From contig NZ_JAQUWN010000007.1 of NCBI RefSeq assembly GCF_028692895.1, positions 20,819-84,818 on the forward strand: 64,000 nt of DNA, written 5' to 3'. Source of the stretch: Pseudodesulfovibrio sp. GTDB lineage: Bacteria > Desulfobacterota > Desulfovibrionia > Desulfovibrionales > Desulfovibrionaceae. A program made the translations under genes and the position numbers. Positions 1 to 64,000 of the stretch are shown piece after piece (position 1 is the stretch's first letter; the number at the start of each line of letters is the position of its first letter). Under the pieces are notes generated by a model. That model was not told where the DNA came from, ran no database searches, and saw only the letters and a list, made by a program, of their open reading frames with translations.

Positions 1-1044
1 ACGGTGAGCATCTTCCTCATCCTGGAGGACAACTTCGCCTCCCTCGGGCTGCTTCTCTCGCTCGGCCTGTTCTGCGTCTGGTTCGGCTTCCCGGCCGTGA
101 AGGGACTGGCCTACCTGGCCGCCGGGCCCGAGCTCTCGGGCACGCGGGAAAAGGCCGTGCTTCGCTTCGGGGCGCTTTGCGCGGTCCTGGCCGTGCTGCT
201 CCTCGGGGTCCCGGTGGAGAGCGCGGTGACCGTGGAGGGCGTGGTGGAGAGCCGCGACCGCCAACTGATCTTCGCCGAGGTGGAGGGCACCCTGGCCTCC
301 TACGCGGCCACGGACACGCGGGTGGCGCGCGGCAAGTCCGTCATCGTGACCATCCGCAACCCCGGCCTGGTGGCGGAGTGCAACCGCATGGCCCTTTCCG
401 TGGCCGTGGACCGGGCCAGGCTGGAATACGCCCGCGAGCGGGGAGACATGGACCGGGCGGGCATGGAGGCCCTGGCGTACCGCGCCTCCCGCCGCCAGTT
501 GGCCATCCTGCGCGCCCAGGTGGCCCGCCAGGCGATCCGCTCCCCGGTGGACGGGGTATGGGTGGCCCCGGAGCTCTCCCGCCGCGACGGCGAGTGGATC
601 GGCAAGGGCGACATGCTCGGCAGCATCTATTCCCCGGACAAGCTGCGGCTGCGCGCCGTGGTGGACCAGTTCGACGCGGCCCGGCTCTTTGCCGAGCCCA
701 TCGTCCGGGCCGAGTTCTGCGTCTCGGGCCGGATGGACGTTCGCGGGCGGGACGGCGGGCTGTTCCCGGCCACGCCCGAGGGCCCGCCCACCCCGGCGGG
801 CCGCCGGGAGCTGATCCATCCCTCCCTGTCCATGCGGGCCGGGGGGGACATCCTTACGGTGGAGGGGCAGGGCGGCGAGGAGATGGCGGCCAGCCGCTTC
901 TTCGAGCTGCGGCTGCTTCCGGCGGCGGGGGCCGCGTCCATGCTCCGGCCCGGCGGGCGGGTCCTGGTCCGGCTGGTCTTCGGGGAGCGGCCCATGGCCA
1001 TGCAGTGGATGCGCCGCGCGCGCCAATTCTTCACGGCCCGGTAG
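1..1044 (+). CDS. C-terminal part of M50-peptidase/HlyD-type membrane adaptor (partial)
   Basis: Partial gene: the reading frame is open to the left edge (the first codon shows no stop), so the GTG listed at position 4 is probably not the true start. What is visible has two hydrophobic segments (about residues 14-36 and 54-73 of the listed ORF). Then come two lipoyl/biotinyl-like half-motifs typical of HlyD membrane-fusion proteins: a VEGTLASY stretch and, after a helical hairpin, IRSPVDGVW followed by a GKGDMLG turn. The last residues (GGRVLVRLVFGERPMAMQW) resemble the end of long M50-peptidase/HlyD fusion proteins, which contact an export partner in the envelope. The expected role is a membrane and periplasmic component for export of a substrate. 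It sits 15 nt upstream of the SecA-like gene, so the two are probably co-transcribed. Whether the missing N-terminal half carries a zinc protease motif cannot be seen. A plain HlyD adaptor is the alternative. Confidence 0.72.
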   Translation, partial: TVSIFLILEDNFASLGLLLSLGLFCVWFGFPAVKGLAYLAAGPELSGTREKAVLRFGALCAVLAVLLLGVPVESAVTVEGVVESRDRQLIFAEVEGTLASYAATDTRVARGKSVIVTIRNPGLVAECNRMALSVAVDRARLEYARERGDMDRAGMEALAYRASRRQLAILRAQVARQAIRSPVDGVWVAPELSRRDGEWIGKGDMLGSIYSPDKLRLRAVVDQFDAARLFAEPIVRAEFCVSGRMDVRGRDGGLFPATPEGPPTPAGRRELIHPSLSMRAGGDILTVEGQGGEEMAASRFFELRLLPAAGAASMLRPGGRVLVRLVFGERPMAMQWMRRARQFFTAR

Positions 1045-1059
1045 GGCGAGGCGGTCAAC

Positions 1060-3039
1060 ATGGGTTTTGCGGACGGCTATCTTTTCGACCAGGTCTTCGC
1101 GGGGCGGGACAGGCCCCGGTTCATCCCCCTGGGGTGGGACTGGCTCGTGGCGCGCACGGAGCTCTTCTTCGCGCCCAGGCCCGAGACCGCCCGGCTGCTG
1201 GAGCAGGCCGGGGCCGTGCTCGCCCTGGAGGCGGAGACGGCGGCCCTGTCCGGCCGGGAGCTCACGGCAGGCCTGGAGGAGATGCGCGCCGTGTTCCGCC
1301 TGGGCCGCGAGGGGGAGGACGACCTGCTCCGGGCCATGGCCCTGGTCCGGGAGACGGCCTGGCGGACCCGGCGCGAGCTGCCGTACCTGCCGCAGGTGGC
1401 CGGGGCCCTGGGCATCCTCCAGCACTGCATCGTGGAGATGGCCACCGGCGAGGGCAAGACCCTGACCGCCGCCCTGGCCGCCGCGGTGGCGGGCTGGCGG
1501 GGCAAGGGGTGCCACGTGGTCACCTCCAACGACTACCTGGCCGCGCGCGACGCCGAGACCATGACCGGCTTCTACGCCGCCTGCCTGGTCTCCTGCGGCT
1601 CGGTCTCCCAGGACAGCACGCCCGACGAGCGCCGCGCGGCCTACGCGAAGGACGTCACCTACCTGACCAGCAAGGAGGCCACGGCCGACTTCCTGCGCGA
1701 CCAGATGGCCCTGGGCACGGTCCGCACCCACGCCCGGGTCCTGGCCCGCGCCCTCGCCGGCGGGGAGGTGCCGGTTCTTGTCCAGCGCGGGCTTTCCTGC
1801 GCCATCGTGGACGAGGCGGACTCGGTGCTGTGCGACGGCGGCAGCACGCCGCTCATCATCTCCGTGCCCAAAGACAACGCCCCGAGCGCGGAGCAGTACC
1901 TGGCCGCATCGGCCCTGGCCGAGACGCTCCGGATCGGCGTGCACTACCGCGTGAACCGGCGGTTCCGCGAGGCGAGCCTGACCGACGCGGGCCGCCGCAA
2001 GGTGGCGGAGAGCCTCAAGGGGCCGCGGCCCTGGGCCAGGCGCAACCGGGCCGTGGAGCTGGCGCTCCAGGCCGTGGAGGCGCGCGAGTTCTTCCAGGCG
2101 TCGGTCCAGTACGTGGTCCGCGACGGCAAGGTGGTCATCGTGGACGAGGCCACGGGCCGGACCATGCCGGACCACGAGTGGCGCGACGGGCTGCACCAGG
2201 CCGTGTCCGCCAAGGAAGGGGTGGAGGTCGTGCCCCCGCGCGCCACCAGCGCCCAGACCACCTTCCAGGACTTCTTCCTGCGCTACCGGAGCCTGGGCGG
2301 CATGACCGGCACGGCCTGGGAGGCCAGGGGGGAGTTCCTGCAATTTTTCCGGCTCGCCGTGGTGCGCATTCCGACCCACCGCCCCTGCATACGCCGCGTG
2401 TGCTACAGGGCCTTCCATGTGACGAACGATGAAAAGATCCGCGACATCGTCGCCAACGTCGCACAGGAACACGAAAAGGGAAGGGCCGTGCTGGTGGGCA
2501 CCAAGTCCATCAGCGCCTCGGAACAGGTCTCGAAGGCCCTGCGGCAAGCCGGAATATTCCACGAGGTGCTCAACGCCGTGCAGCACGGGCGGGAGGCGGA
2601 GATCGTGGCCCTGGCGGGCCGCGAGGGGGCCGTCACCGTGGCCACCAACATGGCCGGCCGGGGCACGGACATCAAGCTGGACGATCGGGTGCGCGAGAGC
2701 GGCGGGCTGCATGTCATCCTGACCGAGCTGCACGGATCGGTCCGCGTGGACCGCCAGCTCCACGGCCGGGCCGGACGCCAGGGCGACCCCGGCTCCGTGG
2801 CCGAGATCATCGGCCTGGAGGACGACCTCTTCGCCACGCTGCCCCGCTGGGCCCGCCGCGCCCTCACCGCGCTGCTCCGGACCGGCCGGGCGGAGCGGCA
2901 GGCGCGCCGCGCGGCCTGGATCGTGGCCCGGCTGCTGCAACGGCTCGGCGACTACAAGGCCTTCCGGATGCGCCGGCGGATGGTGCGCAGCAAGCGCCAG
3001 TTCGCGGACATGATCAGCTACAGCGGCGGGGAGCGCTGA
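1060..3039 (+). CDS. SecA-like ATPase, C-terminally shortened (accessory SecA)
   Basis: 659-residue homologue of the SecA preprotein translocase motor; housekeeping SecA is usually about 830-900 residues. The SecA signature motifs appear in order: Walker A MATGEGKT (residues 127-134), Walker B VDEAD (from about 250) followed by TPLIIS, the preprotein cross-linking region leading into MTGTA (from 415), ATNMAGRGTDI (from 528), and QLHGRAGRQGDPGS shortly after. The sequence between DEAD and TPLIIS differs from the usual SecA text. The protein stops soon after the second nucleotide-binding fold with an Arg-rich tail, so most of the helical wing/scaffold region and the zinc-binding C-terminus are missing. 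ATG at 1060 has a GAGG 8 nt upstream. Its place between an HlyD/M50-like gene and the giant LEPR-XLL gene suggests a motor dedicated to that substrate, which is inference. It is unlikely to be the housekeeping SecA. Confidence 0.85.
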   Translation: MGFADGYLFDQVFAGRDRPRFIPLGWDWLVARTELFFAPRPETARLLEQAGAVLALEAETAALSGRELTAGLEEMRAVFRLGREGEDDLLRAMALVRETAWRTRRELPYLPQVAGALGILQHCIVEMATGEGKTLTAALAAAVAGWRGKGCHVVTSNDYLAARDAETMTGFYAACLVSCGSVSQDSTPDERRAAYAKDVTYLTSKEATADFLRDQMALGTVRTHARVLARALAGGEVPVLVQRGLSCAIVDEADSVLCDGGSTPLIISVPKDNAPSAEQYLAASALAETLRIGVHYRVNRRFREASLTDAGRRKVAESLKGPRPWARRNRAVELALQAVEAREFFQASVQYVVRDGKVVIVDEATGRTMPDHEWRDGLHQAVSAKEGVEVVPPRATSAQTTFQDFFLRYRSLGGMTGTAWEARGEFLQFFRLAVVRIPTHRPCIRRVCYRAFHVTNDEKIRDIVANVAQEHEKGRAVLVGTKSISASEQVSKALRQAGIFHEVLNAVQHGREAEIVALAGREGAVTVATNMAGRGTDIKLDDRVRESGGLHVILTELHGSVRVDRQLHGRAGRQGDPGSVAEIIGLEDDLFATLPRWARRALTALLRTGRAERQARRAAWIVARLLQRLGDYKAFRMRRRMVRSKRQFADMISYSGGER

Positions 3040-3070
3040 AACCCCGGCCACGGCCGGGCAGGAGTGAACC

Positions 3071-3688
3071 ATGAACGGAAACAACCGGGAAACCGAACGC
3101 AAGAAGATCCGGGCGGACCGCCTCAACATCGGGGCGTGCATCTATACCCCGCAGGTGCCCAAGCGCGGCCTGCCGGAATACGTGGCTCCCTCCCGGGCCG
3201 AAGCGCCCGTGGCCGCCGGGGGCGAGTGCATCGCCTCGCGCGCCGTACTGCCGCTGGGCCCCTCCGGCGGGGACTGGGAGTCCCTGGTCCGCACCGCCCT
3301 GGGCAGGGGCGGGGATGGGGACGCGGACACCCGGCTCGACGCCCTGATCCAAGCCATCGCCGAGAACGGGCAGGACGCGGAGCCGCTCCTGCGCGTCCTG
3401 CGAGAGAAGGGGGCCAGCGACCCTCGCCTCTCCGGAGTGGCCGACGCCCTCCAGGCCCGCCTGGGTTGCACGGCCGAGATTCCCTGCGTCGCCGCCCTGG
3501 CCCCGCGCGAGCGGGAGGTGCTGGAGCTGGCGGCCAGGGGCGAGAGCAACGCGGACATCGCGCGCGGCCTGAACCTGCGGACCATCACCGTGGCCAAGGC
3601 CCTGTCCCGCGCCTATCGCAAGCTGGACGCCAGGAACCGCACCGACGCGGTGCACAAGTGGATGCTCCTGCGCGGCCCGGAACGCTGA
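3071..3688 (+). CDS. LuxR-type HTH transcriptional regulator
   Basis: 205-residue protein with a C-terminal LuxR/GerE-type helix-turn-helix, residues about 140-200: LAPREREVLELAARGESNAD, then a recognition helix region with TITVAKALSRAYRKL and a closing TDAVHKW. The first 135 residues match no sensor or receiver domain I recognise; no phosphoacceptor receiver motif is seen. The ATG at 3071 is preceded by AGGAG with 6 nt spacing and lies 31 nt after the SecA-like gene, separated by a small CCCGGCC/GGCCGGG hairpin that lacks a T-tract, so it probably shares the upstream transcript. It directly precedes the promoter region of the giant gene, which contains a perfect palindrome suitable for a dimeric regulator. 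The likely role is transcriptional control of this export locus. Family assignment is firm; the target is inferred. Confidence 0.85.
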   Translation: MNGNNRETERKKIRADRLNIGACIYTPQVPKRGLPEYVAPSRAEAPVAAGGECIASRAVLPLGPSGGDWESLVRTALGRGGDGDADTRLDALIQAIAENGQDAEPLLRVLREKGASDPRLSGVADALQARLGCTAEIPCVAALAPREREVLELAARGESNADIARGLNLRTITVAKALSRAYRKLDARNRTDAVHKWMLLRGPER

Positions 3689-3973
3689 CCCGCCCCCCCC
3701 TGGCCGGGGGGCGGCCGCCCGCCCCGTTTGCCGCCCGTTTTTTCCCGTCCCGTCCCGCCCCCTTTCCCCAGTGAGAAAAAACGCAACTATTTTTTGATAA
3801 AAATCCTGTTATGTCGGGATGATGTGACCAATGTATACGTTCGTATATCTTGATTCGCGGACCGTTTTCCCGCCTATTGTCGCCTAGTATTCCAAAATAG
3901 CGATCGATCACCCGGAACCGCAGCCGCGCGGACCCCCCCGCCGGCGCGTTACCCGACAGAGTTGGAGACCGTC
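3689..3973 (+). promoter_or_regulatory. A/T-rich promoter and leader region of the giant gene
   Basis: This 285-nt region holds no gene. Its first part is a GC-rich inverted repeat (CCGCCCCCC/GGGGGGCGG, about 3689-3714) with a T6 run only some 24 nt later, so it is a weak terminator candidate for the luxR-like gene. From about 3770 to 3900 the composition turns strongly A/T-rich, in contrast to the GC-rich surroundings. It contains TTGATA (3794) and TTGATT (3850) as possible -35 boxes, but no convincing -10 at standard spacing. The giant gene's ATG follows a GGAG at 3964-3967. Confidence 0.5.
3834..3847. promoter_or_regulatory. Palindrome TATACG-TT-CGTATA, candidate operator
   Basis: A perfect 6+6 inverted repeat with a 2-nt centre lies about 130 nt upstream of the giant gene's start codon, inside its A/T-rich promoter region. 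Symmetry of this size suits a dimeric HTH regulator. The LuxR-type protein encoded immediately upstream is the obvious candidate binder, but that link is inference. Only one copy was noticed. Confidence 0.4.
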
Positions 3974-6900
3974 ATGTCCGCCATTCGCAAGTTGTTCAGG
4001 AAGAGCTCCCAGGTCATCACCGATTCCGGCGTCAGCACCTGTTATTCCGCGCCCCAGGCTCGCCAGAACCGGATTCCTTCCTATTTCGAGCAGTTGGAGC
4101 CGCGCCAGCTCCTCTCCGGCACCCAGGTGGACGCCGCCGAGAACCTGGCCGGCGCCCCGGTGGTGGCGGAGTCGTTCTCGTCCGCCGCGTCGAACCCGCT
4201 CGGCTCCGTCTCCGACCTCGCCGATCTCCTGAAGCAGGCGGCCCTGCCCGATTTCTCGGACATCACCAGCGCCATCCGGAACGTGCCCGGCCTGGAGAAT
4301 CTGGACCTGGACAACCTCGATCTCTCGGCCATCGGCCAGGAGATCAGCGACGCCCTGCCCAGGGGCGGGTTCTTCGAGGGTTCGCTGGACGGCGACCACG
4401 ACCTGGCCAACAGCGCGGGCCTCTGGGTCTCGCTGTGGAGCGAGAACGTCACGGTCTCCGGCTCGTTCCATTCCGACACCGGCTTCGACTACAACGCGGT
4501 GGCCATCATGGCCTCGGGCAACGTCACCCTCCAGGACGTGAGCTTCTCGGGCGTCGAGTACATCACCATCCGGGCCGCGTCCGTGACCTTCGACTCCGGC
4601 ACATCCCTGACCCTGAACGGCGGCGAACTGACCATCTCTGCCATGGACTACGCCAACTTCACCTCGGGCTCCACGGTGACGGGCGACGGCCAGGGCGACC
4701 TGACCGTGACCGCCTCCAACTCCATCACGGTCTCGGCCGGGGCGGACCTCGACGGGCTGAACAACCTGACCCTGAGCGCGTCCTCCATCGACATCGGCGA
4801 GGCGGGCGCGGGCGCCACCACCATCGACGTGGGCGGCGACTTCAAGGCCGAGGCCACGGTGAACGCGCACCTGAACACGCTCTTCAGTTGCCTGCCCATC
4901 AAGATCGCCTCGGGCTCGGCCCATGTCAGCGTGGCCGACGCCGTCATCAACGCGAAAAGCGTGACCATCACGGCCACGGCCACCACCGAGACCACCAAGC
5001 AGCTCCCCTCCCTGGGCGAACTGACCGACAACCAGTACCTCTCCCTGGTGGACACCTTCCTGACCACGTCGGCGGCCGACCTGTTCAAGACCTACCTGGG
5101 CATCGACATCAAGCAGGTCCAGGACCCGCTGACCTCGGTCTCGTCCCTCAGCTTCCTGCCCGCCGGGCTGGGCACGGCCAACTCGTATCTCGACACCCTC
5201 TCCAGCCCGCTCTCCGACACCCTGAACGAGCTGTACCAGAGCCTGGAGATCAGCGCCCCGGTGCTCATCACCTACGGCTCGGCCACGGCCGACGTGGTCA
5301 TCGAGGGCGACACCTCCATCACCGCCACCGGGGACGTAACCATCACCGCCTCCAGCTCGGTCTCCAACTCCCAGACCAAGGACGCGAAGCTGTTCGGCTT
5401 CGTCCTGGCCATCAACAAGGCCAACGCCTCGGTCACGGTGCAGGGGAACACGGCCATCGACGCGGGCGGCGACGCCGTTGTCGGGGCCACCAGCAAGAAC
5501 ACCAACTCGGTCACCCTGACCAGCACCTACGACGCGGCCACGGCCAACCAGGCGTCCAGGATATTCGCCTCCAAGACGAGCCCCGCCACCAAGACCACCA
5601 CCAAGGCCACGGCCAAGAAGAACACCTACGCCATGGCCATCGCCATCGGCGTCAACGAGGCCCAGGCCTCGGTCCTCATCGGCGAGAACGTGACCATCGA
5701 CGCGGGGCGCGACATCGTCGTCACCAGCAAGACCACCGAGTCCCTGACCCTCTCCGCCCTGGCCAACGCCACCTCGGCGGGCAACCTGGCCATCGGCCTG
5801 GCCCTCAATTTCGGCGGGGCCAAGAGCTACGCCACCATCAACGGCGAGCTCACCGCCCAAGGCTCGATCAAGGGGACCTCGGACGTGGAGTCCAAGGTCA
5901 ATACGACCAGCACCACCAACATCCCCTCGGCCGTGGGCGCGGCCGCCCCGGTCGCCCCGCCGCAGGAGGAGACCCAGGACATGGTCTCCAAGGTCAAGGG
6001 CGTGTCCAGCCAGGTCAGCTCCAAGCTGACGAACTTCATCCTGGCCGCGCTGCCCACCAGCTTCGCCACCGCCAAGCTCCAGGAAGCCAAGATGGGGCTC
6101 GGCATCGCCCTCGGGTTCGCCCTGCACGACGCCGAGGCCAAGACCACGGTGGGCGGAACCGCGACCATCACCGCCCTCGGCAAGGTCGAGTCCGGCCCGG
6201 TCACGGAAGGGCGCGGCGCGGTCGTCCTCGACTCGGTGTCCAACACCACGCCGGTGCTCAAGGTCAGCGCGTCGTCCATCGCCGACCCGGTCAGCCAGTC
6301 CGCCACCCAGTCGCCCACCACCTCGACCACCAACCCCCCGGCCGCCACCACGACCCCGGCCACGACCCCGGCCACGGTGGCGGGGGTCACGGGGGTCGGC
6401 GTCGTCACCACCACGGCGGACCACAATTTCCAGACCGGCGACCAGGTCGTCTACCACAGCTCCGACCCGGCCAAGGCCATCGCCGGGCTGGTGGACGGCC
6501 AGGCCTACACCGTCACCGTGTACAACGGCGAGACCAAGCAGTTCGTGCTCCGCTCGGCGGACGGGGCGACGGTCCTCCACTTCCGCAACCTCTCGTCCAC
6601 GGACTGGGCGTCGGCCACCCACACCTTCACCAAGGTGGCCGCGACCCAGGACAACGGCGTGATCTCGGTCACGGCGGACGCCGCCGAGGTCAAGGCCGCC
6701 AACCTGGTGAACGGCGGGGTGACCTGCGCCGGGCACAACTTCAAGATCGGCGACGTGGTCACCTACACCTCGGCCGGCGCGGCCGCCGGGCTGGCCAGCG
6801 GCACGAAGTACAAGGTCTTCGCGGCGACCGCTGACACCTTCACCCTGGCCGACATGACGGGCAAGAAGATCACCGTCGGCGCGGCCGCGGCGGGCTCGCA

Positions 6901-9900
6901 GCATACCTTCACCCGCTACGTGGAGCCGGTCGCCGGCGCGGCGTTGACGGTGACCAAGGCCGACATCGGCATGGGCCAGGTCAACGTGGCCAACACCTTC
7001 GCCGTGGGCGACATCCTGACCTACACCAGCTCCGACCCGGCGGACGCCGTTTCCGGCCTGACCAGCGGCCAGAAGTACACCGTGGCGGCCCGCGGCGCGT
7101 CCTTCTTCACCCTCAAGGGCGCGGACGGCAAGGTCATCACCCTGGCGCAGAACGCCGACGCGGCCACGGTCCACACCTTCACCCGCACGGCTCCGGCCAC
7201 CACCGGGGCCACGGTGATCGTCAACGGCTCCAAGATCGAGGGCGGCAACAAGTTCACGGCCGCCTCCATCCCGTTCAAGGTCAACGACAAGGTCACCTAT
7301 TCCGTGGCCGCGGGCGGCACGGCCCTGACCGGCATGACGGTGGGCCAGGCCTACACGGTCAAGGCCGTGGGCCAGGGCTATTTCCAACTGGCCGACAGCA
7401 ACGGGAACCTGGTCAACGTCTCCACCGCCGGCGCGGCGGCGACCACGGACCACATCTTCACCCGGGCCGCCAGCCCGGCCTCGCGTCTGGAAAAGGGCGT
7501 CAGCATCGCGGCGGGCGTCACCGTGTTCACCAACACGGCCTCCACCACCGTGGCCAGCGGCGCGCGCATCGTGCACAACACCCTGGTCGAGATCACCTCG
7601 GACGCCAACTACAAGGTCCCCACCAGCTCGCGCACCCTGCTGGCCAACTCCGGGGCCATGACCAAGGTCTCGGGCGCGGTCTCCCAGGTGCCCGTCGACT
7701 TTCTCCAGGAGGCCGTCGGCTCCGTGAAGGAGCTGGCCTCGTCCATCGACGACGCCTACCTCGACGCCCAGCAGTCCCTCGGCTCCCTCTTCGGCGTTGA
7801 CGCCATCAACTTCCAGAACACTGACTCGGCCTTCTTCATGCCCAACTCCTACGTGTATGCGGTGACCCAGGGGGCCAAGACGAGCTCCACGGCCGCGAGC
7901 TTCGCGTACATCGGGCAGGACAACACCTCCACGGCCGTGGTGGACGACGGCGTGTCCATCGTCCGCACCGGCGGCGTCACCGACGCGGCGGTGAACACCG
8001 CTTCCGGCACGGTGCGCCTTAACGGCGACTATAACGGGTACAGCGGCTACGTGACCTACGAGGCTGGCAACGCCAGCACGGACCTGGCCGGGCTCGACTC
8101 CGGCGCGACCTACTGGGGCGTGGTGGACGCGGGCGGCAACCTGAGCCTGTACGCCGACCAGGGCGGCTCGCGGATAACCGTGGGCAAGAGCGGCGACGCG
8201 GCCGTGGCGCACTATTTCCTCTTCCAGCAGCAGCCCGCGGGCGGCGGGACGGCGGCGGCCATCGAGGCCGACCTCACCGAGGAGACGTCCACCATCCTGC
8301 GGCTCAACGACGCCCACGGCTTCTCCACCGGCGACGTGGTCACCGTGGGCGACGGCCTCGGCCTGGACGCCGACGCCCTGTACATGGTCTTCGTCCAGGG
8401 CGACACCGAGCTCGCGTTCAAGAAGATCACGGGCGGCCAGGTGGAGGCCGGTTTCGCCACCCTGGCCCCGACCGCGCGGGACAGCTACGCCATCACCCTG
8501 GCCACGGACGGAGAGCGCACCGACGCGGGCCTGTCCGTGACCATGACCACCGCCGACTACCAGGCGGCCAACGCGGAGACGCACAATCCCTTCGCGGGTT
8601 TCGCCAGCGGCGACGTCGTCACCTACGAGGCCGCCGACCCGGCGTCCGCCCTGACCGGCCTGACCTCGGGCCGGACCTACACCCTGATCCTGACCTCCCG
8701 GTCCACCTTCGCCCTCAAGAGCGGCGACACCCTGGTCTCCTTCGGCATGAACGACCTGGCTGCCGCGACCACCCACAGCTTCGGCAAGGCCGGGGCCACG
8801 GCCGTCCTGGACGGCGGCGAACTGACGGTCTCCACCTCCAGCGGCGTTTCCGTGGGCACGGCCGCCACGGGCGGGCGGACCGTCACCCTGGCGGCCGAGG
8901 CGGGCTACGCCTTCCGCAGCGGCGACATCCTGACCTACACCTGCTCGGGCGAGGCCATCGACGGCCTGGAGAACGGCAAGGAATACGTGGTGGAGGAGGT
9001 CTCCGCCGGGACCCTGGCCCTCTACGCCTACGAGAACGGCGAGGCCACGGGCGACGCCGTCTCCGTGGACTACCGCTGCGCAGGGCTCGACGGATCGGCC
9101 ACCCACACCTTCACCCTGACCGAGGGCAACGCCAACGCGCCCCTGGCCATCGAAGCCGACTCCCAGGTCTCGGACGGGAACGCGCTCCACATCGGCGCGA
9201 ACGACTTTCAGACCGGCGACGCCGTGGAGCTGGCGGGCCTGGCCCTGGACGCCGACGGCGGGGCCATGCTCAACGCGGACGGCACGCCCATGTACAACGC
9301 GGTGGGCGTCTTCACCCTGGTCCGCCTCTCGGACAGCAGCGTGAAGCTCCTCGACGCCCAGGGCAACGCCTACGCCGTGCCCACGGGCGAGAGCTCGGGC
9401 CTGGACGACTACCGGCTGACCCGTGTCTCCTCCGGCTCCCCCATGGCGGCTGACACCGACCATGGCGGGGTCCTGACCGTCCTTTCCGACACCTTCGAGA
9501 CGGGCGACGCCGTGGTCTACCGGGCCGTGGACGGCCAGGCCGCCATGGGCCTGGTCAGCGGGGCGACCTATTACGTTTCGGGCGTCATGGACAACGGCGA
9601 CGGCACGTCCGCCATCGCCCTTTCCGCCTCCAGGGGCGGCCCGGCCATTTCCGTGGCCCTGACCGACGCCGCGCACCTGCTGACCCTGGCCTCCGCCCGG
9701 ACCTACGCGGCCCAGGCCGACGGCAGCGGCGGGGTGGCGGCCGACACGACCACCGGCATTTACGACGGCATGGCCGTGACCGTGGACGCGCCGGTCACCG
9801 TGCGCCTTTCCGACGGCTCCGAGGAAGTCCTGGCGCGCGGCTCCGTGCTCTACGCGAGCGTGGACGGCAACGGCTCGGTCCGCCTGGCGGGCAGCGAGGA

Positions 9901-12900
9901 GGACTACCTGGCCGGAGCCTGCCTCTACGTCACCGGTTTTTCCGGCGCCCTGGCCCAGGTGGGCGCGACCCAGACCTTCAACCAGAATACCGTCACCCTC
10001 GGGGCCTACGTCTTCGAGACCGCCGGGGCCCACGACCTGATCGACGGCAGCGTGGTCACCATCGAGCGCGCCGACGGCTCGGTGGAGTGCTACACCGTCA
10101 CCACCTACGGCGAGAAGGCCTTCACCCTCACGGACCTGGAGACCGGGCTGCGGGCCGACCGCGCCTACGTCTTCGACGGCGAAGCCGCCATCTCCCTGAG
10201 CCGGCCGGTGGAGTCCATCACCTTCGCGGCCGACAACATGGTGGACAACCCGGTCTACGTGACCGAGGCGGGCCACGGGTTCGTCACCGGCCAGGCCCTG
10301 GAATACAAGGACAAGGACACCGGGGAAACGACCACCTGCTACGTCATCGCGCGCGACGCGGACACCTTCTACCTGGCCGACTCCCTGGAGGACGCCTACG
10401 CGGGCGACGCCCGGACCGAAGCCATCTCCGCGTCCGGCGGCACGCTGCAGAAGACGGCGCAGCGGTACGGCATCTTCATCCAGGCCACCAGCTCGGACAA
10501 GACCGTGAACCTGACGGGCAAGATGGGCACCGGCAAGGGGGCCATCCGCACCACCACGGCCACGGCGAGCAAGAAGGCCGCCTTCTCCAGCGACAAGATC
10601 ACCCAGGCCGTGAAGAGCAAAATCTCCCCGCAGCGCAGCCCGGACTCCGGCTCGGGCGCTGGCGGCTCGCTCCAGATCCTCAACCTGGACAGCACCACCA
10701 CGGCCCGCCTCGGCACCGCGGCCAACACGGCCGATACCCTGGTCATGGGCCACGGCCTGTCCATCACCGCCGACTCGGACAACGGGGTCATCGCCATCGT
10801 CCAGGCCGGGTCGAGCGGCCAGCTCGACGCCATCTCCGGCACCGGGAGCGTGCTCCTGCTCGACAACGTCACCACGGCCGCCCTTGGCGTGGGCTCGGGC
10901 CGCGTCGCCCTGGGCGACGCCCTGGGCGCGGACGGGGTGAACAGCCTGCTCGTCCGGGCCACGGACAACACCATCTACACCCAGCTCTCCGCCGCCATAT
11001 CCTCGGGCCAGAGCGCCATCGGCGGCACGGTCTTCGTGGACGTGGTGAACCGCTCCACCACCGCCACCATCGACGGGTCCGCCGACCTCTCGGGCCGCGT
11101 CCTGGTCCTGGGCTCGGCCGAGGTCAACGCCCTGAACACCGGGCGCGGCGTGTCCGTGCTCATCGGCGGCAGCCACGCCTCGCCCGCCCAGCAGCAGGCC
11201 TCCACCGCCACGACCTCGACCCAGACGTCCGGCACCACCTCCGGCCAGTCCGGCGCGACCTCGCCCCTGGCGGGCCTCCAGACGGTCCAGTCCACGGTCC
11301 AGAACGTGCTGCCTCAGGGCACGGACGACGACTCGGCCCTGACCGAGGAGGAAAAGCAGAAGCGCGACGCGCAGAAGCAGGGCGGCAACTACCTGAGCCT
11401 GCTCACCGGCAGCGCGGACAAGGCGGCCTCCATCGGCACCGCCCTGGACTCCGGCCTGACCCAGGCCAACACCAACGTCAACGGCCTGACCCAGGGCACC
11501 AGCGAGAGCGGCCAGACCCAGCCGGCCCAGCAGAGCGACGCCCCGGCGGTCAGCGAGGCCTACACGGGCGAGATCTTCGTGGGCTATTCCTCCGAGGAGA
11601 CCAAGGCCATGGTCCGCAACCTCTCCAGCCTGGTGGTGGCGGGGTTTGTGGCCAAGGCCCTGGACGACACCAAGCAGATCACGGTGGCCGGGGCATTCTC
11701 GGTGACCACGAAGAGCAAGACCAAGTCCACCGACGCGCGCGGCAAGGCGACCTTCGCCGAGAACGAGAGCTCCAGCTCATCCAAGGCGGGCGCGGGCAGC
11801 GTGGTGGTCTCGGTCACCGACCGCGACACCGAGGCGCGCGTGGACCACGTGGCCACCCTGCGGGCCACGGACGGCGACGTGGACGTGAGCGCCACGGACG
11901 ACGGCTTCGCCCTGGTGGCGGCCGCAGGCCTGGCGGGCAGCACCACGGGCTCGGGCTACGGCGGCACGCTGCTGGTCAACGCCCGCCTCTCGGACGTCAC
12001 GGCCTGCGTGGCCGACTGCGACCTCACGGTGGAGCAGGGCGCGCTCTCGGTTTCGGCCCTCAAGGACGTGACCATGATAACGGTGGCCGGCGGCGGCGGG
12101 TTCGGCGACGCCAAGGGCGTGGGCCTCTCCCTGGGCGTGAACGTCCTCGCCGGCGACGCCACGGCCTACATCAACCACGGCGTCATCTCCGTCTCCGATT
12201 CCGTGTCCGTCACCGCCATGAGCGGCGCGGGCACGGACAGAAACGGCATCGACATCGACGACGACAATCCCGAGGCGTCCGTCTCGGGCATCGACTCCAT
12301 CGACGGCGGGTACAACCTCATCGCCATCGGGGCCAGCGCGGGCATCGGCCTGAGCGGCAGCTCCCTGGCCGGAACCCTGGTGACGAACATCGTCAGCAGC
12401 GAGACCTCGGCCTACATCGGCGACGCGGCCAAGCCGACCACGATCCTGGCCGACGGCTCCGTTTCCGTGCTGGCGGCAGACAAGTTCGGCATCCTGTCCA
12501 TCGGCGGCTCCCTCGGCCTCTCGGGCAAGGCCAAGGCGGACCCGGCCAACAGCGGGAACACCACGGCCCGGAAGTCCACCTCCGTGGGCGCGGTCCTGGC
12601 CGTCAACGTCATCCACTCCACCGGCGCGGCCTACGCCCGCAACCTCACCGTGGGCAAGCGGACGGCGGGCCCGGGCCCTGACGTCTCGGTGACCTCGCTC
12701 TCCAGCCAGCAGATCCTCGCCATAGCCGGGGCGGCCGCGGCTGCTCAGGGCGACGCCGTGGCCGTGACCCTGGCCGTCAACGTCATTTCGGCGGGCGCGG
12801 CCGCGTCCGTGGCCGACGCGGACATCACCGGCCGGACCCTGGCCGTGCGCGCGGGCAACGAGTCCACCATCCTGTCCATCGCGGGCGGGATCGGGCTCTC

Positions 12901-15900
12901 CACCGGCAACAACAAGGCGGCGGCCATCGCGGCCAACGTCATCGCCGGGGCGGACATCCCGGCCCTGGGCCCGGACTCGGACACGGCGGACATCAAGGCC
13001 GCCCGGGGCGCCGGCGCCGGCAACCTGGACGTCACGGCCTCGGTCTCCGGCTCGTCCATCAATCTTTCGGGCGACGTGGACGACTGCATGCGGGTCCTGG
13101 CCGAGACCTCCAGCTCCATCCTTTCCATTGCGGCGGGCATCAGCGTCTCCACCGGTTCGGAGACGGACGCGTCCCAGAAGACGAACCTGGCGGGCGCGGC
13201 GACCATCAACATCATCGCCCGCAACGTCTCGGCCACGGTGACGGACAGCGACATTCTGGCGGCGGGCAAGGTCAGCATCGTGGCCCGCGACTACATCATG
13301 AGCGGCGGTTCGCAGCAGGGCAGCCGCATCCTGTCCATCGCCGGGCAGGTGGGCGTGGGCCTGGGCGGCTCCCAGGCGGGCGCGGCCCTGGCCGTGAACG
13401 TCATCGCAAGCGACGTGAAGGCCGGGCTGACCGGCTCCGACCTGACCCAGACCGGCGTCAGCGGCGGGCTGGACGTCATGGCCGACTCCATCGCCCAGAT
13501 CCTGAGCATCACCGGGTCCGTGGCCGTGTCCCTCAACTCCGGCGGGTCCGCCTCGGCCAAGAGCGTCTCCGTCGCGGTCAACGTCATCGACAAGGACGTG
13601 GCCGCCACCATCGGCGGCGGCAAGACCGCCGCGGCCAAGACCGTCACCGGGCCGGTCACGGTCCGGGCCACCGACTCCTCGCAAATCCTCGGGATTTCGG
13701 CCACCGTGGCCTTCGCCATCGGTTCGGTGGACGCCTCCACCCTGGGCGGCGCCGTGGCCGTGAACGTGGTGAATTCGGACCAGACCGTCACCATCAGCGA
13801 CGTCGTCCTGAACGCGGACGGGCTCTTCACCATCAGGGCCGAGGGCAGGAACAGCATCAGCGCCATCAACCTGGGTCTTTCCGGGACGAGCCTGACGGTC
13901 AACCCCAACATCATCGTCAACGACACGGCCGTGAACATCGTGCGCAGCAGCCTGAACGCCGGGGGCTTCGCCGTGCTGGCGCAGCAGGCCGCCGCCGGGT
14001 CCGCCGTGGCCCAGTCCTGGACCAGGAAGTACACGGACAACGACGCAACCCTGGACCAGTACCTCGACACAACGGACGTCGACTTCAACACCAACATCCT
14101 GTCGCTGAACCTGAACGTGGCCGGGACCATGGGCGAGGGAAGCTCCGCCCTGGCCGGCGCCGTGGCCGTCAACGTCGTCACCTCCACGGCCAGGGCGGCC
14201 GTGGAGAGCTCCTCCCTGTACGCCTCGGGCGCGGACGGCCTCCACCTCTCGGCCGTGAACAGCGCCGTGATCCGGGCCGTGGCCATCGGCGCGGCCGTCA
14301 GCGTGGGGACCGGCTCGGCCATTTCCGGCGGCCTGGCCTCCAACACCATCACCGGCGGGGCCTACGCCACGGTCGCGGCCGGCACCCTCGCGGCCCCGCT
14401 GGGCGAGGTCTCCGTCTCCGCCCTGGACAATGCGGACATACTGGCCCTGGCCGTCAATGCGGCGGTCTCCACCGGCGGCAAGGCCGTGGGCCTCTATGCG
14501 AGCGTCAACGTCATCGCAGTGGATTCCATCGCCACCGTGTCCGGCAGCTACAACTCGTCCGGGACCTTCGTCTCCGGCGGCAACTTCAGCGTCACCGCGC
14601 GCGACACCTCCTCCATCTGGGCCTTCACCGTGGCCGCGTCCGTGGGCACCGGCACGGCGGCCAGCCTGGCCAACAACACCAACGTCATCGTCGGCACGGT
14701 GGAGGCGAGCATCACCTCGCTCCTGGACGGCGACGGCAACCTGGTCAGCGCGCTTCCCGCCATGCAGGTGGGCGGCGGCCTGACCGTGGAGGCCTCCTCC
14801 TCCACCCAGATCGTCAACGTGGCCATCGGCGCGGCCGTGGGTATGGGCAGCGGCGCGGCCATCCAGGCCACGGCCAGCGAGAACGTCATCACCCGCTCGG
14901 TCAACGCGGGCATCTCCGGGGTGGGCGACATCCTGGTGGGCGGCGACCTGGTGGTGCGCGGATTCGAGGCCCAGCCCGCCGCCATCGGCGATTGGCGGCT
15001 CAAGAGCTACGCGGCGAACACGGGCGTCGGCGACGTGAACACGTCCGTGTTCCAGGGCGCCAGCGACAACGACACCGGCGTGGGCGTGGCCGACGGCGGG
15101 CAGCACAGCGTTGACCCCAACGCCGCGCTCTTCAATCCCCAGAGCGGCATCTTCTCCCTGGTGGTCTCGGTGGCGGCCGCTGCCGGCGGCGGGGCCTCCG
15201 TTTCCGGCGCGCTGAACTTCAACTGGCTGGAGCGCGAGGTCAACGCCACGGTGCGCAACGTGGGGGCCATCAAGTTCACGGGCGGCGGGTCCATGACCGT
15301 GTCGGCCCAGTCCTCGGCCTCGGCCTTCGGCGGCGTGCTCTCCGTGGGCGCGGGCACCGGCTCGGCGGCAGTGGGCGCGGCGGCGGCCATCAACGTCCTG
15401 AACAACAAGACCCAGGCCATCCTGGCAGACTGCACCGTGGGCGGCTGGTCCGGCGGGGCGTGGAACGACGCCCGGCTGCGCAACGTCACCGTGAAGGCCG
15501 ACAACACCTCCGGGGCCATCGCCCTGGCCGTGGGCGTGGGCGCGACCGCGGGCTCGGCGGGCGTGGGCGCGTCCATGACGCTGAACCTGGGCCTGAGCGC
15601 GGGCAAGCCGGGCTTCACCTCCACCAGCGCGTCCGATCGCAACAGCCAGCTCTCCGGCGTCGCCGACCAGTACTATTCAGACCTGCTGACCAACGGCTCC
15701 GGCTCCTACACCTCGGATTCCTCGGCCCTGGGCGGCGAATCGGCCGAGGCCGGGGTCCGGAACACCGACATCCACTCCAGCGGAGCGCTGGTGGTGGAGG
15801 CGCTCCAGAACAGCGCGTTCCTTTCCGTCGACCTGGCCGTGGGCGCGGGCTCCACGGCGGGCGTGGCCGGGGCCGTGGCCCTGAACCTGCTTTCCATCAA

Positions 15901-18900
15901 CTCCGCCGCCTACATCGTCAACACGGCAGGGACCGGCGTCACCGCCGGATCGGCCAGGGTCAACGCCGAGAGCGGCGGCAAGGCGTGGGCCTTCCTCATC
16001 GGCGTGGGCGCGGGCGGCACCGTGGGCGTCACGGGCCTGCTCTCCGTGTCCCGCGTGGGCGGCACGGCCCAGGCCTACACCGACGGCGGTTCCATAACGA
16101 CCCTCTCGGGCGGGCTGACCGTCTCGGCCTACGGCGGCACGGACATGCTGACCGTGGGCGTGGGCGTGGGCGCGGGCGGCACGGTCGCGGCCAGCGGCTC
16201 GGTGGTCCTGGCCCTGGGCGGCAACACTGTCACGGCCGACGTGACCGGCGCCACCCTCGACCTGGCGGGCGACCTGGCCGTGACGGCCGAGAACACCACC
16301 TCGGTCATCACCACCTCGCTCGGCGTGTCCGGCTCGGGCTCGGCCGCCGGGGCGGGCGGGCTGGCCATCAACCTGGCCACCTGGGGCGAGGCGGCCGCCT
16401 ACGACCCGGCCAACTCCGGCTCCACGGCCAAGTCCAGCTCCTACGACGCGCTGGAGTTCGCCGGAACCAACGCGGCCGACGCCGGGTTCGTCACCCGCGC
16501 GCGGGTCGAGAGCCCGGGCATCGACGCCGGGAACATCACGGTCCGCGCACTGAACAAGTCTTCCTACGTGGCCGCCCTTATCATGGTGGCCGGTTCGGGC
16601 GCGGCCGCCGGAGCGGGCGGGCTGGTCCTCAACATGATGGATTCCGCCGCCTCGGCGACCCTGGCCGTGGAGGGCAACGCCACGGCTTCCGGCGCGGTCT
16701 CGGTCACGTCCGAGAACACCACAAGGCTGTGGGCCACCATGGCCTCGGTGGCCGGTTCGGGCGCGGCGGCGGGCGCTGGCTCCCTGGCCCTCAACCTTTC
16801 GGACGTCAGCAGCACCGCGGAGATCGCGGGCATCGCGGGCGCGGCCCTGCGCGCGGGCGGCGTGACGGTTTCGGCCTCGTCCGACGCGGACCTGTACGCC
16901 CTGGCCCTGGCCGTGGCGGCCTCGGGCGCGGCGGCGGGCGCTGGCTCCCTGGCCATCAACGCCTCCACCAACCCGACCAAGGCCTCCATCGCCGGTCCCG
17001 GTCCGAGCTTCGTGCTCACCGTGGACGGCGGCGGCTCGGTCAAGGTGCTGAGCCGGAACAACTCCACCCTGGTGGCGGGCTCCGTGGGCGTGGCCGCTTC
17101 CGGCACGGCGGCGGGCGGCGGCTCCATCTCCATCAACATCTCCTCCAAGGAGGGCCTGGCCGACACGGCCCGGCAGATCCGCCTGACCGACGCGGGCGCG
17201 ACCCGGCTGCGCACCGGCGGCAGGCAGGTGGATGAGAACGCCAGCTTCTCCGGCCGCGTCGTTAACGGGGTCCTGTACCTCTTCGACAACTTCAACTCGG
17301 TGGTTCCCCTGTCCGGCAACGGCGTGACCAACGGCACGCACTATCTGTCCCTGACCGACGAGGACGGCGGCGAGACCCTCTACTCCTTCACCCTGGCGGA
17401 CCTCCTCCCGGACGGCGGCATCAACGCGGCCGCCCTGGTCGACACGGAGACCGGCGCGCGAGGCCTGGCCTCCGTGCCCGAGGACGCGACCTTCCTCTAT
17501 CGCAGCAATCCCTACGGCGCGCCGATCTATACCTCCGACGCGGTGGCCGAAGTGGCCTCCTCCACGGCCGTGGTTGACGGCGCGACCATCACCGGCGAGA
17601 ACATCGGCGGCGTAGTGGGCGACGTGGACCTTGATGTGGCGGCGAGCTCCGGCCGGACCACGGTCTCGGTGGCGGCTGGCGTGGCGGCCTCCGGCGGCGC
17701 GTCGGGCTACGGCTCGGTCAACGTGGCGGTGAGCAACAACCTCACCCAGGCCGTGGTGCAGAATTCCGTTCTCGCCCTGGGCGGGGGCGACCTATCGGTG
17801 ACCGCCGACAACGTGGGCGGCTCCTACGGCGTGGGCGTGGCCGTGGCGGCCGGGGCCTTCGGCGCGGGCGGGGCCGTTGTATCGGTCGGCGTGGACTCCG
17901 GCGACACCAACGCGGAACTGCTGGACACCCGCGTGACCAGCGTGCGCAACGTGACCGTCGCGGCCGACACGACCCTCACGGCCTTCAACCTCAACCTGGC
18001 GGCCGCTGGAGCCATCGGGGCGGGCGCGGCCACCGTGGCCGTCACCTCGATCAAGGGCGGCACCCTGGCCCGGATCTCCGGCGAGAGCATCACCGCCACC
18101 GGCGACGTGGCGGTCCACGCCGTCATGGGCAAGTCCTCCGCCACCACGAACATCGCCACCCTGGCGAGCGGCAAGAGCGGTCTTTCCGGCACCCTCGGCA
18201 CGGCCAGCGAGCGCTACCAGGCGGCCGAGCTGGAGGCCAACTCCACCCACGCGGACACCCCGGACGAGGACACCCAGGCCACCAGTTTCGCGGGCAGCCT
18301 TTCGGCCACGGGCATCCTCTCGGTGTCCATCGCCGCCTCGGGCGGCCTCGTGGCCGCCTCCGGCGCGCTGGCCATCAACAACATCTCCGGCAGCGTCCGG
18401 GCCGTGGTCAAGGACGCCAGCATCCGGTCCAACGGCTTCACCGTGGAATCGGGCATGGCCTCCTCGGTCCAGTCCTACGTGGTCTCGGCCGCCGTGGGCG
18501 GAATCGGCCTGGCCGGCTCCCTGGGCATCAACGCCATCACCGGCAAGACCACCGCCGAGGTGAGCAACGTCTCCCAGGTGGTGACCACCTCCTCGGTGGC
18601 GGCCATCCAGAACCTGACCATCACCGGCCTGGCCGTGGTAGTGGCGGCGGGCGCGGGCGCGGGCGGGTTCGGCCTGGTCGTCAACTCCCTCTCCGGCGAC
18701 GTCAGCGCCCTGATCCGGGGCGGCAGCGTGCAGGCGGCGGGCGGCCTGGCTGTCACGGCCGACCGCGCCAGCAAGATCAACGCCTACGCCATCGGCGTCT
18801 CCCTGGGCCTGGCCGGGGCGGTCTCCGGCGGCGTGGCCGTCAACAGGCTGACCGGCAGCACCACGGCGGGCCTCTCCGGCGGCGCCGGACGCCTCTCGGT

Positions 18901-21900
18901 GTCCAACACCGGCGCGGTCCTGGTGCGCGCGCACGAAACCACCATCGCCACCACCCTGGGCGTGCAGGCGGCGGGCGGCGTCGGCATTTCCCTGGCCGCG
19001 GGCGTGGCCGTGACCACGGCCACCGGCACCGTGAAGGCGTACGCGGAAAAGGCGGACTTCACCACGGTGGCCAGCCTGACCGTGGACGCCCAGTCCACGG
19101 CGGACCTGACCATCAAGGGCATCGGCGCGGCCGTGGGCGCGATCGCGGGCGGCGTCGTGGTCTCGACCATCTCCCTGACCAACCCCATCGCCGCCTACGT
19201 CAAGGACTCCACCCTGAGCAGGGTCGGGTCCGTGGACATCCTGGGCAACGGCGACTGGCACCTCTACGGCCTGAGCGTGGCGGGCGCGGCGGGCATCGTC
19301 TCCGGCAGCGCGTCCGTGACCACGGTCTCGGTGAAGGGCTCCGTGGACGCCTACCTCTCCGGCGTCACCCTGGCCAACGTGGGCCGCGTGGACGTCAAGG
19401 CCACGGGCACGCCCCGCAACGTCCGGGCCCTCTCCATCTCCCCCGCCATCTCCATTCTCGGCTCGGTGGGCGCGGCGGATGCGGAAGTGAACATCTCCCC
19501 GACCATCCGGGCCTACGCCGACAACATCTCGGTCAAGACCTTCGATCCCTCCCTGTCGCCCACCGACGTCGCAATCTCGGCCGAGCTGAAGCGTCCCCCC
19601 CTCGGGTACAGCGCCGAGGCCATCGGCTATGCCCTGTCCGCCGGGCTCCTCCTGGGCGTGAGCGGCACCAGCGCCGTGGCCAACAACGCCTCGGTGGTCG
19701 AGGCTTACGTGCGCAACCTGGCGGTGGAGAGCCGCATGGGCTCGCTCGAAGTGCGCGCCAGGAACGAGGTCTCGCTGAACGCCGAGGGCCTCGGCGTCGG
19801 CGTCAGCCTCCTGGCGGGCGTGGGCGTGGCGGCCAGCTCCGTCAAGTCGCAGGGGATCACCCTGGCCTTCGTCACCGGCGCGGACAACCCCGCGGGCAAG
19901 CAGACCGCGTCCATCGCCGGGGACATGAGCGTGGTGGCCGAATCCGCCGTATACACCGACCAGAACACCACGGCGGGCGCGGGCGCGGTCGGCCTGGCCA
20001 TCGCTGCGGGCACGGCCCGGCAGAACCTGTCCGGCATCACCGCCAGCGCCATCGGCGCGGACCTGGAAAACGAGGCCGCCGCCTCGCACAAGGCGATCTT
20101 CGACGCCAAGACCTTGAACCTGCGGGCGCAAAACGCCTTCTACACCAACATGTACTTCACGGCCGACGCGGTCGCCCTCCTGGGCGGCGCGGGCGGCACC
20201 GGCGTCCTGAACATCGGGGCCGACACCCGGGCCGTGGTCGGGAACGGCACGGAGCTGACGGCCGAGGACCTCTCCATCCTGAGCGAGAACGTCATCGTGC
20301 GCGGCCAGGGCGGCCACGACAACGGCGCGGACAGCACGGCCGTGGGCATCATCACGGTCAACGCGGGCGGCTCCGCCACCAATATCGTCGCCAACAGCTC
20401 CGTGCTCATCGGCAGCGACGCGAAGCTGACGCACACCGGCGCCTCCACCAAGGACACCACCGGCATCCCCTCGGGCGAGCGGATGGCCATCCAGGCCTTC
20501 AACGTCCTCGACGTGAGCGATTCCCTCGCCTTCACGGCGGGCGGGGCGCTCAACCTGGCCGTGGTGGCGGGCTCGGTCAAGACCAAGCTGAACGCCACCG
20601 TGGACATCGGCGAGCGCGCCGTGGTGCGCACCTCCAACCCGCTGGGCGCGGATCTCGTCATCCACGCGGGCAGCTACGAGGCCGTGAACCTGGACGTCGG
20701 GTCCAGCCTCTGGGGCCTGGCCAGCGCCGGAGAGCTCAAGGCCAGGGCCGAGGTCACCTCCGCCAACAAGGTCAACGTCCACGCGGACGCGCTGCTCTAC
20801 AGCACCCTGGACCTGGCCGTCGGCACCGGCCGCATGGGCTACAAGTACGCCACGGACGAGAACGCCAACGCGGCCGGGACCGGCCACGAGATCGGCGACG
20901 CCGCGCTCTACATGTCCGGCGACATCTACGACCGGACGGTCCTGCCCATGTCCACGGGCGCGGGCAGCGCCCTGGTCTGGACCCAGTCCAACATCATCAC
21001 CGTGGACCAGGGCGCGGAGCTGATGTCGCGCGGGAACGCGGAGCTTTACGCCCAGCAGGGCTCCTTCACCGTCAAGAGCCACACCATGGCCCACAACTGG
21101 ACCACGGCGATCTTCGGCAAGACCGACTATACGAAGAAGGACTCCATCTTCACCAACCAGGTGGTCATGAACGGCGTCGTGACCGCCGGAGTGGACAACA
21201 TCGTCGCGGCAGCCATCAAGAAGCTGACCTCCGAGCAGGACTGGAACGACGCCGTGGCCTCCGGGATAGTGCCCGAGGCCGAGGTGGCGCGGGTCAAGGC
21301 GGCCCTGGCCACCTTCGAGAGCGCCTTCGGCTACAGCTACTTCGACTACCTGGCCGACCCGGACGGCAAGCTGTCCGAGCTCATGCAGTCGGGCCTGAAC
21401 CAGGCCCAGGGCTTCGACGACGCCAAGTGGACCGAGATCATCGGCTCCATGTCGGACAGCCTCGAATTCTTCGGCGTCACCTCCCTCATCTCCGACGTGT
21501 TCACCACCCTCTGCAACTCCTCCATGGAGGAGCTCAGGAACCTCCAGGCGAGCGCGGCCAGCTTCTCCGGCCTGTTTGACGGGCTGGACCTGACGGTGGC
21601 GGAGGCGCTGTACAAGGACGATGGCGGCAACGCGGCCCCGGCCCTCTTCTGGCAATCCATCCTGCATGGCGACGCCGACCTTCGGACCAAGATGAACTAC
21701 TTTGACGCCCTGGAGGCCGACGGCTACAACTTCGCGACCCTTCAGGCCGACGACCTGGCCGCGGCCAACGCCCTGGGCGCCATCGCGGCGAGCTTCGGCT
21801 ACGACGCCACGGCCGTGAGCGGCATGAGCGCGGCCGACTGGTCCACGCTGGCCACGGCCTACCGGAACGTCGCCGCGCTGAGCGCCGCGCAGGCGGACGC

Positions 21901-24900
21901 CATCAACATCCTGGTGGACGCCCTGGGCGGCAGCTACGCCCGGGCCAAGACCCTCTGGGCCGCCTACGGCCAACTCACCTCGGCCAACACCCTCAAGACG
22001 GGCTCGAACCTGACCGCCGCCGGCTGGCGGTGGATGCTGGACGCGGTCCGCGATTCGCACGTCACCACCGGGGCGGGGGGAATAGAGACCGTCTCCTACG
22101 ACGCGGACTGGACCGTCGACCTGGAGGACGCCTACCAGGCCATGGACGGCGAGAACTTCGACTACGGCCAGGCCTCGACGGCGGACAAGGCCGTGCTCGA
22201 CGCCTTCCTGTCCGGGCGCATCGACGACGGCGTCCGTCCGGCGGGCGGCGACTGGACCACGTACTACAAGGTCGCCGACATGACCTGGACCTCGGGCTCG
22301 GGCGAGGCCATCTCCCTGGCCACCGCGCTTCAGGCGGTTTCGGACGGGCTGTCCCAGTCCATGCTCGACGGGCTGGAGGCCGTGAAGGATCACCCGATGC
22401 TCTTTGACGACGGGTTCGTGGCCACGGTGCGCGAAGTCGGCGGACAGGCGGGCAACACCCTGCTGGGCGGGACGACGCTGACCCGGGAGCAACTGGTGCT
22501 GGTCGGCCTGATGCAGGTCACCATGGGCGACCCGGACCTGACGGCCCTGTATGGCGCGCACGCCTACGCCACCTACTGCAACGCCTACTCGCTGAACAGC
22601 CAGGTGAACGTGGTCGACGACAGCGTCAAGGCCTACCTGGAGACCGAGCTCGGCTACTACGTCACCGGACAGAACGCGGACCAACTGACCTACGAGGTCA
22701 GCAGGAACACCGAGGGGAACGCCCTTTACAACGAATACCGCCGCCTGCAGCGGATGGTGGAGATCTACGGCAAGTCCGACGCCTCCTCCCGGGTCATCCT
22801 GGCGCAGATGAAGTCCATGCAGGCCGATCTCGCGGCCTACGGCTTCGGAACCATCAGCGCCTCCGGGGCCTTTGTCCTGGGCGACGGCAGCTCCGTCAGC
22901 ATGGTCACGGTCAAGGACATGCTGGTCAGCAAGGGCAACGTGAACGTCTATGCCGACGTCGTGTCGGGCGGCGGCGTGCTGGAGGCCCTGGACGATGCCT
23001 CGCTGACCGTGAGCACCTCCATCTCCACCCTTTACGTGGACAACCTGACGATCAGCTCCAAGGAGGGCGGCAAGGTCAACATCTTCAATGGCGCGGCCGC
23101 CGGAACGGTGACGCTCCGGTCGCACTCCGGCTCCGCGGCGACCATGACGGTGCGGCAGGAGAACCAGCGCGGCACCTTGCTGGCCGGGAACCTGTACAAC
23201 CTCTCCGGGACCACGATCCTGACCAGCGAAGGCGACATGTCCATCGTCGGCGACGTCTTCGCCCGGACCATGTCGGTCACCGCCAAGGGCAACCTGACCA
23301 TCAATCTCTCCAAGGACGGCTCCCTGTACAACGCGGGCGGCCTGCCGATATCCATCGGCGGCGACATGAACAGGTACAACATCAATGGGCTGACCCTCAG
23401 CAGCCGGGGCAGCCTGCGCTCCCTGGGCGACATCAACATCAGCGCGACCTACATCAACGTCAACGGGCTGATCCAGTCCGGTCTCAAGTCCTACGACATC
23501 GACATCACGGGCTCCAAGACCACCGGGTACCTGGCCATCCGCGACGACGGCACCGCCTATTCCAACTCCTCGGTCACGGCGTCCACCAAGTACAGCGTCA
23601 AGCTCTACACCTACGACGGCACAACCGACACCTACACCCTCGACCCCATCTACGCGGGCGGCGGCCACGTCTACATCACCGGCGCCATGTTCAACACCAA
23701 CGCGGGCATGGGCGAGATCGCGGTCTACAACAACCCGGACGTCGACATCCGCAACACGACGCAGTCCACCCTGGTCGTCCAGGGCGTGGACACCGGCTCC
23801 ACCGAGGCCGGAGGGGTCTTCCGGCGCTCCACGTCCAGCCAGTCCTGGACCCGTCTGTCCGGCTCCTACAGGCAAACCAACGGGAATCTCAAGTACAACT
23901 TCCTGGTGGGCAGCTCCTCGGGCCTGATCAGCACCTACGAACTGACCGTCAAGAAGTGGCAGGGCTGGGACGCCTTCGACTGGCTCATCCCCGACTCGTC
24001 GGACATGAGCCTCACCCAGGAGAAGCGGACCAACAACACGCCTTTGGACGACACCGGCGGCTACATCACCGACGGCGTCAGCGCCCATAATCAGGTGGTC
24101 GCGGTGGGCGGCTACACGAGGCTAGACATCGGCGCCCTCACGAACAGGCTCATCGGCTTCAACATCACCATGGAGACCAACCAGGTCTCCGGCACCTATG
24201 CGCGCTACGTCGTCAACACGGGCGAAGCCGTGGTGCAGAACTACGATCCCCAGGTGTCCTGGCACGGCGCGTTCCTGTGGCGGTACCAGTCCGTCTACTA
24301 CAAGACCGTGATAACCCAGGCCCAGCAGACCGTGTTCTGGGTGCAACTGGATACCGACAAGGCCATCAACGTCTCCGCACCCGGACAGGGGACCGGCTCC
24401 ATCTCGATCAACAGCGTCGGAAGCGTGGTCCTCGACGGAGCGGTGAACGGCTCCGGCGACATCTCCATCACCAGCAGCCAGGGCGACGTCACCGACGCGG
24501 CGGAGAGCTGGATCAACAGCTCCTCGGGCTCCGTGTCCGTCACGGCGACCGTCGGCTCCGTGGGCCGGGAGTCGGGCCGCGCCGCGTCCGATTCCTCGAC
24601 GCTCAAGATTGTGGCGGGCGGCTCCGCCATCACCCTGAACGCGGGCGGCGACGTCCACGCCAGGTTCGCCGGCGGCGACGCCACAGTGGCGGTTCAGGCG
24701 GCCGGGACGGCCTCGCTGTCGTCCGACCGCGTGCTCTACGGCGAGATCGGCGCGGCCGAGATCACCCTCTCCGCCTTCGGCGGCATGGGCAGCGCGGCCA
24801 GCGCCCTCAAGCTCGGCAACCGAACCGATCCTTCGGCCGGCGCCCTGGTCACGGCGGCCGTGACCGGCCCCACGGGCGACATCTACCTCTCCGCCCCGTG

Positions 24901-27900
24901 GTCGGACCTGGGCATGGTCCAGGTCTCGGCCCCCGGCACGGTGGACATCCTCGCCACCGGCGCGCTGACCGACGCCAACACCCGGCAGACCGTGGACCAG
25001 CAGGACCTGGAGCGGCTCAAGGGCATGTGGGCCCGCCTGGGCATCCTGGCCTCGGACGACCCGGCGGTCTACGAGCAGCAGGTGCAGGACAGGATCGACG
25101 CGGAGTGCGCGCAGCTCACCAACGCCTATCACAGCCACCACGACTTCATGGAGACCATGGAGCAGGCGGGCGGGCGTGACGCCTACGCCGCGCGGCTCGC
25201 TGCCGATTCGTCCCGCGGATTCGCGGACGAGGCGGCGGCCGTCGCCTGGATCGACGAGTACCGGGCGAACCTGGAAGGCCAGCTCAACGACTTCGATTCC
25301 TCGCTCCTGGCCTCCCCCTACGACGCCGATCTGTCCGTGAACTGGGCGAACCTGACCGACGCGGGGCGGAAGGACGCCCTGCGGGCGCAGGCCGAGTCCT
25401 CCCTGTGGGACAAGGCGACCCTGACCTCCAAGATGACGGACGCCCTCTACGGCGGCACCACCACGACCCTGTACACGGAAGTGGCGAACATCCTGGCCCG
25501 CGACATCAACCTTCATGCCGGGTCCATCGGGCAGTGCGGAGTCGACCGGCAGTACGTCATCAGCGGCTACGCGGCCAAGCTGGCGGCGGACAGCTTCTCG
25601 GACGACGAGCGGTTCTACCTGGCTTACGCCACGGCCGGGGAGAAGCTCCTCGACACCGGCGCGGACACCATGACCATCCGGCTGCAACACTACGTGGTGG
25701 AGGATTACCAGGCCAAGCTGGGCGGGACCATGGACTTCACCGAGCGCGACCGCTTCTACATCTGGACCTCGGAATCCTCGGACCGCGGCTATGACGCGGC
25801 GACCGACGCCCTGACCATCCGGCTGAACGACGACCTGAACGTCCTGCTCGCGGGCGGCAAGCTCGACCTCTTCGCCCAGGCGGACGCCCTGATCGGCACC
25901 GGCGTGAAGAGCCTGAGCCTCAGCGGCGGGCAGGACCTGACCGTGGGAGCCGCCACGGCCCAGGCGGGCGAGCTGCGCATCAAGGCGGACGGCAACCTCT
26001 ACGCCACGGCCGACGGGGCCGGGCTCTCGGCGGGCACACTCCTGGTGGCCGAGGCCAGCAACGGCGTCCTGGGCGCGGCCGACGCCGCGTTCACCATCGG
26101 GTCCCACGCCCTGGCGGCCTTCCGCGCCTCGGGCGAGATCAATCTGAAGAACCGGGCCGGAACCGCGCTGAACCTGGAGTTGCTGAACACGGACACCGGC
26201 GGCGCGGTCCACTCCACCGAGAACGTTACCTTCATCAACGGAAATCTGACCCTGGACTCCAACCTCGCCATCACGAGCGACAAGGACGTGCTCCTCCAAG
26301 GCGGGACCATCGCGGTGAGCGACGGCGTCTCGCTGCAGGGCCGGACGGTGGCCTTCGACGGCGCCTCGCTGACCCTGGCCAACGGCGTGACCGTGCGGGG
26401 CGATACCGTGTCCCTGACGGGCTCCGGCCCGATCTCGGCCACGGACTCGACCCTGACCGCGACCACCACGCTGACCCTGGCCGGGGCGGACATCGCGCTG
26501 AACAACACGGCCCTGCACGGTGGCGCGGTGTCTTTGGGCGGCGCGGCCCTGACCCTGGTCAACGGCGCGACCGCGCAGGGCGACGCCGTGACCCTGACCG
26601 GGACCGGCCCGATTTCGGCCACGGGCTCGACCCTGACCGCGACCGACACGCTGGCCCTGACCGGAGGGAACATCGTCCTGGACGGCGCGACCCTGCACGG
26701 CGGCATCGTAAACCTGGACGGCGCGGCCCTGACCCTGACCAACGGCGCGACCGCGCAGGGCGACGCCGTGACCCTGACCGGGACCGGCCCGATCTCGGCC
26801 ACGGGCTCGACCCTGACCGCGACCACCGCGCTGACCCTGGCCGGGGCGGACATCATTCTGGACAACGCCAGCCTGCGGGGCGTCACGGTGTCCGTGGACG
26901 GCGCGGCCCTGACCCTGACCAACGGCGCTACCGTGCGGGGCGACACCGTGTCCCTGACCGGGACCGGGGCCGTGTCGACGAGCGGCGTCGTAAACCTGGA
27001 TGGCGACAACGGGCTGGCGCTGGAGGGCTCCACCATCGACCTGGCCGAGGGCGCGAGCCTGACGGGCTCGGACGTGCTCCTGCGGCTGAACGGCCTTGAC
27101 GCCGTCGGCGAGTCCTGGGTCAGGATCGCCGACGGGGCGTCCCTGCACACCTCGGACGGCCGTCCGGTGGTTCTGGTCGGCAGCGGCCTGGACAGCGACG
27201 TCCTCGACTTCGCGGACAGCGGACTGGCCGGGAACTGGACCCTGGACGGGCCCGGAAGCGGCCTGATGGGCAACGGCAACCTCGACCTCGCCTTTTCCGC
27301 CATCGAGAAGATCGCGGCGGGGAGCGGTGACGACGTGGTGGTCCTGACCGGGACCGGCGGCGTGAACACCCTGGCCCTGGGCGAAGGATACGGCGCAGTG
27401 GACGGCAGCGGCCTCGCCACGCGCTCCACCTGGAGCTTCGGCGGCGGGACCGGCAGCCTCACGGCCGAGGGCGGCGCAACGCGCATCGGCTCGATGACCG
27501 GCGTCAGCGAGATCTTCGGCTCCGAGGCGGGCGACGCGCTCTCCTACGACGACCCCCTGGTTCCGGCCGATTGGCTCGTGGAGCTGGACAACGACAACGG
27601 CGGCACCCTGAACGGCATCCGTTTCAGCAACATCTCCGCCACCACCCAGGTCTCGGCCAACAGCACCTTCGAACTGAAGTCCCACATGAACGTCATCGAC
27701 CTCCAGTCCGGCCCGGCCACGATCTTCATCTACTCCGGCGGTTACTTCGACAGTCTCACGGTGGGCGCTGGCGTGATCGTCGTGGACATGCGGCCTTCGC
27801 CGCGACCGGTGAACGTGATGACGCCCGTGGGCCCCGGCGGCGAGACCCCGGCTTCGGGCGGCGGGTCCCAGCCGGTCCTGCTGCCCCTTCCGGGCACGCG

Positions 27901-28303
27901 CGGGTCCCTGGCGGCCCAGTACAACGGCCATGAGCTTCCGCTCCTTCGCCCGATCGAGTTCCCGCCCATGTCGCTGACCGGTTTCGGCGGATCGTCGTCG
28001 GGCGAGGGGCCCGCGCCCAGCGACTCGGGGCGGCCCGCCGCGCCCGGCAATGAGGACCGGCCCGAGGACCAGCAGGGCCAGGCGGCGGACGGCGGCCAGA
28101 GTCAGGGCCAGAGTCAGGGCCAGGGCCAGAGCCAGGGCCAGGGCCAGGGCCAGCCCGGCGGCCAGGAACAGCCTCGGGAAAAGGGCGAGGCCGAGGGAGA
28201 GGACAATCCCGACGGCCAGGGCCAGCCCGGGGAAAAGGGCGACGGCGAGGCCCCGGATGCGCAGCCCCGGGCAGGGGAGCACGAACCCCCGGCCCAGGGA
28301 TAA
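3974..28303 (+). CDS. Giant LEPR-XLL repetitive secreted/surface protein (~8109 aa)
   Basis: One uninterrupted 24.3-kb frame. I start it at ATG 3974 (GGAG 6 nt upstream) rather than the track's TTG 3962. The N-terminus has no classical signal peptide; it carries the LEPR-XLL motif FEQLEPRQLLSG (LEPRQLL at 41-47). Regions in order: beta-helix-like start; Thr/Pro linker near 780-805; about twelve modules with an HxFxTGDxVxY...GLxxGxxYxV...HTF pattern (about 809-2156); Ser/Thr/Gln linker near 2410-2440; a very long repeat region rich in VNVI and ILSIAG strands (about 2600-5560), including GSGAAAGAGSL-type repeats; helical insert (about 5730-6310); beta-rich part; second helical part (about 7005-7185); exact 60-residue tandem repeats (about 7457-7669); one GSGDD element; Gln/Gly-rich acidic tail. 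No RTX array or Gram-positive sorting signal is seen. Likely a giant adhesin or surface-structure protein exported with help from the upstream genes. Confidence 0.85.
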   Translation: MSAIRKLFRKSSQVITDSGVSTCYSAPQARQNRIPSYFEQLEPRQLLSGTQVDAAENLAGAPVVAESFSSAASNPLGSVSDLADLLKQAALPDFSDITSAIRNVPGLENLDLDNLDLSAIGQEISDALPRGGFFEGSLDGDHDLANSAGLWVSLWSENVTVSGSFHSDTGFDYNAVAIMASGNVTLQDVSFSGVEYITIRAASVTFDSGTSLTLNGGELTISAMDYANFTSGSTVTGDGQGDLTVTASNSITVSAGADLDGLNNLTLSASSIDIGEAGAGATTIDVGGDFKAEATVNAHLNTLFSCLPIKIASGSAHVSVADAVINAKSVTITATATTETTKQLPSLGELTDNQYLSLVDTFLTTSAADLFKTYLGIDIKQVQDPLTSVSSLSFLPAGLGTANSYLDTLSSPLSDTLNELYQSLEISAPVLITYGSATADVVIEGDTSITATGDVTITASSSVSNSQTKDAKLFGFVLAINKANASVTVQGNTAIDAGGDAVVGATSKNTNSVTLTSTYDAATANQASRIFASKTSPATKTTTKATAKKNTYAMAIAIGVNEAQASVLIGENVTIDAGRDIVVTSKTTESLTLSALANATSAGNLAIGLALNFGGAKSYATINGELTAQGSIKGTSDVESKVNTTSTTNIPSAVGAAAPVAPPQEETQDMVSKVKGVSSQVSSKLTNFILAALPTSFATAKLQEAKMGLGIALGFALHDAEAKTTVGGTATITALGKVESGPVTEGRGAVVLDSVSNTTPVLKVSASSIADPVSQSATQSPTTSTTNPPAATTTPATTPATVAGVTGVGVVTTTADHNFQTGDQVVYHSSDPAKAIAGLVDGQAYTVTVYNGETKQFVLRSADGATVLHFRNLSSTDWASATHTFTKVAATQDNGVISVTADAAEVKAANLVNGGVTCAGHNFKIGDVVTYTSAGAAAGLASGTKYKVFAATADTFTLADMTGKKITVGAAAAGSQHTFTRYVEPVAGAALTVTKADIGMGQVNVANTFAVGDILTYTSSDPADAVSGLTSGQKYTVAARGASFFTLKGADGKVITLAQNADAATVHTFTRTAPATTGATVIVNGSKIEGGNKFTAASIPFKVNDKVTYSVAAGGTALTGMTVGQAYTVKAVGQGYFQLADSNGNLVNVSTAGAAATTDHIFTRAASPASRLEKGVSIAAGVTVFTNTASTTVASGARIVHNTLVEITSDANYKVPTSSRTLLANSGAMTKVSGAVSQVPVDFLQEAVGSVKELASSIDDAYLDAQQSLGSLFGVDAINFQNTDSAFFMPNSYVYAVTQGAKTSSTAASFAYIGQDNTSTAVVDDGVSIVRTGGVTDAAVNTASGTVRLNGDYNGYSGYVTYEAGNASTDLAGLDSGATYWGVVDAGGNLSLYADQGGSRITVGKSGDAAVAHYFLFQQQPAGGGTAAAIEADLTEETSTILRLNDAHGFSTGDVVTVGDGLGLDADALYMVFVQGDTELAFKKITGGQVEAGFATLAPTARDSYAITLATDGERTDAGLSVTMTTADYQAANAETHNPFAGFASGDVVTYEAADPASALTGLTSGRTYTLILTSRSTFALKSGDTLVSFGMNDLAAATTHSFGKAGATAVLDGGELTVSTSSGVSVGTAATGGRTVTLAAEAGYAFRSGDILTYTCSGEAIDGLENGKEYVVEEVSAGTLALYAYENGEATGDAVSVDYRCAGLDGSATHTFTLTEGNANAPLAIEADSQVSDGNALHIGANDFQTGDAVELAGLALDADGGAMLNADGTPMYNAVGVFTLVRLSDSSVKLLDAQGNAYAVPTGESSGLDDYRLTRVSSGSPMAADTDHGGVLTVLSDTFETGDAVVYRAVDGQAAMGLVSGATYYVSGVMDNGDGTSAIALSASRGGPAISVALTDAAHLLTLASARTYAAQADGSGGVAADTTTGIYDGMAVTVDAPVTVRLSDGSEEVLARGSVLYASVDGNGSVRLAGSEEDYLAGACLYVTGFSGALAQVGATQTFNQNTVTLGAYVFETAGAHDLIDGSVVTIERADGSVECYTVTTYGEKAFTLTDLETGLRADRAYVFDGEAAISLSRPVESITFAADNMVDNPVYVTEAGHGFVTGQALEYKDKDTGETTTCYVIARDADTFYLADSLEDAYAGDARTEAISASGGTLQKTAQRYGIFIQATSSDKTVNLTGKMGTGKGAIRTTTATASKKAAFSSDKITQAVKSKISPQRSPDSGSGAGGSLQILNLDSTTTARLGTAANTADTLVMGHGLSITADSDNGVIAIVQAGSSGQLDAISGTGSVLLLDNVTTAALGVGSGRVALGDALGADGVNSLLVRATDNTIYTQLSAAISSGQSAIGGTVFVDVVNRSTTATIDGSADLSGRVLVLGSAEVNALNTGRGVSVLIGGSHASPAQQQASTATTSTQTSGTTSGQSGATSPLAGLQTVQSTVQNVLPQGTDDDSALTEEEKQKRDAQKQGGNYLSLLTGSADKAASIGTALDSGLTQANTNVNGLTQGTSESGQTQPAQQSDAPAVSEAYTGEIFVGYSSEETKAMVRNLSSLVVAGFVAKALDDTKQITVAGAFSVTTKSKTKSTDARGKATFAENESSSSSKAGAGSVVVSVTDRDTEARVDHVATLRATDGDVDVSATDDGFALVAAAGLAGSTTGSGYGGTLLVNARLSDVTACVADCDLTVEQGALSVSALKDVTMITVAGGGGFGDAKGVGLSLGVNVLAGDATAYINHGVISVSDSVSVTAMSGAGTDRNGIDIDDDNPEASVSGIDSIDGGYNLIAIGASAGIGLSGSSLAGTLVTNIVSSETSAYIGDAAKPTTILADGSVSVLAADKFGILSIGGSLGLSGKAKADPANSGNTTARKSTSVGAVLAVNVIHSTGAAYARNLTVGKRTAGPGPDVSVTSLSSQQILAIAGAAAAAQGDAVAVTLAVNVISAGAAASVADADITGRTLAVRAGNESTILSIAGGIGLSTGNNKAAAIAANVIAGADIPALGPDSDTADIKAARGAGAGNLDVTASVSGSSINLSGDVDDCMRVLAETSSSILSIAAGISVSTGSETDASQKTNLAGAATINIIARNVSATVTDSDILAAGKVSIVARDYIMSGGSQQGSRILSIAGQVGVGLGGSQAGAALAVNVIASDVKAGLTGSDLTQTGVSGGLDVMADSIAQILSITGSVAVSLNSGGSASAKSVSVAVNVIDKDVAATIGGGKTAAAKTVTGPVTVRATDSSQILGISATVAFAIGSVDASTLGGAVAVNVVNSDQTVTISDVVLNADGLFTIRAEGRNSISAINLGLSGTSLTVNPNIIVNDTAVNIVRSSLNAGGFAVLAQQAAAGSAVAQSWTRKYTDNDATLDQYLDTTDVDFNTNILSLNLNVAGTMGEGSSALAGAVAVNVVTSTARAAVESSSLYASGADGLHLSAVNSAVIRAVAIGAAVSVGTGSAISGGLASNTITGGAYATVAAGTLAAPLGEVSVSALDNADILALAVNAAVSTGGKAVGLYASVNVIAVDSIATVSGSYNSSGTFVSGGNFSVTARDTSSIWAFTVAASVGTGTAASLANNTNVIVGTVEASITSLLDGDGNLVSALPAMQVGGGLTVEASSSTQIVNVAIGAAVGMGSGAAIQATASENVITRSVNAGISGVGDILVGGDLVVRGFEAQPAAIGDWRLKSYAANTGVGDVNTSVFQGASDNDTGVGVADGGQHSVDPNAALFNPQSGIFSLVVSVAAAAGGGASVSGALNFNWLEREVNATVRNVGAIKFTGGGSMTVSAQSSASAFGGVLSVGAGTGSAAVGAAAAINVLNNKTQAILADCTVGGWSGGAWNDARLRNVTVKADNTSGAIALAVGVGATAGSAGVGASMTLNLGLSAGKPGFTSTSASDRNSQLSGVADQYYSDLLTNGSGSYTSDSSALGGESAEAGVRNTDIHSSGALVVEALQNSAFLSVDLAVGAGSTAGVAGAVALNLLSINSAAYIVNTAGTGVTAGSARVNAESGGKAWAFLIGVGAGGTVGVTGLLSVSRVGGTAQAYTDGGSITTLSGGLTVSAYGGTDMLTVGVGVGAGGTVAASGSVVLALGGNTVTADVTGATLDLAGDLAVTAENTTSVITTSLGVSGSGSAAGAGGLAINLATWGEAAAYDPANSGSTAKSSSYDALEFAGTNAADAGFVTRARVESPGIDAGNITVRALNKSSYVAALIMVAGSGAAAGAGGLVLNMMDSAASATLAVEGNATASGAVSVTSENTTRLWATMASVAGSGAAAGAGSLALNLSDVSSTAEIAGIAGAALRAGGVTVSASSDADLYALALAVAASGAAAGAGSLAINASTNPTKASIAGPGPSFVLTVDGGGSVKVLSRNNSTLVAGSVGVAASGTAAGGGSISINISSKEGLADTARQIRLTDAGATRLRTGGRQVDENASFSGRVVNGVLYLFDNFNSVVPLSGNGVTNGTHYLSLTDEDGGETLYSFTLADLLPDGGINAAALVDTETGARGLASVPEDATFLYRSNPYGAPIYTSDAVAEVASSTAVVDGATITGENIGGVVGDVDLDVAASSGRTTVSVAAGVAASGGASGYGSVNVAVSNNLTQAVVQNSVLALGGGDLSVTADNVGGSYGVGVAVAAGAFGAGGAVVSVGVDSGDTNAELLDTRVTSVRNVTVAADTTLTAFNLNLAAAGAIGAGAATVAVTSIKGGTLARISGESITATGDVAVHAVMGKSSATTNIATLASGKSGLSGTLGTASERYQAAELEANSTHADTPDEDTQATSFAGSLSATGILSVSIAASGGLVAASGALAINNISGSVRAVVKDASIRSNGFTVESGMASSVQSYVVSAAVGGIGLAGSLGINAITGKTTAEVSNVSQVVTTSSVAAIQNLTITGLAVVVAAGAGAGGFGLVVNSLSGDVSALIRGGSVQAAGGLAVTADRASKINAYAIGVSLGLAGAVSGGVAVNRLTGSTTAGLSGGAGRLSVSNTGAVLVRAHETTIATTLGVQAAGGVGISLAAGVAVTTATGTVKAYAEKADFTTVASLTVDAQSTADLTIKGIGAAVGAIAGGVVVSTISLTNPIAAYVKDSTLSRVGSVDILGNGDWHLYGLSVAGAAGIVSGSASVTTVSVKGSVDAYLSGVTLANVGRVDVKATGTPRNVRALSISPAISILGSVGAADAEVNISPTIRAYADNISVKTFDPSLSPTDVAISAELKRPPLGYSAEAIGYALSAGLLLGVSGTSAVANNASVVEAYVRNLAVESRMGSLEVRARNEVSLNAEGLGVGVSLLAGVGVAASSVKSQGITLAFVTGADNPAGKQTASIAGDMSVVAESAVYTDQNTTAGAGAVGLAIAAGTARQNLSGITASAIGADLENEAAASHKAIFDAKTLNLRAQNAFYTNMYFTADAVALLGGAGGTGVLNIGADTRAVVGNGTELTAEDLSILSENVIVRGQGGHDNGADSTAVGIITVNAGGSATNIVANSSVLIGSDAKLTHTGASTKDTTGIPSGERMAIQAFNVLDVSDSLAFTAGGALNLAVVAGSVKTKLNATVDIGERAVVRTSNPLGADLVIHAGSYEAVNLDVGSSLWGLASAGELKARAEVTSANKVNVHADALLYSTLDLAVGTGRMGYKYATDENANAAGTGHEIGDAALYMSGDIYDRTVLPMSTGAGSALVWTQSNIITVDQGAELMSRGNAELYAQQGSFTVKSHTMAHNWTTAIFGKTDYTKKDSIFTNQVVMNGVVTAGVDNIVAAAIKKLTSEQDWNDAVASGIVPEAEVARVKAALATFESAFGYSYFDYLADPDGKLSELMQSGLNQAQGFDDAKWTEIIGSMSDSLEFFGVTSLISDVFTTLCNSSMEELRNLQASAASFSGLFDGLDLTVAEALYKDDGGNAAPALFWQSILHGDADLRTKMNYFDALEADGYNFATLQADDLAAANALGAIAASFGYDATAVSGMSAADWSTLATAYRNVAALSAAQADAINILVDALGGSYARAKTLWAAYGQLTSANTLKTGSNLTAAGWRWMLDAVRDSHVTTGAGGIETVSYDADWTVDLEDAYQAMDGENFDYGQASTADKAVLDAFLSGRIDDGVRPAGGDWTTYYKVADMTWTSGSGEAISLATALQAVSDGLSQSMLDGLEAVKDHPMLFDDGFVATVREVGGQAGNTLLGGTTLTREQLVLVGLMQVTMGDPDLTALYGAHAYATYCNAYSLNSQVNVVDDSVKAYLETELGYYVTGQNADQLTYEVSRNTEGNALYNEYRRLQRMVEIYGKSDASSRVILAQMKSMQADLAAYGFGTISASGAFVLGDGSSVSMVTVKDMLVSKGNVNVYADVVSGGGVLEALDDASLTVSTSISTLYVDNLTISSKEGGKVNIFNGAAAGTVTLRSHSGSAATMTVRQENQRGTLLAGNLYNLSGTTILTSEGDMSIVGDVFARTMSVTAKGNLTINLSKDGSLYNAGGLPISIGGDMNRYNINGLTLSSRGSLRSLGDINISATYINVNGLIQSGLKSYDIDITGSKTTGYLAIRDDGTAYSNSSVTASTKYSVKLYTYDGTTDTYTLDPIYAGGGHVYITGAMFNTNAGMGEIAVYNNPDVDIRNTTQSTLVVQGVDTGSTEAGGVFRRSTSSQSWTRLSGSYRQTNGNLKYNFLVGSSSGLISTYELTVKKWQGWDAFDWLIPDSSDMSLTQEKRTNNTPLDDTGGYITDGVSAHNQVVAVGGYTRLDIGALTNRLIGFNITMETNQVSGTYARYVVNTGEAVVQNYDPQVSWHGAFLWRYQSVYYKTVITQAQQTVFWVQLDTDKAINVSAPGQGTGSISINSVGSVVLDGAVNGSGDISITSSQGDVTDAAESWINSSSGSVSVTATVGSVGRESGRAASDSSTLKIVAGGSAITLNAGGDVHARFAGGDATVAVQAAGTASLSSDRVLYGEIGAAEITLSAFGGMGSAASALKLGNRTDPSAGALVTAAVTGPTGDIYLSAPWSDLGMVQVSAPGTVDILATGALTDANTRQTVDQQDLERLKGMWARLGILASDDPAVYEQQVQDRIDAECAQLTNAYHSHHDFMETMEQAGGRDAYAARLAADSSRGFADEAAAVAWIDEYRANLEGQLNDFDSSLLASPYDADLSVNWANLTDAGRKDALRAQAESSLWDKATLTSKMTDALYGGTTTTLYTEVANILARDINLHAGSIGQCGVDRQYVISGYAAKLAADSFSDDERFYLAYATAGEKLLDTGADTMTIRLQHYVVEDYQAKLGGTMDFTERDRFYIWTSESSDRGYDAATDALTIRLNDDLNVLLAGGKLDLFAQADALIGTGVKSLSLSGGQDLTVGAATAQAGELRIKADGNLYATADGAGLSAGTLLVAEASNGVLGAADAAFTIGSHALAAFRASGEINLKNRAGTALNLELLNTDTGGAVHSTENVTFINGNLTLDSNLAITSDKDVLLQGGTIAVSDGVSLQGRTVAFDGASLTLANGVTVRGDTVSLTGSGPISATDSTLTATTTLTLAGADIALNNTALHGGAVSLGGAALTLVNGATAQGDAVTLTGTGPISATGSTLTATDTLALTGGNIVLDGATLHGGIVNLDGAALTLTNGATAQGDAVTLTGTGPISATGSTLTATTALTLAGADIILDNASLRGVTVSVDGAALTLTNGATVRGDTVSLTGTGAVSTSGVVNLDGDNGLALEGSTIDLAEGASLTGSDVLLRLNGLDAVGESWVRIADGASLHTSDGRPVVLVGSGLDSDVLDFADSGLAGNWTLDGPGSGLMGNGNLDLAFSAIEKIAAGSGDDVVVLTGTGGVNTLALGEGYGAVDGSGLATRSTWSFGGGTGSLTAEGGATRIGSMTGVSEIFGSEAGDALSYDDPLVPADWLVELDNDNGGTLNGIRFSNISATTQVSANSTFELKSHMNVIDLQSGPATIFIYSGGYFDSLTVGAGVIVVDMRPSPRPVNVMTPVGPGGETPASGGGSQPVLLPLPGTRGSLAAQYNGHELPLLRPIEFPPMSLTGFGGSSSGEGPAPSDSGRPAAPGNEDRPEDQQGQAADGGQSQGQSQGQGQSQGQGQGQPGGQEQPREKGEAEGEDNPDGQGQPGEKGDGEAPDAQPRAGEHEPPAQG
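26341..26980 (+). repeat. 180-bp in-frame tandem repeat (60 aa, ~3.5 copies) in the giant gene
   Basis: Segments recur at exactly 180-bp spacing: blocks beginning near 26401, 26581, 26761 and 26941 all encode GDxVxLTG(T/S)G, and each is followed by LTATxxLxL and then GAALTL. Long runs are identical at the nucleotide level between copies, for example the LTGTGPISATGSTLTAT block. Such conservation in DNA implies recent duplication or gene conversion. Copy number could vary between strains. Confidence 0.85.
28095..28153 (+). repeat. Short Gln-Gly/Ser repeats at the 3' end of the giant gene
   Basis: A run of near-identical CAGGGC/CAGAGT hexamers encodes (S/G)Q(S/G)Q dipeptides just before an acidic Pro/Glu/Gly-rich tail. 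It is low-complexity DNA prone to slippage in multiples of 6 nt, so the frame is kept when copies change. Confidence 0.75.
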
Positions 28304-28315
28304 ACGACAGGCTAT

Positions 28316-28349
28316 GCGGGCGGACCGAACGGTCCGCCCGCTTTTTTTT
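28316..28349 (+). terminator. Rho-independent terminator of the giant gene
   Basis: Perfect 11-bp GC-rich stem (GCGGGCGGACC / GGTCCGCCCGC, loop GAAC) followed by eight Ts, starting 12 nt after the TAA stop. It is a strong + strand terminator and separates the giant gene from the minus-strand gene that converges on it. Confidence 0.95.
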
Positions 28350-28389
28350 GGGGGAGGAGCGTCCGGGAAGGGGATGCGCCGTGCGCGGC

Positions 28390-28932
28390 CTAGGGATCGA
28401 GGACGATGAGCGGAATGCGGTTGGCGAAGGTGCCCCATCCCTTTGGGGCGGACCGCCAGCCGAGGAGGGAAAGGGTGCGGGTGGCGTCGGGGCTGCCGGG
28501 GCGGCGCAGGACGAGCCAGGCGGTTTCGAAGGCGGGGCGGCCGGAGCGGTCGAGCCCCATGCGGATGGCGTGGGCCGCGCCGAGGCGGCCCCTGGCCCGG
28601 ACGAGAATGGCCCCGCCCGCGTCCGAAAGCCCCACGGCCGGGCCCACGGCGCCGGTGAAGATCCCGTCCTTGCCCAGGCGGCCGTGCTCCAGGCCCTCGC
28701 GCTCGAAGAGGGCGTCGCGCGCCGGGCCGTCGGATGGCGGCGGAGCCAGGAGCAGGGCTATCTCCACGCCGGGGATCGGGACGCCCCCGGCGTCGACCAC
28801 GCGGCCCACGGCCTGGTAGCGGACCGTCTCCCACTCGTTGACGCGCAGAAGCAGGAATATCACGGCCCCGCCCAGGGCGAGGGTCAGGGCCCCGAGGGCC
28901 AGGCGGTGTCGGCGGGCTGCGGATCGGCTCAT
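28390..28932 (-). CDS. Small membrane-anchored protein of unknown function
   Basis: 180 residues. The N-terminus has basic residues followed by one hydrophobic segment (LALGALTLALGGAVIFLLL, about residues 11-29), so it is probably a single-pass inner-membrane protein with a periplasmic body. Residues about 38-60 (QAVGRVVDAGGVPIPGVEIALLL) look like a carboxypeptidase-regulatory-type beta-sandwich strand pair, which is weak family evidence. The rest is not recognised. It converges on the giant gene and its terminator and is divergent from the substrate-binding protein gene, about 100 nt away. Its codon use is like its neighbours, which supports it being real. No function is assigned. Confidence 0.6.
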   Translation of the reverse strand: MSRSAARRHRLALGALTLALGGAVIFLLLRVNEWETVRYQAVGRVVDAGGVPIPGVEIALLLAPPPSDGPARDALFEREGLEHGRLGKDGIFTGAVGPAVGLSDAGGAILVRARGRLGAAHAIRMGLDRSGRPAFETAWLVLRRPGSPDATRTLSLLGWRSAPKGWGTFANRIPLIVLDP

Positions 28933-29039
28933 GCTTCGGCTATAGCACCCTGGGCGCGGGCCGGTCCAGTGCGGGAAATCATGGTGTGAAACCGCAGGAG
29001 AGGTTGCACTTTTTATTGACCGATGGCATTGATTTGATC

Positions 29040-30287
29040 GTGTCCAAAATCAGGCAGCTACTCTTTTCCTGCGCCCTTTGTGCGGCCCTGGTCGGTCTTT
29101 CGGCGTATCCCGCGCAATGCGAAAAGCCCGCGAAGGAGCTGGTGTTCGGCATGTCCGCGGCCTTCACGGGGGCCACGGGCGAGCTGGGCATCGAGTTTTA
29201 TCGCGGCTTCATGGCCTACATCGACCAGTTCAACGCCCAGGGCGGCGCGGGCGGCTGGACCATCCGCGTGGAGCCCGCCAACGACGGGTACAACCTGATT
29301 CCCTGTTTCCGCAACACGCTCAAGTTCATCGAGGACGACGAGGTCTTCGCCCTGTTCTCCTACGTGGGCACGCCGACCACCACGCACATCCTGCCGCTCC
29401 TCCAGAAATACGAGGACCGGCACGTCTACCTGCTCTTTCCCTTCACCGGGGCCATGCCGCTGAGGGCCGCGCCCTTCGGCCGCTACGTCTACAACCTGCG
29501 AGCCTCGTATTTCCAGGAGACGGCCGGGCTGGTGGACCACCTTGTCGGAATCGGGCGGAGCCGCATAGCGGTCTTCTACCAGAGCGACGCCTACGGCCGG
29601 ACGGGCTGGGACGGCGTGCGCCGGGCCCTGAGGCGCCACGGGCTGCCCCTCGTCTCCGAAGCGGCCTATCAACGGGGCGCGAGCTTCGACCAGGACTTCG
29701 GCCGCGAGGTAAAGCACATCATGGCGGCCGAGCCCGACGCCGTCATCGTGGTGGGCACCTACGCCTCCCAGGCGGCCTTCGTCCGCAACCTGCGTGACGC
29801 CGGGTACGCCATCCCCGTTGCCGGCCTCTCCTTTGCCGACAGCGACAAGATGCTGGAGCTGCTCATGCGGGCCGAGCGGGAGACCGGGCGCGGCTATACC
29901 TCCGGGCTGATCAATTCCCAGGTGGTCCCGAGCTACGAGGACACTTCGCTGCCCGGCGTGCGCCGCTACCGGGAGCTCATGGACGCCTACGCCGGCATCC
30001 CGGACCTCTCGGAACAGGGATACAAGCCGCGCCGGTTCAGTTTCGTCAGCTTCGAGGGCTTTCTGAACGGCGTGCTGCTGGGCGAGATGGTCCGGCGCAT
30101 GGCCGACAACCCGACGCGCGAGCGCATCCCCGAGGTCCTGGAGTCCATCCGCGACTTCGACCTGGGCATCGGGGTCAACGTGACCTTCGGGCCGGGCGAC
30201 CACCAGGGGCTCGACGTGGTCTACTACACCACCGTGGTGGAAGGCCGGTTCCAGCCCTTGGCCGACTGGGAGGGGTTGCGCCCGTGA
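29040..30287 (+). CDS. Periplasmic ligand-binding protein (Leu/Ile/Val-binding-like, Peripla_BP_6)
   Basis: ABC-type substrate-binding protein of the branched-chain amino acid/amide-binding family. I favour GTG 29040, which gives VSKIRQLLFSCALCAALVGLSAYPAQC as an export signal; the track starts at 28986, and a TTG between them after GGAGAGG is also possible. The mature part opens with the family text LVFGMSAAFTGATGELGIEFYRG and continues with the two-lobed fold (FALFSYVGTPTT, FYQSDAYGRTGWDGV, DAVIVVGTYASQAAF). The gene ends with a 4-nt overlap (GTGA) with the next gene, a GGDEF/EAL protein, and no permease or ATPase genes are adjacent. This arrangement suggests that it presents a ligand to a signalling membrane protein rather than serving transport. 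The ligand cannot be predicted. Confidence 0.85.
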   Translation: MSKIRQLLFSCALCAALVGLSAYPAQCEKPAKELVFGMSAAFTGATGELGIEFYRGFMAYIDQFNAQGGAGGWTIRVEPANDGYNLIPCFRNTLKFIEDDEVFALFSYVGTPTTTHILPLLQKYEDRHVYLLFPFTGAMPLRAAPFGRYVYNLRASYFQETAGLVDHLVGIGRSRIAVFYQSDAYGRTGWDGVRRALRRHGLPLVSEAAYQRGASFDQDFGREVKHIMAAEPDAVIVVGTYASQAAFVRNLRDAGYAIPVAGLSFADSDKMLELLMRAERETGRGYTSGLINSQVVPSYEDTSLPGVRRYRELMDAYAGIPDLSEQGYKPRRFSFVSFEGFLNGVLLGEMVRRMADNPTRERIPEVLESIRDFDLGIGVNVTFGPGDHQGLDVVYYTTVVEGRFQPLADWEGLRP

Positions 30288-32863
30288 AGGCTCCCAGACT
30301 CTTTCTCAAGCCGATGCTCTTCATGGTCATCATCTTCGGCGTCATCTCCGTGGTCTCGTCCGCCACCTTCGGCAACCGCCTCAAGCAGGAGATGACCCGG
30401 GAGTACGAGTCCAAGGCCCTGGCCCTGGCCCGCAGCGTGGCCGAGTCGGACATCGTGACCATCCTGGACCAGGAGGCGGGCAGCGTCCAGGCGCGCATCA
30501 ACCAGTACCAGGCCATCGCCGGGGTCTCCTACGTGGCCGTGGCCGACGAGGACGGGCAGATCATCGCCCACACCTTCATCCCCGACGTGCCCCCCGAGGT
30601 GCGCGAGCTCATCCGCGAGACGGCCGGGACCCTGCTCGGCGACGAGCACCTGCTGCGCGACGTCCAGTTCGGCGGCGGCGAGTACCTGCACGTGGCCCAG
30701 CCCATCCTGACCGGCCTGGCCGGGTATGTGCACATCGGCATGGATTCCAGCATCATCGCCCGCCACATCCGCGACGCCGTGGTGGAGCAGCAGGTGCTGA
30801 TGGCCTTCCTGTTCGGCGGCAGTCTGGTCATCGCCTTCGTCTTCATCCTGAGCATCTCCAAACCCCTCTCCCTGCTTTCGGAGTATGCCCGGCGCGTGGC
30901 CAGCAACGATTTTTCCGGCGACGCGCCGGAGATCGACTCCAGGGACGAGGTCGGCGAGCTGGCCGGGGCCATGCGGACCATGGCCCGGCACATCGGCGAG
31001 CTGGTGAGCGGGCTGGAGGAGCGCGTTCGCCAAAAGACCAAGGAATTGCAGGAGGCGCGCGACGTACTCAAGCAGAAGGTGGAGGAGCGCACCGGCGAGC
31101 TGCTCAGGACCAACACCCAGCTCAAGATCGAGATCGCCGAGCGCCAGGTCATCGGCGAGGCGCTGCGCAAGGCGGAGCGGAAGTACCGCGCCATCTTCGA
31201 AAACGCGGTGGAGGGCATCTACCAGTCCTCGCCCGGCGGCCGCTTCCTGAGCGCCAACCCCGCCCTGGCCCGCATCCTGGGCTACAAGTCGCCCGACGAA
31301 CTGATGAACGGGGTCTACGACAGCGGCACCCAGCTCTACGTGGACCGGGGCCGACGCAAGGAGTACCTGCGGCTCATCAAGGAAAAGGGCGAACTCAAGA
31401 ATTTCGTCTCCAAGGTCCGCCGCCGCGACGGCCGGATCATCTGGGTCTCGGAGAACGCCCGGGCCATCCGGGACAAGGACGGGACCATCCTCTACCACGA
31501 GGGGTCCATCGAGGACATCACCCTGCGCAAGAAGGCCGAGGACCAGCTCAAGCGCCAGGCCTTCCACGACCCGCTGACCGGGCTGCCCAACCGGGCCCTG
31601 TTCCTGGACCACCTCCGCCTGGCCATGGAGCGCGGCAGACGCCGCAAGCACCTCTACGCGGTCATCTACATGGACCTGGACCGGTTCAAGGTCATCAACG
31701 ACTCCCTGGGCCACGAGACGGGCGACGAGTTGTTGCGCGGCGTGGCCCGCGTCCTGGAGTCCTGCGGCCGGTCCGTGGACACCCTGGCCCGGTTCGGCGG
31801 CGACGAGTTCGCCATCCTCCTGGAGGAAATCTCCGCCCCGCGCGACGCCATCACCATCGCCCGGCGCATCCTGGACGGCGTGCGCCAGCCCTTTGTCATC
31901 GGCGGCAACGAGGTCTTCACCTCCGCCTCCATGGGCATCGTGCTCAAGACCGAGGGCTACGACCGGCCCGAGGCCCTGCTGCGGGACGCGGACACGGCCA
32001 TGTACCGCGCCAAGGAGCTGGGCAAGTCCCGATTCAAGGTCTTCAACCGGAAGATGCACGATCAGGCCCTCAAGCTCATGGCCCTGGAGACGGACCTGCG
32101 GCGCGCCGTGGACCTGCGCGAGTTCGAGGTGGCCTACCAGCCCATCGTCTGCCTGGAGACGCGGCTGATCTGCGGGTTCGAGGCCCTGGTCCGCTGGCGG
32201 CACGCCGAGCACGGGATCATCATGCCCGGCGACTTCATCTCGCTGGCCGAGGATACCGGGCTGATCCACGCCATCGACAACATGGTCCTGGCCGACGCCT
32301 GCGCCCAGGTCCGCCAGTGGCAGGACTGCTACTGCGCCCACTTCAGCGACTCGCTGACCCTCAACGTCAACATCTCGGGCAAGCACCTGGGCCAGCCCAT
32401 GCTTCTCAACCAGGTCTCGCGCGTGCTGGAGGAGTCCGGCCTGCCCGCCGGGAGCCTGAACATCGAGATCACCGAGTCCGCGCTCATGGACAACCCGGCC
32501 ATGGCCGAGGAGGTGCTCCGCCAGTTCAAGGGGTTGGGCATTCAGGTCTGCATCGACGACTTCGGCACCGGCTATTCGTCCTTGTCCTACCTCCAGCGCT
32601 TCCCCATCGACGTGGTCAAGGTGGACCGCTCCTTCATCACTGGCGTGGAGCGCGACCAGGACAGCCAGGCCATCGTGCGCACCGTCTTTTCCCTGGGTTC
32701 GTCCCTGGGACTCAAGGTGGTCGCCGAGGGCGTGGAGACCCCGGCCCAGCTCGCCTTTTTGGAAAAGGAGGGGTGCCGGTACGTCCAAGGCTACCTGTTC
32801 TACCGTCCGCTGTCCGCCGCCGAGGTGGACGACATGCTCTTTTGCGGAAAAGCCGGTTCCTGA
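30284..32863 (+). CDS. HAMP-PAS-GGDEF-EAL c-di-GMP signalling protein
   Basis: 859-residue inner-membrane protein. Order: TM helix about 9-27; small periplasmic domain to about 170; second TM about 171-190; HAMP and coiled-coil about 190-290; PAS domain about 300-420 (IFENAVEGIYQSSPGG onward, with a C-terminal WVSENARAI...GSIEDIT); GGDEF domain with intact motif at 505-509 (RFGGDEFAIL); EAL domain with intact EALVRW from 633 and DDFGTGYSS. Both catalytic motifs look intact, so it could make cyclic di-GMP, break it down, or switch between the two. The start is GTG 30284, overlapping the stop of the substrate-binding protein gene by 4 nt, which implies translational coupling and a joint sensing function. 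Its output could reach surface behaviours, including the giant protein encoded upstream; that is inference. Confidence 0.93.
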   Translation: MKAPRLFLKPMLFMVIIFGVISVVSSATFGNRLKQEMTREYESKALALARSVAESDIVTILDQEAGSVQARINQYQAIAGVSYVAVADEDGQIIAHTFIPDVPPEVRELIRETAGTLLGDEHLLRDVQFGGGEYLHVAQPILTGLAGYVHIGMDSSIIARHIRDAVVEQQVLMAFLFGGSLVIAFVFILSISKPLSLLSEYARRVASNDFSGDAPEIDSRDEVGELAGAMRTMARHIGELVSGLEERVRQKTKELQEARDVLKQKVEERTGELLRTNTQLKIEIAERQVIGEALRKAERKYRAIFENAVEGIYQSSPGGRFLSANPALARILGYKSPDELMNGVYDSGTQLYVDRGRRKEYLRLIKEKGELKNFVSKVRRRDGRIIWVSENARAIRDKDGTILYHEGSIEDITLRKKAEDQLKRQAFHDPLTGLPNRALFLDHLRLAMERGRRRKHLYAVIYMDLDRFKVINDSLGHETGDELLRGVARVLESCGRSVDTLARFGGDEFAILLEEISAPRDAITIARRILDGVRQPFVIGGNEVFTSASMGIVLKTEGYDRPEALLRDADTAMYRAKELGKSRFKVFNRKMHDQALKLMALETDLRRAVDLREFEVAYQPIVCLETRLICGFEALVRWRHAEHGIIMPGDFISLAEDTGLIHAIDNMVLADACAQVRQWQDCYCAHFSDSLTLNVNISGKHLGQPMLLNQVSRVLEESGLPAGSLNIEITESALMDNPAMAEEVLRQFKGLGIQVCIDDFGTGYSSLSYLQRFPIDVVKVDRSFITGVERDQDSQAIVRTVFSLGSSLGLKVVAEGVETPAQLAFLEKEGCRYVQGYLFYRPLSAAEVDDMLFCGKAGS

Positions 32864-32889
32864 CCGGGCCGTGAACCAGGGAGGAAATC

Positions 32890-34224
32890 ATGCCGAAGCT
32901 TATCAAATGCGGCCTCGACCCCATCGACCGGGTCCTGATGCCCTTCACCCGTTTTTTCAAGACCCAGTCGAGCGGCGGCGTCCTCCTCATCGGCTGCGCG
33001 GTCCTGGCGCTCCTGTGGGCCAATTCGCCCTGGGCCGGGAGCTACGAGAGGCTCTGGACCACCCCGTTCACCGTGGGCTACGGCCCGGCCATGCTGCAAA
33101 AGCCGCTGCTGCTGTGGGTCAATGACGGGCTGATGGCCCTGTTCTTCTTCGTGGTCGGCCTGGAGATCAAGCGCGAGTTCATGGTGGGCGAGCTCTCCAC
33201 CGTGAGCCAGGCTCTGCTGCCCATCGTGGCGGCTGCGGGCGGCATGGTCGCGCCCGCCGCCATCTATGCCCTTATCAACGGCTCCGGGCCCGGCGGCCAG
33301 GGCTGGGGCGTGCCCATGGCCACGGACATCGCCTTCGCCCTGGGCATCCTGGCCCTGCTGGGCGACCGCGTGCCCGTGCAGCTCAAGGTCTTTCTCACGG
33401 CCGTGGCCATCGTGGACGACATCGGCGCGGTGCTGGTCATCGCCCTGTTCTACACCTCATCCATCTCCACGTGGCTGCTGCTGGCGGCCGCCGCGGGGCT
33501 GGCCGTGGCCTTCGCCGGCAACCGCATGGGCGTGCGCACCCCGGTCTTCTACGCCGTGGTGGGGGCCGTGGTCTGGGTCCTGGTCCTCAAGAGCGGGGTC
33601 CATTCCACCGTGGCGGGCGTGCTCATGGCCTTCGCCATCCCGGCCCGGACCCGGTGCGAGCCCGAGGGGTTCATCACCGGGGCGGGCAGGCTGCTGGACG
33701 AGTACCGCTCCGCCCTGGAGCCGGGGAGCTCGGTCCTGACCAACGCGGGCATCCATTCGGCGCTCCTGTCCATCGACGACCTGGCCACCCGGGCCCAGAC
33801 GCCCCTGCAACGGCTGGAGCACTCCCTGCACCCGGTGGTGGAGTACGCCATCATGCCCGTTTTCGCCCTGGCCAACGCGGGCGTGGTCCTGGGCGGCGGC
33901 GCGGGACCGGTCCTGGCCAACCCCGTGAGCCTGGGCGTGGTGGCCGGGCTGGTGCTCGGCAAGCCGCTGGGAGTGGTCCTGGCGGTGTGGGGCGTGGCCG
34001 CGCTTTCGGGCGGGCTGCCCGCCGGGCTGCGCATGCGCCATTTCGCGGGCGTGGGGATGCTCGCGGGCATCGGCTTCACCATGTCCCTGTTCATCGCGGC
34101 CCTGGCCTTCGAGGGGGACCCGGCGCTGCTGGCCGGGGCCAAGATCGGCGTGCTCGGCGCCTCCTGCCTGGCGGGCGCGGCCGGATACCTGCTGCTGCGC
34201 GGGCTCCCGGCCGTGAAGGCGTGA
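32890..34224 (+). CDS. nhaA: Na+/H+ antiporter NhaA
   Basis: 444-residue multi-pass membrane protein of the NhaA family, which exchanges Na+ (or Li+) for H+ across the inner membrane for sodium and pH homeostasis. Family text is clear: SSGGVLLIGCAVLALLWANS near the N-terminus, FFFVVGLEIKREF, GWGVPMATDIAFALGILALL, and the ion-binding paired aspartates in VAIVDDIGAVLVIALFY. The C-terminal half has HPVVEYAIMPVFALANAGV and GIGFTMSLFIAALAF. Length is slightly above that of E. coli NhaA. ATG 32890 has a GGAGGAA ribosome-binding site. It is 26 nt after the GGDEF/EAL gene on the same strand, so read-through is possible, but no functional link is evident. An environment with sodium stress, such as marine or brackish water, would fit. 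Confidence 0.96.
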   Translation: MPKLIKCGLDPIDRVLMPFTRFFKTQSSGGVLLIGCAVLALLWANSPWAGSYERLWTTPFTVGYGPAMLQKPLLLWVNDGLMALFFFVVGLEIKREFMVGELSTVSQALLPIVAAAGGMVAPAAIYALINGSGPGGQGWGVPMATDIAFALGILALLGDRVPVQLKVFLTAVAIVDDIGAVLVIALFYTSSISTWLLLAAAAGLAVAFAGNRMGVRTPVFYAVVGAVVWVLVLKSGVHSTVAGVLMAFAIPARTRCEPEGFITGAGRLLDEYRSALEPGSSVLTNAGIHSALLSIDDLATRAQTPLQRLEHSLHPVVEYAIMPVFALANAGVVLGGGAGPVLANPVSLGVVAGLVLGKPLGVVLAVWGVAALSGGLPAGLRMRHFAGVGMLAGIGFTMSLFIAALAFEGDPALLAGAKIGVLGASCLAGAAGYLLLRGLPAVKA

Positions 34225-34306
34225 CGCGGGGCTTCTCATCCCGGCGCAAGCCGTGTAGTATCGGCCGAGCAACGTTCAACCGCATACTGGCGCGACAGGT
34301 GGCCAC

Positions 34307-35047
34307 ATGACGACGAGCAACTCCGAAGGACGTATCGAGGGCGTCTTCGCCGTGGAAAAGAGCGGCAAGATCGGCGCGGGCACCACGGCCCGGCGCGTCA
34401 CCCAGACCGCGCACTACTACTGTCGCGAGCGCGACGGCGGCCAGGTAGACGTCCAGCTCCTCAATCAGAAGAACGTGCCCTTCGGGCCGGTGGAGCAGGT
34501 CTCCAAGGACGACCTGCTGGAAAATTACCTGCCCATGCCCCAGCTCTACAAGGAGGTCATGGGGAACCTGCGCGAGATCCAGAAGTCCGTGGCGCGCGGC
34601 GAGAAGTTCCGCAAGCGGGGCGAGACCTTCACCGCCGAGTTCGAGTTCAACAAGGCGCTGGACCTGGACGTGGAGAACGTGCGCGCCAACTTCGGCGTGG
34701 GGCTGTGCCTGCTCGCCAGGGACGAAACCGACCGGGCCCAGGAGGTCTTCGAGCGCATCGTCCGCCTGGACTCGGCCTTTCAGGAGGAGCACAAGCACCT
34801 CTTCAACGAGTACGGCATCGAGTTGCGCAAGAAAAAGCTGCTGGACCAGGCCGCCGAATACTACGGCCGAGCCCTGGAGCTGACCCGCGACGACGAGAAC
34901 CTCTGGTACAACCTGGCCCGCGCCCGGTTCGAGCAGGAGGATTTCGCCGGGGCGGCCGACGCCGTGACCCACTGCCTCCAGCTCAATCCGAGCCACGAGC
35001 ACGGCCGGAAGATGCTCAACTATCTCAACAAGAAGGGCCTTATCTGA
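34307..35047 (+). CDS. TPR-repeat protein of unknown role
   Basis: 246 residues. The first 80 residues have no recognised domain (EGRIEGVFAVEKSGKIGAG, then a beta-rich stretch). From about residue 105 the sequence is tetratricopeptide-like helices: EFEFNKALDLDVENVRANFG, then AQEVFERIVRLDSAFQ, AAEYYGRALELTRDDENLWY and AADAVTHCLQLNPSHEHG, about four repeats. No signal peptide or membrane segment, so probably a cytoplasmic scaffold or adaptor. ATG 34307 follows AGGTGG. It stands 82 nt after nhaA and 21 nt before cobB; a shared transcript with cobB is plausible. The function cannot be given from sequence alone. Confidence 0.8.
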   Translation: MTTSNSEGRIEGVFAVEKSGKIGAGTTARRVTQTAHYYCRERDGGQVDVQLLNQKNVPFGPVEQVSKDDLLENYLPMPQLYKEVMGNLREIQKSVARGEKFRKRGETFTAEFEFNKALDLDVENVRANFGVGLCLLARDETDRAQEVFERIVRLDSAFQEEHKHLFNEYGIELRKKKLLDQAAEYYGRALELTRDDENLWYNLARARFEQEDFAGAADAVTHCLQLNPSHEHGRKMLNYLNKKGLI

Positions 35048-35068
35048 TCCGCCGGATCGGGGGGAGCC

Positions 35069-36472
35069 ATGAGCGCGATCAAGGCATGGGTGGTGGCCGG
35101 GACGCATAGCGGCTGCGGCAAGACCTCGGTCTCCCTGGGCCTCATGGCCGCGCTGGCCCGGCGCGGGCTGGCGGTCCAGCCCTACAAGTGCGGCCCGGAC
35201 TTCATCGATCCCGGACATCACGCCCTGGCCTGCGCGCGCGGCGGGCGGCCCGTGCCCAGCCACAACCTGGACGGCTGGATGCTCGACGCGCCGACCAACG
35301 CGGACATTTTCAACCGCTACGCGGCCAACTGCGACGTGGCCGTGGTCGAGGGGGTCATGGGCCTCTTCGACGGATTTTCGCCCACGGGCGACGCCGGGTC
35401 CACCAGCCAGTTGGCCAAGACCCTGGGGCTGCCGGTCATCCTGGTGGTGGACGCCCGGTCCATGGCCCGCTCCGCCGCCGCCCTGGTGGCCGGATACGCC
35501 GGGTTCGACCCGGGCCTGCACATCGCGGGCGTCATCCTCAACCGGGTCGGGAGCGACAGCCACGCCGAGCTGCTCCGCGAGGCCATGGCCCTGGTGCCCG
35601 GCGTGCCGGTCTTTGGCTGCCTGCGGCGCGACGAATCCCTGGCCGCGCCCTCGCGCCACCTCGGCCTGGTCACGGCCGGGGAGGACGGCCCGGACTCGGA
35701 CCGCTACCGGCGCCTGGCCGACTGGGTGGAGGCGGGCATCGACCTGGACGGGCTGCTCGCGGCCCTGCCGGACGTGGAGGCCGTGCCTCCCTTCGAGCCC
35801 GTGCCCGAGATCGCCAGCGTCTCCATCGGCCTGGCCCGCGACGCGGCCTTCAGCTTCTACTACGAGGAAAACCTGCGCCTGCTGCGCGCGGCCGGGGCGC
35901 GGCTGGTCGAGTTCTCGCCCATCGATGACCCGCACCTGCCCGGCGACCTGGCCGGGCTCTACCTGGGCGGGGGCTATCCCGAGCTCTACGCCTTCGAGCT
36001 GGGCCAGAACAACCGGCTCAGGCGCGAAATCCGCGAGTTCTGCGAGTCCGGTCGCCCGGTCTACGCCGAGTGCGGCGGGTTCATGTACCTGATGAACGAC
36101 ATCGTCACCGGGCGCGGCCGCTACGCCATGTCCGGGGTCTTTCCCCTGCGGGCCGAGATGGGCGGGAAGTTCCGCGCCCTGGGCTACCGCGAGGTGACCC
36201 TCCGGCGCGAATCTCCCTTGGGCCCGGCCGGGGCGGCGGTGCGCGGCCACGAATTCCACTACTCGTTCATCCAGGGCGAGCCGGGGCCCGGCGGGCCGCC
36301 GACGGCCTACGCCGTGTCCGGTCGCAAGGGCGTCATCGACGCGCCCGAGGGATTCCTGGCGGGCAACACGCTCGGCTCCTACATCCACCTCCACTTCGGC
36401 AGCAACCCGGCCGCGGCCCGCGCCTTTGTGGCGGCCTGCCGCGCAGCGGCGGACCTGCCGCCGATCCTCTAG
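35069..36472 (+). CDS. cobB: Cobyrinate a,c-diamide synthase
   Basis: 467-residue ATP-dependent amidase of cobalamin biosynthesis (CobB/CbiA family), using glutamine to amidate the a and c side chains of cobyrinic acid or hydrogenobyrinic acid. The N-terminal dethiobiotin-synthetase-like ATPase domain has GTHSGCGKTSVSLGLMAAL and KCGPDFIDPGHH. The C-terminal class-I-type glutaminase domain has the nucleophile cysteine in YAECGGFMYLMNDI, preceded by LYLGGGYPELYA, and a late HEFHYSF motif. ATG 35069 follows GGGGGAGCC. In Desulfovibrio-type bacteria cobalt is probably inserted early (the CbiA-type reaction), so cbiA would be an equally valid symbol. It is followed after 3 nt by an MFS transporter gene, implying an operon, although the transporter's substrate is unknown. 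Other cobalamin genes are absent apart from cobA-hemD, 11 kb away. Confidence 0.95.
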   Translation: MSAIKAWVVAGTHSGCGKTSVSLGLMAALARRGLAVQPYKCGPDFIDPGHHALACARGGRPVPSHNLDGWMLDAPTNADIFNRYAANCDVAVVEGVMGLFDGFSPTGDAGSTSQLAKTLGLPVILVVDARSMARSAAALVAGYAGFDPGLHIAGVILNRVGSDSHAELLREAMALVPGVPVFGCLRRDESLAAPSRHLGLVTAGEDGPDSDRYRRLADWVEAGIDLDGLLAALPDVEAVPPFEPVPEIASVSIGLARDAAFSFYYEENLRLLRAAGARLVEFSPIDDPHLPGDLAGLYLGGGYPELYAFELGQNNRLRREIREFCESGRPVYAECGGFMYLMNDIVTGRGRYAMSGVFPLRAEMGGKFRALGYREVTLRRESPLGPAGAAVRGHEFHYSFIQGEPGPGGPPTAYAVSGRKGVIDAPEGFLAGNTLGSYIHLHFGSNPAAARAFVAACRAAADLPPIL

Positions 36473-36475
36473 CCC

Positions 36476-37747
36476 ATGCCCGCCCGGCCGGAGTCGGAAC
36501 GCCGCGCCCTTTGGTCCTGGGCCTTCTACGACTGGGCCAACTCCGGCTTCGCCGCCCTGGTCCAGACCTTCGTCTTCGCCGCCTACTTCACCCGCGCCGT
36601 GGCCGAGAGCGAGACCCTGGGCACGGCCCAGTGGGGCAACATGATGGGGGCGTGCGGCCTGGTCATCGGCCTGGGCGGCCCGCTGCTCGGGGCCGTGGCC
36701 GACCGCTCGGGTCGCCGCAAGCCGTGGCTTGCGGCCTTCACCGCCCTGTGCGTGGCGGCCACCGGGCTGCTCTGGTTCGTCCGGCCGGAGCCGTCCTTCG
36801 TCCCCCTGGCCCTGCTCCTGGCCGGGGCGGGCACCGTGGGCGCGGAGTACGCCAACATCTTCTACAACGCCATGCTCCCGGACCTTGCGCCGCCCGCCGC
36901 CGTGGGGCGCTGGTCGGGCTGGGGCTGGGGGCTGGGGTACGCGGGCGGGCTGGTCCTGCTGGTCCTGGCCCTGTACGGGTTCGTGGGGCAGGGGGCGTGG
37001 TTCGGCCTCCCGCGCGAGGCTGCGGTGAACGTGCGCGCGGTCATGCCGCTCACCGCCCTGTGGTACCTGGTCTTTTGCCTGCCGCTCTTTTGCTGGACCC
37101 CGGACGGGGCAGGGGAGCGCGTCCCGCTCGGCCAGGCCGTGGGCCAGGGGCTGGCCCAGATCCGCAGCTCCCTGCGGGAGGCGCGGCGCTACCGCGAGAT
37201 CGGCCTCTTCCTGCTGGCCCGCATGTTCTACAACGACGGGCTGACCACCATGTTCGCCTTCGGCGGCATCTACGCGGCCGGGACCTTCGGCATGTCGCCG
37301 AGCGAGGTCATCATCTTCGGCATCGGCCTGAACGTCACGGCCGGGCTGGGCGCGGCGGCCTTCGCCTGGATGGACGACGGGATCGGGCCGCGCCGGACCA
37401 TCCTCTGGGCCCTGGCCGGGCTCATCGTGCCGGGCTCGCTCATCCTGCTGGTCTCGTCCAAGACGCTGTTCTGGATTTTCGGGCTGGCGCTCGGTATATT
37501 CGTGGGGCCGGTCCAGGCGTCGAGCCGCTCCTACCTGGCGCGGGTCGCCCCGGACGAGGCGCGCGGCGAGCTCTTCGGGCTCTTCGCCCTTTCCGGGAAG
37601 CTGACCTCGTTCGCGGGGCCGCTCCTGGTGGGCTGGCTGACCCTGGCCACGGGCAGCCAGCGCGCGGGCATGGCCTCGGTCATCGCCCTGTTCGTCATCG
37701 GGTTCGCGGGCATGTTGCTCGCGCCGGCGGCCCGGCCAAAGGAGTGA
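36476..37747 (+). CDS. MFS transporter, UMF1 (Atg22-like) family
   Basis: 423-residue integral membrane protein with about twelve hydrophobic segments. The N-terminus, ALWSWAFYDWANSGFAALVQ, and the following GLGGPLLGAVADRSGRRKPW are diagnostic of the UMF1/Atg22-like branch of the major facilitator superfamily. A second family stretch, ARMFYNDGLTTMFAFGGIYA, lies mid-protein and marks the start of the second six-helix half. These proteins are secondary transporters, suggested in fungi to export amino acids from vacuoles; bacterial substrates are mostly unknown. The ATG is 3 nt after the cobB stop with no independent ribosome-binding site visible, so translation is likely coupled. The AMMECR1-domain gene begins 4 nt after its stop codon. 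Family assignment is firm; the substrate is unknown. Confidence 0.9.
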   Translation: MPARPESERRALWSWAFYDWANSGFAALVQTFVFAAYFTRAVAESETLGTAQWGNMMGACGLVIGLGGPLLGAVADRSGRRKPWLAAFTALCVAATGLLWFVRPEPSFVPLALLLAGAGTVGAEYANIFYNAMLPDLAPPAAVGRWSGWGWGLGYAGGLVLLVLALYGFVGQGAWFGLPREAAVNVRAVMPLTALWYLVFCLPLFCWTPDGAGERVPLGQAVGQGLAQIRSSLREARRYREIGLFLLARMFYNDGLTTMFAFGGIYAAGTFGMSPSEVIIFGIGLNVTAGLGAAAFAWMDDGIGPRRTILWALAGLIVPGSLILLVSSKTLFWIFGLALGIFVGPVQASSRSYLARVAPDEARGELFGLFALSGKLTSFAGPLLVGWLTLATGSQRAGMASVIALFVIGFAGMLLAPAARPKE

Positions 37748-37750
37748 GCC

Positions 37751-38308
37751 ATGGAGACCTTCCGTTTCGACCTGACCGTCGAGGAAAAGACCTTTCTCAA
37801 GGACCTGGTGGTCCAGTCCGTCGCGTCCGGCCTGCGCCTGCCCGACGCCCCGGCCCGCCCGGCCGACCCGCCCACGGAAAAGCTGCGCGAGCCCCTGGGG
37901 GCCTTCGTGACCCTCAAGCTCGAGGGGCGGCTGCGCGGCTGCATCGGCATGATCCAGGGATCGGGAGAGCTCTGCCGGACCGTCTGGAAGATGGCCCGGA
38001 GCGCGGCCTTCGAGGACCCGCGCTTTCCGCCCGTTTCGGCGGGGGAGTTCGAGCGGCTGGAGTACGAGATATCCATCCTGAGCCCCATCGAGCCCTGCCC
38101 GGACCCGAAGCTGGTGGAGGTGGGCCGCCACGGGCTGATCATGATGCGTTCCGGCCGGTCCGGCCTGCTCCTGCCCCAGGTGCCGGTGGAGTGGGACTGG
38201 GACCGCGAGACCTTTCTCGGGCAGACCTGCCTCAAGGCCGGGCTGGACCGGAACGCTTGGCGCGATCCGTCCACCACGATCCTCTGGTTCGAGGCGGTGG
38301 TTTTTTAA
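37751..38308 (+). CDS. amrA: AmmeMemoRadiSam system protein A (AMMECR1 domain)
   Basis: 185-residue protein consisting of a single AMMECR1 domain. Family landmarks are LGAFVTLKLEGRLRGCIGMI, the acidic stretch FEDPRFPPVSAGEFERLEYEISILSP, and a C-terminal GRHGLIMMRSGRSGLLLPQV. It belongs to the 'A' component of the AmmeMemoRadiSam set, in which an AMMECR1 protein, a Memo-like protein and a radical SAM enzyme occur together; the reaction is not established. Neither the Memo-like nor the matching radical SAM gene is in the neighbourhood here, so those partners must be elsewhere or absent. ATG 37751 follows AAGGAG inside the end of the MFS gene, so the three genes cobB, MFS and this one form one transcription unit. 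Confidence 0.9.
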   Translation: METFRFDLTVEEKTFLKDLVVQSVASGLRLPDAPARPADPPTEKLREPLGAFVTLKLEGRLRGCIGMIQGSGELCRTVWKMARSAAFEDPRFPPVSAGEFERLEYEISILSPIEPCPDPKLVEVGRHGLIMMRSGRSGLLLPQVPVEWDWDRETFLGQTCLKAGLDRNAWRDPSTTILWFEAVVF

Positions 38309-38409
38309 CAGGTTGGCCCGTTTTTTCAGGTGTAATCACGCGCGGTTGTTTCTGATCGGGCGAGACCGGGACCTCCGCCTCGACAGGAGACGTTCCATGG
38401 AGTATGCTC

Positions 38410-38415
38410 TATAAT
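38410..38415 (+). promoter_or_regulatory. Perfect TATAAT -10 box upstream of the HD-GYP gene
   Basis: A perfect -10 hexamer stands 36 nt before the HD-GYP start codon. A TTGACA-like -35 (TCGACA at 38380) is 24 nt away, which is too far for a standard sigma70 promoter. The hexamer at the correct spacing is poor, so an activator may be needed or the match may be chance. Confidence 0.4.
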
Positions 38416-38450
38416 CCAGGCGAATCGCAACGCGGGGGCTGCACCACGGC

Positions 38451-39668
38451 ATGCGCGGAATGATCAGGAAGGTGTCCGTAGAGGACCTTGAGCCCGGGAT
38501 GGAGGTCGTCCAGCTCTCCAGCGAGCTGTGGGAGCACATGCCCAATCTCTACACGCGCCCCGGGCCCATCGAGTCCCGCGAGCAGGTCGAGGTCCTGCTC
38601 CGGGAGGGGTTCAGCCATGCCTTCGTCCGCCTGGACGCCGGGGACGACCGCTCCGCCGAGGACCGGCTGGACCGGCTGGTGGCCGAGCGGACCTTCTCCC
38701 CGCCCATCCGTCCGAGGGTGGCCTTCGAGAAGGAGATCCAGGTGGCGGCCATGGCCTACGAGAACGCCATGGTCCACGCCCGCCGGATCATCACCGACGT
38801 CAAGATGGGCCGCAAGGTGGACTACGAGGCCTCGCTGGAGACCGTGGGCGACATCGTGGAAAGCGCCGTGCGCAATCCGGACACCCTGGTCTGCCTCTCC
38901 AAGCTCTCGACCTACGACGAATACACCTACGCCCATTGCATCAACGTGGCCACCATCTCCGTGGTCTTCGGCGAGTACCTGGGCATGGGCAACGACGAGC
39001 TGATAAACCTGGGCGTGGCAGGCATGATGCACGACCTGGGCAAGACGGCGGTCCCGTCCCGGATCATCAACAAGCGGGCCCGCCTGACCGATCAGGAGTT
39101 CGACGAGGTCAAGCGCCACCCGGAATACGGGTGCCGCATCCTGGAGAAGAACGGCGACGTGCCCGAGGAGGTCCTGGAGGCCGTCCGGCACCACCATGAG
39201 AAGTACAACGGCGCGGGCTATCCCGAGCACCGCGTCAAGCGCGACATCTCGCCCCTGGCCCGGATCATCAGCCTGGCCGACGTCTACGACGCCCTGACCA
39301 GCGACCGATCCTACAAGGACGCCATCCTGCCCAACAAGGCCCTGGCCATCATGTACGGCATGCGCGAGCAGGACTTCGACCCCATGGAGGTCCAGCTCTT
39401 CATCAAGTGCCTGGGCATCTTCCCGGCAGGCAGCCTGGTCAAGCTGAACAACGGGGCCTACGGCGTGGTCTACGAGTCCAACCCGGCCCTGCCGCTCCTG
39501 CCCAAGATCAAGATCATCCTGGACGAGGATCTGCACCCGATCCCCTCGGAACTGGTGGACCTTGCGGCCGAGCAGGCCCTGGGCCACGCCAACCTGGAAA
39601 TCCTCGAATGCGCCGACCCGTCGGCCTACAAGATCAATCTCAAGCCGTATCTCACACGCAAAAGGTAA
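38451..39668 (+). CDS. HD-GYP domain c-di-GMP phosphodiesterase
   Basis: 405 residues, no membrane segment, so cytoplasmic. The N-terminal 110 residues begin with IRKVSVEDLEPGMEVVQLSS, matching the DUF3391-type domain often placed before HD-GYP domains. The HD-GYP domain covers about 140-310: the metal-binding His-Asp pair in MMHDLGKTAVPSRI (H194, D195), then VRHHHEKYNGAGYPEH with the GYP motif at 256-258, then LADVYDALTSDRSYK. All metal ligands I can identify are present, so it is probably an active phosphodiesterase that breaks cyclic di-GMP down to pGpG or GMP. The C-terminal 100 residues resemble the PilZ-free tail common in this family. ATG 38451 is used; the ATG three codons later is also possible. 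A small membrane-anchored protein gene follows after 8 nt. Confidence 0.93.
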   Translation: MRGMIRKVSVEDLEPGMEVVQLSSELWEHMPNLYTRPGPIESREQVEVLLREGFSHAFVRLDAGDDRSAEDRLDRLVAERTFSPPIRPRVAFEKEIQVAAMAYENAMVHARRIITDVKMGRKVDYEASLETVGDIVESAVRNPDTLVCLSKLSTYDEYTYAHCINVATISVVFGEYLGMGNDELINLGVAGMMHDLGKTAVPSRIINKRARLTDQEFDEVKRHPEYGCRILEKNGDVPEEVLEAVRHHHEKYNGAGYPEHRVKRDISPLARIISLADVYDALTSDRSYKDAILPNKALAIMYGMREQDFDPMEVQLFIKCLGIFPAGSLVKLNNGAYGVVYESNPALPLLPKIKIILDEDLHPIPSELVDLAAEQALGHANLEILECADPSAYKINLKPYLTRKR

Positions 39669-39676
39669 TCCATTTC

Positions 39677-40138
39677 ATGTTCGACACCGAAGTATGGGTC
39701 GGTCTGTTTGCACTGACGGCCCTGCTCTATATGGTCAAGTGGTGGCAAGGGAGCCGCAAGGTCAAGGTCTATCGCATCAGTCCCCAGTCCCTGGAGCGGT
39801 CCAAGGAGGTCATGCTCAAGGTCCTGCCCCTGGTGGAGGACGAAAAGGAGTCCGTCCTGGACGCAGGCCGGCTTCCCTATCCCAAGGATACCGTCAAGAG
39901 CGCGGCCAAGATCCTGGCCTATTACTACTGGAAGGAAAACCGGCCCGAGGAGCTGGCCAGGGTCAAGCAATGCTTCATATCCCTCGCCCGCTTCCAGCCC
40001 AGGGGCGAGGACGAGGAGCTGATCGAGCGCCGGGCCCAGCGCGAGAAGAAGCGGCTGGTCCGCGAGCTGGACTACTACCTGACCCACTACCCCTTCAAGG
40101 CGCGCAAGCGGACCATCCCGGCCAAGAAGCAGGGCTAG
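39677..40138 (+). CDS. Membrane-anchored protein of unknown function
   Basis: 153 residues from ATG 39677; the track's longer version begins inside the HD-GYP gene in another frame and is rejected. The first 20 residues (EVWVGLFALTALLYMVKWW) form a single N-terminal membrane anchor, followed by a charged, mainly helical cytoplasmic body rich in Lys, Arg and Glu (SPQSLERSKEVMLKVLPLVEDEKESVLDAG, later RRAQREKKRLVRELDYYLTH). I do not recognise the family. It begins 8 nt after the HD-GYP stop codon and is very likely co-transcribed with it, so a role near the membrane in the same signalling output is possible. Its 3' end overlaps the convergent cysteine-rich gene by 4 nt. Confidence 0.75.
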   Translation: MFDTEVWVGLFALTALLYMVKWWQGSRKVKVYRISPQSLERSKEVMLKVLPLVEDEKESVLDAGRLPYPKDTVKSAAKILAYYYWKENRPEELARVKQCFISLARFQPRGEDEELIERRAQREKKRLVRELDYYLTHYPFKARKRTIPAKKQG

Positions 40139-40461
40139 TCGCCCGCTTCGCCGCGCAGGCGGGCGAACTCCGCCCTCAGCCGTTCCATGATCCGGTCGTA
40201 GCCCGCCGGGGTGTGGGGCAGCAGGCAGGGCGTGCAGTCCTTGACCCCGTTGTCCATGAGGTGCGGCGTGCCGCCGCAGTCCTTCAGGAAATAGAGCGGG
40301 CAGAAGCAGAACAGGCAATTGAAGTCGTCGGGCCGTTTGGTCTTGTGGCAGGGGAAGTAGCGGCAGTCGCGGTTGTTGAAGAAGCGGTGGCTGTTTTCCA
40401 TGGCGGCGGGTCGGCGCGGGGCCTTGGCTGGGGTTTTGTCGGGTCGTGTCCGGTCCGGCAT
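40135..40461 (-). CDS. Cysteine-rich small-domain protein (zf-like, PF04071 type)
   Basis: Up to 108 residues. The conserved part begins at MENSHRFFNNRDCRYFPCHK, and an alternative ATG at 40401 would give the core domain alone. Eight cysteines in C-x4-C, C-x2-C-x-C and C-x2-C arrangements (FNCLFCFCPLY, VKDCTPCLLPH) match the small cysteine-rich 'zf-like' domain, which is presumed to bind a metal and is often found near corrinoid genes; here cobB lies 3.7 kb away. The first 20 residues are basic and Pro/Ala-rich and look non-conserved, so the shorter start is plausible. It is convergent with the preceding gene (4-nt overlap) and 35 nt downstream of the FapA-like gene on the same strand, possibly the last gene of that minus-strand unit. 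The biochemical role is unknown. Confidence 0.78.
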   Translation of the reverse strand: MPDRTRPDKTPAKAPRRPAAMENSHRFFNNRDCRYFPCHKTKRPDDFNCLFCFCPLYFLKDCGGTPHLMDNGVKDCTPCLLPHTPAGYDRIMERLRAEFARLRGEAGD

Positions 40462-40496
40462 ACCCCGAAAGCCGCGCGTCCGGCAATGGGCGCGGC

Positions 40497-42413
40497 TCAG
40501 CGGACCACGATGCCCCGGATCTCTTCATCCCAGTATATGGTGGACGCCTCGGTGCGCGACTTGAAGGTGCGGGTGCGCTGGCCGAACTTGACCGTGGCGC
40601 CGGGGTAGAGGAAGCGCTTGACCCGGATGCGGACGCCCGACAGCTCGGCCTGGCGCTCCATGCCAAGCCGGTCGAGCTCGCGGCTTACCTCGGCGTATGC
40701 CGCAGCCAGCCGCTCCCGGTGGACGAGCAGCTCGGACACGGCCGTGAGCTTGTCCGGCCGGGTCCGGGCCAGAATGGCCTCGGGCGATCCCTTGCCCAGG
40801 GCGTCGTCGATCTTGCGCATGGCCTGCTTGAGGGAAATCCGCTCCCGCACCAGGTCCGAATCCTCCTCCCGGACCAGGAAGACGCCCACGGTGGTGGGCA
40901 CGCCGAGGTCCGAGCCGACCTCGTTGACCTCCATGCCCCTTGCCGCCAGCACCGCGCCGCCCTGGACGATGCCCTGGCCCCTGGTGGCCACGAATTCGCC
41001 GCCCGCCCGGATCAGGGAGTTGGTCGCCTCGTTGGCCACCAGGACGTCGCCTTCGGCGTGGATGATCGCGTTGATCGCGTAGCCCGCCGTGACGTCGCCT
41101 CCGGCCGTGACCCGGCCGCCTTCGGGCATGAGGATGCCCCCGGCCACCTCGACGTTGCCGCCCGCCGTGACCGTGGCGCTCTCCACAGAGCCGCTCACGA
41201 AGATGTGCCCCGGGGCCGTGACCCGGAACCCGGCCAGGATGTTGCCCCGGATCTTGACCGACCCCTCTTCCACGTCCACGTTGCCCGACCCCAGGTCCAC
41301 ATTGCCGTTGATGACCAGGCACTCGGTGACCGAGAGCACGCCGCGCTCCATGACCACCACCCCGGCGGCCCTGGCCTGGAAGGTGGCGCCGTCGTCCAGG
41401 CGGGTGACGTTGTCCCCGGCGTGGAGGACCAGCTCCCGCCCGGCGTGCGCGGGGATGGTCTTGCCGTAGAGGTCGATGCCGCCCTCGCCCTGGGTGGGCG
41501 GGTGCAGCCGGCCGATGGCCTGGCCGGGCGCGACCATGGGGAACGAGCCCCGGTCGCGGAAGTCCAGGCGGCCGTGCGCGTCCTCGATGCCCGCGGTCTC
41601 TCGGGTGGAGACCAGGTATTCCAGCCAGCCGTCGCGGCCCGGCACGGGGTAGCGGCCACGGGTCACCACCTGGTCGGGCAGGACGCCCTCGCGCGCGCCG
41701 GCTTCGGCCAGCAGTCTGGCCAGGCGGGCGGCGTCGATGCCGATGGCGACGCCCAGGTCGCGCAGCTCCTTTTCCAGCCGCTCGGGCGTGAGGGGATCGC
41801 CCCGGAAGTCGCGGGCGTGCACCGCGCCGGTGACGGTGATGGCGTCCTCGGAAATGTGCGGGATGGGGTCTACGCGCAGCTCGCCGTCGCGCAGCCGGGC
41901 CAGCCCCCAGACGCGGGAGACGAAGGCCTCTTCGGCCGCGTCGAAGTCCACGTTCTCGCCGGGCCGGACCTCCACGATCTCGGGCGTGAATTTTCCTTTG
42001 GGCTTCAGGACCCGGCCGTCGATGGTCCGGCCGTTTTCGGCGGACCGGGCCTTGCGCAGCCGGGCGAAGCGGTCGCCGGGAAAGACCGGGAAGTCCAGGT
42101 TGCCCAGGGCCGTGAGCGAACCGTCGCGCGGTTCCTGGGCGGGTATGCCCCGGACCAGGGTGATGCGCCTGATCTCGCCGTGGCGGCGGATGGCGTCCAC
42201 CACCTGGCGGGCCGCCTCCTCGTCCACGGGCAGGTCCACCCCTGCCTCGGCCACCTGGCGCACGAGCAGCGCGACCGAGGGCTCCTCGCCGCCCCGGGGC
42301 GGGAAGTAGCGGCTCACGCCGAGCTTCATGCCGTCCTCGGAGAGGGAAAAACGGAACCGGGCGTCCTCGGCGCCGGGGGTTGGGCTGTCTGGGGTCGGGG
42401 TTTCGTCGGCCAT
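40497..42413 (-). CDS. FapA family (DUF342) protein
   Basis: 638 residues from ATG 42413, preceded by AGGA 4 nt upstream. The track's 1088-residue version simply extends the frame through the neighbouring gene. The N-terminal half contains the FapA/DUF342 N-terminal region (GRTIDGRVLKPKGKFTPE, EDAITVTGAVHARDFRGDPLTPE). The middle carries the hallmark beta-helix: short repeating rungs such as VINGNVDLGSGNVDVEEGSVKIRG, ESATVTAGGNVEVAGGI, AIIHAEGDVLVANEAT. The C-terminus is a helical coiled-coil (VHRERLAAAYAEVSRELDRLGMERQ) followed by RIRVKRFLYPGATVKFG. Proteins of this family are cytoplasmic, and some are linked to flagellar assembly or polar organisation, but the function is not settled. It lies 117 nt downstream of the BPL_N-like gene on the same strand. 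Confidence 0.88.
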   Translation of the reverse strand: MADETPTPDSPTPGAEDARFRFSLSEDGMKLGVSRYFPPRGGEEPSVALLVRQVAEAGVDLPVDEEAARQVVDAIRRHGEIRRITLVRGIPAQEPRDGSLTALGNLDFPVFPGDRFARLRKARSAENGRTIDGRVLKPKGKFTPEIVEVRPGENVDFDAAEEAFVSRVWGLARLRDGELRVDPIPHISEDAITVTGAVHARDFRGDPLTPERLEKELRDLGVAIGIDAARLARLLAEAGAREGVLPDQVVTRGRYPVPGRDGWLEYLVSTRETAGIEDAHGRLDFRDRGSFPMVAPGQAIGRLHPPTQGEGGIDLYGKTIPAHAGRELVLHAGDNVTRLDDGATFQARAAGVVVMERGVLSVTECLVINGNVDLGSGNVDVEEGSVKIRGNILAGFRVTAPGHIFVSGSVESATVTAGGNVEVAGGILMPEGGRVTAGGDVTAGYAINAIIHAEGDVLVANEATNSLIRAGGEFVATRGQGIVQGGAVLAARGMEVNEVGSDLGVPTTVGVFLVREEDSDLVRERISLKQAMRKIDDALGKGSPEAILARTRPDKLTAVSELLVHRERLAAAYAEVSRELDRLGMERQAELSGVRIRVKRFLYPGATVKFGQRTRTFKSRTEASTIYWDEEIRGIVVR

Positions 42414-42529
42414 GGCTTCCTGGTGGCGAAAGGGTATGGCGAAACGGACGGCGGGCGGCGCGCCTCCGGTCTCATTCCGCCAGGAGGCGGAATAGCACAG
42501 GGGGGGGCCGCAAGGCAACTGACCGGGGG

Positions 42530-43783
42530 TCAGCCGTCGCGGCCGGGGGAGAGCCGCCAGAACAGCTCCTCGAGCAGGGCGGAGAGGTCGGCGGAGAGCC
42601 CGCCCGGCTCGGGCGGCACGCCGAACAGGGCGGCGCGCTGCTCCCTCAGCCCTTGCTGGGACACGGCCTCCGGGTCGGAGTGGAACACGGTCATGGCCAG
42701 GCGTTCGGCCAGCAGGTAGCCCGAGAGCCCGCCCGTGAAGAGCTCCATGAGCACCTTGAACCGGTCGCGGTGCCGGTGCCAGAAGGCCACGGCGTCGTCG
42801 CCGGGCCGGGCGGCCATGGCCTCGCAGACGAGCGAGTAGAGGGAGTTGATGCCCGCGCCGGGGATGCCGCGCCGCCAGCCCAACAGCCAGGGGTTGCGCC
42901 AGAAGAGCAGGAAGTGGCTGGTGCCGGTCTCGATGATCCGCTCCATGGCCGCCCGCGCCTCGGCCAGGACCGGATCGTCCCAGGACACGGGCCGCGCGGC
43001 CACGTCCCAGGCGGGCACCGGCCCGCCTTCGAGGGGCTCGTCCAGGGCGCGCTCCAGCAGGTGGAGCAGCCAGCGGTTGGCGTCCGGGGAGGCCGGGGTC
43101 TCCAGGTGGGCGTAGCTCAGGATGACGCGGCCCGCGCCGAAGCCGTTCTCGGCCACGCAGGGCTGGCCCCGCATGAAGTCGGGGCTGAGCTGGATGCCGT
43201 AGAGGTGCTCCCAGTCCGCGGTGGTTCCCTTGGGCAGGGACGCCAGGTGCAGGTCCGCCACCCAGAAGTCCGGGCCGGGCGCGCCGTAGCTGGCCAGGGT
43301 GGTGACGCCGTCCGCCGCCGGGTCGAACCGTCCGGGCCACCACACGGGCAGCATGGCCGTGGCCCCCAGGTCGTCCGGCACCAGGGGATGGCCCGCGGTC
43401 AGGGCGACCTCCACGTGGCCGGAGAGGAAATGGTGCAGCCGGTTTTGGTAGCCCTTGCGCGTCCAGGGGGAAAGGCCCAGGCCGGACCGGCCGGTCAGGG
43501 CCAGGCCCGCGCCGCCGCAAAATCCCAGGTAGGTCCCGCCCCTGTCCACGAAGTCGCGGATGGCTGCCATGCCCGCCGGGCCCAGCCGGTCCGCCTTGCC
43601 CCTGGCCCGGCCGCCGGGCACGATGAGCAGGGCCGGTGGCTCGCCGGACTTGCCTCCGAGCACGCCATCGGCTATCTCTGTGCCACGCACGAGACGATGC
43701 GGTATGGCCCACGCCGTCAGGGCGCGGGCGACCAGCAGTCCCCAGAAATGCGATTCGTCCCAATACACGTGGATGCTTGACAT
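42530..43783 (-). CDS. BPL_N (biotin-protein-ligase N-terminal, GATase-like) domain protein
   Basis: 417 residues from ATG 43783 (MSSIHVYWDESHFWG), preceded by AAGAGAG. The track's start at 43927 adds a non-conserved 48 residues. The N-terminal half follows the type-1 glutamine-amidotransferase-like fold: ALLIVPGGRARG, then the nucleophile-elbow-like GGTYLGFCGGAGLAL, matching the BPL_N family named from eukaryotic biotin ligases. A later motif, GRVILSYAHLETPAS, corresponds to the region that carries the histidine in related enzymes. The C-terminal 150 residues are helical and unrecognised. A Cys-His pair is present, but activity is unknown, and no biotin gene lies nearby. It is divergent from valS, with about 143 nt between start codons. 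Not a biotin ligase itself. Confidence 0.75.
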   Translation of the reverse strand: MSSIHVYWDESHFWGLLVARALTAWAIPHRLVRGTEIADGVLGGKSGEPPALLIVPGGRARGKADRLGPAGMAAIRDFVDRGGTYLGFCGGAGLALTGRSGLGLSPWTRKGYQNRLHHFLSGHVEVALTAGHPLVPDDLGATAMLPVWWPGRFDPAADGVTTLASYGAPGPDFWVADLHLASLPKGTTADWEHLYGIQLSPDFMRGQPCVAENGFGAGRVILSYAHLETPASPDANRWLLHLLERALDEPLEGGPVPAWDVAARPVSWDDPVLAEARAAMERIIETGTSHFLLFWRNPWLLGWRRGIPGAGINSLYSLVCEAMAARPGDDAVAFWHRHRDRFKVLMELFTGGLSGYLLAERLAMTVFHSDPEAVSQQGLREQRAALFGVPPEPGGLSADLSALLEELFWRLSPGRDG

Positions 43784-43794
43784 ACTCGGCTCTC

Positions 43795-43821
43795 TTGACA
43801 AGGGTAGTCCGACGCTATCAA
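43795..43821 (+). promoter_or_regulatory. Candidate valS promoter
   Basis: A perfect -35 hexamer TTGACA is followed after 15 nt by TATCAA, a short spacing for sigma70. It lies in the divergent region between the BPL_N-like gene and valS, about 105 nt upstream of the valS start codon. It could be a weak but real promoter. Confidence 0.4.
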
Positions 43822-43926
43822 AGGCTTGCGCCAAAGCGCAAGCGTAACCACACGAAATTTCAGGCCGTCGGGGGAGGCAGGGAGCCAACGCCCGCCGGAC
43901 GAGCCGATAAAAGGAAGGAAATCTCA

Positions 43927-46593
43927 ATGTCTCGCAAAGAGCTGGCCAAGGCCTACGAGCCCTGGGATGTCGAGGAAAAGTGGGAAACCCACTGGGAAGA
44001 GGAGAAGACGTTCACGCCCGACCCCGATGGTCCGGGCGAGCCCTATTCCATCGTCATCCCGCCGCCCAACGTCACCGGCGTCCTGCACATGGGCCACGCC
44101 CTGAACCAGACCCTGATGGACATCCTGTGCCGCTACAACCGGCAGAAGGGCAGGAACGTCCTGTGGGTGCCCGGCACGGACCACGCTGGCATCGCCACCC
44201 AGAACGTGGTTGAGCGCCAGCTCAAGGCCGAGGGCCTGACCCGCCACGACCTGGGCCGCGAGAAGTTCATCGAGCGCGTCTGGCAGTGGAAGCAGGAGAA
44301 GGGCGACCACATCTTCAAGCAGATCCGCCGCATCGGCGCGTCCGTGGACTGGACCCGCGAGTGCTTCACCTTTGACGAGCAGCGCGCCCGGGCCGTGCGC
44401 GAGGTCTTTGTCCGGCTCTACGAGCAGGGGCTGATCTACAAGGGCAACTACATCATCAACTGGTGCAACCGCTGCCACACCGCCCTGGCCGACGACGAGG
44501 TCGAGCACGAGCCGCGTCCCGGCCATCTCTACCACATCAAGTACCCCCTGGCCGACGGCTCGGGCGAGCTCGTGGTGGCCACCACCCGGCCCGAGACCAT
44601 GCTCGGCGACACGGCCATCGCCGTGAACCCCGAGGACGACCGCTTCAACCACCTCATCGGCAAGGAGGCGATCCTCCCGCTGGTGGGCCGCAAGCTGCCG
44701 ATCATCGGCGACAAGTACGTGGACATGGAGTTCGGCACCGGCTGCCTCAAGGTCACGCCCGCCCACGACATGAACGACTGGGAACTCGGGCGCAAGCACG
44801 GCCTGGAGGTGCTGCCCATCCTGGACGAGGACGGCAACGTCAACGAGAACGCGCCCGAGCGCTATCGCGGCCTGCACAAGGAAGAGGCGCGCACCGTCAT
44901 CTGCACCGACCTCAAGGAGCAGGGCTTCCTGGTGGACATCCAGGAGCACGACCACTCCGTGGGCGCGTGCTACCGCTGCAAGTCCGTCATCGAGCCCCAC
45001 GTCTCCACCCAGTGGTTCGTGTCCATGAAGCCCCTGGCCGAGAAGGCGCGGGCCGCCGTGCCGTCCAGGACCCAGATCTTTCCCGAGCACTGGACCAAGA
45101 CCTACTACGACTGGCTGGACAACATCCGCGACTGGTGCATCTCGCGCCAGATATGGTGGGGCCACCGCATCCCGGCCTGGACCTGCGAGAAGTGCGGGGC
45201 GCTGACCGTGTCCGTCGACGACCCGTCCGCCTGCTCCTCTTGCGGCTCCAAGAACATCGTCCAGGAAGAGGACGTGCTCGACACCTGGTTCTCCTCCGCC
45301 CTGTGGCCGTTCTCGACCATGGGCTGGCCGGACGACACCGCCGAGCTGCGCAAGTTCTACCCGACCTCCTGCCTGGTCACCGGGTTCGACATCCTGTTCT
45401 TCTGGGTGGCGCGCATGATGATGATGGGCCTCCAGTTCATGGAGGACGTCCCGTTCCATCACGTCTACATCCACGCCCTGGTCCGCGACGAGTTCGGCAA
45501 GAAGATGTCCAAGTCCACGGGCAACGTCATCGACCCGCTGGACATGGTGGACAAGTACGGGGCCGACGCCCTGCGCTTCACCCTGACCAGCTTCGCGGCC
45601 ATGGGCCGGGACATCAAGCTCTCGGAGCAGCGCATCGAGGGCTACAAGCACTTCATGAACAAGATATGGAACGCGGCCCGGTTCTCGCTGATGAACCTGC
45701 CCGACGTCATCCCGGCCGAGGACGTGACCAAGGCCGAGGGGCTGGCGGACCGCTGGATTCTGCACCGGCTGGAGGAGGTCAAGGCGGAGGTCGCCTCGGC
45801 CACCGAGGAGTATCGGTTCAACGAGATCGCCCAGATCCTCTACAAGTTCATCTGGTCCGAGTTCTGCGACTGGTACCTGGAGATGATAAAGCCCGCGCTC
45901 TACGGCGAGGACGAGGCCGCCAAGGCCCGGACCCAGGCCGTGCTCTGGACCGTGCTCTCCGAGACCCTGGTCCTGCTCCACCCGGTCACCCCGTTCATCA
46001 CCCAGGAGATCTGGTCCGTGCTGCCGCGCCCCGAGGGCGACGACCGCAGCGAGGACATCGCCACCCTGGCCTATCCCGGACGGCGCGAGGGCTGCCTCGA
46101 CCCGGCGGTCGTGGGCCAGATGGAGCTGTTCATGGGCGTGGTTTCCGGCATCCGCAACATCCGCACCGAGCTGCTCATCGAGCCCGCCAAGAAGCTCGAC
46201 CTGCTGGTGCGCACGGTCGGCCCGGAGGACGAGGCCGTGCTCACGGACAACGTGGGCCTGATCCGTGCCCTGGCCCGGGTGGAGAACGTGACCATCGGCC
46301 CGGACGTCAAGGGGCCGCACGCCTCGGGCGCGGCCGTGGTCCGGGGCAACGAGCTCTCGGTGCCGCTCAAGGGCGTGGTGGACTTCGAGTCCGAGATCGC
46401 CCGGCTGGACAAGAACCTGGCCAAGCTGGAGAAGACCATGAAGGGCGTCTCCGGCAAGCTGGGCAACCCCGGCTTCGTCAACAACGCCCCGGCCGAGGTG
46501 GTCGAGGGCGAGAAGAATAAGCTCGCCGGGATGGAAGAGGAAAAGGCCAAGCTCGCCCAGCTCAAGGCCCGGCTCGAGAGCGTGATGGAATAA
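43927..46593 (+). CDS. valS: Valyl-tRNA synthetase
   Basis: 888-residue class I aminoacyl-tRNA synthetase that charges tRNA-Val in the cytoplasm. ATG 43927 follows AAGGAAGG, 10 nt upstream; the track's 985-residue version is an upstream extension. Motifs: PPPNVTGVLHMGHAL with the HIGH-type HMGH at 54-57; the editing (CP1) domain in the first half, including the family text TTRPETMLGDTAIAV; WWGHRIPAW; the KMSKS loop at 526-530 (KKMSKSTGNVIDPLD); the anticodon-binding helical domain about 640-790; and a C-terminal coiled-coil (about 820-888, SEIARLDKNLAKLEKTMKG) that contacts tRNA. Length and domain order are normal for bacterial ValRS. It is followed by an inverted repeat and an Abi_2-like gene. 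Confidence 0.98.
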   Translation: MSRKELAKAYEPWDVEEKWETHWEEEKTFTPDPDGPGEPYSIVIPPPNVTGVLHMGHALNQTLMDILCRYNRQKGRNVLWVPGTDHAGIATQNVVERQLKAEGLTRHDLGREKFIERVWQWKQEKGDHIFKQIRRIGASVDWTRECFTFDEQRARAVREVFVRLYEQGLIYKGNYIINWCNRCHTALADDEVEHEPRPGHLYHIKYPLADGSGELVVATTRPETMLGDTAIAVNPEDDRFNHLIGKEAILPLVGRKLPIIGDKYVDMEFGTGCLKVTPAHDMNDWELGRKHGLEVLPILDEDGNVNENAPERYRGLHKEEARTVICTDLKEQGFLVDIQEHDHSVGACYRCKSVIEPHVSTQWFVSMKPLAEKARAAVPSRTQIFPEHWTKTYYDWLDNIRDWCISRQIWWGHRIPAWTCEKCGALTVSVDDPSACSSCGSKNIVQEEDVLDTWFSSALWPFSTMGWPDDTAELRKFYPTSCLVTGFDILFFWVARMMMMGLQFMEDVPFHHVYIHALVRDEFGKKMSKSTGNVIDPLDMVDKYGADALRFTLTSFAAMGRDIKLSEQRIEGYKHFMNKIWNAARFSLMNLPDVIPAEDVTKAEGLADRWILHRLEEVKAEVASATEEYRFNEIAQILYKFIWSEFCDWYLEMIKPALYGEDEAAKARTQAVLWTVLSETLVLLHPVTPFITQEIWSVLPRPEGDDRSEDIATLAYPGRREGCLDPAVVGQMELFMGVVSGIRNIRTELLIEPAKKLDLLVRTVGPEDEAVLTDNVGLIRALARVENVTIGPDVKGPHASGAAVVRGNELSVPLKGVVDFESEIARLDKNLAKLEKTMKGVSGKLGNPGFVNNAPAEVVEGEKNKLAGMEEEKAKLAQLKARLESVME

Positions 46594-46624
46594 AAAAACG
46601 AAGCCCCTCCGGAGAGGGGCTTCG
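46592..46624 (-). terminator. Inverted repeat downstream of valS with the T-tract on the minus strand
   Basis: A stem CGAAGCCCCTC/GAGGGGCTTCG (loop CGGA) begins a few bases after the valS stop. The run of seven A lies before the stem, so a classical terminator with a U-tract reads on the minus strand; reading on +, the stem is followed by CATTGAAC, not Ts. It may still end valS transcription weakly. Confidence 0.6.
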
Positions 46625-46728
46625 CATTGAACCTTGAGGACGTCACCGGCTGGAACCGGGAGGGGTTTCTCTCAAGGACAGCAAGGCAGATATATACATC
46701 CCGGCGGGAAAAGGCAAGACGTTTGGGC

Positions 46729-47424
46729 ATGACGGGCGATTCCCCGGAATCGGGGCGGGTCGAGGAACTGGTGCGGAGTCTGTCCGTGGAGCGGCTCCAG
46801 CCGTACCGGTTGCCGAAGAAGGTGTCGCCGGACGAGGGCGACTACGACTGGCTGCTCCGTTACGTGTGGAACATCCGGCTTTGCGAGTCGCTGTATCCGG
46901 GCCTCCAGAATCTTGAGACAGCCCTGCGCAACGGCATGCACGGCGCGCTTTCCGCCGCCTACGGGACGGAGTTCTGGTTTCGCGAGGAAGGGCTGCTCGA
47001 CGGCCATGAACGGAAACTCCTGCTGCGGGCCGAGAGCCATATCCCCGCCAACCGGCGGAAGGTGGCCGGGAAGTACGTCGCCGAGCTGAATTTCGGGTTC
47101 TGGGCGTCCCTACTGCACCGGCGGTATCACGACTCGCTGGTGCCCAAGGTGATGAAGGCCGCCTTTCCCCGCAGGACGCAGCCGCTCAAGCGCTCCACCG
47201 TGGCCGGGGAGCCGGAGGCCATCCGCAAGCCTCGGAACAGGGTGTTCCATCACGAGCCGATCTGGAACAACCCGCAGCTTGCGGCCTTGCACAACCTTAT
47301 TTTGCAGTATATCGCTTGGCTCAATTATGAGCTGTTTCTCGTCACCAGGGGCGTGGATCGTTTTGAGGAAGTCCACGGGGCGGGAACCGCTCCCTACAAG
47401 GAAACCATTGCACAAATCGGCTAG
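46729..47424 (+). CDS. Abi_2-like (HEPN) putative abortive-infection protein
   Basis: 231 residues from ATG 46729; the track's TTG 46627 start lies on the valS hairpin flank and adds 34 unconserved residues. The pattern matches the Abi_2 family: LQPYRLPKK near the N-terminus, then YVWNIRLCESLYPGLQNLETALRNGMHGALS, FGFWASLLHRRYHDSLV, and a HEPN-type R-x4-H active-site motif in PRNRVFHHEPIW (about residues 195-206), followed by ALHNLILQYIAWLN. HEPN proteins of this group are typically RNases acting in phage defence or toxin-antitoxin systems, which would predict RNA cleavage on activation. No antitoxin or second defence gene is adjacent, so it is a solo gene between two housekeeping genes. Its immediate 5' flank is more A/T-rich than valS, which could mark recent arrival. 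Family assignment is fairly sure; activity is unproven. Confidence 0.78.
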   Translation: MTGDSPESGRVEELVRSLSVERLQPYRLPKKVSPDEGDYDWLLRYVWNIRLCESLYPGLQNLETALRNGMHGALSAAYGTEFWFREEGLLDGHERKLLLRAESHIPANRRKVAGKYVAELNFGFWASLLHRRYHDSLVPKVMKAAFPRRTQPLKRSTVAGEPEAIRKPRNRVFHHEPIWNNPQLAALHNLILQYIAWLNYELFLVTRGVDRFEEVHGAGTAPYKETIAQIG

Positions 47425-47445
47425 GCCGTCGCCATAGGAGCAACC

Positions 47446-48969
47446 ATGACCACCGCACATACCGCAAACGTCTTTCTCGTCGGAGCCGGTCCGGGCGATC
47501 CGGGCATGCTCACCCTGCGCGCCAAGGAGATCATCGAGACCTGCGACATCATGATCTACGACTATCTGGCCAACGCCGACTTCCTGAAGTGGTGCAAGCC
47601 GGATTGCGAGATCCTCTACGTGGGCAAGAAGGGCGGGGCGCACACCCTGCCCCAGGACAAGATCAACGACCTGATCGTGGACAAGGCGCGCTCCGGCAAG
47701 ATCGTCTGCCGCCTCAAGGGCGGCGATCCCTACGTCTTCGGGCGCGGGGGCGAGGAGGGCGAGGAGCTGGTGGAGGCGGGCATCGACTTCGAGGTCGTGC
47801 CCGGCATCACCGCGGGCGTGGCCGCCGCCGCCTATGCGGGCATCCCGGTCACCCACCGCGACTTCACCACCTCGGTCTGCTTCATCACCGGGCACGAGGA
47901 CCCCACCAAGGAGGAGTCCGGCAACAACTGGTCGGTCTACGGCCGGTCCAACTCCACCCTGGTCTTCTACATGGGCGTGGGCAACCTGCCCATGATCGCC
48001 GAAAATTTGATGCAGAACGGCCGCGCCGCCGACACCCCGGTAGCCCTGGTCCGCTGGGGCACGCGCTGCAACCAGACCTCCATGGTCTCCACCCTCGCGA
48101 ACGTGGCGGCCGACGCCGAGGCCCGGGCCTGGAAGTCCCCGTCCATCATCGTGGTGGGCGGCGTCTGCTCCCTGCACGACAAGCTGAACTGGTTCGAGAA
48201 GCGGCCCATGCTCGGCAAGGGCGTGGTCGTGACCCGCGCCCGCGAGCAGGCCAGCGGACTGGTCGGCGCCTTGACCGGCCTGGGCGCGTGCGTGCACGAG
48301 TTCCCGACCATCGCGGTGGAGCCGCTCGACGACTACAACGAGGTCGAGACGGCCATCCTCCAGCTCGCCCGCTGCCAGTGGGTGGTCTTCACCTCGGTCA
48401 ACGGGGTCAAGTTCTTCTGGAACCAGCTCGCGGCCGTGGGCCTGGACTCCCGCATCTTCGGGGGCATGCAGATCGCGGCCATCGGGCCCGCCACGGCCGA
48501 CGCCCTGCGCGAGCGCGGCATCATCCCGGACTTCGTGCCCGACAAGTACGTGGCCGAACACGTGGTGGCCGGGCTGCTGGAGCGCGGCATCCAGGGCAAC
48601 GACGTGCTCATCCCGCGCGCCAAGGTCGCCCGTGAGGTCCTGCCCGAGGAGCTCAAGAAGGCGGGGTGCAACGTCACGGTCCTGCCGGTCTACGAGACCA
48701 AACTGGTCCAGTCGTCCGGCGAGGAGATCGAGGAGGCCATGAAGAACGAGGCCATCCAGTACGTGACCTTCACCTCCTCCTCCACGGTGGAGAACTTCTT
48801 CGAGCTCATTACCCCGGACACGCTCCGCTGCTGCCCGGACGTGAAGCTCGCCTCCATCGGCCCGGTGACCACGCGGACCATCGAGAAGTTCGGCTTCAAA
48901 CCGGCGGTGGAGGCCACGGACTACACCATCCCCGGACTGGTGGAGGCCCTGCTGGCCGACGGAAAGTAA
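47446..48969 (+). CDS. cobA-hemD: Fused uroporphyrinogen-III C-methyltransferase / uroporphyrinogen-III synthase
   Basis: 507-residue two-domain enzyme of tetrapyrrole synthesis. Residues about 8-245 are the SAM-dependent SUMT (CobA): FLVGAGPGDPGMLTLRA, DYLAN, RLKGGDPYVFGRGGEE, VVPGITAGVAAAAYAGIPVTHR. This part converts uroporphyrinogen III to precorrin-2. Residues about 255-507 are the HemD fold (GKGVVVTRAREQASGL, VVFTSVNGVKFFW, AAIGPATADALRERGI, VTFTSSSTVENFF), which closes hydroxymethylbilane to uroporphyrinogen III. The fusion makes the enzyme feed siroheme, cobalamin and, in sulphate reducers, the siroheme-dependent haem route. ATG 47446 follows a weak AGGAG-like site (TAGGAGCAACC), 21 nt after the HEPN gene. 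No frameshift. cobB in the same window uses a product further down this pathway. Confidence 0.97.
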   Translation: MTTAHTANVFLVGAGPGDPGMLTLRAKEIIETCDIMIYDYLANADFLKWCKPDCEILYVGKKGGAHTLPQDKINDLIVDKARSGKIVCRLKGGDPYVFGRGGEEGEELVEAGIDFEVVPGITAGVAAAAYAGIPVTHRDFTTSVCFITGHEDPTKEESGNNWSVYGRSNSTLVFYMGVGNLPMIAENLMQNGRAADTPVALVRWGTRCNQTSMVSTLANVAADAEARAWKSPSIIVVGGVCSLHDKLNWFEKRPMLGKGVVVTRAREQASGLVGALTGLGACVHEFPTIAVEPLDDYNEVETAILQLARCQWVVFTSVNGVKFFWNQLAAVGLDSRIFGGMQIAAIGPATADALRERGIIPDFVPDKYVAEHVVAGLLERGIQGNDVLIPRAKVAREVLPEELKKAGCNVTVLPVYETKLVQSSGEEIEEAMKNEAIQYVTFTSSSTVENFFELITPDTLRCCPDVKLASIGPVTTRTIEKFGFKPAVEATDYTIPGLVEALLADGK

Positions 48970-49055
48970 CCGGTTCGTGACGCGCGGCCGTTGCCCGCGG
49001 CGGCCGCCATGGCGTATGCTCCGCCTCGGTCCGTGGACGGATCGGAGGAGCGGAC

Positions 49056-49448
49056 ATGCCCGTTGATTACACCTTGGAAGAGCGGGGAGGCTGCCTGCGC
49101 GTGACCGTCGTCGGCAACACGGACAGCCCGGACGAGCTGATCGGCTGCATCGACGCCGTGCTGGCCGACTGCGCGCGCATCGGCTGCGGCAACATCCTGT
49201 TCGACCATCGCGGCCTGCGGTTCGGCCGCGAATTCGTCGGTAATTACGACACGGCCCTCAGGCTCTCACGCCGCCTGTCCACGGAGCGGCCGATGCGGGT
49301 GGCCCTGGTCTCGCGTCCGGAACGGATGGAATTCGCCAGAATATACGAGCCGATAGGTGTTGGCCGGGGCGCGGAGATCAAGGCCTTTGACGGAGCGCCG
49401 ATGGCCGTCGTCTGGCTGACGGGCGGGCCGAAAACACCGCTTGATTAA
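49056..49448 (+). CDS. Small protein, possible STAS/SpoIIAA-like fold
   Basis: 130 residues, ATG 49056 with a strong GGAGGAG site. The alternation of strands and helices (LRVTVVGNTDSPDELIGCID, CGNILFDHRGLRFG, MRVALVSRPERMEF, MAVVWLTGG) resembles small STAS or SpoIIAA-like domains that bind partners or nucleotides, but no signature motif fixes this. No signal peptide or membrane segment. It sits alone, 86 nt after cobA-hemD and just before a terminator that separates it from purN. It may be the last gene of the cobA-hemD transcript or have its own promoter. The function is not assigned. Confidence 0.65.
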   Translation: MPVDYTLEERGGCLRVTVVGNTDSPDELIGCIDAVLADCARIGCGNILFDHRGLRFGREFVGNYDTALRLSRRLSTERPMRVALVSRPERMEFARIYEPIGVGRGAEIKAFDGAPMAVVWLTGGPKTPLD

Positions 49449-49470
49449 CGCGGCGGAATACGCCAAGAAG

Positions 49471-49509
49471 GCGCGGGGTACAAAAAAATCCCCGCGCTTT
49501 TTCTTTTTT
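49471..49509 (+). terminator. Rho-independent terminator between the STAS-like gene and purN
   Basis: Stem GCGCGGGG/CCCCGCGC with an A-rich 11-nt loop, followed by TTTTTCTTTTTT. The T-tract ends 1 nt before the AAAGGAG ribosome-binding site of purN, so purN must have a start site at or after the terminator, or depend on read-through. Confidence 0.9.
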
Positions 49510-49522
49510 GAAAGGAGTCGCC

Positions 49523-50227
49523 ATGAAGCTGCCTGTCGCCGTTCTCGTTTCCGGGTCCGGGTCCAACCTGCAATCCATCATCGACCGCATCGAGCAGGGC
49601 GTACTGGACGCCGAGATCAAGCTGGTGGTTTCCAACCGGGCCGGAGTCTTCGGCATCGAGCGGGCCAAGCGGCACAACCTGCCCTACAAGGTTATGCTGC
49701 ATACCGACTACCGGTCCCGAGAGGCCTTCGATCAGGCCATGGTCGACGCCATCGTCGAGGCCGGAGTGGGCGACAACGGCCTGGTGGCCATGGCCGGTTT
49801 CATGCGCATCGTCACATCCGTGTTCTTGCGGGCCTTCGAGGGCCGGGTCATGAACATCCACCCCGCCCTGGTCCCGAGTTTTCCCGGCGTGAACGGCCAG
49901 GCGGACGCCGCCGACTACGGAGTCAAGATCGCCGGCTGCACCGTGCATTTCGTGGACGAGCAGATGGACCACGGCCCGGTCGTCATCCAGGCCGCCGTGC
50001 CCTGCCAGGCGGGCGAGGACGGCAACGTGCTCGCCCCGCGCATCCTCAAGCTGGAGCACCGCGTCTATCCCCAGGCTATCCAGTGGTACGCCGAGGACCG
50101 GCTGCGCATCGCGGGCCGCCACGTCGAGCTCAAGGTGGCGGGCCGTCCCTGCGCCCGCCAGCCCAAGGCCGACATCGAGCCCGAGACCTACGCCCTGGTC
50201 TGGCCCCCGCTGGAAGAAGGCTTCTAG
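49523..50227 (+). CDS. purN: Phosphoribosylglycinamide formyltransferase
   Basis: 234-residue folate-dependent GAR transformylase, which transfers a formyl group from 10-formyltetrahydrofolate to GAR in purine synthesis. ATG 49523 has AAAGGAG at 5 nt; the track start 5 codons upstream is unlikely because it overlaps the ribosome-binding site. Signatures: VLVSGSGSNLQSIIDRIEQG at the N-terminus (GAR phosphate binding), LVAMAGFMRIV, the catalytic MNIHPALVPSFPG with the conserved Asn-x-His, and GCTVHFVDEQMDHGPVVIQ with the catalytic aspartate. About 20 residues longer than E. coli PurN, the extra being at the C-terminus. It stands alone between two terminators; other pur genes are not present. 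Confidence 0.97.
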   Translation: MKLPVAVLVSGSGSNLQSIIDRIEQGVLDAEIKLVVSNRAGVFGIERAKRHNLPYKVMLHTDYRSREAFDQAMVDAIVEAGVGDNGLVAMAGFMRIVTSVFLRAFEGRVMNIHPALVPSFPGVNGQADAADYGVKIAGCTVHFVDEQMDHGPVVIQAAVPCQAGEDGNVLAPRILKLEHRVYPQAIQWYAEDRLRIAGRHVELKVAGRPCARQPKADIEPETYALVWPPLEEGF

Positions 50228-50263
50228 CATACTGCCCGAAAGCGGCGGCCTGCCGCTTGTTCG

Positions 50264-50314
50264 AAAAAGCCCAAGGCCGAAGCGCAAGTTGCCTGCGCTT
50301 CGGCCTTGGGCTTT
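50264..50314. terminator. 21-bp perfect inverted repeat, bidirectional terminator
   Basis: AAAGCCCAAGGCCGAAGCGCA pairs perfectly with its complement at 50294-50314 across a 7-nt loop, between the 3' ends of convergent purN and the radical SAM gene. Reading on minus the stem ends in five Ts; on plus in three Ts. It probably serves both genes. Confidence 0.85.
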
Positions 50315-50369
50315 CCGTGCGGTCGCCGCCGGGTTTGCCGGTGCGTTGCCGATAAGTTTCCGTGTCCGG

Positions 50370-51380
50370 CTATCCGGCCGAGAACCATTCGGGCGGGCCG
50401 TCCTCCGCGCCGTTCTCCTTGCCCTGCCAGACGTCGTGCGCGTCCAGGTGGTCGCGAATCCGGTTGTGGAGGCGGCGCATGTTGCCCGCCCAGTCGGGCG
50501 CGATCAGCTCGCCGGTGGCCGGGTTGGCGTTGAGCCGGTGGACCACCACGCGCGGGGACAGGCGCATGAGCGCGGCCGAGAGCTGGTCCAGGTATTCGTC
50601 CAGGGTCAGGGGGACGTAGCCGCCCCGCTCGAAGAGGCGGGCCAGCCCGGCGCCCCGGCAGACGTAGGTGTTGTGGAACTTGATGCCGCCAACGGGCAGC
50701 GCGTTGAGCAGGTCGACGGTGGTCAGGAGCTCGGCCCCGCCTTCGCGGCCGTACGGGGCGGGCAGCCCGGCCATGACGTGGGCGACCACGGTCAGGCCCC
50801 GGTCGGCCGCGGCCCGGGCCGCGGCCGCGAAGTCGGCGACGGTGTGGCCCCGGTTGATGCGGGCCAGGGTGGCGTCGCTCGCGGATTGCAGGCCGAGTTC
50901 GAGGAAGAGCTCGGGCAGCCCCAGGGCGTCGCGCCGGGCGGCCAGCAGGTCGAGCTTGGCCTCGTCCAGGCAGTCGGGCCGGGTGCCGATGGAGAGCGCG
51001 GCCAGGCCGGGCAGCCCGGCCAGTTGGTCCAGGGTGCCGGCCAGCTTTTCGATGGGCCCGTGGGTGTTGGAAAAGGACTGGAGGTAGGCGGTGAAGAGCC
51101 GGGCGCGGCGTTTCTTTTGGTGGATATCGCGCCAGAAGGCCCACTGCTCGGCCAGGGAGAGGCCCCGGCGCAGCAGGCCAGAGCCCGAGCCGTCCGGGTT
51201 GCAGAAGAGGCAGCCCGCGCGCGAGATGGTGCCGTCCCTGTTCGGGCAGGAGAAACCGGCGTCCAGGGGTATTTTCCTGACAGGCTCGCCGAAGCGGCGC
51301 AGGAGGTGGGCGGAGAGGGCGAAGGTGCGGTTCACAATTTTTTTAGAAAAACTTGAGAAAATATGCTCAAACCGGCTCAA
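50370..51380 (-). CDS. Radical SAM protein, YhcC/TIGR01212 family
   Basis: Up to 336 residues. The start is uncertain: the track's TTG 51380 has no good ribosome-binding site, and GTG 51335 would give VNRTFALSAHLLRRFGE, closer to the usual length before the cluster. The 4Fe-4S cluster site is C-x9-C-x2-C (FSCPNRDGTISRAGCLFC), an extended spacing as in the YhcC group, after RKIPLDAGF. Other landmarks are SIGTRPDCL, LFLELGLQSASDATLARINRGH and HVMAGLP. These are SAM-radical enzymes with no firmly established substrate for this subfamily. It is divergent from mreB and convergent with purN, ending before the shared hairpin. The N-terminal start region is more A/T-rich than the rest. Confidence 0.9.
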   Translation of the reverse strand: MSRFEHIFSSFSKKIVNRTFALSAHLLRRFGEPVRKIPLDAGFSCPNRDGTISRAGCLFCNPDGSGSGLLRRGLSLAEQWAFWRDIHQKKRRARLFTAYLQSFSNTHGPIEKLAGTLDQLAGLPGLAALSIGTRPDCLDEAKLDLLAARRDALGLPELFLELGLQSASDATLARINRGHTVADFAAAARAAADRGLTVVAHVMAGLPAPYGREGGAELLTTVDLLNALPVGGIKFHNTYVCRGAGLARLFERGGYVPLTLDEYLDQLSAALMRLSPRVVVHRLNANPATGELIAPDWAGNMRRLHNRIRDHLDAHDVWQGKENGAEDGPPEWFSAG

Positions 51381-51438
51381 GCGTATTGCCTGGGCGGGTG
51401 GGATTTGCTACCAATCATCCACAGAAAATGTACGCTAG

Positions 51439-52557
<1,119 letters not shown>

Positions 52558-52698
52558 CCGGTCCGCCCAAACAATCCGGACGTTGCCCATGGCCGAGCGC
52601 AAGGCGCACCTCACTTTCGGAACCGCGGCGGCCCGCCCGTGCGGAGGGCCGGGGCCTATGTCGTGGCCGCGCACACGGCGCGCGGCGGGCGGTCGGGC

Positions 52699-53586
52699 GT
52701 GAGAAGGCCGCAGAAGATCGCCATCGCGGTGGTGGCCGGCCTGTTCCTCTACCTGTCCATCTACACCTGGAACCTGCGCACCGGGCACCTGGACGCCCTG
52801 TCCAGCTATACCGGCCTGGACATCTCGGGCTTCATCCTCCGGCCGGGTCTGTGGGTCTCGGACCAGGTGGTCGGCTTCTGGGAGCGCTACATCTACCTTG
52901 TGGCGCTCAAGCAGCGGAACGACGACCTGCACGAGGAGGCGGACCGGCTCCGGCGCGAGAACATGCTCATGAGCGCACGGGCCCGATCGGCCGGGCGGCT
53001 GGAGAGCCTGCTCGGGTTCAGGGCCCCGGAACAGTGGAATTTCAGCGGCGCGCGGGTCATCGCCCAGCGCATGGGCCCGGCCGGAGTCCTGGCCACCCTC
53101 ACGGTGGACCGGGGCAGCGCGTCCGGGGTCCGGCCCGATATGCCCGTGGTCATGCCGGAAGGCGTGGTCGGCCGCGTGCTCGAGACCGGGGCCACCACCG
53201 CGTCGGTCCTGCTGCTCACCGACGCAAACAGCCGCATCGCGGTCATCGGCGACGAGAACCGCTCGCCCGGAATGCTCTCCGGGCAGGGCTACGGCCAGCC
53301 GCTGATCCTGCGCTTCGTCAACCTGAACGCGCTCATCGACTCGGGCGAGCTGCTGCTCTCCTCGGGCCTCTCCGGCCTCTATCCCAAGGGGCTGCCCGTG
53401 GCCCGCGTGACCAAGGTCCAGCGCTCGGACATCTCGCTCTTCCTCACCGTGGAGGCCGAGCCCCTGGTGGACGTGGCCGGGGTGGAGGAGGTCCTCCTGC
53501 TCGACCGCGCGGTCGGCGCGGGCCCGGAGGAGGGCAGGGACGCGCCCGTCGACGGGGAGGCCAAGGACCGTGTATCCGGGGAGTAA
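52699..53586 (+). CDS. mreC: Rod-shape-determining protein MreC
   Basis: 295 residues from GTG 52699 (VRRPQKIAIAVV), my preferred start; the track's GTG 52639 adds 20 residues with no ribosome-binding site. It is a bitopic inner-membrane protein: TM about 7-25 (IAIAVVAGLFLYLSIYTW), periplasmic coiled-coil about 60-105 (VALKQRNDDLHEEADRLRRE), then the two beta-barrels typical of MreC (ARVIAQRMGPAGVLATLTVDRGSASGVRPDMPV and MLSGQGYGQPLILRFVNLN). It links the MreB filament with PBP2 in the periplasm and regulates the elongasome. The gap from mreB is about 140 nt. It overlaps mreD by 17 nt, which implies coupled translation. Confidence 0.92.
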   Translation: MRRPQKIAIAVVAGLFLYLSIYTWNLRTGHLDALSSYTGLDISGFILRPGLWVSDQVVGFWERYIYLVALKQRNDDLHEEADRLRRENMLMSARARSAGRLESLLGFRAPEQWNFSGARVIAQRMGPAGVLATLTVDRGSASGVRPDMPVVMPEGVVGRVLETGATTASVLLLTDANSRIAVIGDENRSPGMLSGQGYGQPLILRFVNLNALIDSGELLLSSGLSGLYPKGLPVARVTKVQRSDISLFLTVEAEPLVDVAGVEEVLLLDRAVGAGPEEGRDAPVDGEAKDRVSGE

Positions 53587-54055
53587 CGTCACCGCGATCC
53601 TCTGGTGGGGCGCGTATACCCTGATCGGCGTATGGGCCCAGCGGTTCGTGCCCGGCGTGGATTTCCTGGCGCCGGGCATCGTCCTGTCCATGCAGGAGCA
53701 GGGCGGGGCGCGCACGGTCTGGCTGGCCGTGATCTGGGTCCTGCTGCTGGAGGGCATGGGCAACCTGCCGTTCGGCTACGGCGTGGCCTGGTACGGGCTC
53801 CTGGCCGTGTTCTACATCATGGGGCGGTGGCTGTTCGAGGCCCGGTCGCTGCTCTTCGTGTGCCTGCTCGGCATCGGGCTCGGCGTGCTCCACCCGTTGC
53901 TCATCTATTTCCTGGCCTCCCTGGGCAACCTGGCCGTGCCCATGGAGACCTCCCTGGTGGAGGGCGCGCTCCAGGCCGCGACCTTCCCGGTGATCTGGCT
54001 GGCGGCGGACAAACTCTTCCCCAAGGGGCTCAGGCAGGATGCCAAACCTTTATGA
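53570..54055 (+). CDS. mreD: Rod-shape-determining membrane protein MreD
   Basis: 161-residue polytopic membrane protein, with about five hydrophobic segments (ILWWGAYTLIGVWAQ, VWLAVIWVLLLEGM, WYGLLAVFYIMG, LLFVCLLGIGLGVL, LLIYFLASLGNLA). MreD sequences are poorly conserved, and the call rests mainly on size, topology and position between mreC and mrdA. It acts with MreC in the elongation complex. The GTG start at 53570 overlaps mreC by 17 nt, and its end overlaps mrdA by 17 nt, giving a tightly coupled operon. Confidence 0.85.
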   Translation: MYPGSNVTAILWWGAYTLIGVWAQRFVPGVDFLAPGIVLSMQEQGGARTVWLAVIWVLLLEGMGNLPFGYGVAWYGLLAVFYIMGRWLFEARSLLFVCLLGIGLGVLHPLLIYFLASLGNLAVPMETSLVEGALQAATFPVIWLAADKLFPKGLRQDAKPL

Positions 54056-55916
54056 CAACGGCGACCAGCAGCCCCCCAGAAGCGGGCTGATCCTCCTTCA
54101 GGCGCTCATCCTGGGGCTGTTCTGCCTGTTCGCCATCCGTCTCTGGTACCTGCAGATCCACCGGGGCGAGGAATACGCCCTCAAGGCCAAGGAGAACCAG
54201 CTTCGACAGGAGCCCGTCTTCTCGCCGCGCGGCCTGATTCGCGACCGCAACGGCGACCTCCTGGCCGTGAACGAGCCCGCCTACGCCCTGGGCCTGGTGC
54301 GCGAGGACTGCCCGGACGTGGACGCCACCCTGCGCCAGGTCTCCCTGTGGACCGGCCGCAACTTCGACGACCTCAAGCGCCTCTACGGCAAGACCCGCAA
54401 GCGGGTGAAGCCCTTCGAGCCGCTCATCCTGGTCCCGGACCTGACCTTCGGCCAGGTGGCCATCATCGACGCCAACCGCTTCCGCTGGCCCGGCCTGGAA
54501 ATCCAGGTCCGGCCGCGCCGCAAGTACCGCTACGGCAAGCTCCTGGCCCACGTCCTGGGCTACGTGGCCGAGGCGGACGAGTCGGACCTGGAGCAGCGCA
54601 AGGAACTGGACCTGGGCGACTATGTGGGCAAGCAGGGCCTTGAACTGGTCCTGGAGGACCGAATGCGCGGGGTCAAGGGGCTGACCCAGTTCGAGGTGGA
54701 CGTCAACGGCCGGCGCCTCAAGGAGCGGGTGCTCAAGCACCCACGGGCCGGGCACGAAATCTCTCTCTCCATCGACCTGGAGCTCCAGCAACTGGCCATG
54801 GACTGGCTGGACGAGGAGGCGGGCGCGGCCGTGGTCATGGACGCCGAAACCGGCCAGATATGGGCCCTGGCCACCGCGCCGTCCTACGACTCCAACGACT
54901 TTTCCTCGGGCCTGACGCCGGACCAATGGGCCCTGCTGCGCGACGACCCGCTCCACCCCATGCAGAACCGGGTCATCCAGTCCGTGTACCCGCCGGGCTC
55001 GGTCTTCAAGCACGTGGTGGCCGGGGCCGGGCTGCACTACGGCGCCATCGACCCGCGCGAGACGGTCAACTGCCTCGGGCAGATCAAGCTCGGGCGGCAC
55101 GTCTTCCGCTGCTGGCGCAAGGGCGGCCACGGCAAGGTGGACCTGGAGCGCGCCCTGGTGGAGTCCTGCGACGTCTATTTCTACAAGGCGGGCAAGAAGC
55201 TGACCGTGGACCGCATGAGCGAGTTCGCCAAGGCCTGCGGCTTCGGCGAACCCACCGGGATCATCCTGCCTCATGAAAAGGCCGGGAACATCCCCACCAG
55301 GGAATGGAAGCGCAAGCGGTTCGGCGAGCCCTGGCAGGGCGGCGACAACCTGAACATGGCCATCGGCCAGGGCTACACCCTGGTCACCCCGCTCCAGGTG
55401 GCCCGCTTCTTCGGGGCCATCCTCAACGGTGGCAAGCTGCTCAAGCCCTTGCTGCTCAAGGACGAGAAGACCGTGGTCCAGGGCGACATCCCCCTCACGC
55501 CCGAGCAGATCGCCCGGCTGCACGAGGCCCTGGTCCAGACCGTCGAGGGCGACCACGGCACCTGCCGGCGCATCCGCACCAAGGGGGTGACCGTGGGCGG
55601 CAAGACCGGCACGGCCCAGGTGGTCCGCCTTTCCGACGAACTCAAGGGGCTCAAGGACGACGAGATTCCCTACCGCTTCCGCGACCACGCCTGGATGGCC
55701 GCCACCGCCGAGAAGGACGGCCGCAAGTTCGCCATCGCCGTGCTGGTGGAGCACGGCCTGCACGGCGGCAGCGGCGCGGGCCCGGTGGTCAAGGCGATCA
55801 TCGACTACCTCTTCACGGGCAAGATCCGCCAGAAGCCAGAGGCCCAGAAGGCCAAGGCCAGGGCCGTGCGCCAGCTTTCCCTGAAACATGCGAGGACCAA
55901 CGCCGATGCCCATTGA
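54039..55916 (+). CDS. mrdA: Penicillin-binding protein 2 (elongation transpeptidase)
   Basis: 625-residue class B penicillin-binding protein, the peptidoglycan transpeptidase of side-wall growth. Order: short cytoplasmic tail; TM about 17-38 (LILLQALILGLFCLFAIRLWYLQ); non-catalytic pedestal with SPRGLIRDRNGDLLAVNEP; transpeptidase domain with the active-site S-x-x-K at S321-K324 (PPGSVFKHVV), the SxN-equivalent S-C-D at 376-378 (VESCDVYFYKAG), and KTG at 522-524 (GGKTGTAQVVRL). All catalytic residues are present and the length is normal. It overlaps mreD by 17 nt and rodA by 11 nt. It works with the RodA glycosyltransferase encoded next. Confidence 0.97.
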   Translation: MPNLYDNGDQQPPRSGLILLQALILGLFCLFAIRLWYLQIHRGEEYALKAKENQLRQEPVFSPRGLIRDRNGDLLAVNEPAYALGLVREDCPDVDATLRQVSLWTGRNFDDLKRLYGKTRKRVKPFEPLILVPDLTFGQVAIIDANRFRWPGLEIQVRPRRKYRYGKLLAHVLGYVAEADESDLEQRKELDLGDYVGKQGLELVLEDRMRGVKGLTQFEVDVNGRRLKERVLKHPRAGHEISLSIDLELQQLAMDWLDEEAGAAVVMDAETGQIWALATAPSYDSNDFSSGLTPDQWALLRDDPLHPMQNRVIQSVYPPGSVFKHVVAGAGLHYGAIDPRETVNCLGQIKLGRHVFRCWRKGGHGKVDLERALVESCDVYFYKAGKKLTVDRMSEFAKACGFGEPTGIILPHEKAGNIPTREWKRKRFGEPWQGGDNLNMAIGQGYTLVTPLQVARFFGAILNGGKLLKPLLLKDEKTVVQGDIPLTPEQIARLHEALVQTVEGDHGTCRRIRTKGVTVGGKTGTAQVVRLSDELKGLKDDEIPYRFRDHAWMAATAEKDGRKFAIAVLVEHGLHGGSGAGPVVKAIIDYLFTGKIRQKPEAQKAKARAVRQLSLKHARTNADAH

Positions 55917-57015
55917 TCGCCGACTGCTCTTCTACATCAACTGGCCGCTCCTGGCCGTGGCCGTGATCCTCTTCCTGCTCGGGGTGCTCAATCTCTACTC
56001 CGCCAGCGGCTCCCGCCTGGAGGAGGGGATGAGCATTGCGCCGTTTTTTCACAAGCAGTTGCTGTGGGGCCTGATGGGCATGTTCGGCATGCTGGTCTTC
56101 ATGTTCTTCGACTACCGCCACCTCAAGACCCTGGCCTGGCCGCTTTTCTGGGTCACCGTGGCCCTGCTGCTCGGCGTCTTCGTAATGGGCAAGACCATCT
56201 ACGGCGCGCGGCGCTGGCTGGACCTCGGGTTCATGAACTTCCAGCCCTCGGAGCTGGCCAAGATCGCCGTGCTCATCGTGGGGGCGCGCATCCTCTCCCG
56301 CGAGCGGGAACCGCTTGATTTCCTGCGGCTCGGCTATACGCTCGGCGTGGGGCTGATCCTGGCCGCGCCCATCATCAGGCAGCCCGACCTGGGCTCGGGC
56401 CTTTCGGTCATCATGATCCTGGGCGGAATGATCCTCTACCGGGGCGTGACCCCGCGCGTGTTCAAGACCGCGCTCTTCGCCATCCCCTGCCTGCTGCCGC
56501 TCTCCTGGTTCTTCCTGCACGACTACCAGAAGAAACGGATCATGACCTTCCTGGACCCCACCACCGACCCGCTGGGCGCGGGCTACCACATCATCCAGTC
56601 CGAGATAGCCATCGGCTCGGGCGGGTTCTGGGGCAAGGGCTTCCTGGAGGGCACCCAGTCCCAGCTCCGGTTCCTGCCGGAGCGGCACACGGACTTCGCC
56701 GTGGCCGTGTTCGGGGAGGAATGGGGGTTTGTGGGGACCATGGTCCTGCTCAGCCTGTTCTGCCTGTTCCTTTACCAGATGGTGGTCATCGCGCGTGACG
56801 CGCGCGGCCTGTTCGGCAGCTACCTCGCCGCTGGCGTGTTCTTCTATTTCTTCTGGCAAATCCTCATAAATACAGGTATGGTCCTCGGGCTGATGCCGGT
56901 GGTGGGCATCCCGCTCCCGTTCATCAGCTACGGGGGCAGCGCCACCCTGGTCAATTTCTGCCTCGTCGGCCTGGTGCTCAACGTCTCCATGCGCAGGTTC
57001 TTGTTCAAACAGTAA
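55906..57015 (+). CDS. rodA: Rod-shape SEDS peptidoglycan polymerase RodA
   Basis: 369 residues from ATG 55906 (MPIDRRLLFYINWPLL), with GAGGA upstream inside mrdA; the track's start at 55888 lacks that support. Polytopic membrane protein, about ten TM helices, of the SEDS family: VILFLLGVLNLYSASG, KTIYGARRWLDLGFMNFQPSELAKI (the conserved loop with the catalytic region), QPDLGSGLSVIMIL and GIPLPFISYGGSATLVNFCLVG near the C-terminus. SEDS proteins polymerise lipid II glycan chains together with a class B PBP, here the product of mrdA. Last gene of the shape operon before bactofilin. Confidence 0.96.
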   Translation: MPIDRRLLFYINWPLLAVAVILFLLGVLNLYSASGSRLEEGMSIAPFFHKQLLWGLMGMFGMLVFMFFDYRHLKTLAWPLFWVTVALLLGVFVMGKTIYGARRWLDLGFMNFQPSELAKIAVLIVGARILSREREPLDFLRLGYTLGVGLILAAPIIRQPDLGSGLSVIMILGGMILYRGVTPRVFKTALFAIPCLLPLSWFFLHDYQKKRIMTFLDPTTDPLGAGYHIIQSEIAIGSGGFWGKGFLEGTQSQLRFLPERHTDFAVAVFGEEWGFVGTMVLLSLFCLFLYQMVVIARDARGLFGSYLAAGVFFYFFWQILINTGMVLGLMPVVGIPLPFISYGGSATLVNFCLVGLVLNVSMRRFLFKQ

Positions 57016-57077
57016 CAAGCGCTGTCGGAAAGGGTTCCTGGCCTGGGTCGTAAACCGGAGTCTTGAGGAGCGCTTTC

Positions 57078-57446
57078 ATGGCTAGAGACGAGATCAACGC
57101 GTTTTTGGGCGCTGGGACCAACTACCAGGGAAAATTGCATTTCCAGGGCGCGGTGCGCATCGACGGCAATTTCCAGGGCGAGGTCGTCTCGGATGGGACG
57201 CTGGTGGTCGGCCAGGAGGCCGTGGTGGAGGGCCAGATCAAGGTCGGCCAGCTCGTGCTTTCCGGCAACATCCAGGGCGAGGTGGAGGCAAAGAGCAAGG
57301 TCGTGCTGCACAAGACGGCCAATCTACAGGGAAACATCAGGACTCCGGTCCTGGTTGTCGAAGAGGGCGCGGTGCTTGAGGGGCAACTGCTGATGGGCAG
57401 TCTGGAGACCGCGTCCAAAGAGTCGTCCAAGACGGACTCCGACTAG
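57078..57446 (+). CDS. Bactofilin (polymer-forming cytoskeletal protein)
   Basis: 122 residues from ATG 57078, with GAGGAG 7 nt upstream. A bactofilin domain fills the protein: INAFLGAGTNYQGKLHFQGAVRIDGNFQGEV and the following short beta-helical rungs (GTLVVGQEAVVEGQIKV, GNIQGEVEAKSKVVLHKTANLQGNI), with a short Ser/Lys/Asp tail. Bactofilins polymerise without nucleotide into membrane-associated scaffolds that shape cells or localise cell-wall enzymes. The N-terminal hydrophobic patch (NAFLGAG) could mediate membrane association. Placement right after rodA and before the ATP synthase genes supports a link to cell-wall growth. Confidence 0.93.
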   Translation: MARDEINAFLGAGTNYQGKLHFQGAVRIDGNFQGEVVSDGTLVVGQEAVVEGQIKVGQLVLSGNIQGEVEAKSKVVLHKTANLQGNIRTPVLVVEEGAVLEGQLLMGSLETASKESSKTDSD

Positions 57447-57473
57447 TGGCGCGCAGGGTCGCCGAATAACGTT

Positions 57474-57517
57474 CCGAGAGCCTGGCCGAAGGCAAAAAGC
57501 CTTTGACACAGGCTCGG
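57474..57517. promoter_or_regulatory. Interrupted hairpin upstream of the ATP synthase operon
   Basis: CCGAG-AG-CCTG pairs with CAGGCTCGG (2-nt bulge), enclosing an inner AAGGC/GCCTT hairpin with an A5 loop. It could be a weak end to the bactofilin transcript or a leader structure. It overlaps the -35 element of the candidate promoter for the atp genes. Confidence 0.45.
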
Positions 57518-57531
57518 AAATTGCGTAATTG
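57503..57531 (+). promoter_or_regulatory. Candidate promoter of the atp operon
   Basis: Perfect -35 TTGACA with 17-nt spacing to TAATTG, a poor -10, about 45 nt upstream of the first atp start codon. The position and -35 quality support a start site here, but the -10 is weak. Confidence 0.45.
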
Positions 57532-57577
57532 GCAGTGACTTTGCGCATAAATTCACAACCTCTTGGGGGCATTTGGT

Positions 57578-58000
57578 ATGGTTATACCTGACGGAACACT
57601 TTTTATCCAAGCGGCGAATTTCATCGTCACGGTCTTCGTGCTGAATGTGCTGCTGATCAAGCCGATCCGGGAGATCATCAAGAAACGCAAGGACTTGATG
57701 GCCGACCAGATGGGCAAGATCGAGGGCTTCAACAGCACGGCCGAGAAGAAGGTCGCCGACTATGAGGCACAGCTCGCCGAAGCGCGCAAGGAAGCCAATG
57801 GGATCCGTTCTTCCATGAAGGACGAGGGCACCGCCGAGGAGCACAAGATTCTCGCAGTTGCGGGCGAGGCCGCTTCCGGCACCATCCAGTCCGCCCGGGC
57901 CGAGATCGAGGCCGAGGTCGAGACCGCCATGGCGCAACTGGCCAAGGACGTCGACAAGTACGCCGCGGCCGCCACGGCCAAGATCCTGGGCCAGGCCTAG
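57578..58000 (+). CDS. atpF': ATP synthase F0 subunit b'
   Basis: 140 residues from ATG 57578 with GGGGG 8 nt upstream; the track's TTG start is the ribosome-binding site itself. One N-terminal TM (FIQAANFIVTVFVLNVLLIKPI), then a long charged helix (KKRKDLMADQMGKIEGFNSTAEKKVADYEAQLAEARKEANGIRS) that forms the peripheral stalk as a heterodimer with subunit b. Its length and single-TM design fit b' rather than b. It is first in the order b'-b-delta-alpha-gamma-beta-epsilon, separate from the a and c genes. Part of the F-type ATP synthase in the inner membrane. Confidence 0.93.
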   Translation: MVIPDGTLFIQAANFIVTVFVLNVLLIKPIREIIKKRKDLMADQMGKIEGFNSTAEKKVADYEAQLAEARKEANGIRSSMKDEGTAEEHKILAVAGEAASGTIQSARAEIEAEVETAMAQLAKDVDKYAAAATAKILGQA

Positions 58001-58021
58001 GCAAGGGAAGGAGGGTTCATT

Positions 58022-58599
58022 TTGAAAAAAACTCTGTTTTTTACGACGCTTCTGGCCTGCCTGGTGATCGCGACCGTCGCTTTCGCCAACGAGCCCGAGG
58101 GCGCGCATCACGCCGTCTTCACGGCCGAGAACGTGAAGAACTACGGCCTGCGCATGGTCAACTTCGTGATCTTCGCCTTCCTGCTGTACAAGTTCGGCGG
58201 CGCCAAGATCAAAGACTTCTTCGTGGGACGCCGTGACGGCATCAAGAAGGACCTGGACGACCTGCAGTCCCGCCAGGCCGCGGCCGAGAAGAAGCTGAAG
58301 GAAGTCGAGTCCGGCATCGCCAACATGGCCAAGGAGAAGGAAGCCATCCTTGCCCAGGCCAGGGAACAGGGCGAGGCCATCAAGACCGCCATCATCGAGA
58401 AGGCCAGGAAGGATGCCGACGCGCTGACCGAGCAGGCCAAGCGCACCGCTTCCAACGAGGCCCAGGCCGCCATCGACCGCATCCGCGGCGAGATGGCCGA
58501 CCTGGTCGTGGCCGCCGCCGAGAAAGTGGTCGCCGAGAAGCTCAGTGCTGCGGACCACGACAAGCTCGTGGATGAATACTTAACAAAGGTGGTGCTCAA

Positions 58600-58603
<4 letters not shown>
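58022..58603 (+). CDS. atpF: ATP synthase F0 subunit b
   Basis: 193 residues from TTG 58022, with AAGGAGGG 8 nt upstream. An N-terminal hydrophobic stretch with a signal-peptide-like cut region (FFTTLLACLVIATVAFANEPEG) precedes a second hydrophobic segment (MVNFVIFAFLLYKFGG, about 41-56), followed by the long charged stalk helix (KDLDDLQSRQAAAEKKLKEVESG). The extra N-terminal segment is an unusual design compared with E. coli b. Peripheral-stalk subunit linking F1 to F0; pairs with b'. It overlaps atpH by 4 nt (ATTGA), so translation is coupled. Confidence 0.93.
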
Positions 58604-60664
<2,061 letters not shown>

Positions 60665-60680
60665 CCCAAGGGGAAGTTGA

Positions 60681-61568
60681 ATGGCTTCGTTAAAAGACGT
60701 CCAGAATCAGATCACTGGCGTCAAGAAAACCAAGCAGATCACCAAGGCCATGAACATGGTGGCCTCGGCAAAACTGCGCAACGCGCAGGAGCGCATTGAG
60801 CGCTTCCGCCCGTATGCGGACAAGTTTTACGAGATGCTGGGCGACTTGGCGGCCGGTGCTGACGAATCGGTACATCCGCTGCTGGAGGTTCGTGACGAAG
60901 TGAAGACCGTGGGTATCATGGTTTGTACTTCGGATCGCGGCCTGTGCGGCGCGTTCAATGTGAACATCATCAACACGGCCCGTAAGCTTGCGAAGCAAAA
61001 GGCCGACGAGGGCAAGACGGTCAAGTTCTGGTGCATCGGCAAGAAGGCGCGCGACGCCTTCCGCAAGATGGACTATGAAATCGTGCGCGCCGAGCCCGAC
61101 GCCATGAGCAAGTTCGACTTCACCCTGGCCGCCAGCGTGGGCAACGAGCTCATCGCCGGTTACGTGGCGGGTGACCTCGACGAGGTTCACGTCGTCTACG
61201 GCGAGTTCCAGAGCATGGCCAAGCAGCCTCCCGTCTCCCTGTCCGTGCTGCCCATGGCTGCTCAGGGCGAGGAAGGCGAGAAGGCCGAAAAGGCGACCGG
61301 CGGCAGCGGCGACTACGTCTACGAGCCGTCCGTCGAAGGCCTGCTCGCGGAACTGCTGCCTCGTTTCGTCAAGGTCCAGGTTTATCGCGGGCTGCTCGAC
61401 ACGGCTTGTTCCGAGCATGCCGCCCGCATGGCCGCCATGGACAACGCGACCAAGGCGTGCGACGAGCTCACGAACACTCTGACCTTGCTCTACAACAAGA
61501 CAAGGCAGGCCGCGATCACCGGCGATCTCATGGACATCGTCGGCGGCGTGGAAGCGCTGAAAGGATAA
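60681..61568 (+). CDS. atpG: ATP synthase F1 subunit gamma
   Basis: 295 residues, ATG 60681 with AAGGGGAAG upstream. Family ends are conserved: ASLKDVQNQITGVKKTKQITKAMNMVASAKL at the N-terminus and AARMAAMDNATKACDELTNTLTLLYNKTRQAAIT at the C-terminus; ICTSDRGLCGAFN in the middle. Gamma is the central rotating shaft that couples proton flow through F0 to catalysis at beta. Normal length; no break. Confidence 0.98.
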   Translation: MASLKDVQNQITGVKKTKQITKAMNMVASAKLRNAQERIERFRPYADKFYEMLGDLAAGADESVHPLLEVRDEVKTVGIMVCTSDRGLCGAFNVNIINTARKLAKQKADEGKTVKFWCIGKKARDAFRKMDYEIVRAEPDAMSKFDFTLAASVGNELIAGYVAGDLDEVHVVYGEFQSMAKQPPVSLSVLPMAAQGEEGEKAEKATGGSGDYVYEPSVEGLLAELLPRFVKVQVYRGLLDTACSEHAARMAAMDNATKACDELTNTLTLLYNKTRQAAITGDLMDIVGGVEALKG

Positions 61569-61581
61569 AAGGGGGCTATGA

Positions 61582-62982
<1,401 letters not shown>

Positions 62983-62994
62983 GCGAGGTACCCC

Positions 62995-63417
62995 ATGGCC
63001 AATACTCTGAAGCTTGAGATTGTCACCCCTGATCGGAAAGTGCTTTCCGAGGAAGTGGAATACGTGGGTGCCCCCGGCATCCTCGGCGAATTCGGCGTGC
63101 TGCCGAAACACGTCCCGTTCCTTTCCGCTCTGGGTGTGGGCAACCTCCACTACAAGCAAAACGGCAAGGCGTACTATGTGTTCGTCGCCGGTGGCTTCGC
63201 CGAAGTCAGCAACGACCAGGTGACCATCCTGGCCGAGGTTGCCGAGAAGGCCACGGAGATCGACACCGACCGCGCCTCGAAAGCCAAGGCCCGCGCCGAA
63301 GAGCGTGCGACCAAGGCCAAGGAGAGGATCGACGGAGCCCGCAACCAGGCTGCCTTGCGCCGGGCCATCTCCCGGATCAACTGCAAGACCAGCGGCAAGA
63401 ACGCCGGCACCTGCTAG
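62995..63417 (+). CDS. atpC: ATP synthase F1 subunit epsilon
   Basis: 140 residues, ATG 62995. The N-terminal beta-sandwich has the family start [46 protein letters not shown], and the C-terminal pair of helices is rich in Arg/Lys/Ala ([20 protein letters not shown]). Epsilon binds gamma and limits ATP hydrolysis. Last gene of the operon, followed by a terminator after about 25 nt. Confidence 0.97.
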
Positions 63418-63440
63418 ATCACATCCGCATCCTGATACCA

Positions 63441-63471
63441 AAGGGCGAACCCGCAAGGGTTCGCCCTTTTT
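63441..63471 (+). terminator. Rho-independent terminator of the ATP synthase operon
   Basis: Perfect 12-bp stem AAGGGCGAACCC/GGGTTCGCCCTT with GCAA loop, followed by TTT. It ends the atp operon and marks the change to A/T-rich sequence to the right. Confidence 0.95.
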
Positions 63472-63537
63472 CTATGAAATTTGCCGTGATTTCAGGACAA
63501 GGCGGATGACAAGGCCAAGTTAAGGCGGAGGATAAAA

Positions 63538-64000
63538 ATGTTAGATGACTTATTGCCGATTTTTGCTACAGGCATTTTTACATTGGCAGGATTTTGGCTC
63601 TCGGCATACATCGAAGCTAAAAAGAATAAGCAGCAACTTTTACAAATTGTTTTTAAAAAGCGTATTGAAGTATATACCGCGTTGGTAGAAATGACACATG
63701 AGACACTGTTGGTGGCGTTGGTTAAAAACTCCAATCAAGATGTCATGAGTGGTGGCGTAAGTATATTGAATAAATTTGGTGGCTGTGCTCTCTTCGCAAG
63801 TAATGAAGTTAGTGAGGTGGCGGTAACGTATGGAACAACTGCCGCCAATAGTGAAATTGAGTTCGAAGAAAAGAAAAATGAGTTGGCAAGTCTTCATGGA
63901 AAACTTCGTACATTATGCCAGCAAGAAATTGGAATGGAAGACCTTCAATGTGAACTATCAAAAAATGACAATGGATCTTTTCTAGATTTCAAAAGGTTTG
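63538..64000 (+). CDS. A/T-rich ORF of unknown function, running off the right edge (not in ORF track)
   Basis: Open from ATG 63538 to the window end (154 codons, no stop), with GGAGG 6 nt upstream. It is absent from the supplied track, presumably because it has no stop inside the window. The N-terminus has a hydrophobic segment (LLPIFATGIFTLAGFWLSAYI, residues about 5-25), so one membrane anchor, followed by a charged, probably helical region (EAKKNKQQLLQIVFKKRIEVYTALVEM) and later FEEKKNELASLHGKLRTLCQQEIG. I recognise no family. The base composition is far lower in G+C than every gene to the left, and codons such as TTA, AAT and ATA are common, which suggests acquisition from elsewhere. Membrane-anchored helical proteins of this look are common in accessory islands, but no function can be given. 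Confidence 0.7.
   Translation, partial: MLDDLLPIFATGIFTLAGFWLSAYIEAKKNKQQLLQIVFKKRIEVYTALVEMTHETLLVALVKNSNQDVMSGGVSILNKFGGCALFASNEVSEVAVTYGTTAANSEIEFEEKKNELASLHGKLRTLCQQEIGMEDLQCELSKNDNGSFLDFKRF

Follow-up and report, generated by a model that had tools for sequence, protein, structure and literature searches.

The 3' end of the atp operon

The window (the whole stretch of 64,000 nucleotides that was analysed) ends shortly behind the atp operon of a Pseudodesulfovibrio strain, in A/T-rich DNA that contains the beginning of a single reading frame, here called the orphan ORF. The sequence continues on contig C67, where positions are given as L003 coordinates. The site comprises the following features:

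62995..63417, plus strand: atpC, ATP synthase epsilon subunit, last gene of the atp operon (assigned from its reading frame and gene order)
63440..63472, plus strand: intrinsic terminator of the atp operon (inverted repeat AAAGGGCGAACCC at 63440 and 63457, with T tail)
63473..63537, plus strand: spacer of 45% G+C with two AAGGCGGA words, the second being part of a ribosome-binding site
63538..64000, plus strand: orphan ORF, first 154 of 158 codons, 37% G+C, with a hydrophobic N-terminal segment; the rest lies at L003:1-141 (C67)
L003:202-1407: complete IS481-family insertion sequence of 1206 bp, 60 bp past the orphan ORF on C67
L003:1429-1451: stem of the tyrS terminator, shortly past the target duplication of the insertion sequence
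L003:1479-2759, minus strand: tyrS
L003:5733-5915, minus strand: 6S RNA (SsrS), RF00013 (Rfam, 103.6 bits), adjoining rny

The preliminary description of this DNA had reported a sharp change in composition past the atp terminator, and this was confirmed. The G+C content is 62-70% before the end of the atpC terminator and about 40% past position 63472. When the 64 kb were scanned in 500-bp windows, the lowest values were those of the last ones (0.406 at 63451), and every 500-bp window clear of the A/T-rich edge had a G+C content of at least 0.54. The AtpC protein is 73-89% identical to its counterparts in genus relatives. The terminator hairpin occupies 63440-63469, with the T tail beyond, and the relatives listed have a comparable hairpin 3' of atpC. 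The two AAGGCGGA copies that had been pointed out directly ahead of the ORF are present at 63499-63506 and 63522-63529, yet they are weak evidence, since the window contains the word 10 times (both strands counted) and the second copy lies within the ribosome-binding site. As to an RNA element at the junction, the one match was to suhB; it overlaps the terminator and scored 17.4 bits, below the threshold of 41.

The orphan reading frame and the contig join

The orphan ORF starts with the ATG at 63538; a GGAGG lies six bases upstream of it, and no stop codon occurs before the edge of the window. This agrees with the earlier description, which had noted a good ribosome-binding site and an ORF that runs off the edge. 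The end of the window coincides with the end of contig C125 in a draft assembly of 132 contigs. Contig C67 starts with the identical 127 bases, and the join of C125 to C67 is based on this overlap of two contig ends together with the continuing reading frame. That the contigs break at a common 127-mer means that the assembly graph is to some degree ambiguous here. The two contigs might not really be adjacent, if the overlap were a repeat collapsed during assembly or the A/T-rich end an assembly artefact, and the fact that both terminate exactly at the shared 127 bases in so fragmented a draft would fit such a view. The shared sequence, however, was found nowhere else in the assembly, the reading frame runs on to a stop four codons into the C67 continuation, completing a protein of 158 residues, and the lower G+C content persists for 74 bp into C67 as far as the insertion sequence. 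We consider non-adjacency of the contigs very improbable.

The longest stop-free frame here spans 174 codons. When the A/T-rich DNA was shuffled 5000 times with dinucleotides preserved, 11 shuffles reached this length; the frame is therefore unlikely to have arisen by chance. Its G+C content at the three codon positions is 47/31/35%, compared with 62/43/82% in atpC and 64/39/91% in tyrS. The protein has a single hydrophobic segment near the N-terminus (about residues 5-25), which from its sequence is probably a membrane helix, and is mostly polar towards the C-terminus. AlphaFold2, run on the single sequence, gave a mean pLDDT of 48.6, a value at which a fold search would not be meaningful.

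No relatives of the orphan ORF were found in 36 genomes of the genus (its own included), in 297 genomes of the order or in 395 drawn from the phylum, and none among 50,697 phage records and 72,556 plasmids. A short-pattern search of viral contigs and GTDB genomes, in which only close relatives are detectable, was equally negative. Pfam, PADLOC and PDB gave no match, the lack of a PADLOC match also speaking against a known anti-phage defence family, and the matches in NCBIfam and PHROGs were weak and not credible. Assignment to a defence or phage family was rejected, as the profile libraries gave no credible match. Identity with TraD was rejected as well: the similarity (E = 0.002; 17 bits, where the cut-off is 521) covers a stretch of 60 residues and is regarded as a chance resemblance of a helical segment.

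The atypical G+C content, chiefly at third positions, the absence of a genus relative and the variable flanks of atpC (see below) make a foreign origin of the orphan ORF likely. Alternatively, the ORF could be native to this lineage and have evolved too fast to be recognised; its ribosome-binding site, the coherent layout of its putative membrane protein and the long branch of the source genome would agree with that. But its G+C content at third positions is 35%, whereas core genes have about 80-90%, and no trace of it is present in the 36 genus genomes, which renders a native origin improbable. For the host, the gene is most likely an unimportant passenger, or possibly encodes a lone membrane accessory protein. 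It is very unlikely that the ORF represents an undescribed family of small membrane proteins, sampled only here, that is carried on mobile DNA (e.g., phage-derived or defence-linked) and settles preferentially between convergent operon ends.

The insertion sequence and the return to core genes

The element past the orphan ORF belongs to the IS481 family: its transposase matches NCBIfam NF033577 with 264.5 bits (cut-off 224) and contains rve and HTH domains in Pfam. The terminal inverted repeats of 27 bp (TGTAGTGAGATGG.../TGTACAGAGATAG...) are identical at 21 of 27 positions and start with TGTA, and the element is flanked on each side by the 7-bp target duplication GATTGGT. In its DDE transposase above the curated cut-off, its TGT... 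ends, its length of 1.2 kb and its short target duplication it is like other members of the family, whose duplications range from 2 to 15 bp; it is unlike most of them in that the duplication is 7 bp and not the commonest length of 6 bp (PMC10045372). Among 44 related elements with both ends kept in public genome records, many also have 7-bp duplications. Close relatives with the same ends occur in many Proteobacteria, with copies in records of Nitratidesulfovibrio and Desulfovibrio.

No second full-length copy was found in the source genome, and this result together with the intact 7-bp duplication excludes an inversion mediated by this copy. Since the target duplication is intact, the 3' flank of the orphan gene must already have adjoined the tyrS terminator before the element inserted, and the insertion is the latest event at the site, not the maker of the joint.

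Past the insertion sequence the minus strand carries tyrS, cheR, rny, the 6S RNA gene, glmU and a MATE transporter gene, with mostly normal G+C content (57-68% in the core genes across the next 4.5 kb). The 6S RNA was the only hit when L003 was scanned against Rfam at gathering thresholds. Near its right end (L073:2491-2591), C67 also contains a repeat of about 84-100 bp that is scattered through the assembly: segments of it recur at 15 other places with 73-100% identity, and several of these lie at contig tips (C62, C47, C130, C3, C87, and C74).

The earlier description had suggested that a genomic island may begin at the edge of the window, behind the atp operon. The first part of that suggestion, an insertion of foreign DNA, is likely; the island itself had to be given up, as the atypical stretch extends over about 0.6 kb plus one insertion sequence before core genes resume. 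Reading onward for mobile or defence genes, as had been recommended, led to the one IS481 element and then to housekeeping genes and normal G+C content. No mobile or defence genes other than the transposase were recognised among the genes examined on C67, no integrase, site-specific recombinase or flanking direct repeats were present among the genes examined beside the site, and the longest direct repeats in the spacer before the insertion sequence are 9 bp. A large island of mobile, defence or phage genes would accord with the sharp fall in G+C, the orphan ORF and the adjoining insertion sequence. It is nevertheless a most unlikely explanation, as C67 is back to housekeeping genes of normal G+C less than about 2 kb from atpC and, transposase aside, the genes examined include no integrase, phage or defence gene; this refutation holds only if the join of C125 and C67 is correct. 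With a genomic island the site shares the atypical composition and a transposase close by, but it is far too short and lacks an integrase, flanking direct repeats and a cargo cluster.

Gene order behind atpC in the genus

When the site was compared with relatives, the flank of atpC was found to differ among them, and not to be conserved. At 8 loci of the genus, atpC is followed on the same strand by glmU, rny, cheR, and tyrS. This order is partly retained in three outgroup genomes and is therefore probably ancestral. At 17 loci waaF follows atpC on the opposite strand, and at 7 the neighbours are other genes. In genomes without the ancestral-type order, atpC and tyrS lie 33-885 kb apart wherever a single contig allowed the two positions to be compared. 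A reversed block immediately 3' of atpC was seen in no examined genome other than the source genome. Its waaF (67% identical) lies on a separate contig (C29), and the gene behind it encodes a small membrane protein similar to one encoded between atpC and waaF in another genome of the comparison (G005).

Across the relatives (L036-L071), the 3' flank of atpC is a recurrent synteny breakpoint of the genus. In a tree of AtpC, AtpD, and TyrS the source genome (G000) forms a long, isolated and weakly supported branch close to genomes with other neighbours; the rearrangement therefore has no precise place in the tree, and of the number and order of the changes no more can be said than "several".

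The site consists of a defined order and orientation of genes (given the contig join), a complete ORF for which no relatives were found, a complete insertion sequence with its duplication, and an atpC neighbour that varies within the genus. We consider it probable that it represents a minimal foreign islet at the joint of a chromosomal rearrangement, later struck by an IS481-family element. On this view the reversed tyrS-cheR-rny-glmU block would have come to lie behind the last gene of the atp operon, leaving the terminators of two convergent operons face to face. The joint would hold a short piece of foreign, A/T-rich DNA with one small gene, predicted to encode a single-pass membrane protein; this piece may have arrived from outside by illegitimate recombination, and the orphan gene may be expressed. 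Finally, a single IS481-family insertion between the orphan gene and the tyrS terminator would have duplicated GATTGGT. The convergent terminators would make the spot harmless to both operons, so that such debris may persist.

The site resembles the ORFan islets that occur where synteny breaks between operons: it has a single A/T-rich gene without relatives between convergent operon ends and differs in nothing unusual, the position 3' of atpC being simply one such breakpoint. The whole site is ordinary genome plasticity. The question raised by the edge of the window is settled: given the contig join, the atp operon has no hidden island behind it. The 3' side of atpC emerges as a place of repeated gene-order change within one genus, and the site illustrates on a small scale, through events whose order can be read, how orphan genes and insertion sequences gather at breakpoints at the ends of operons.
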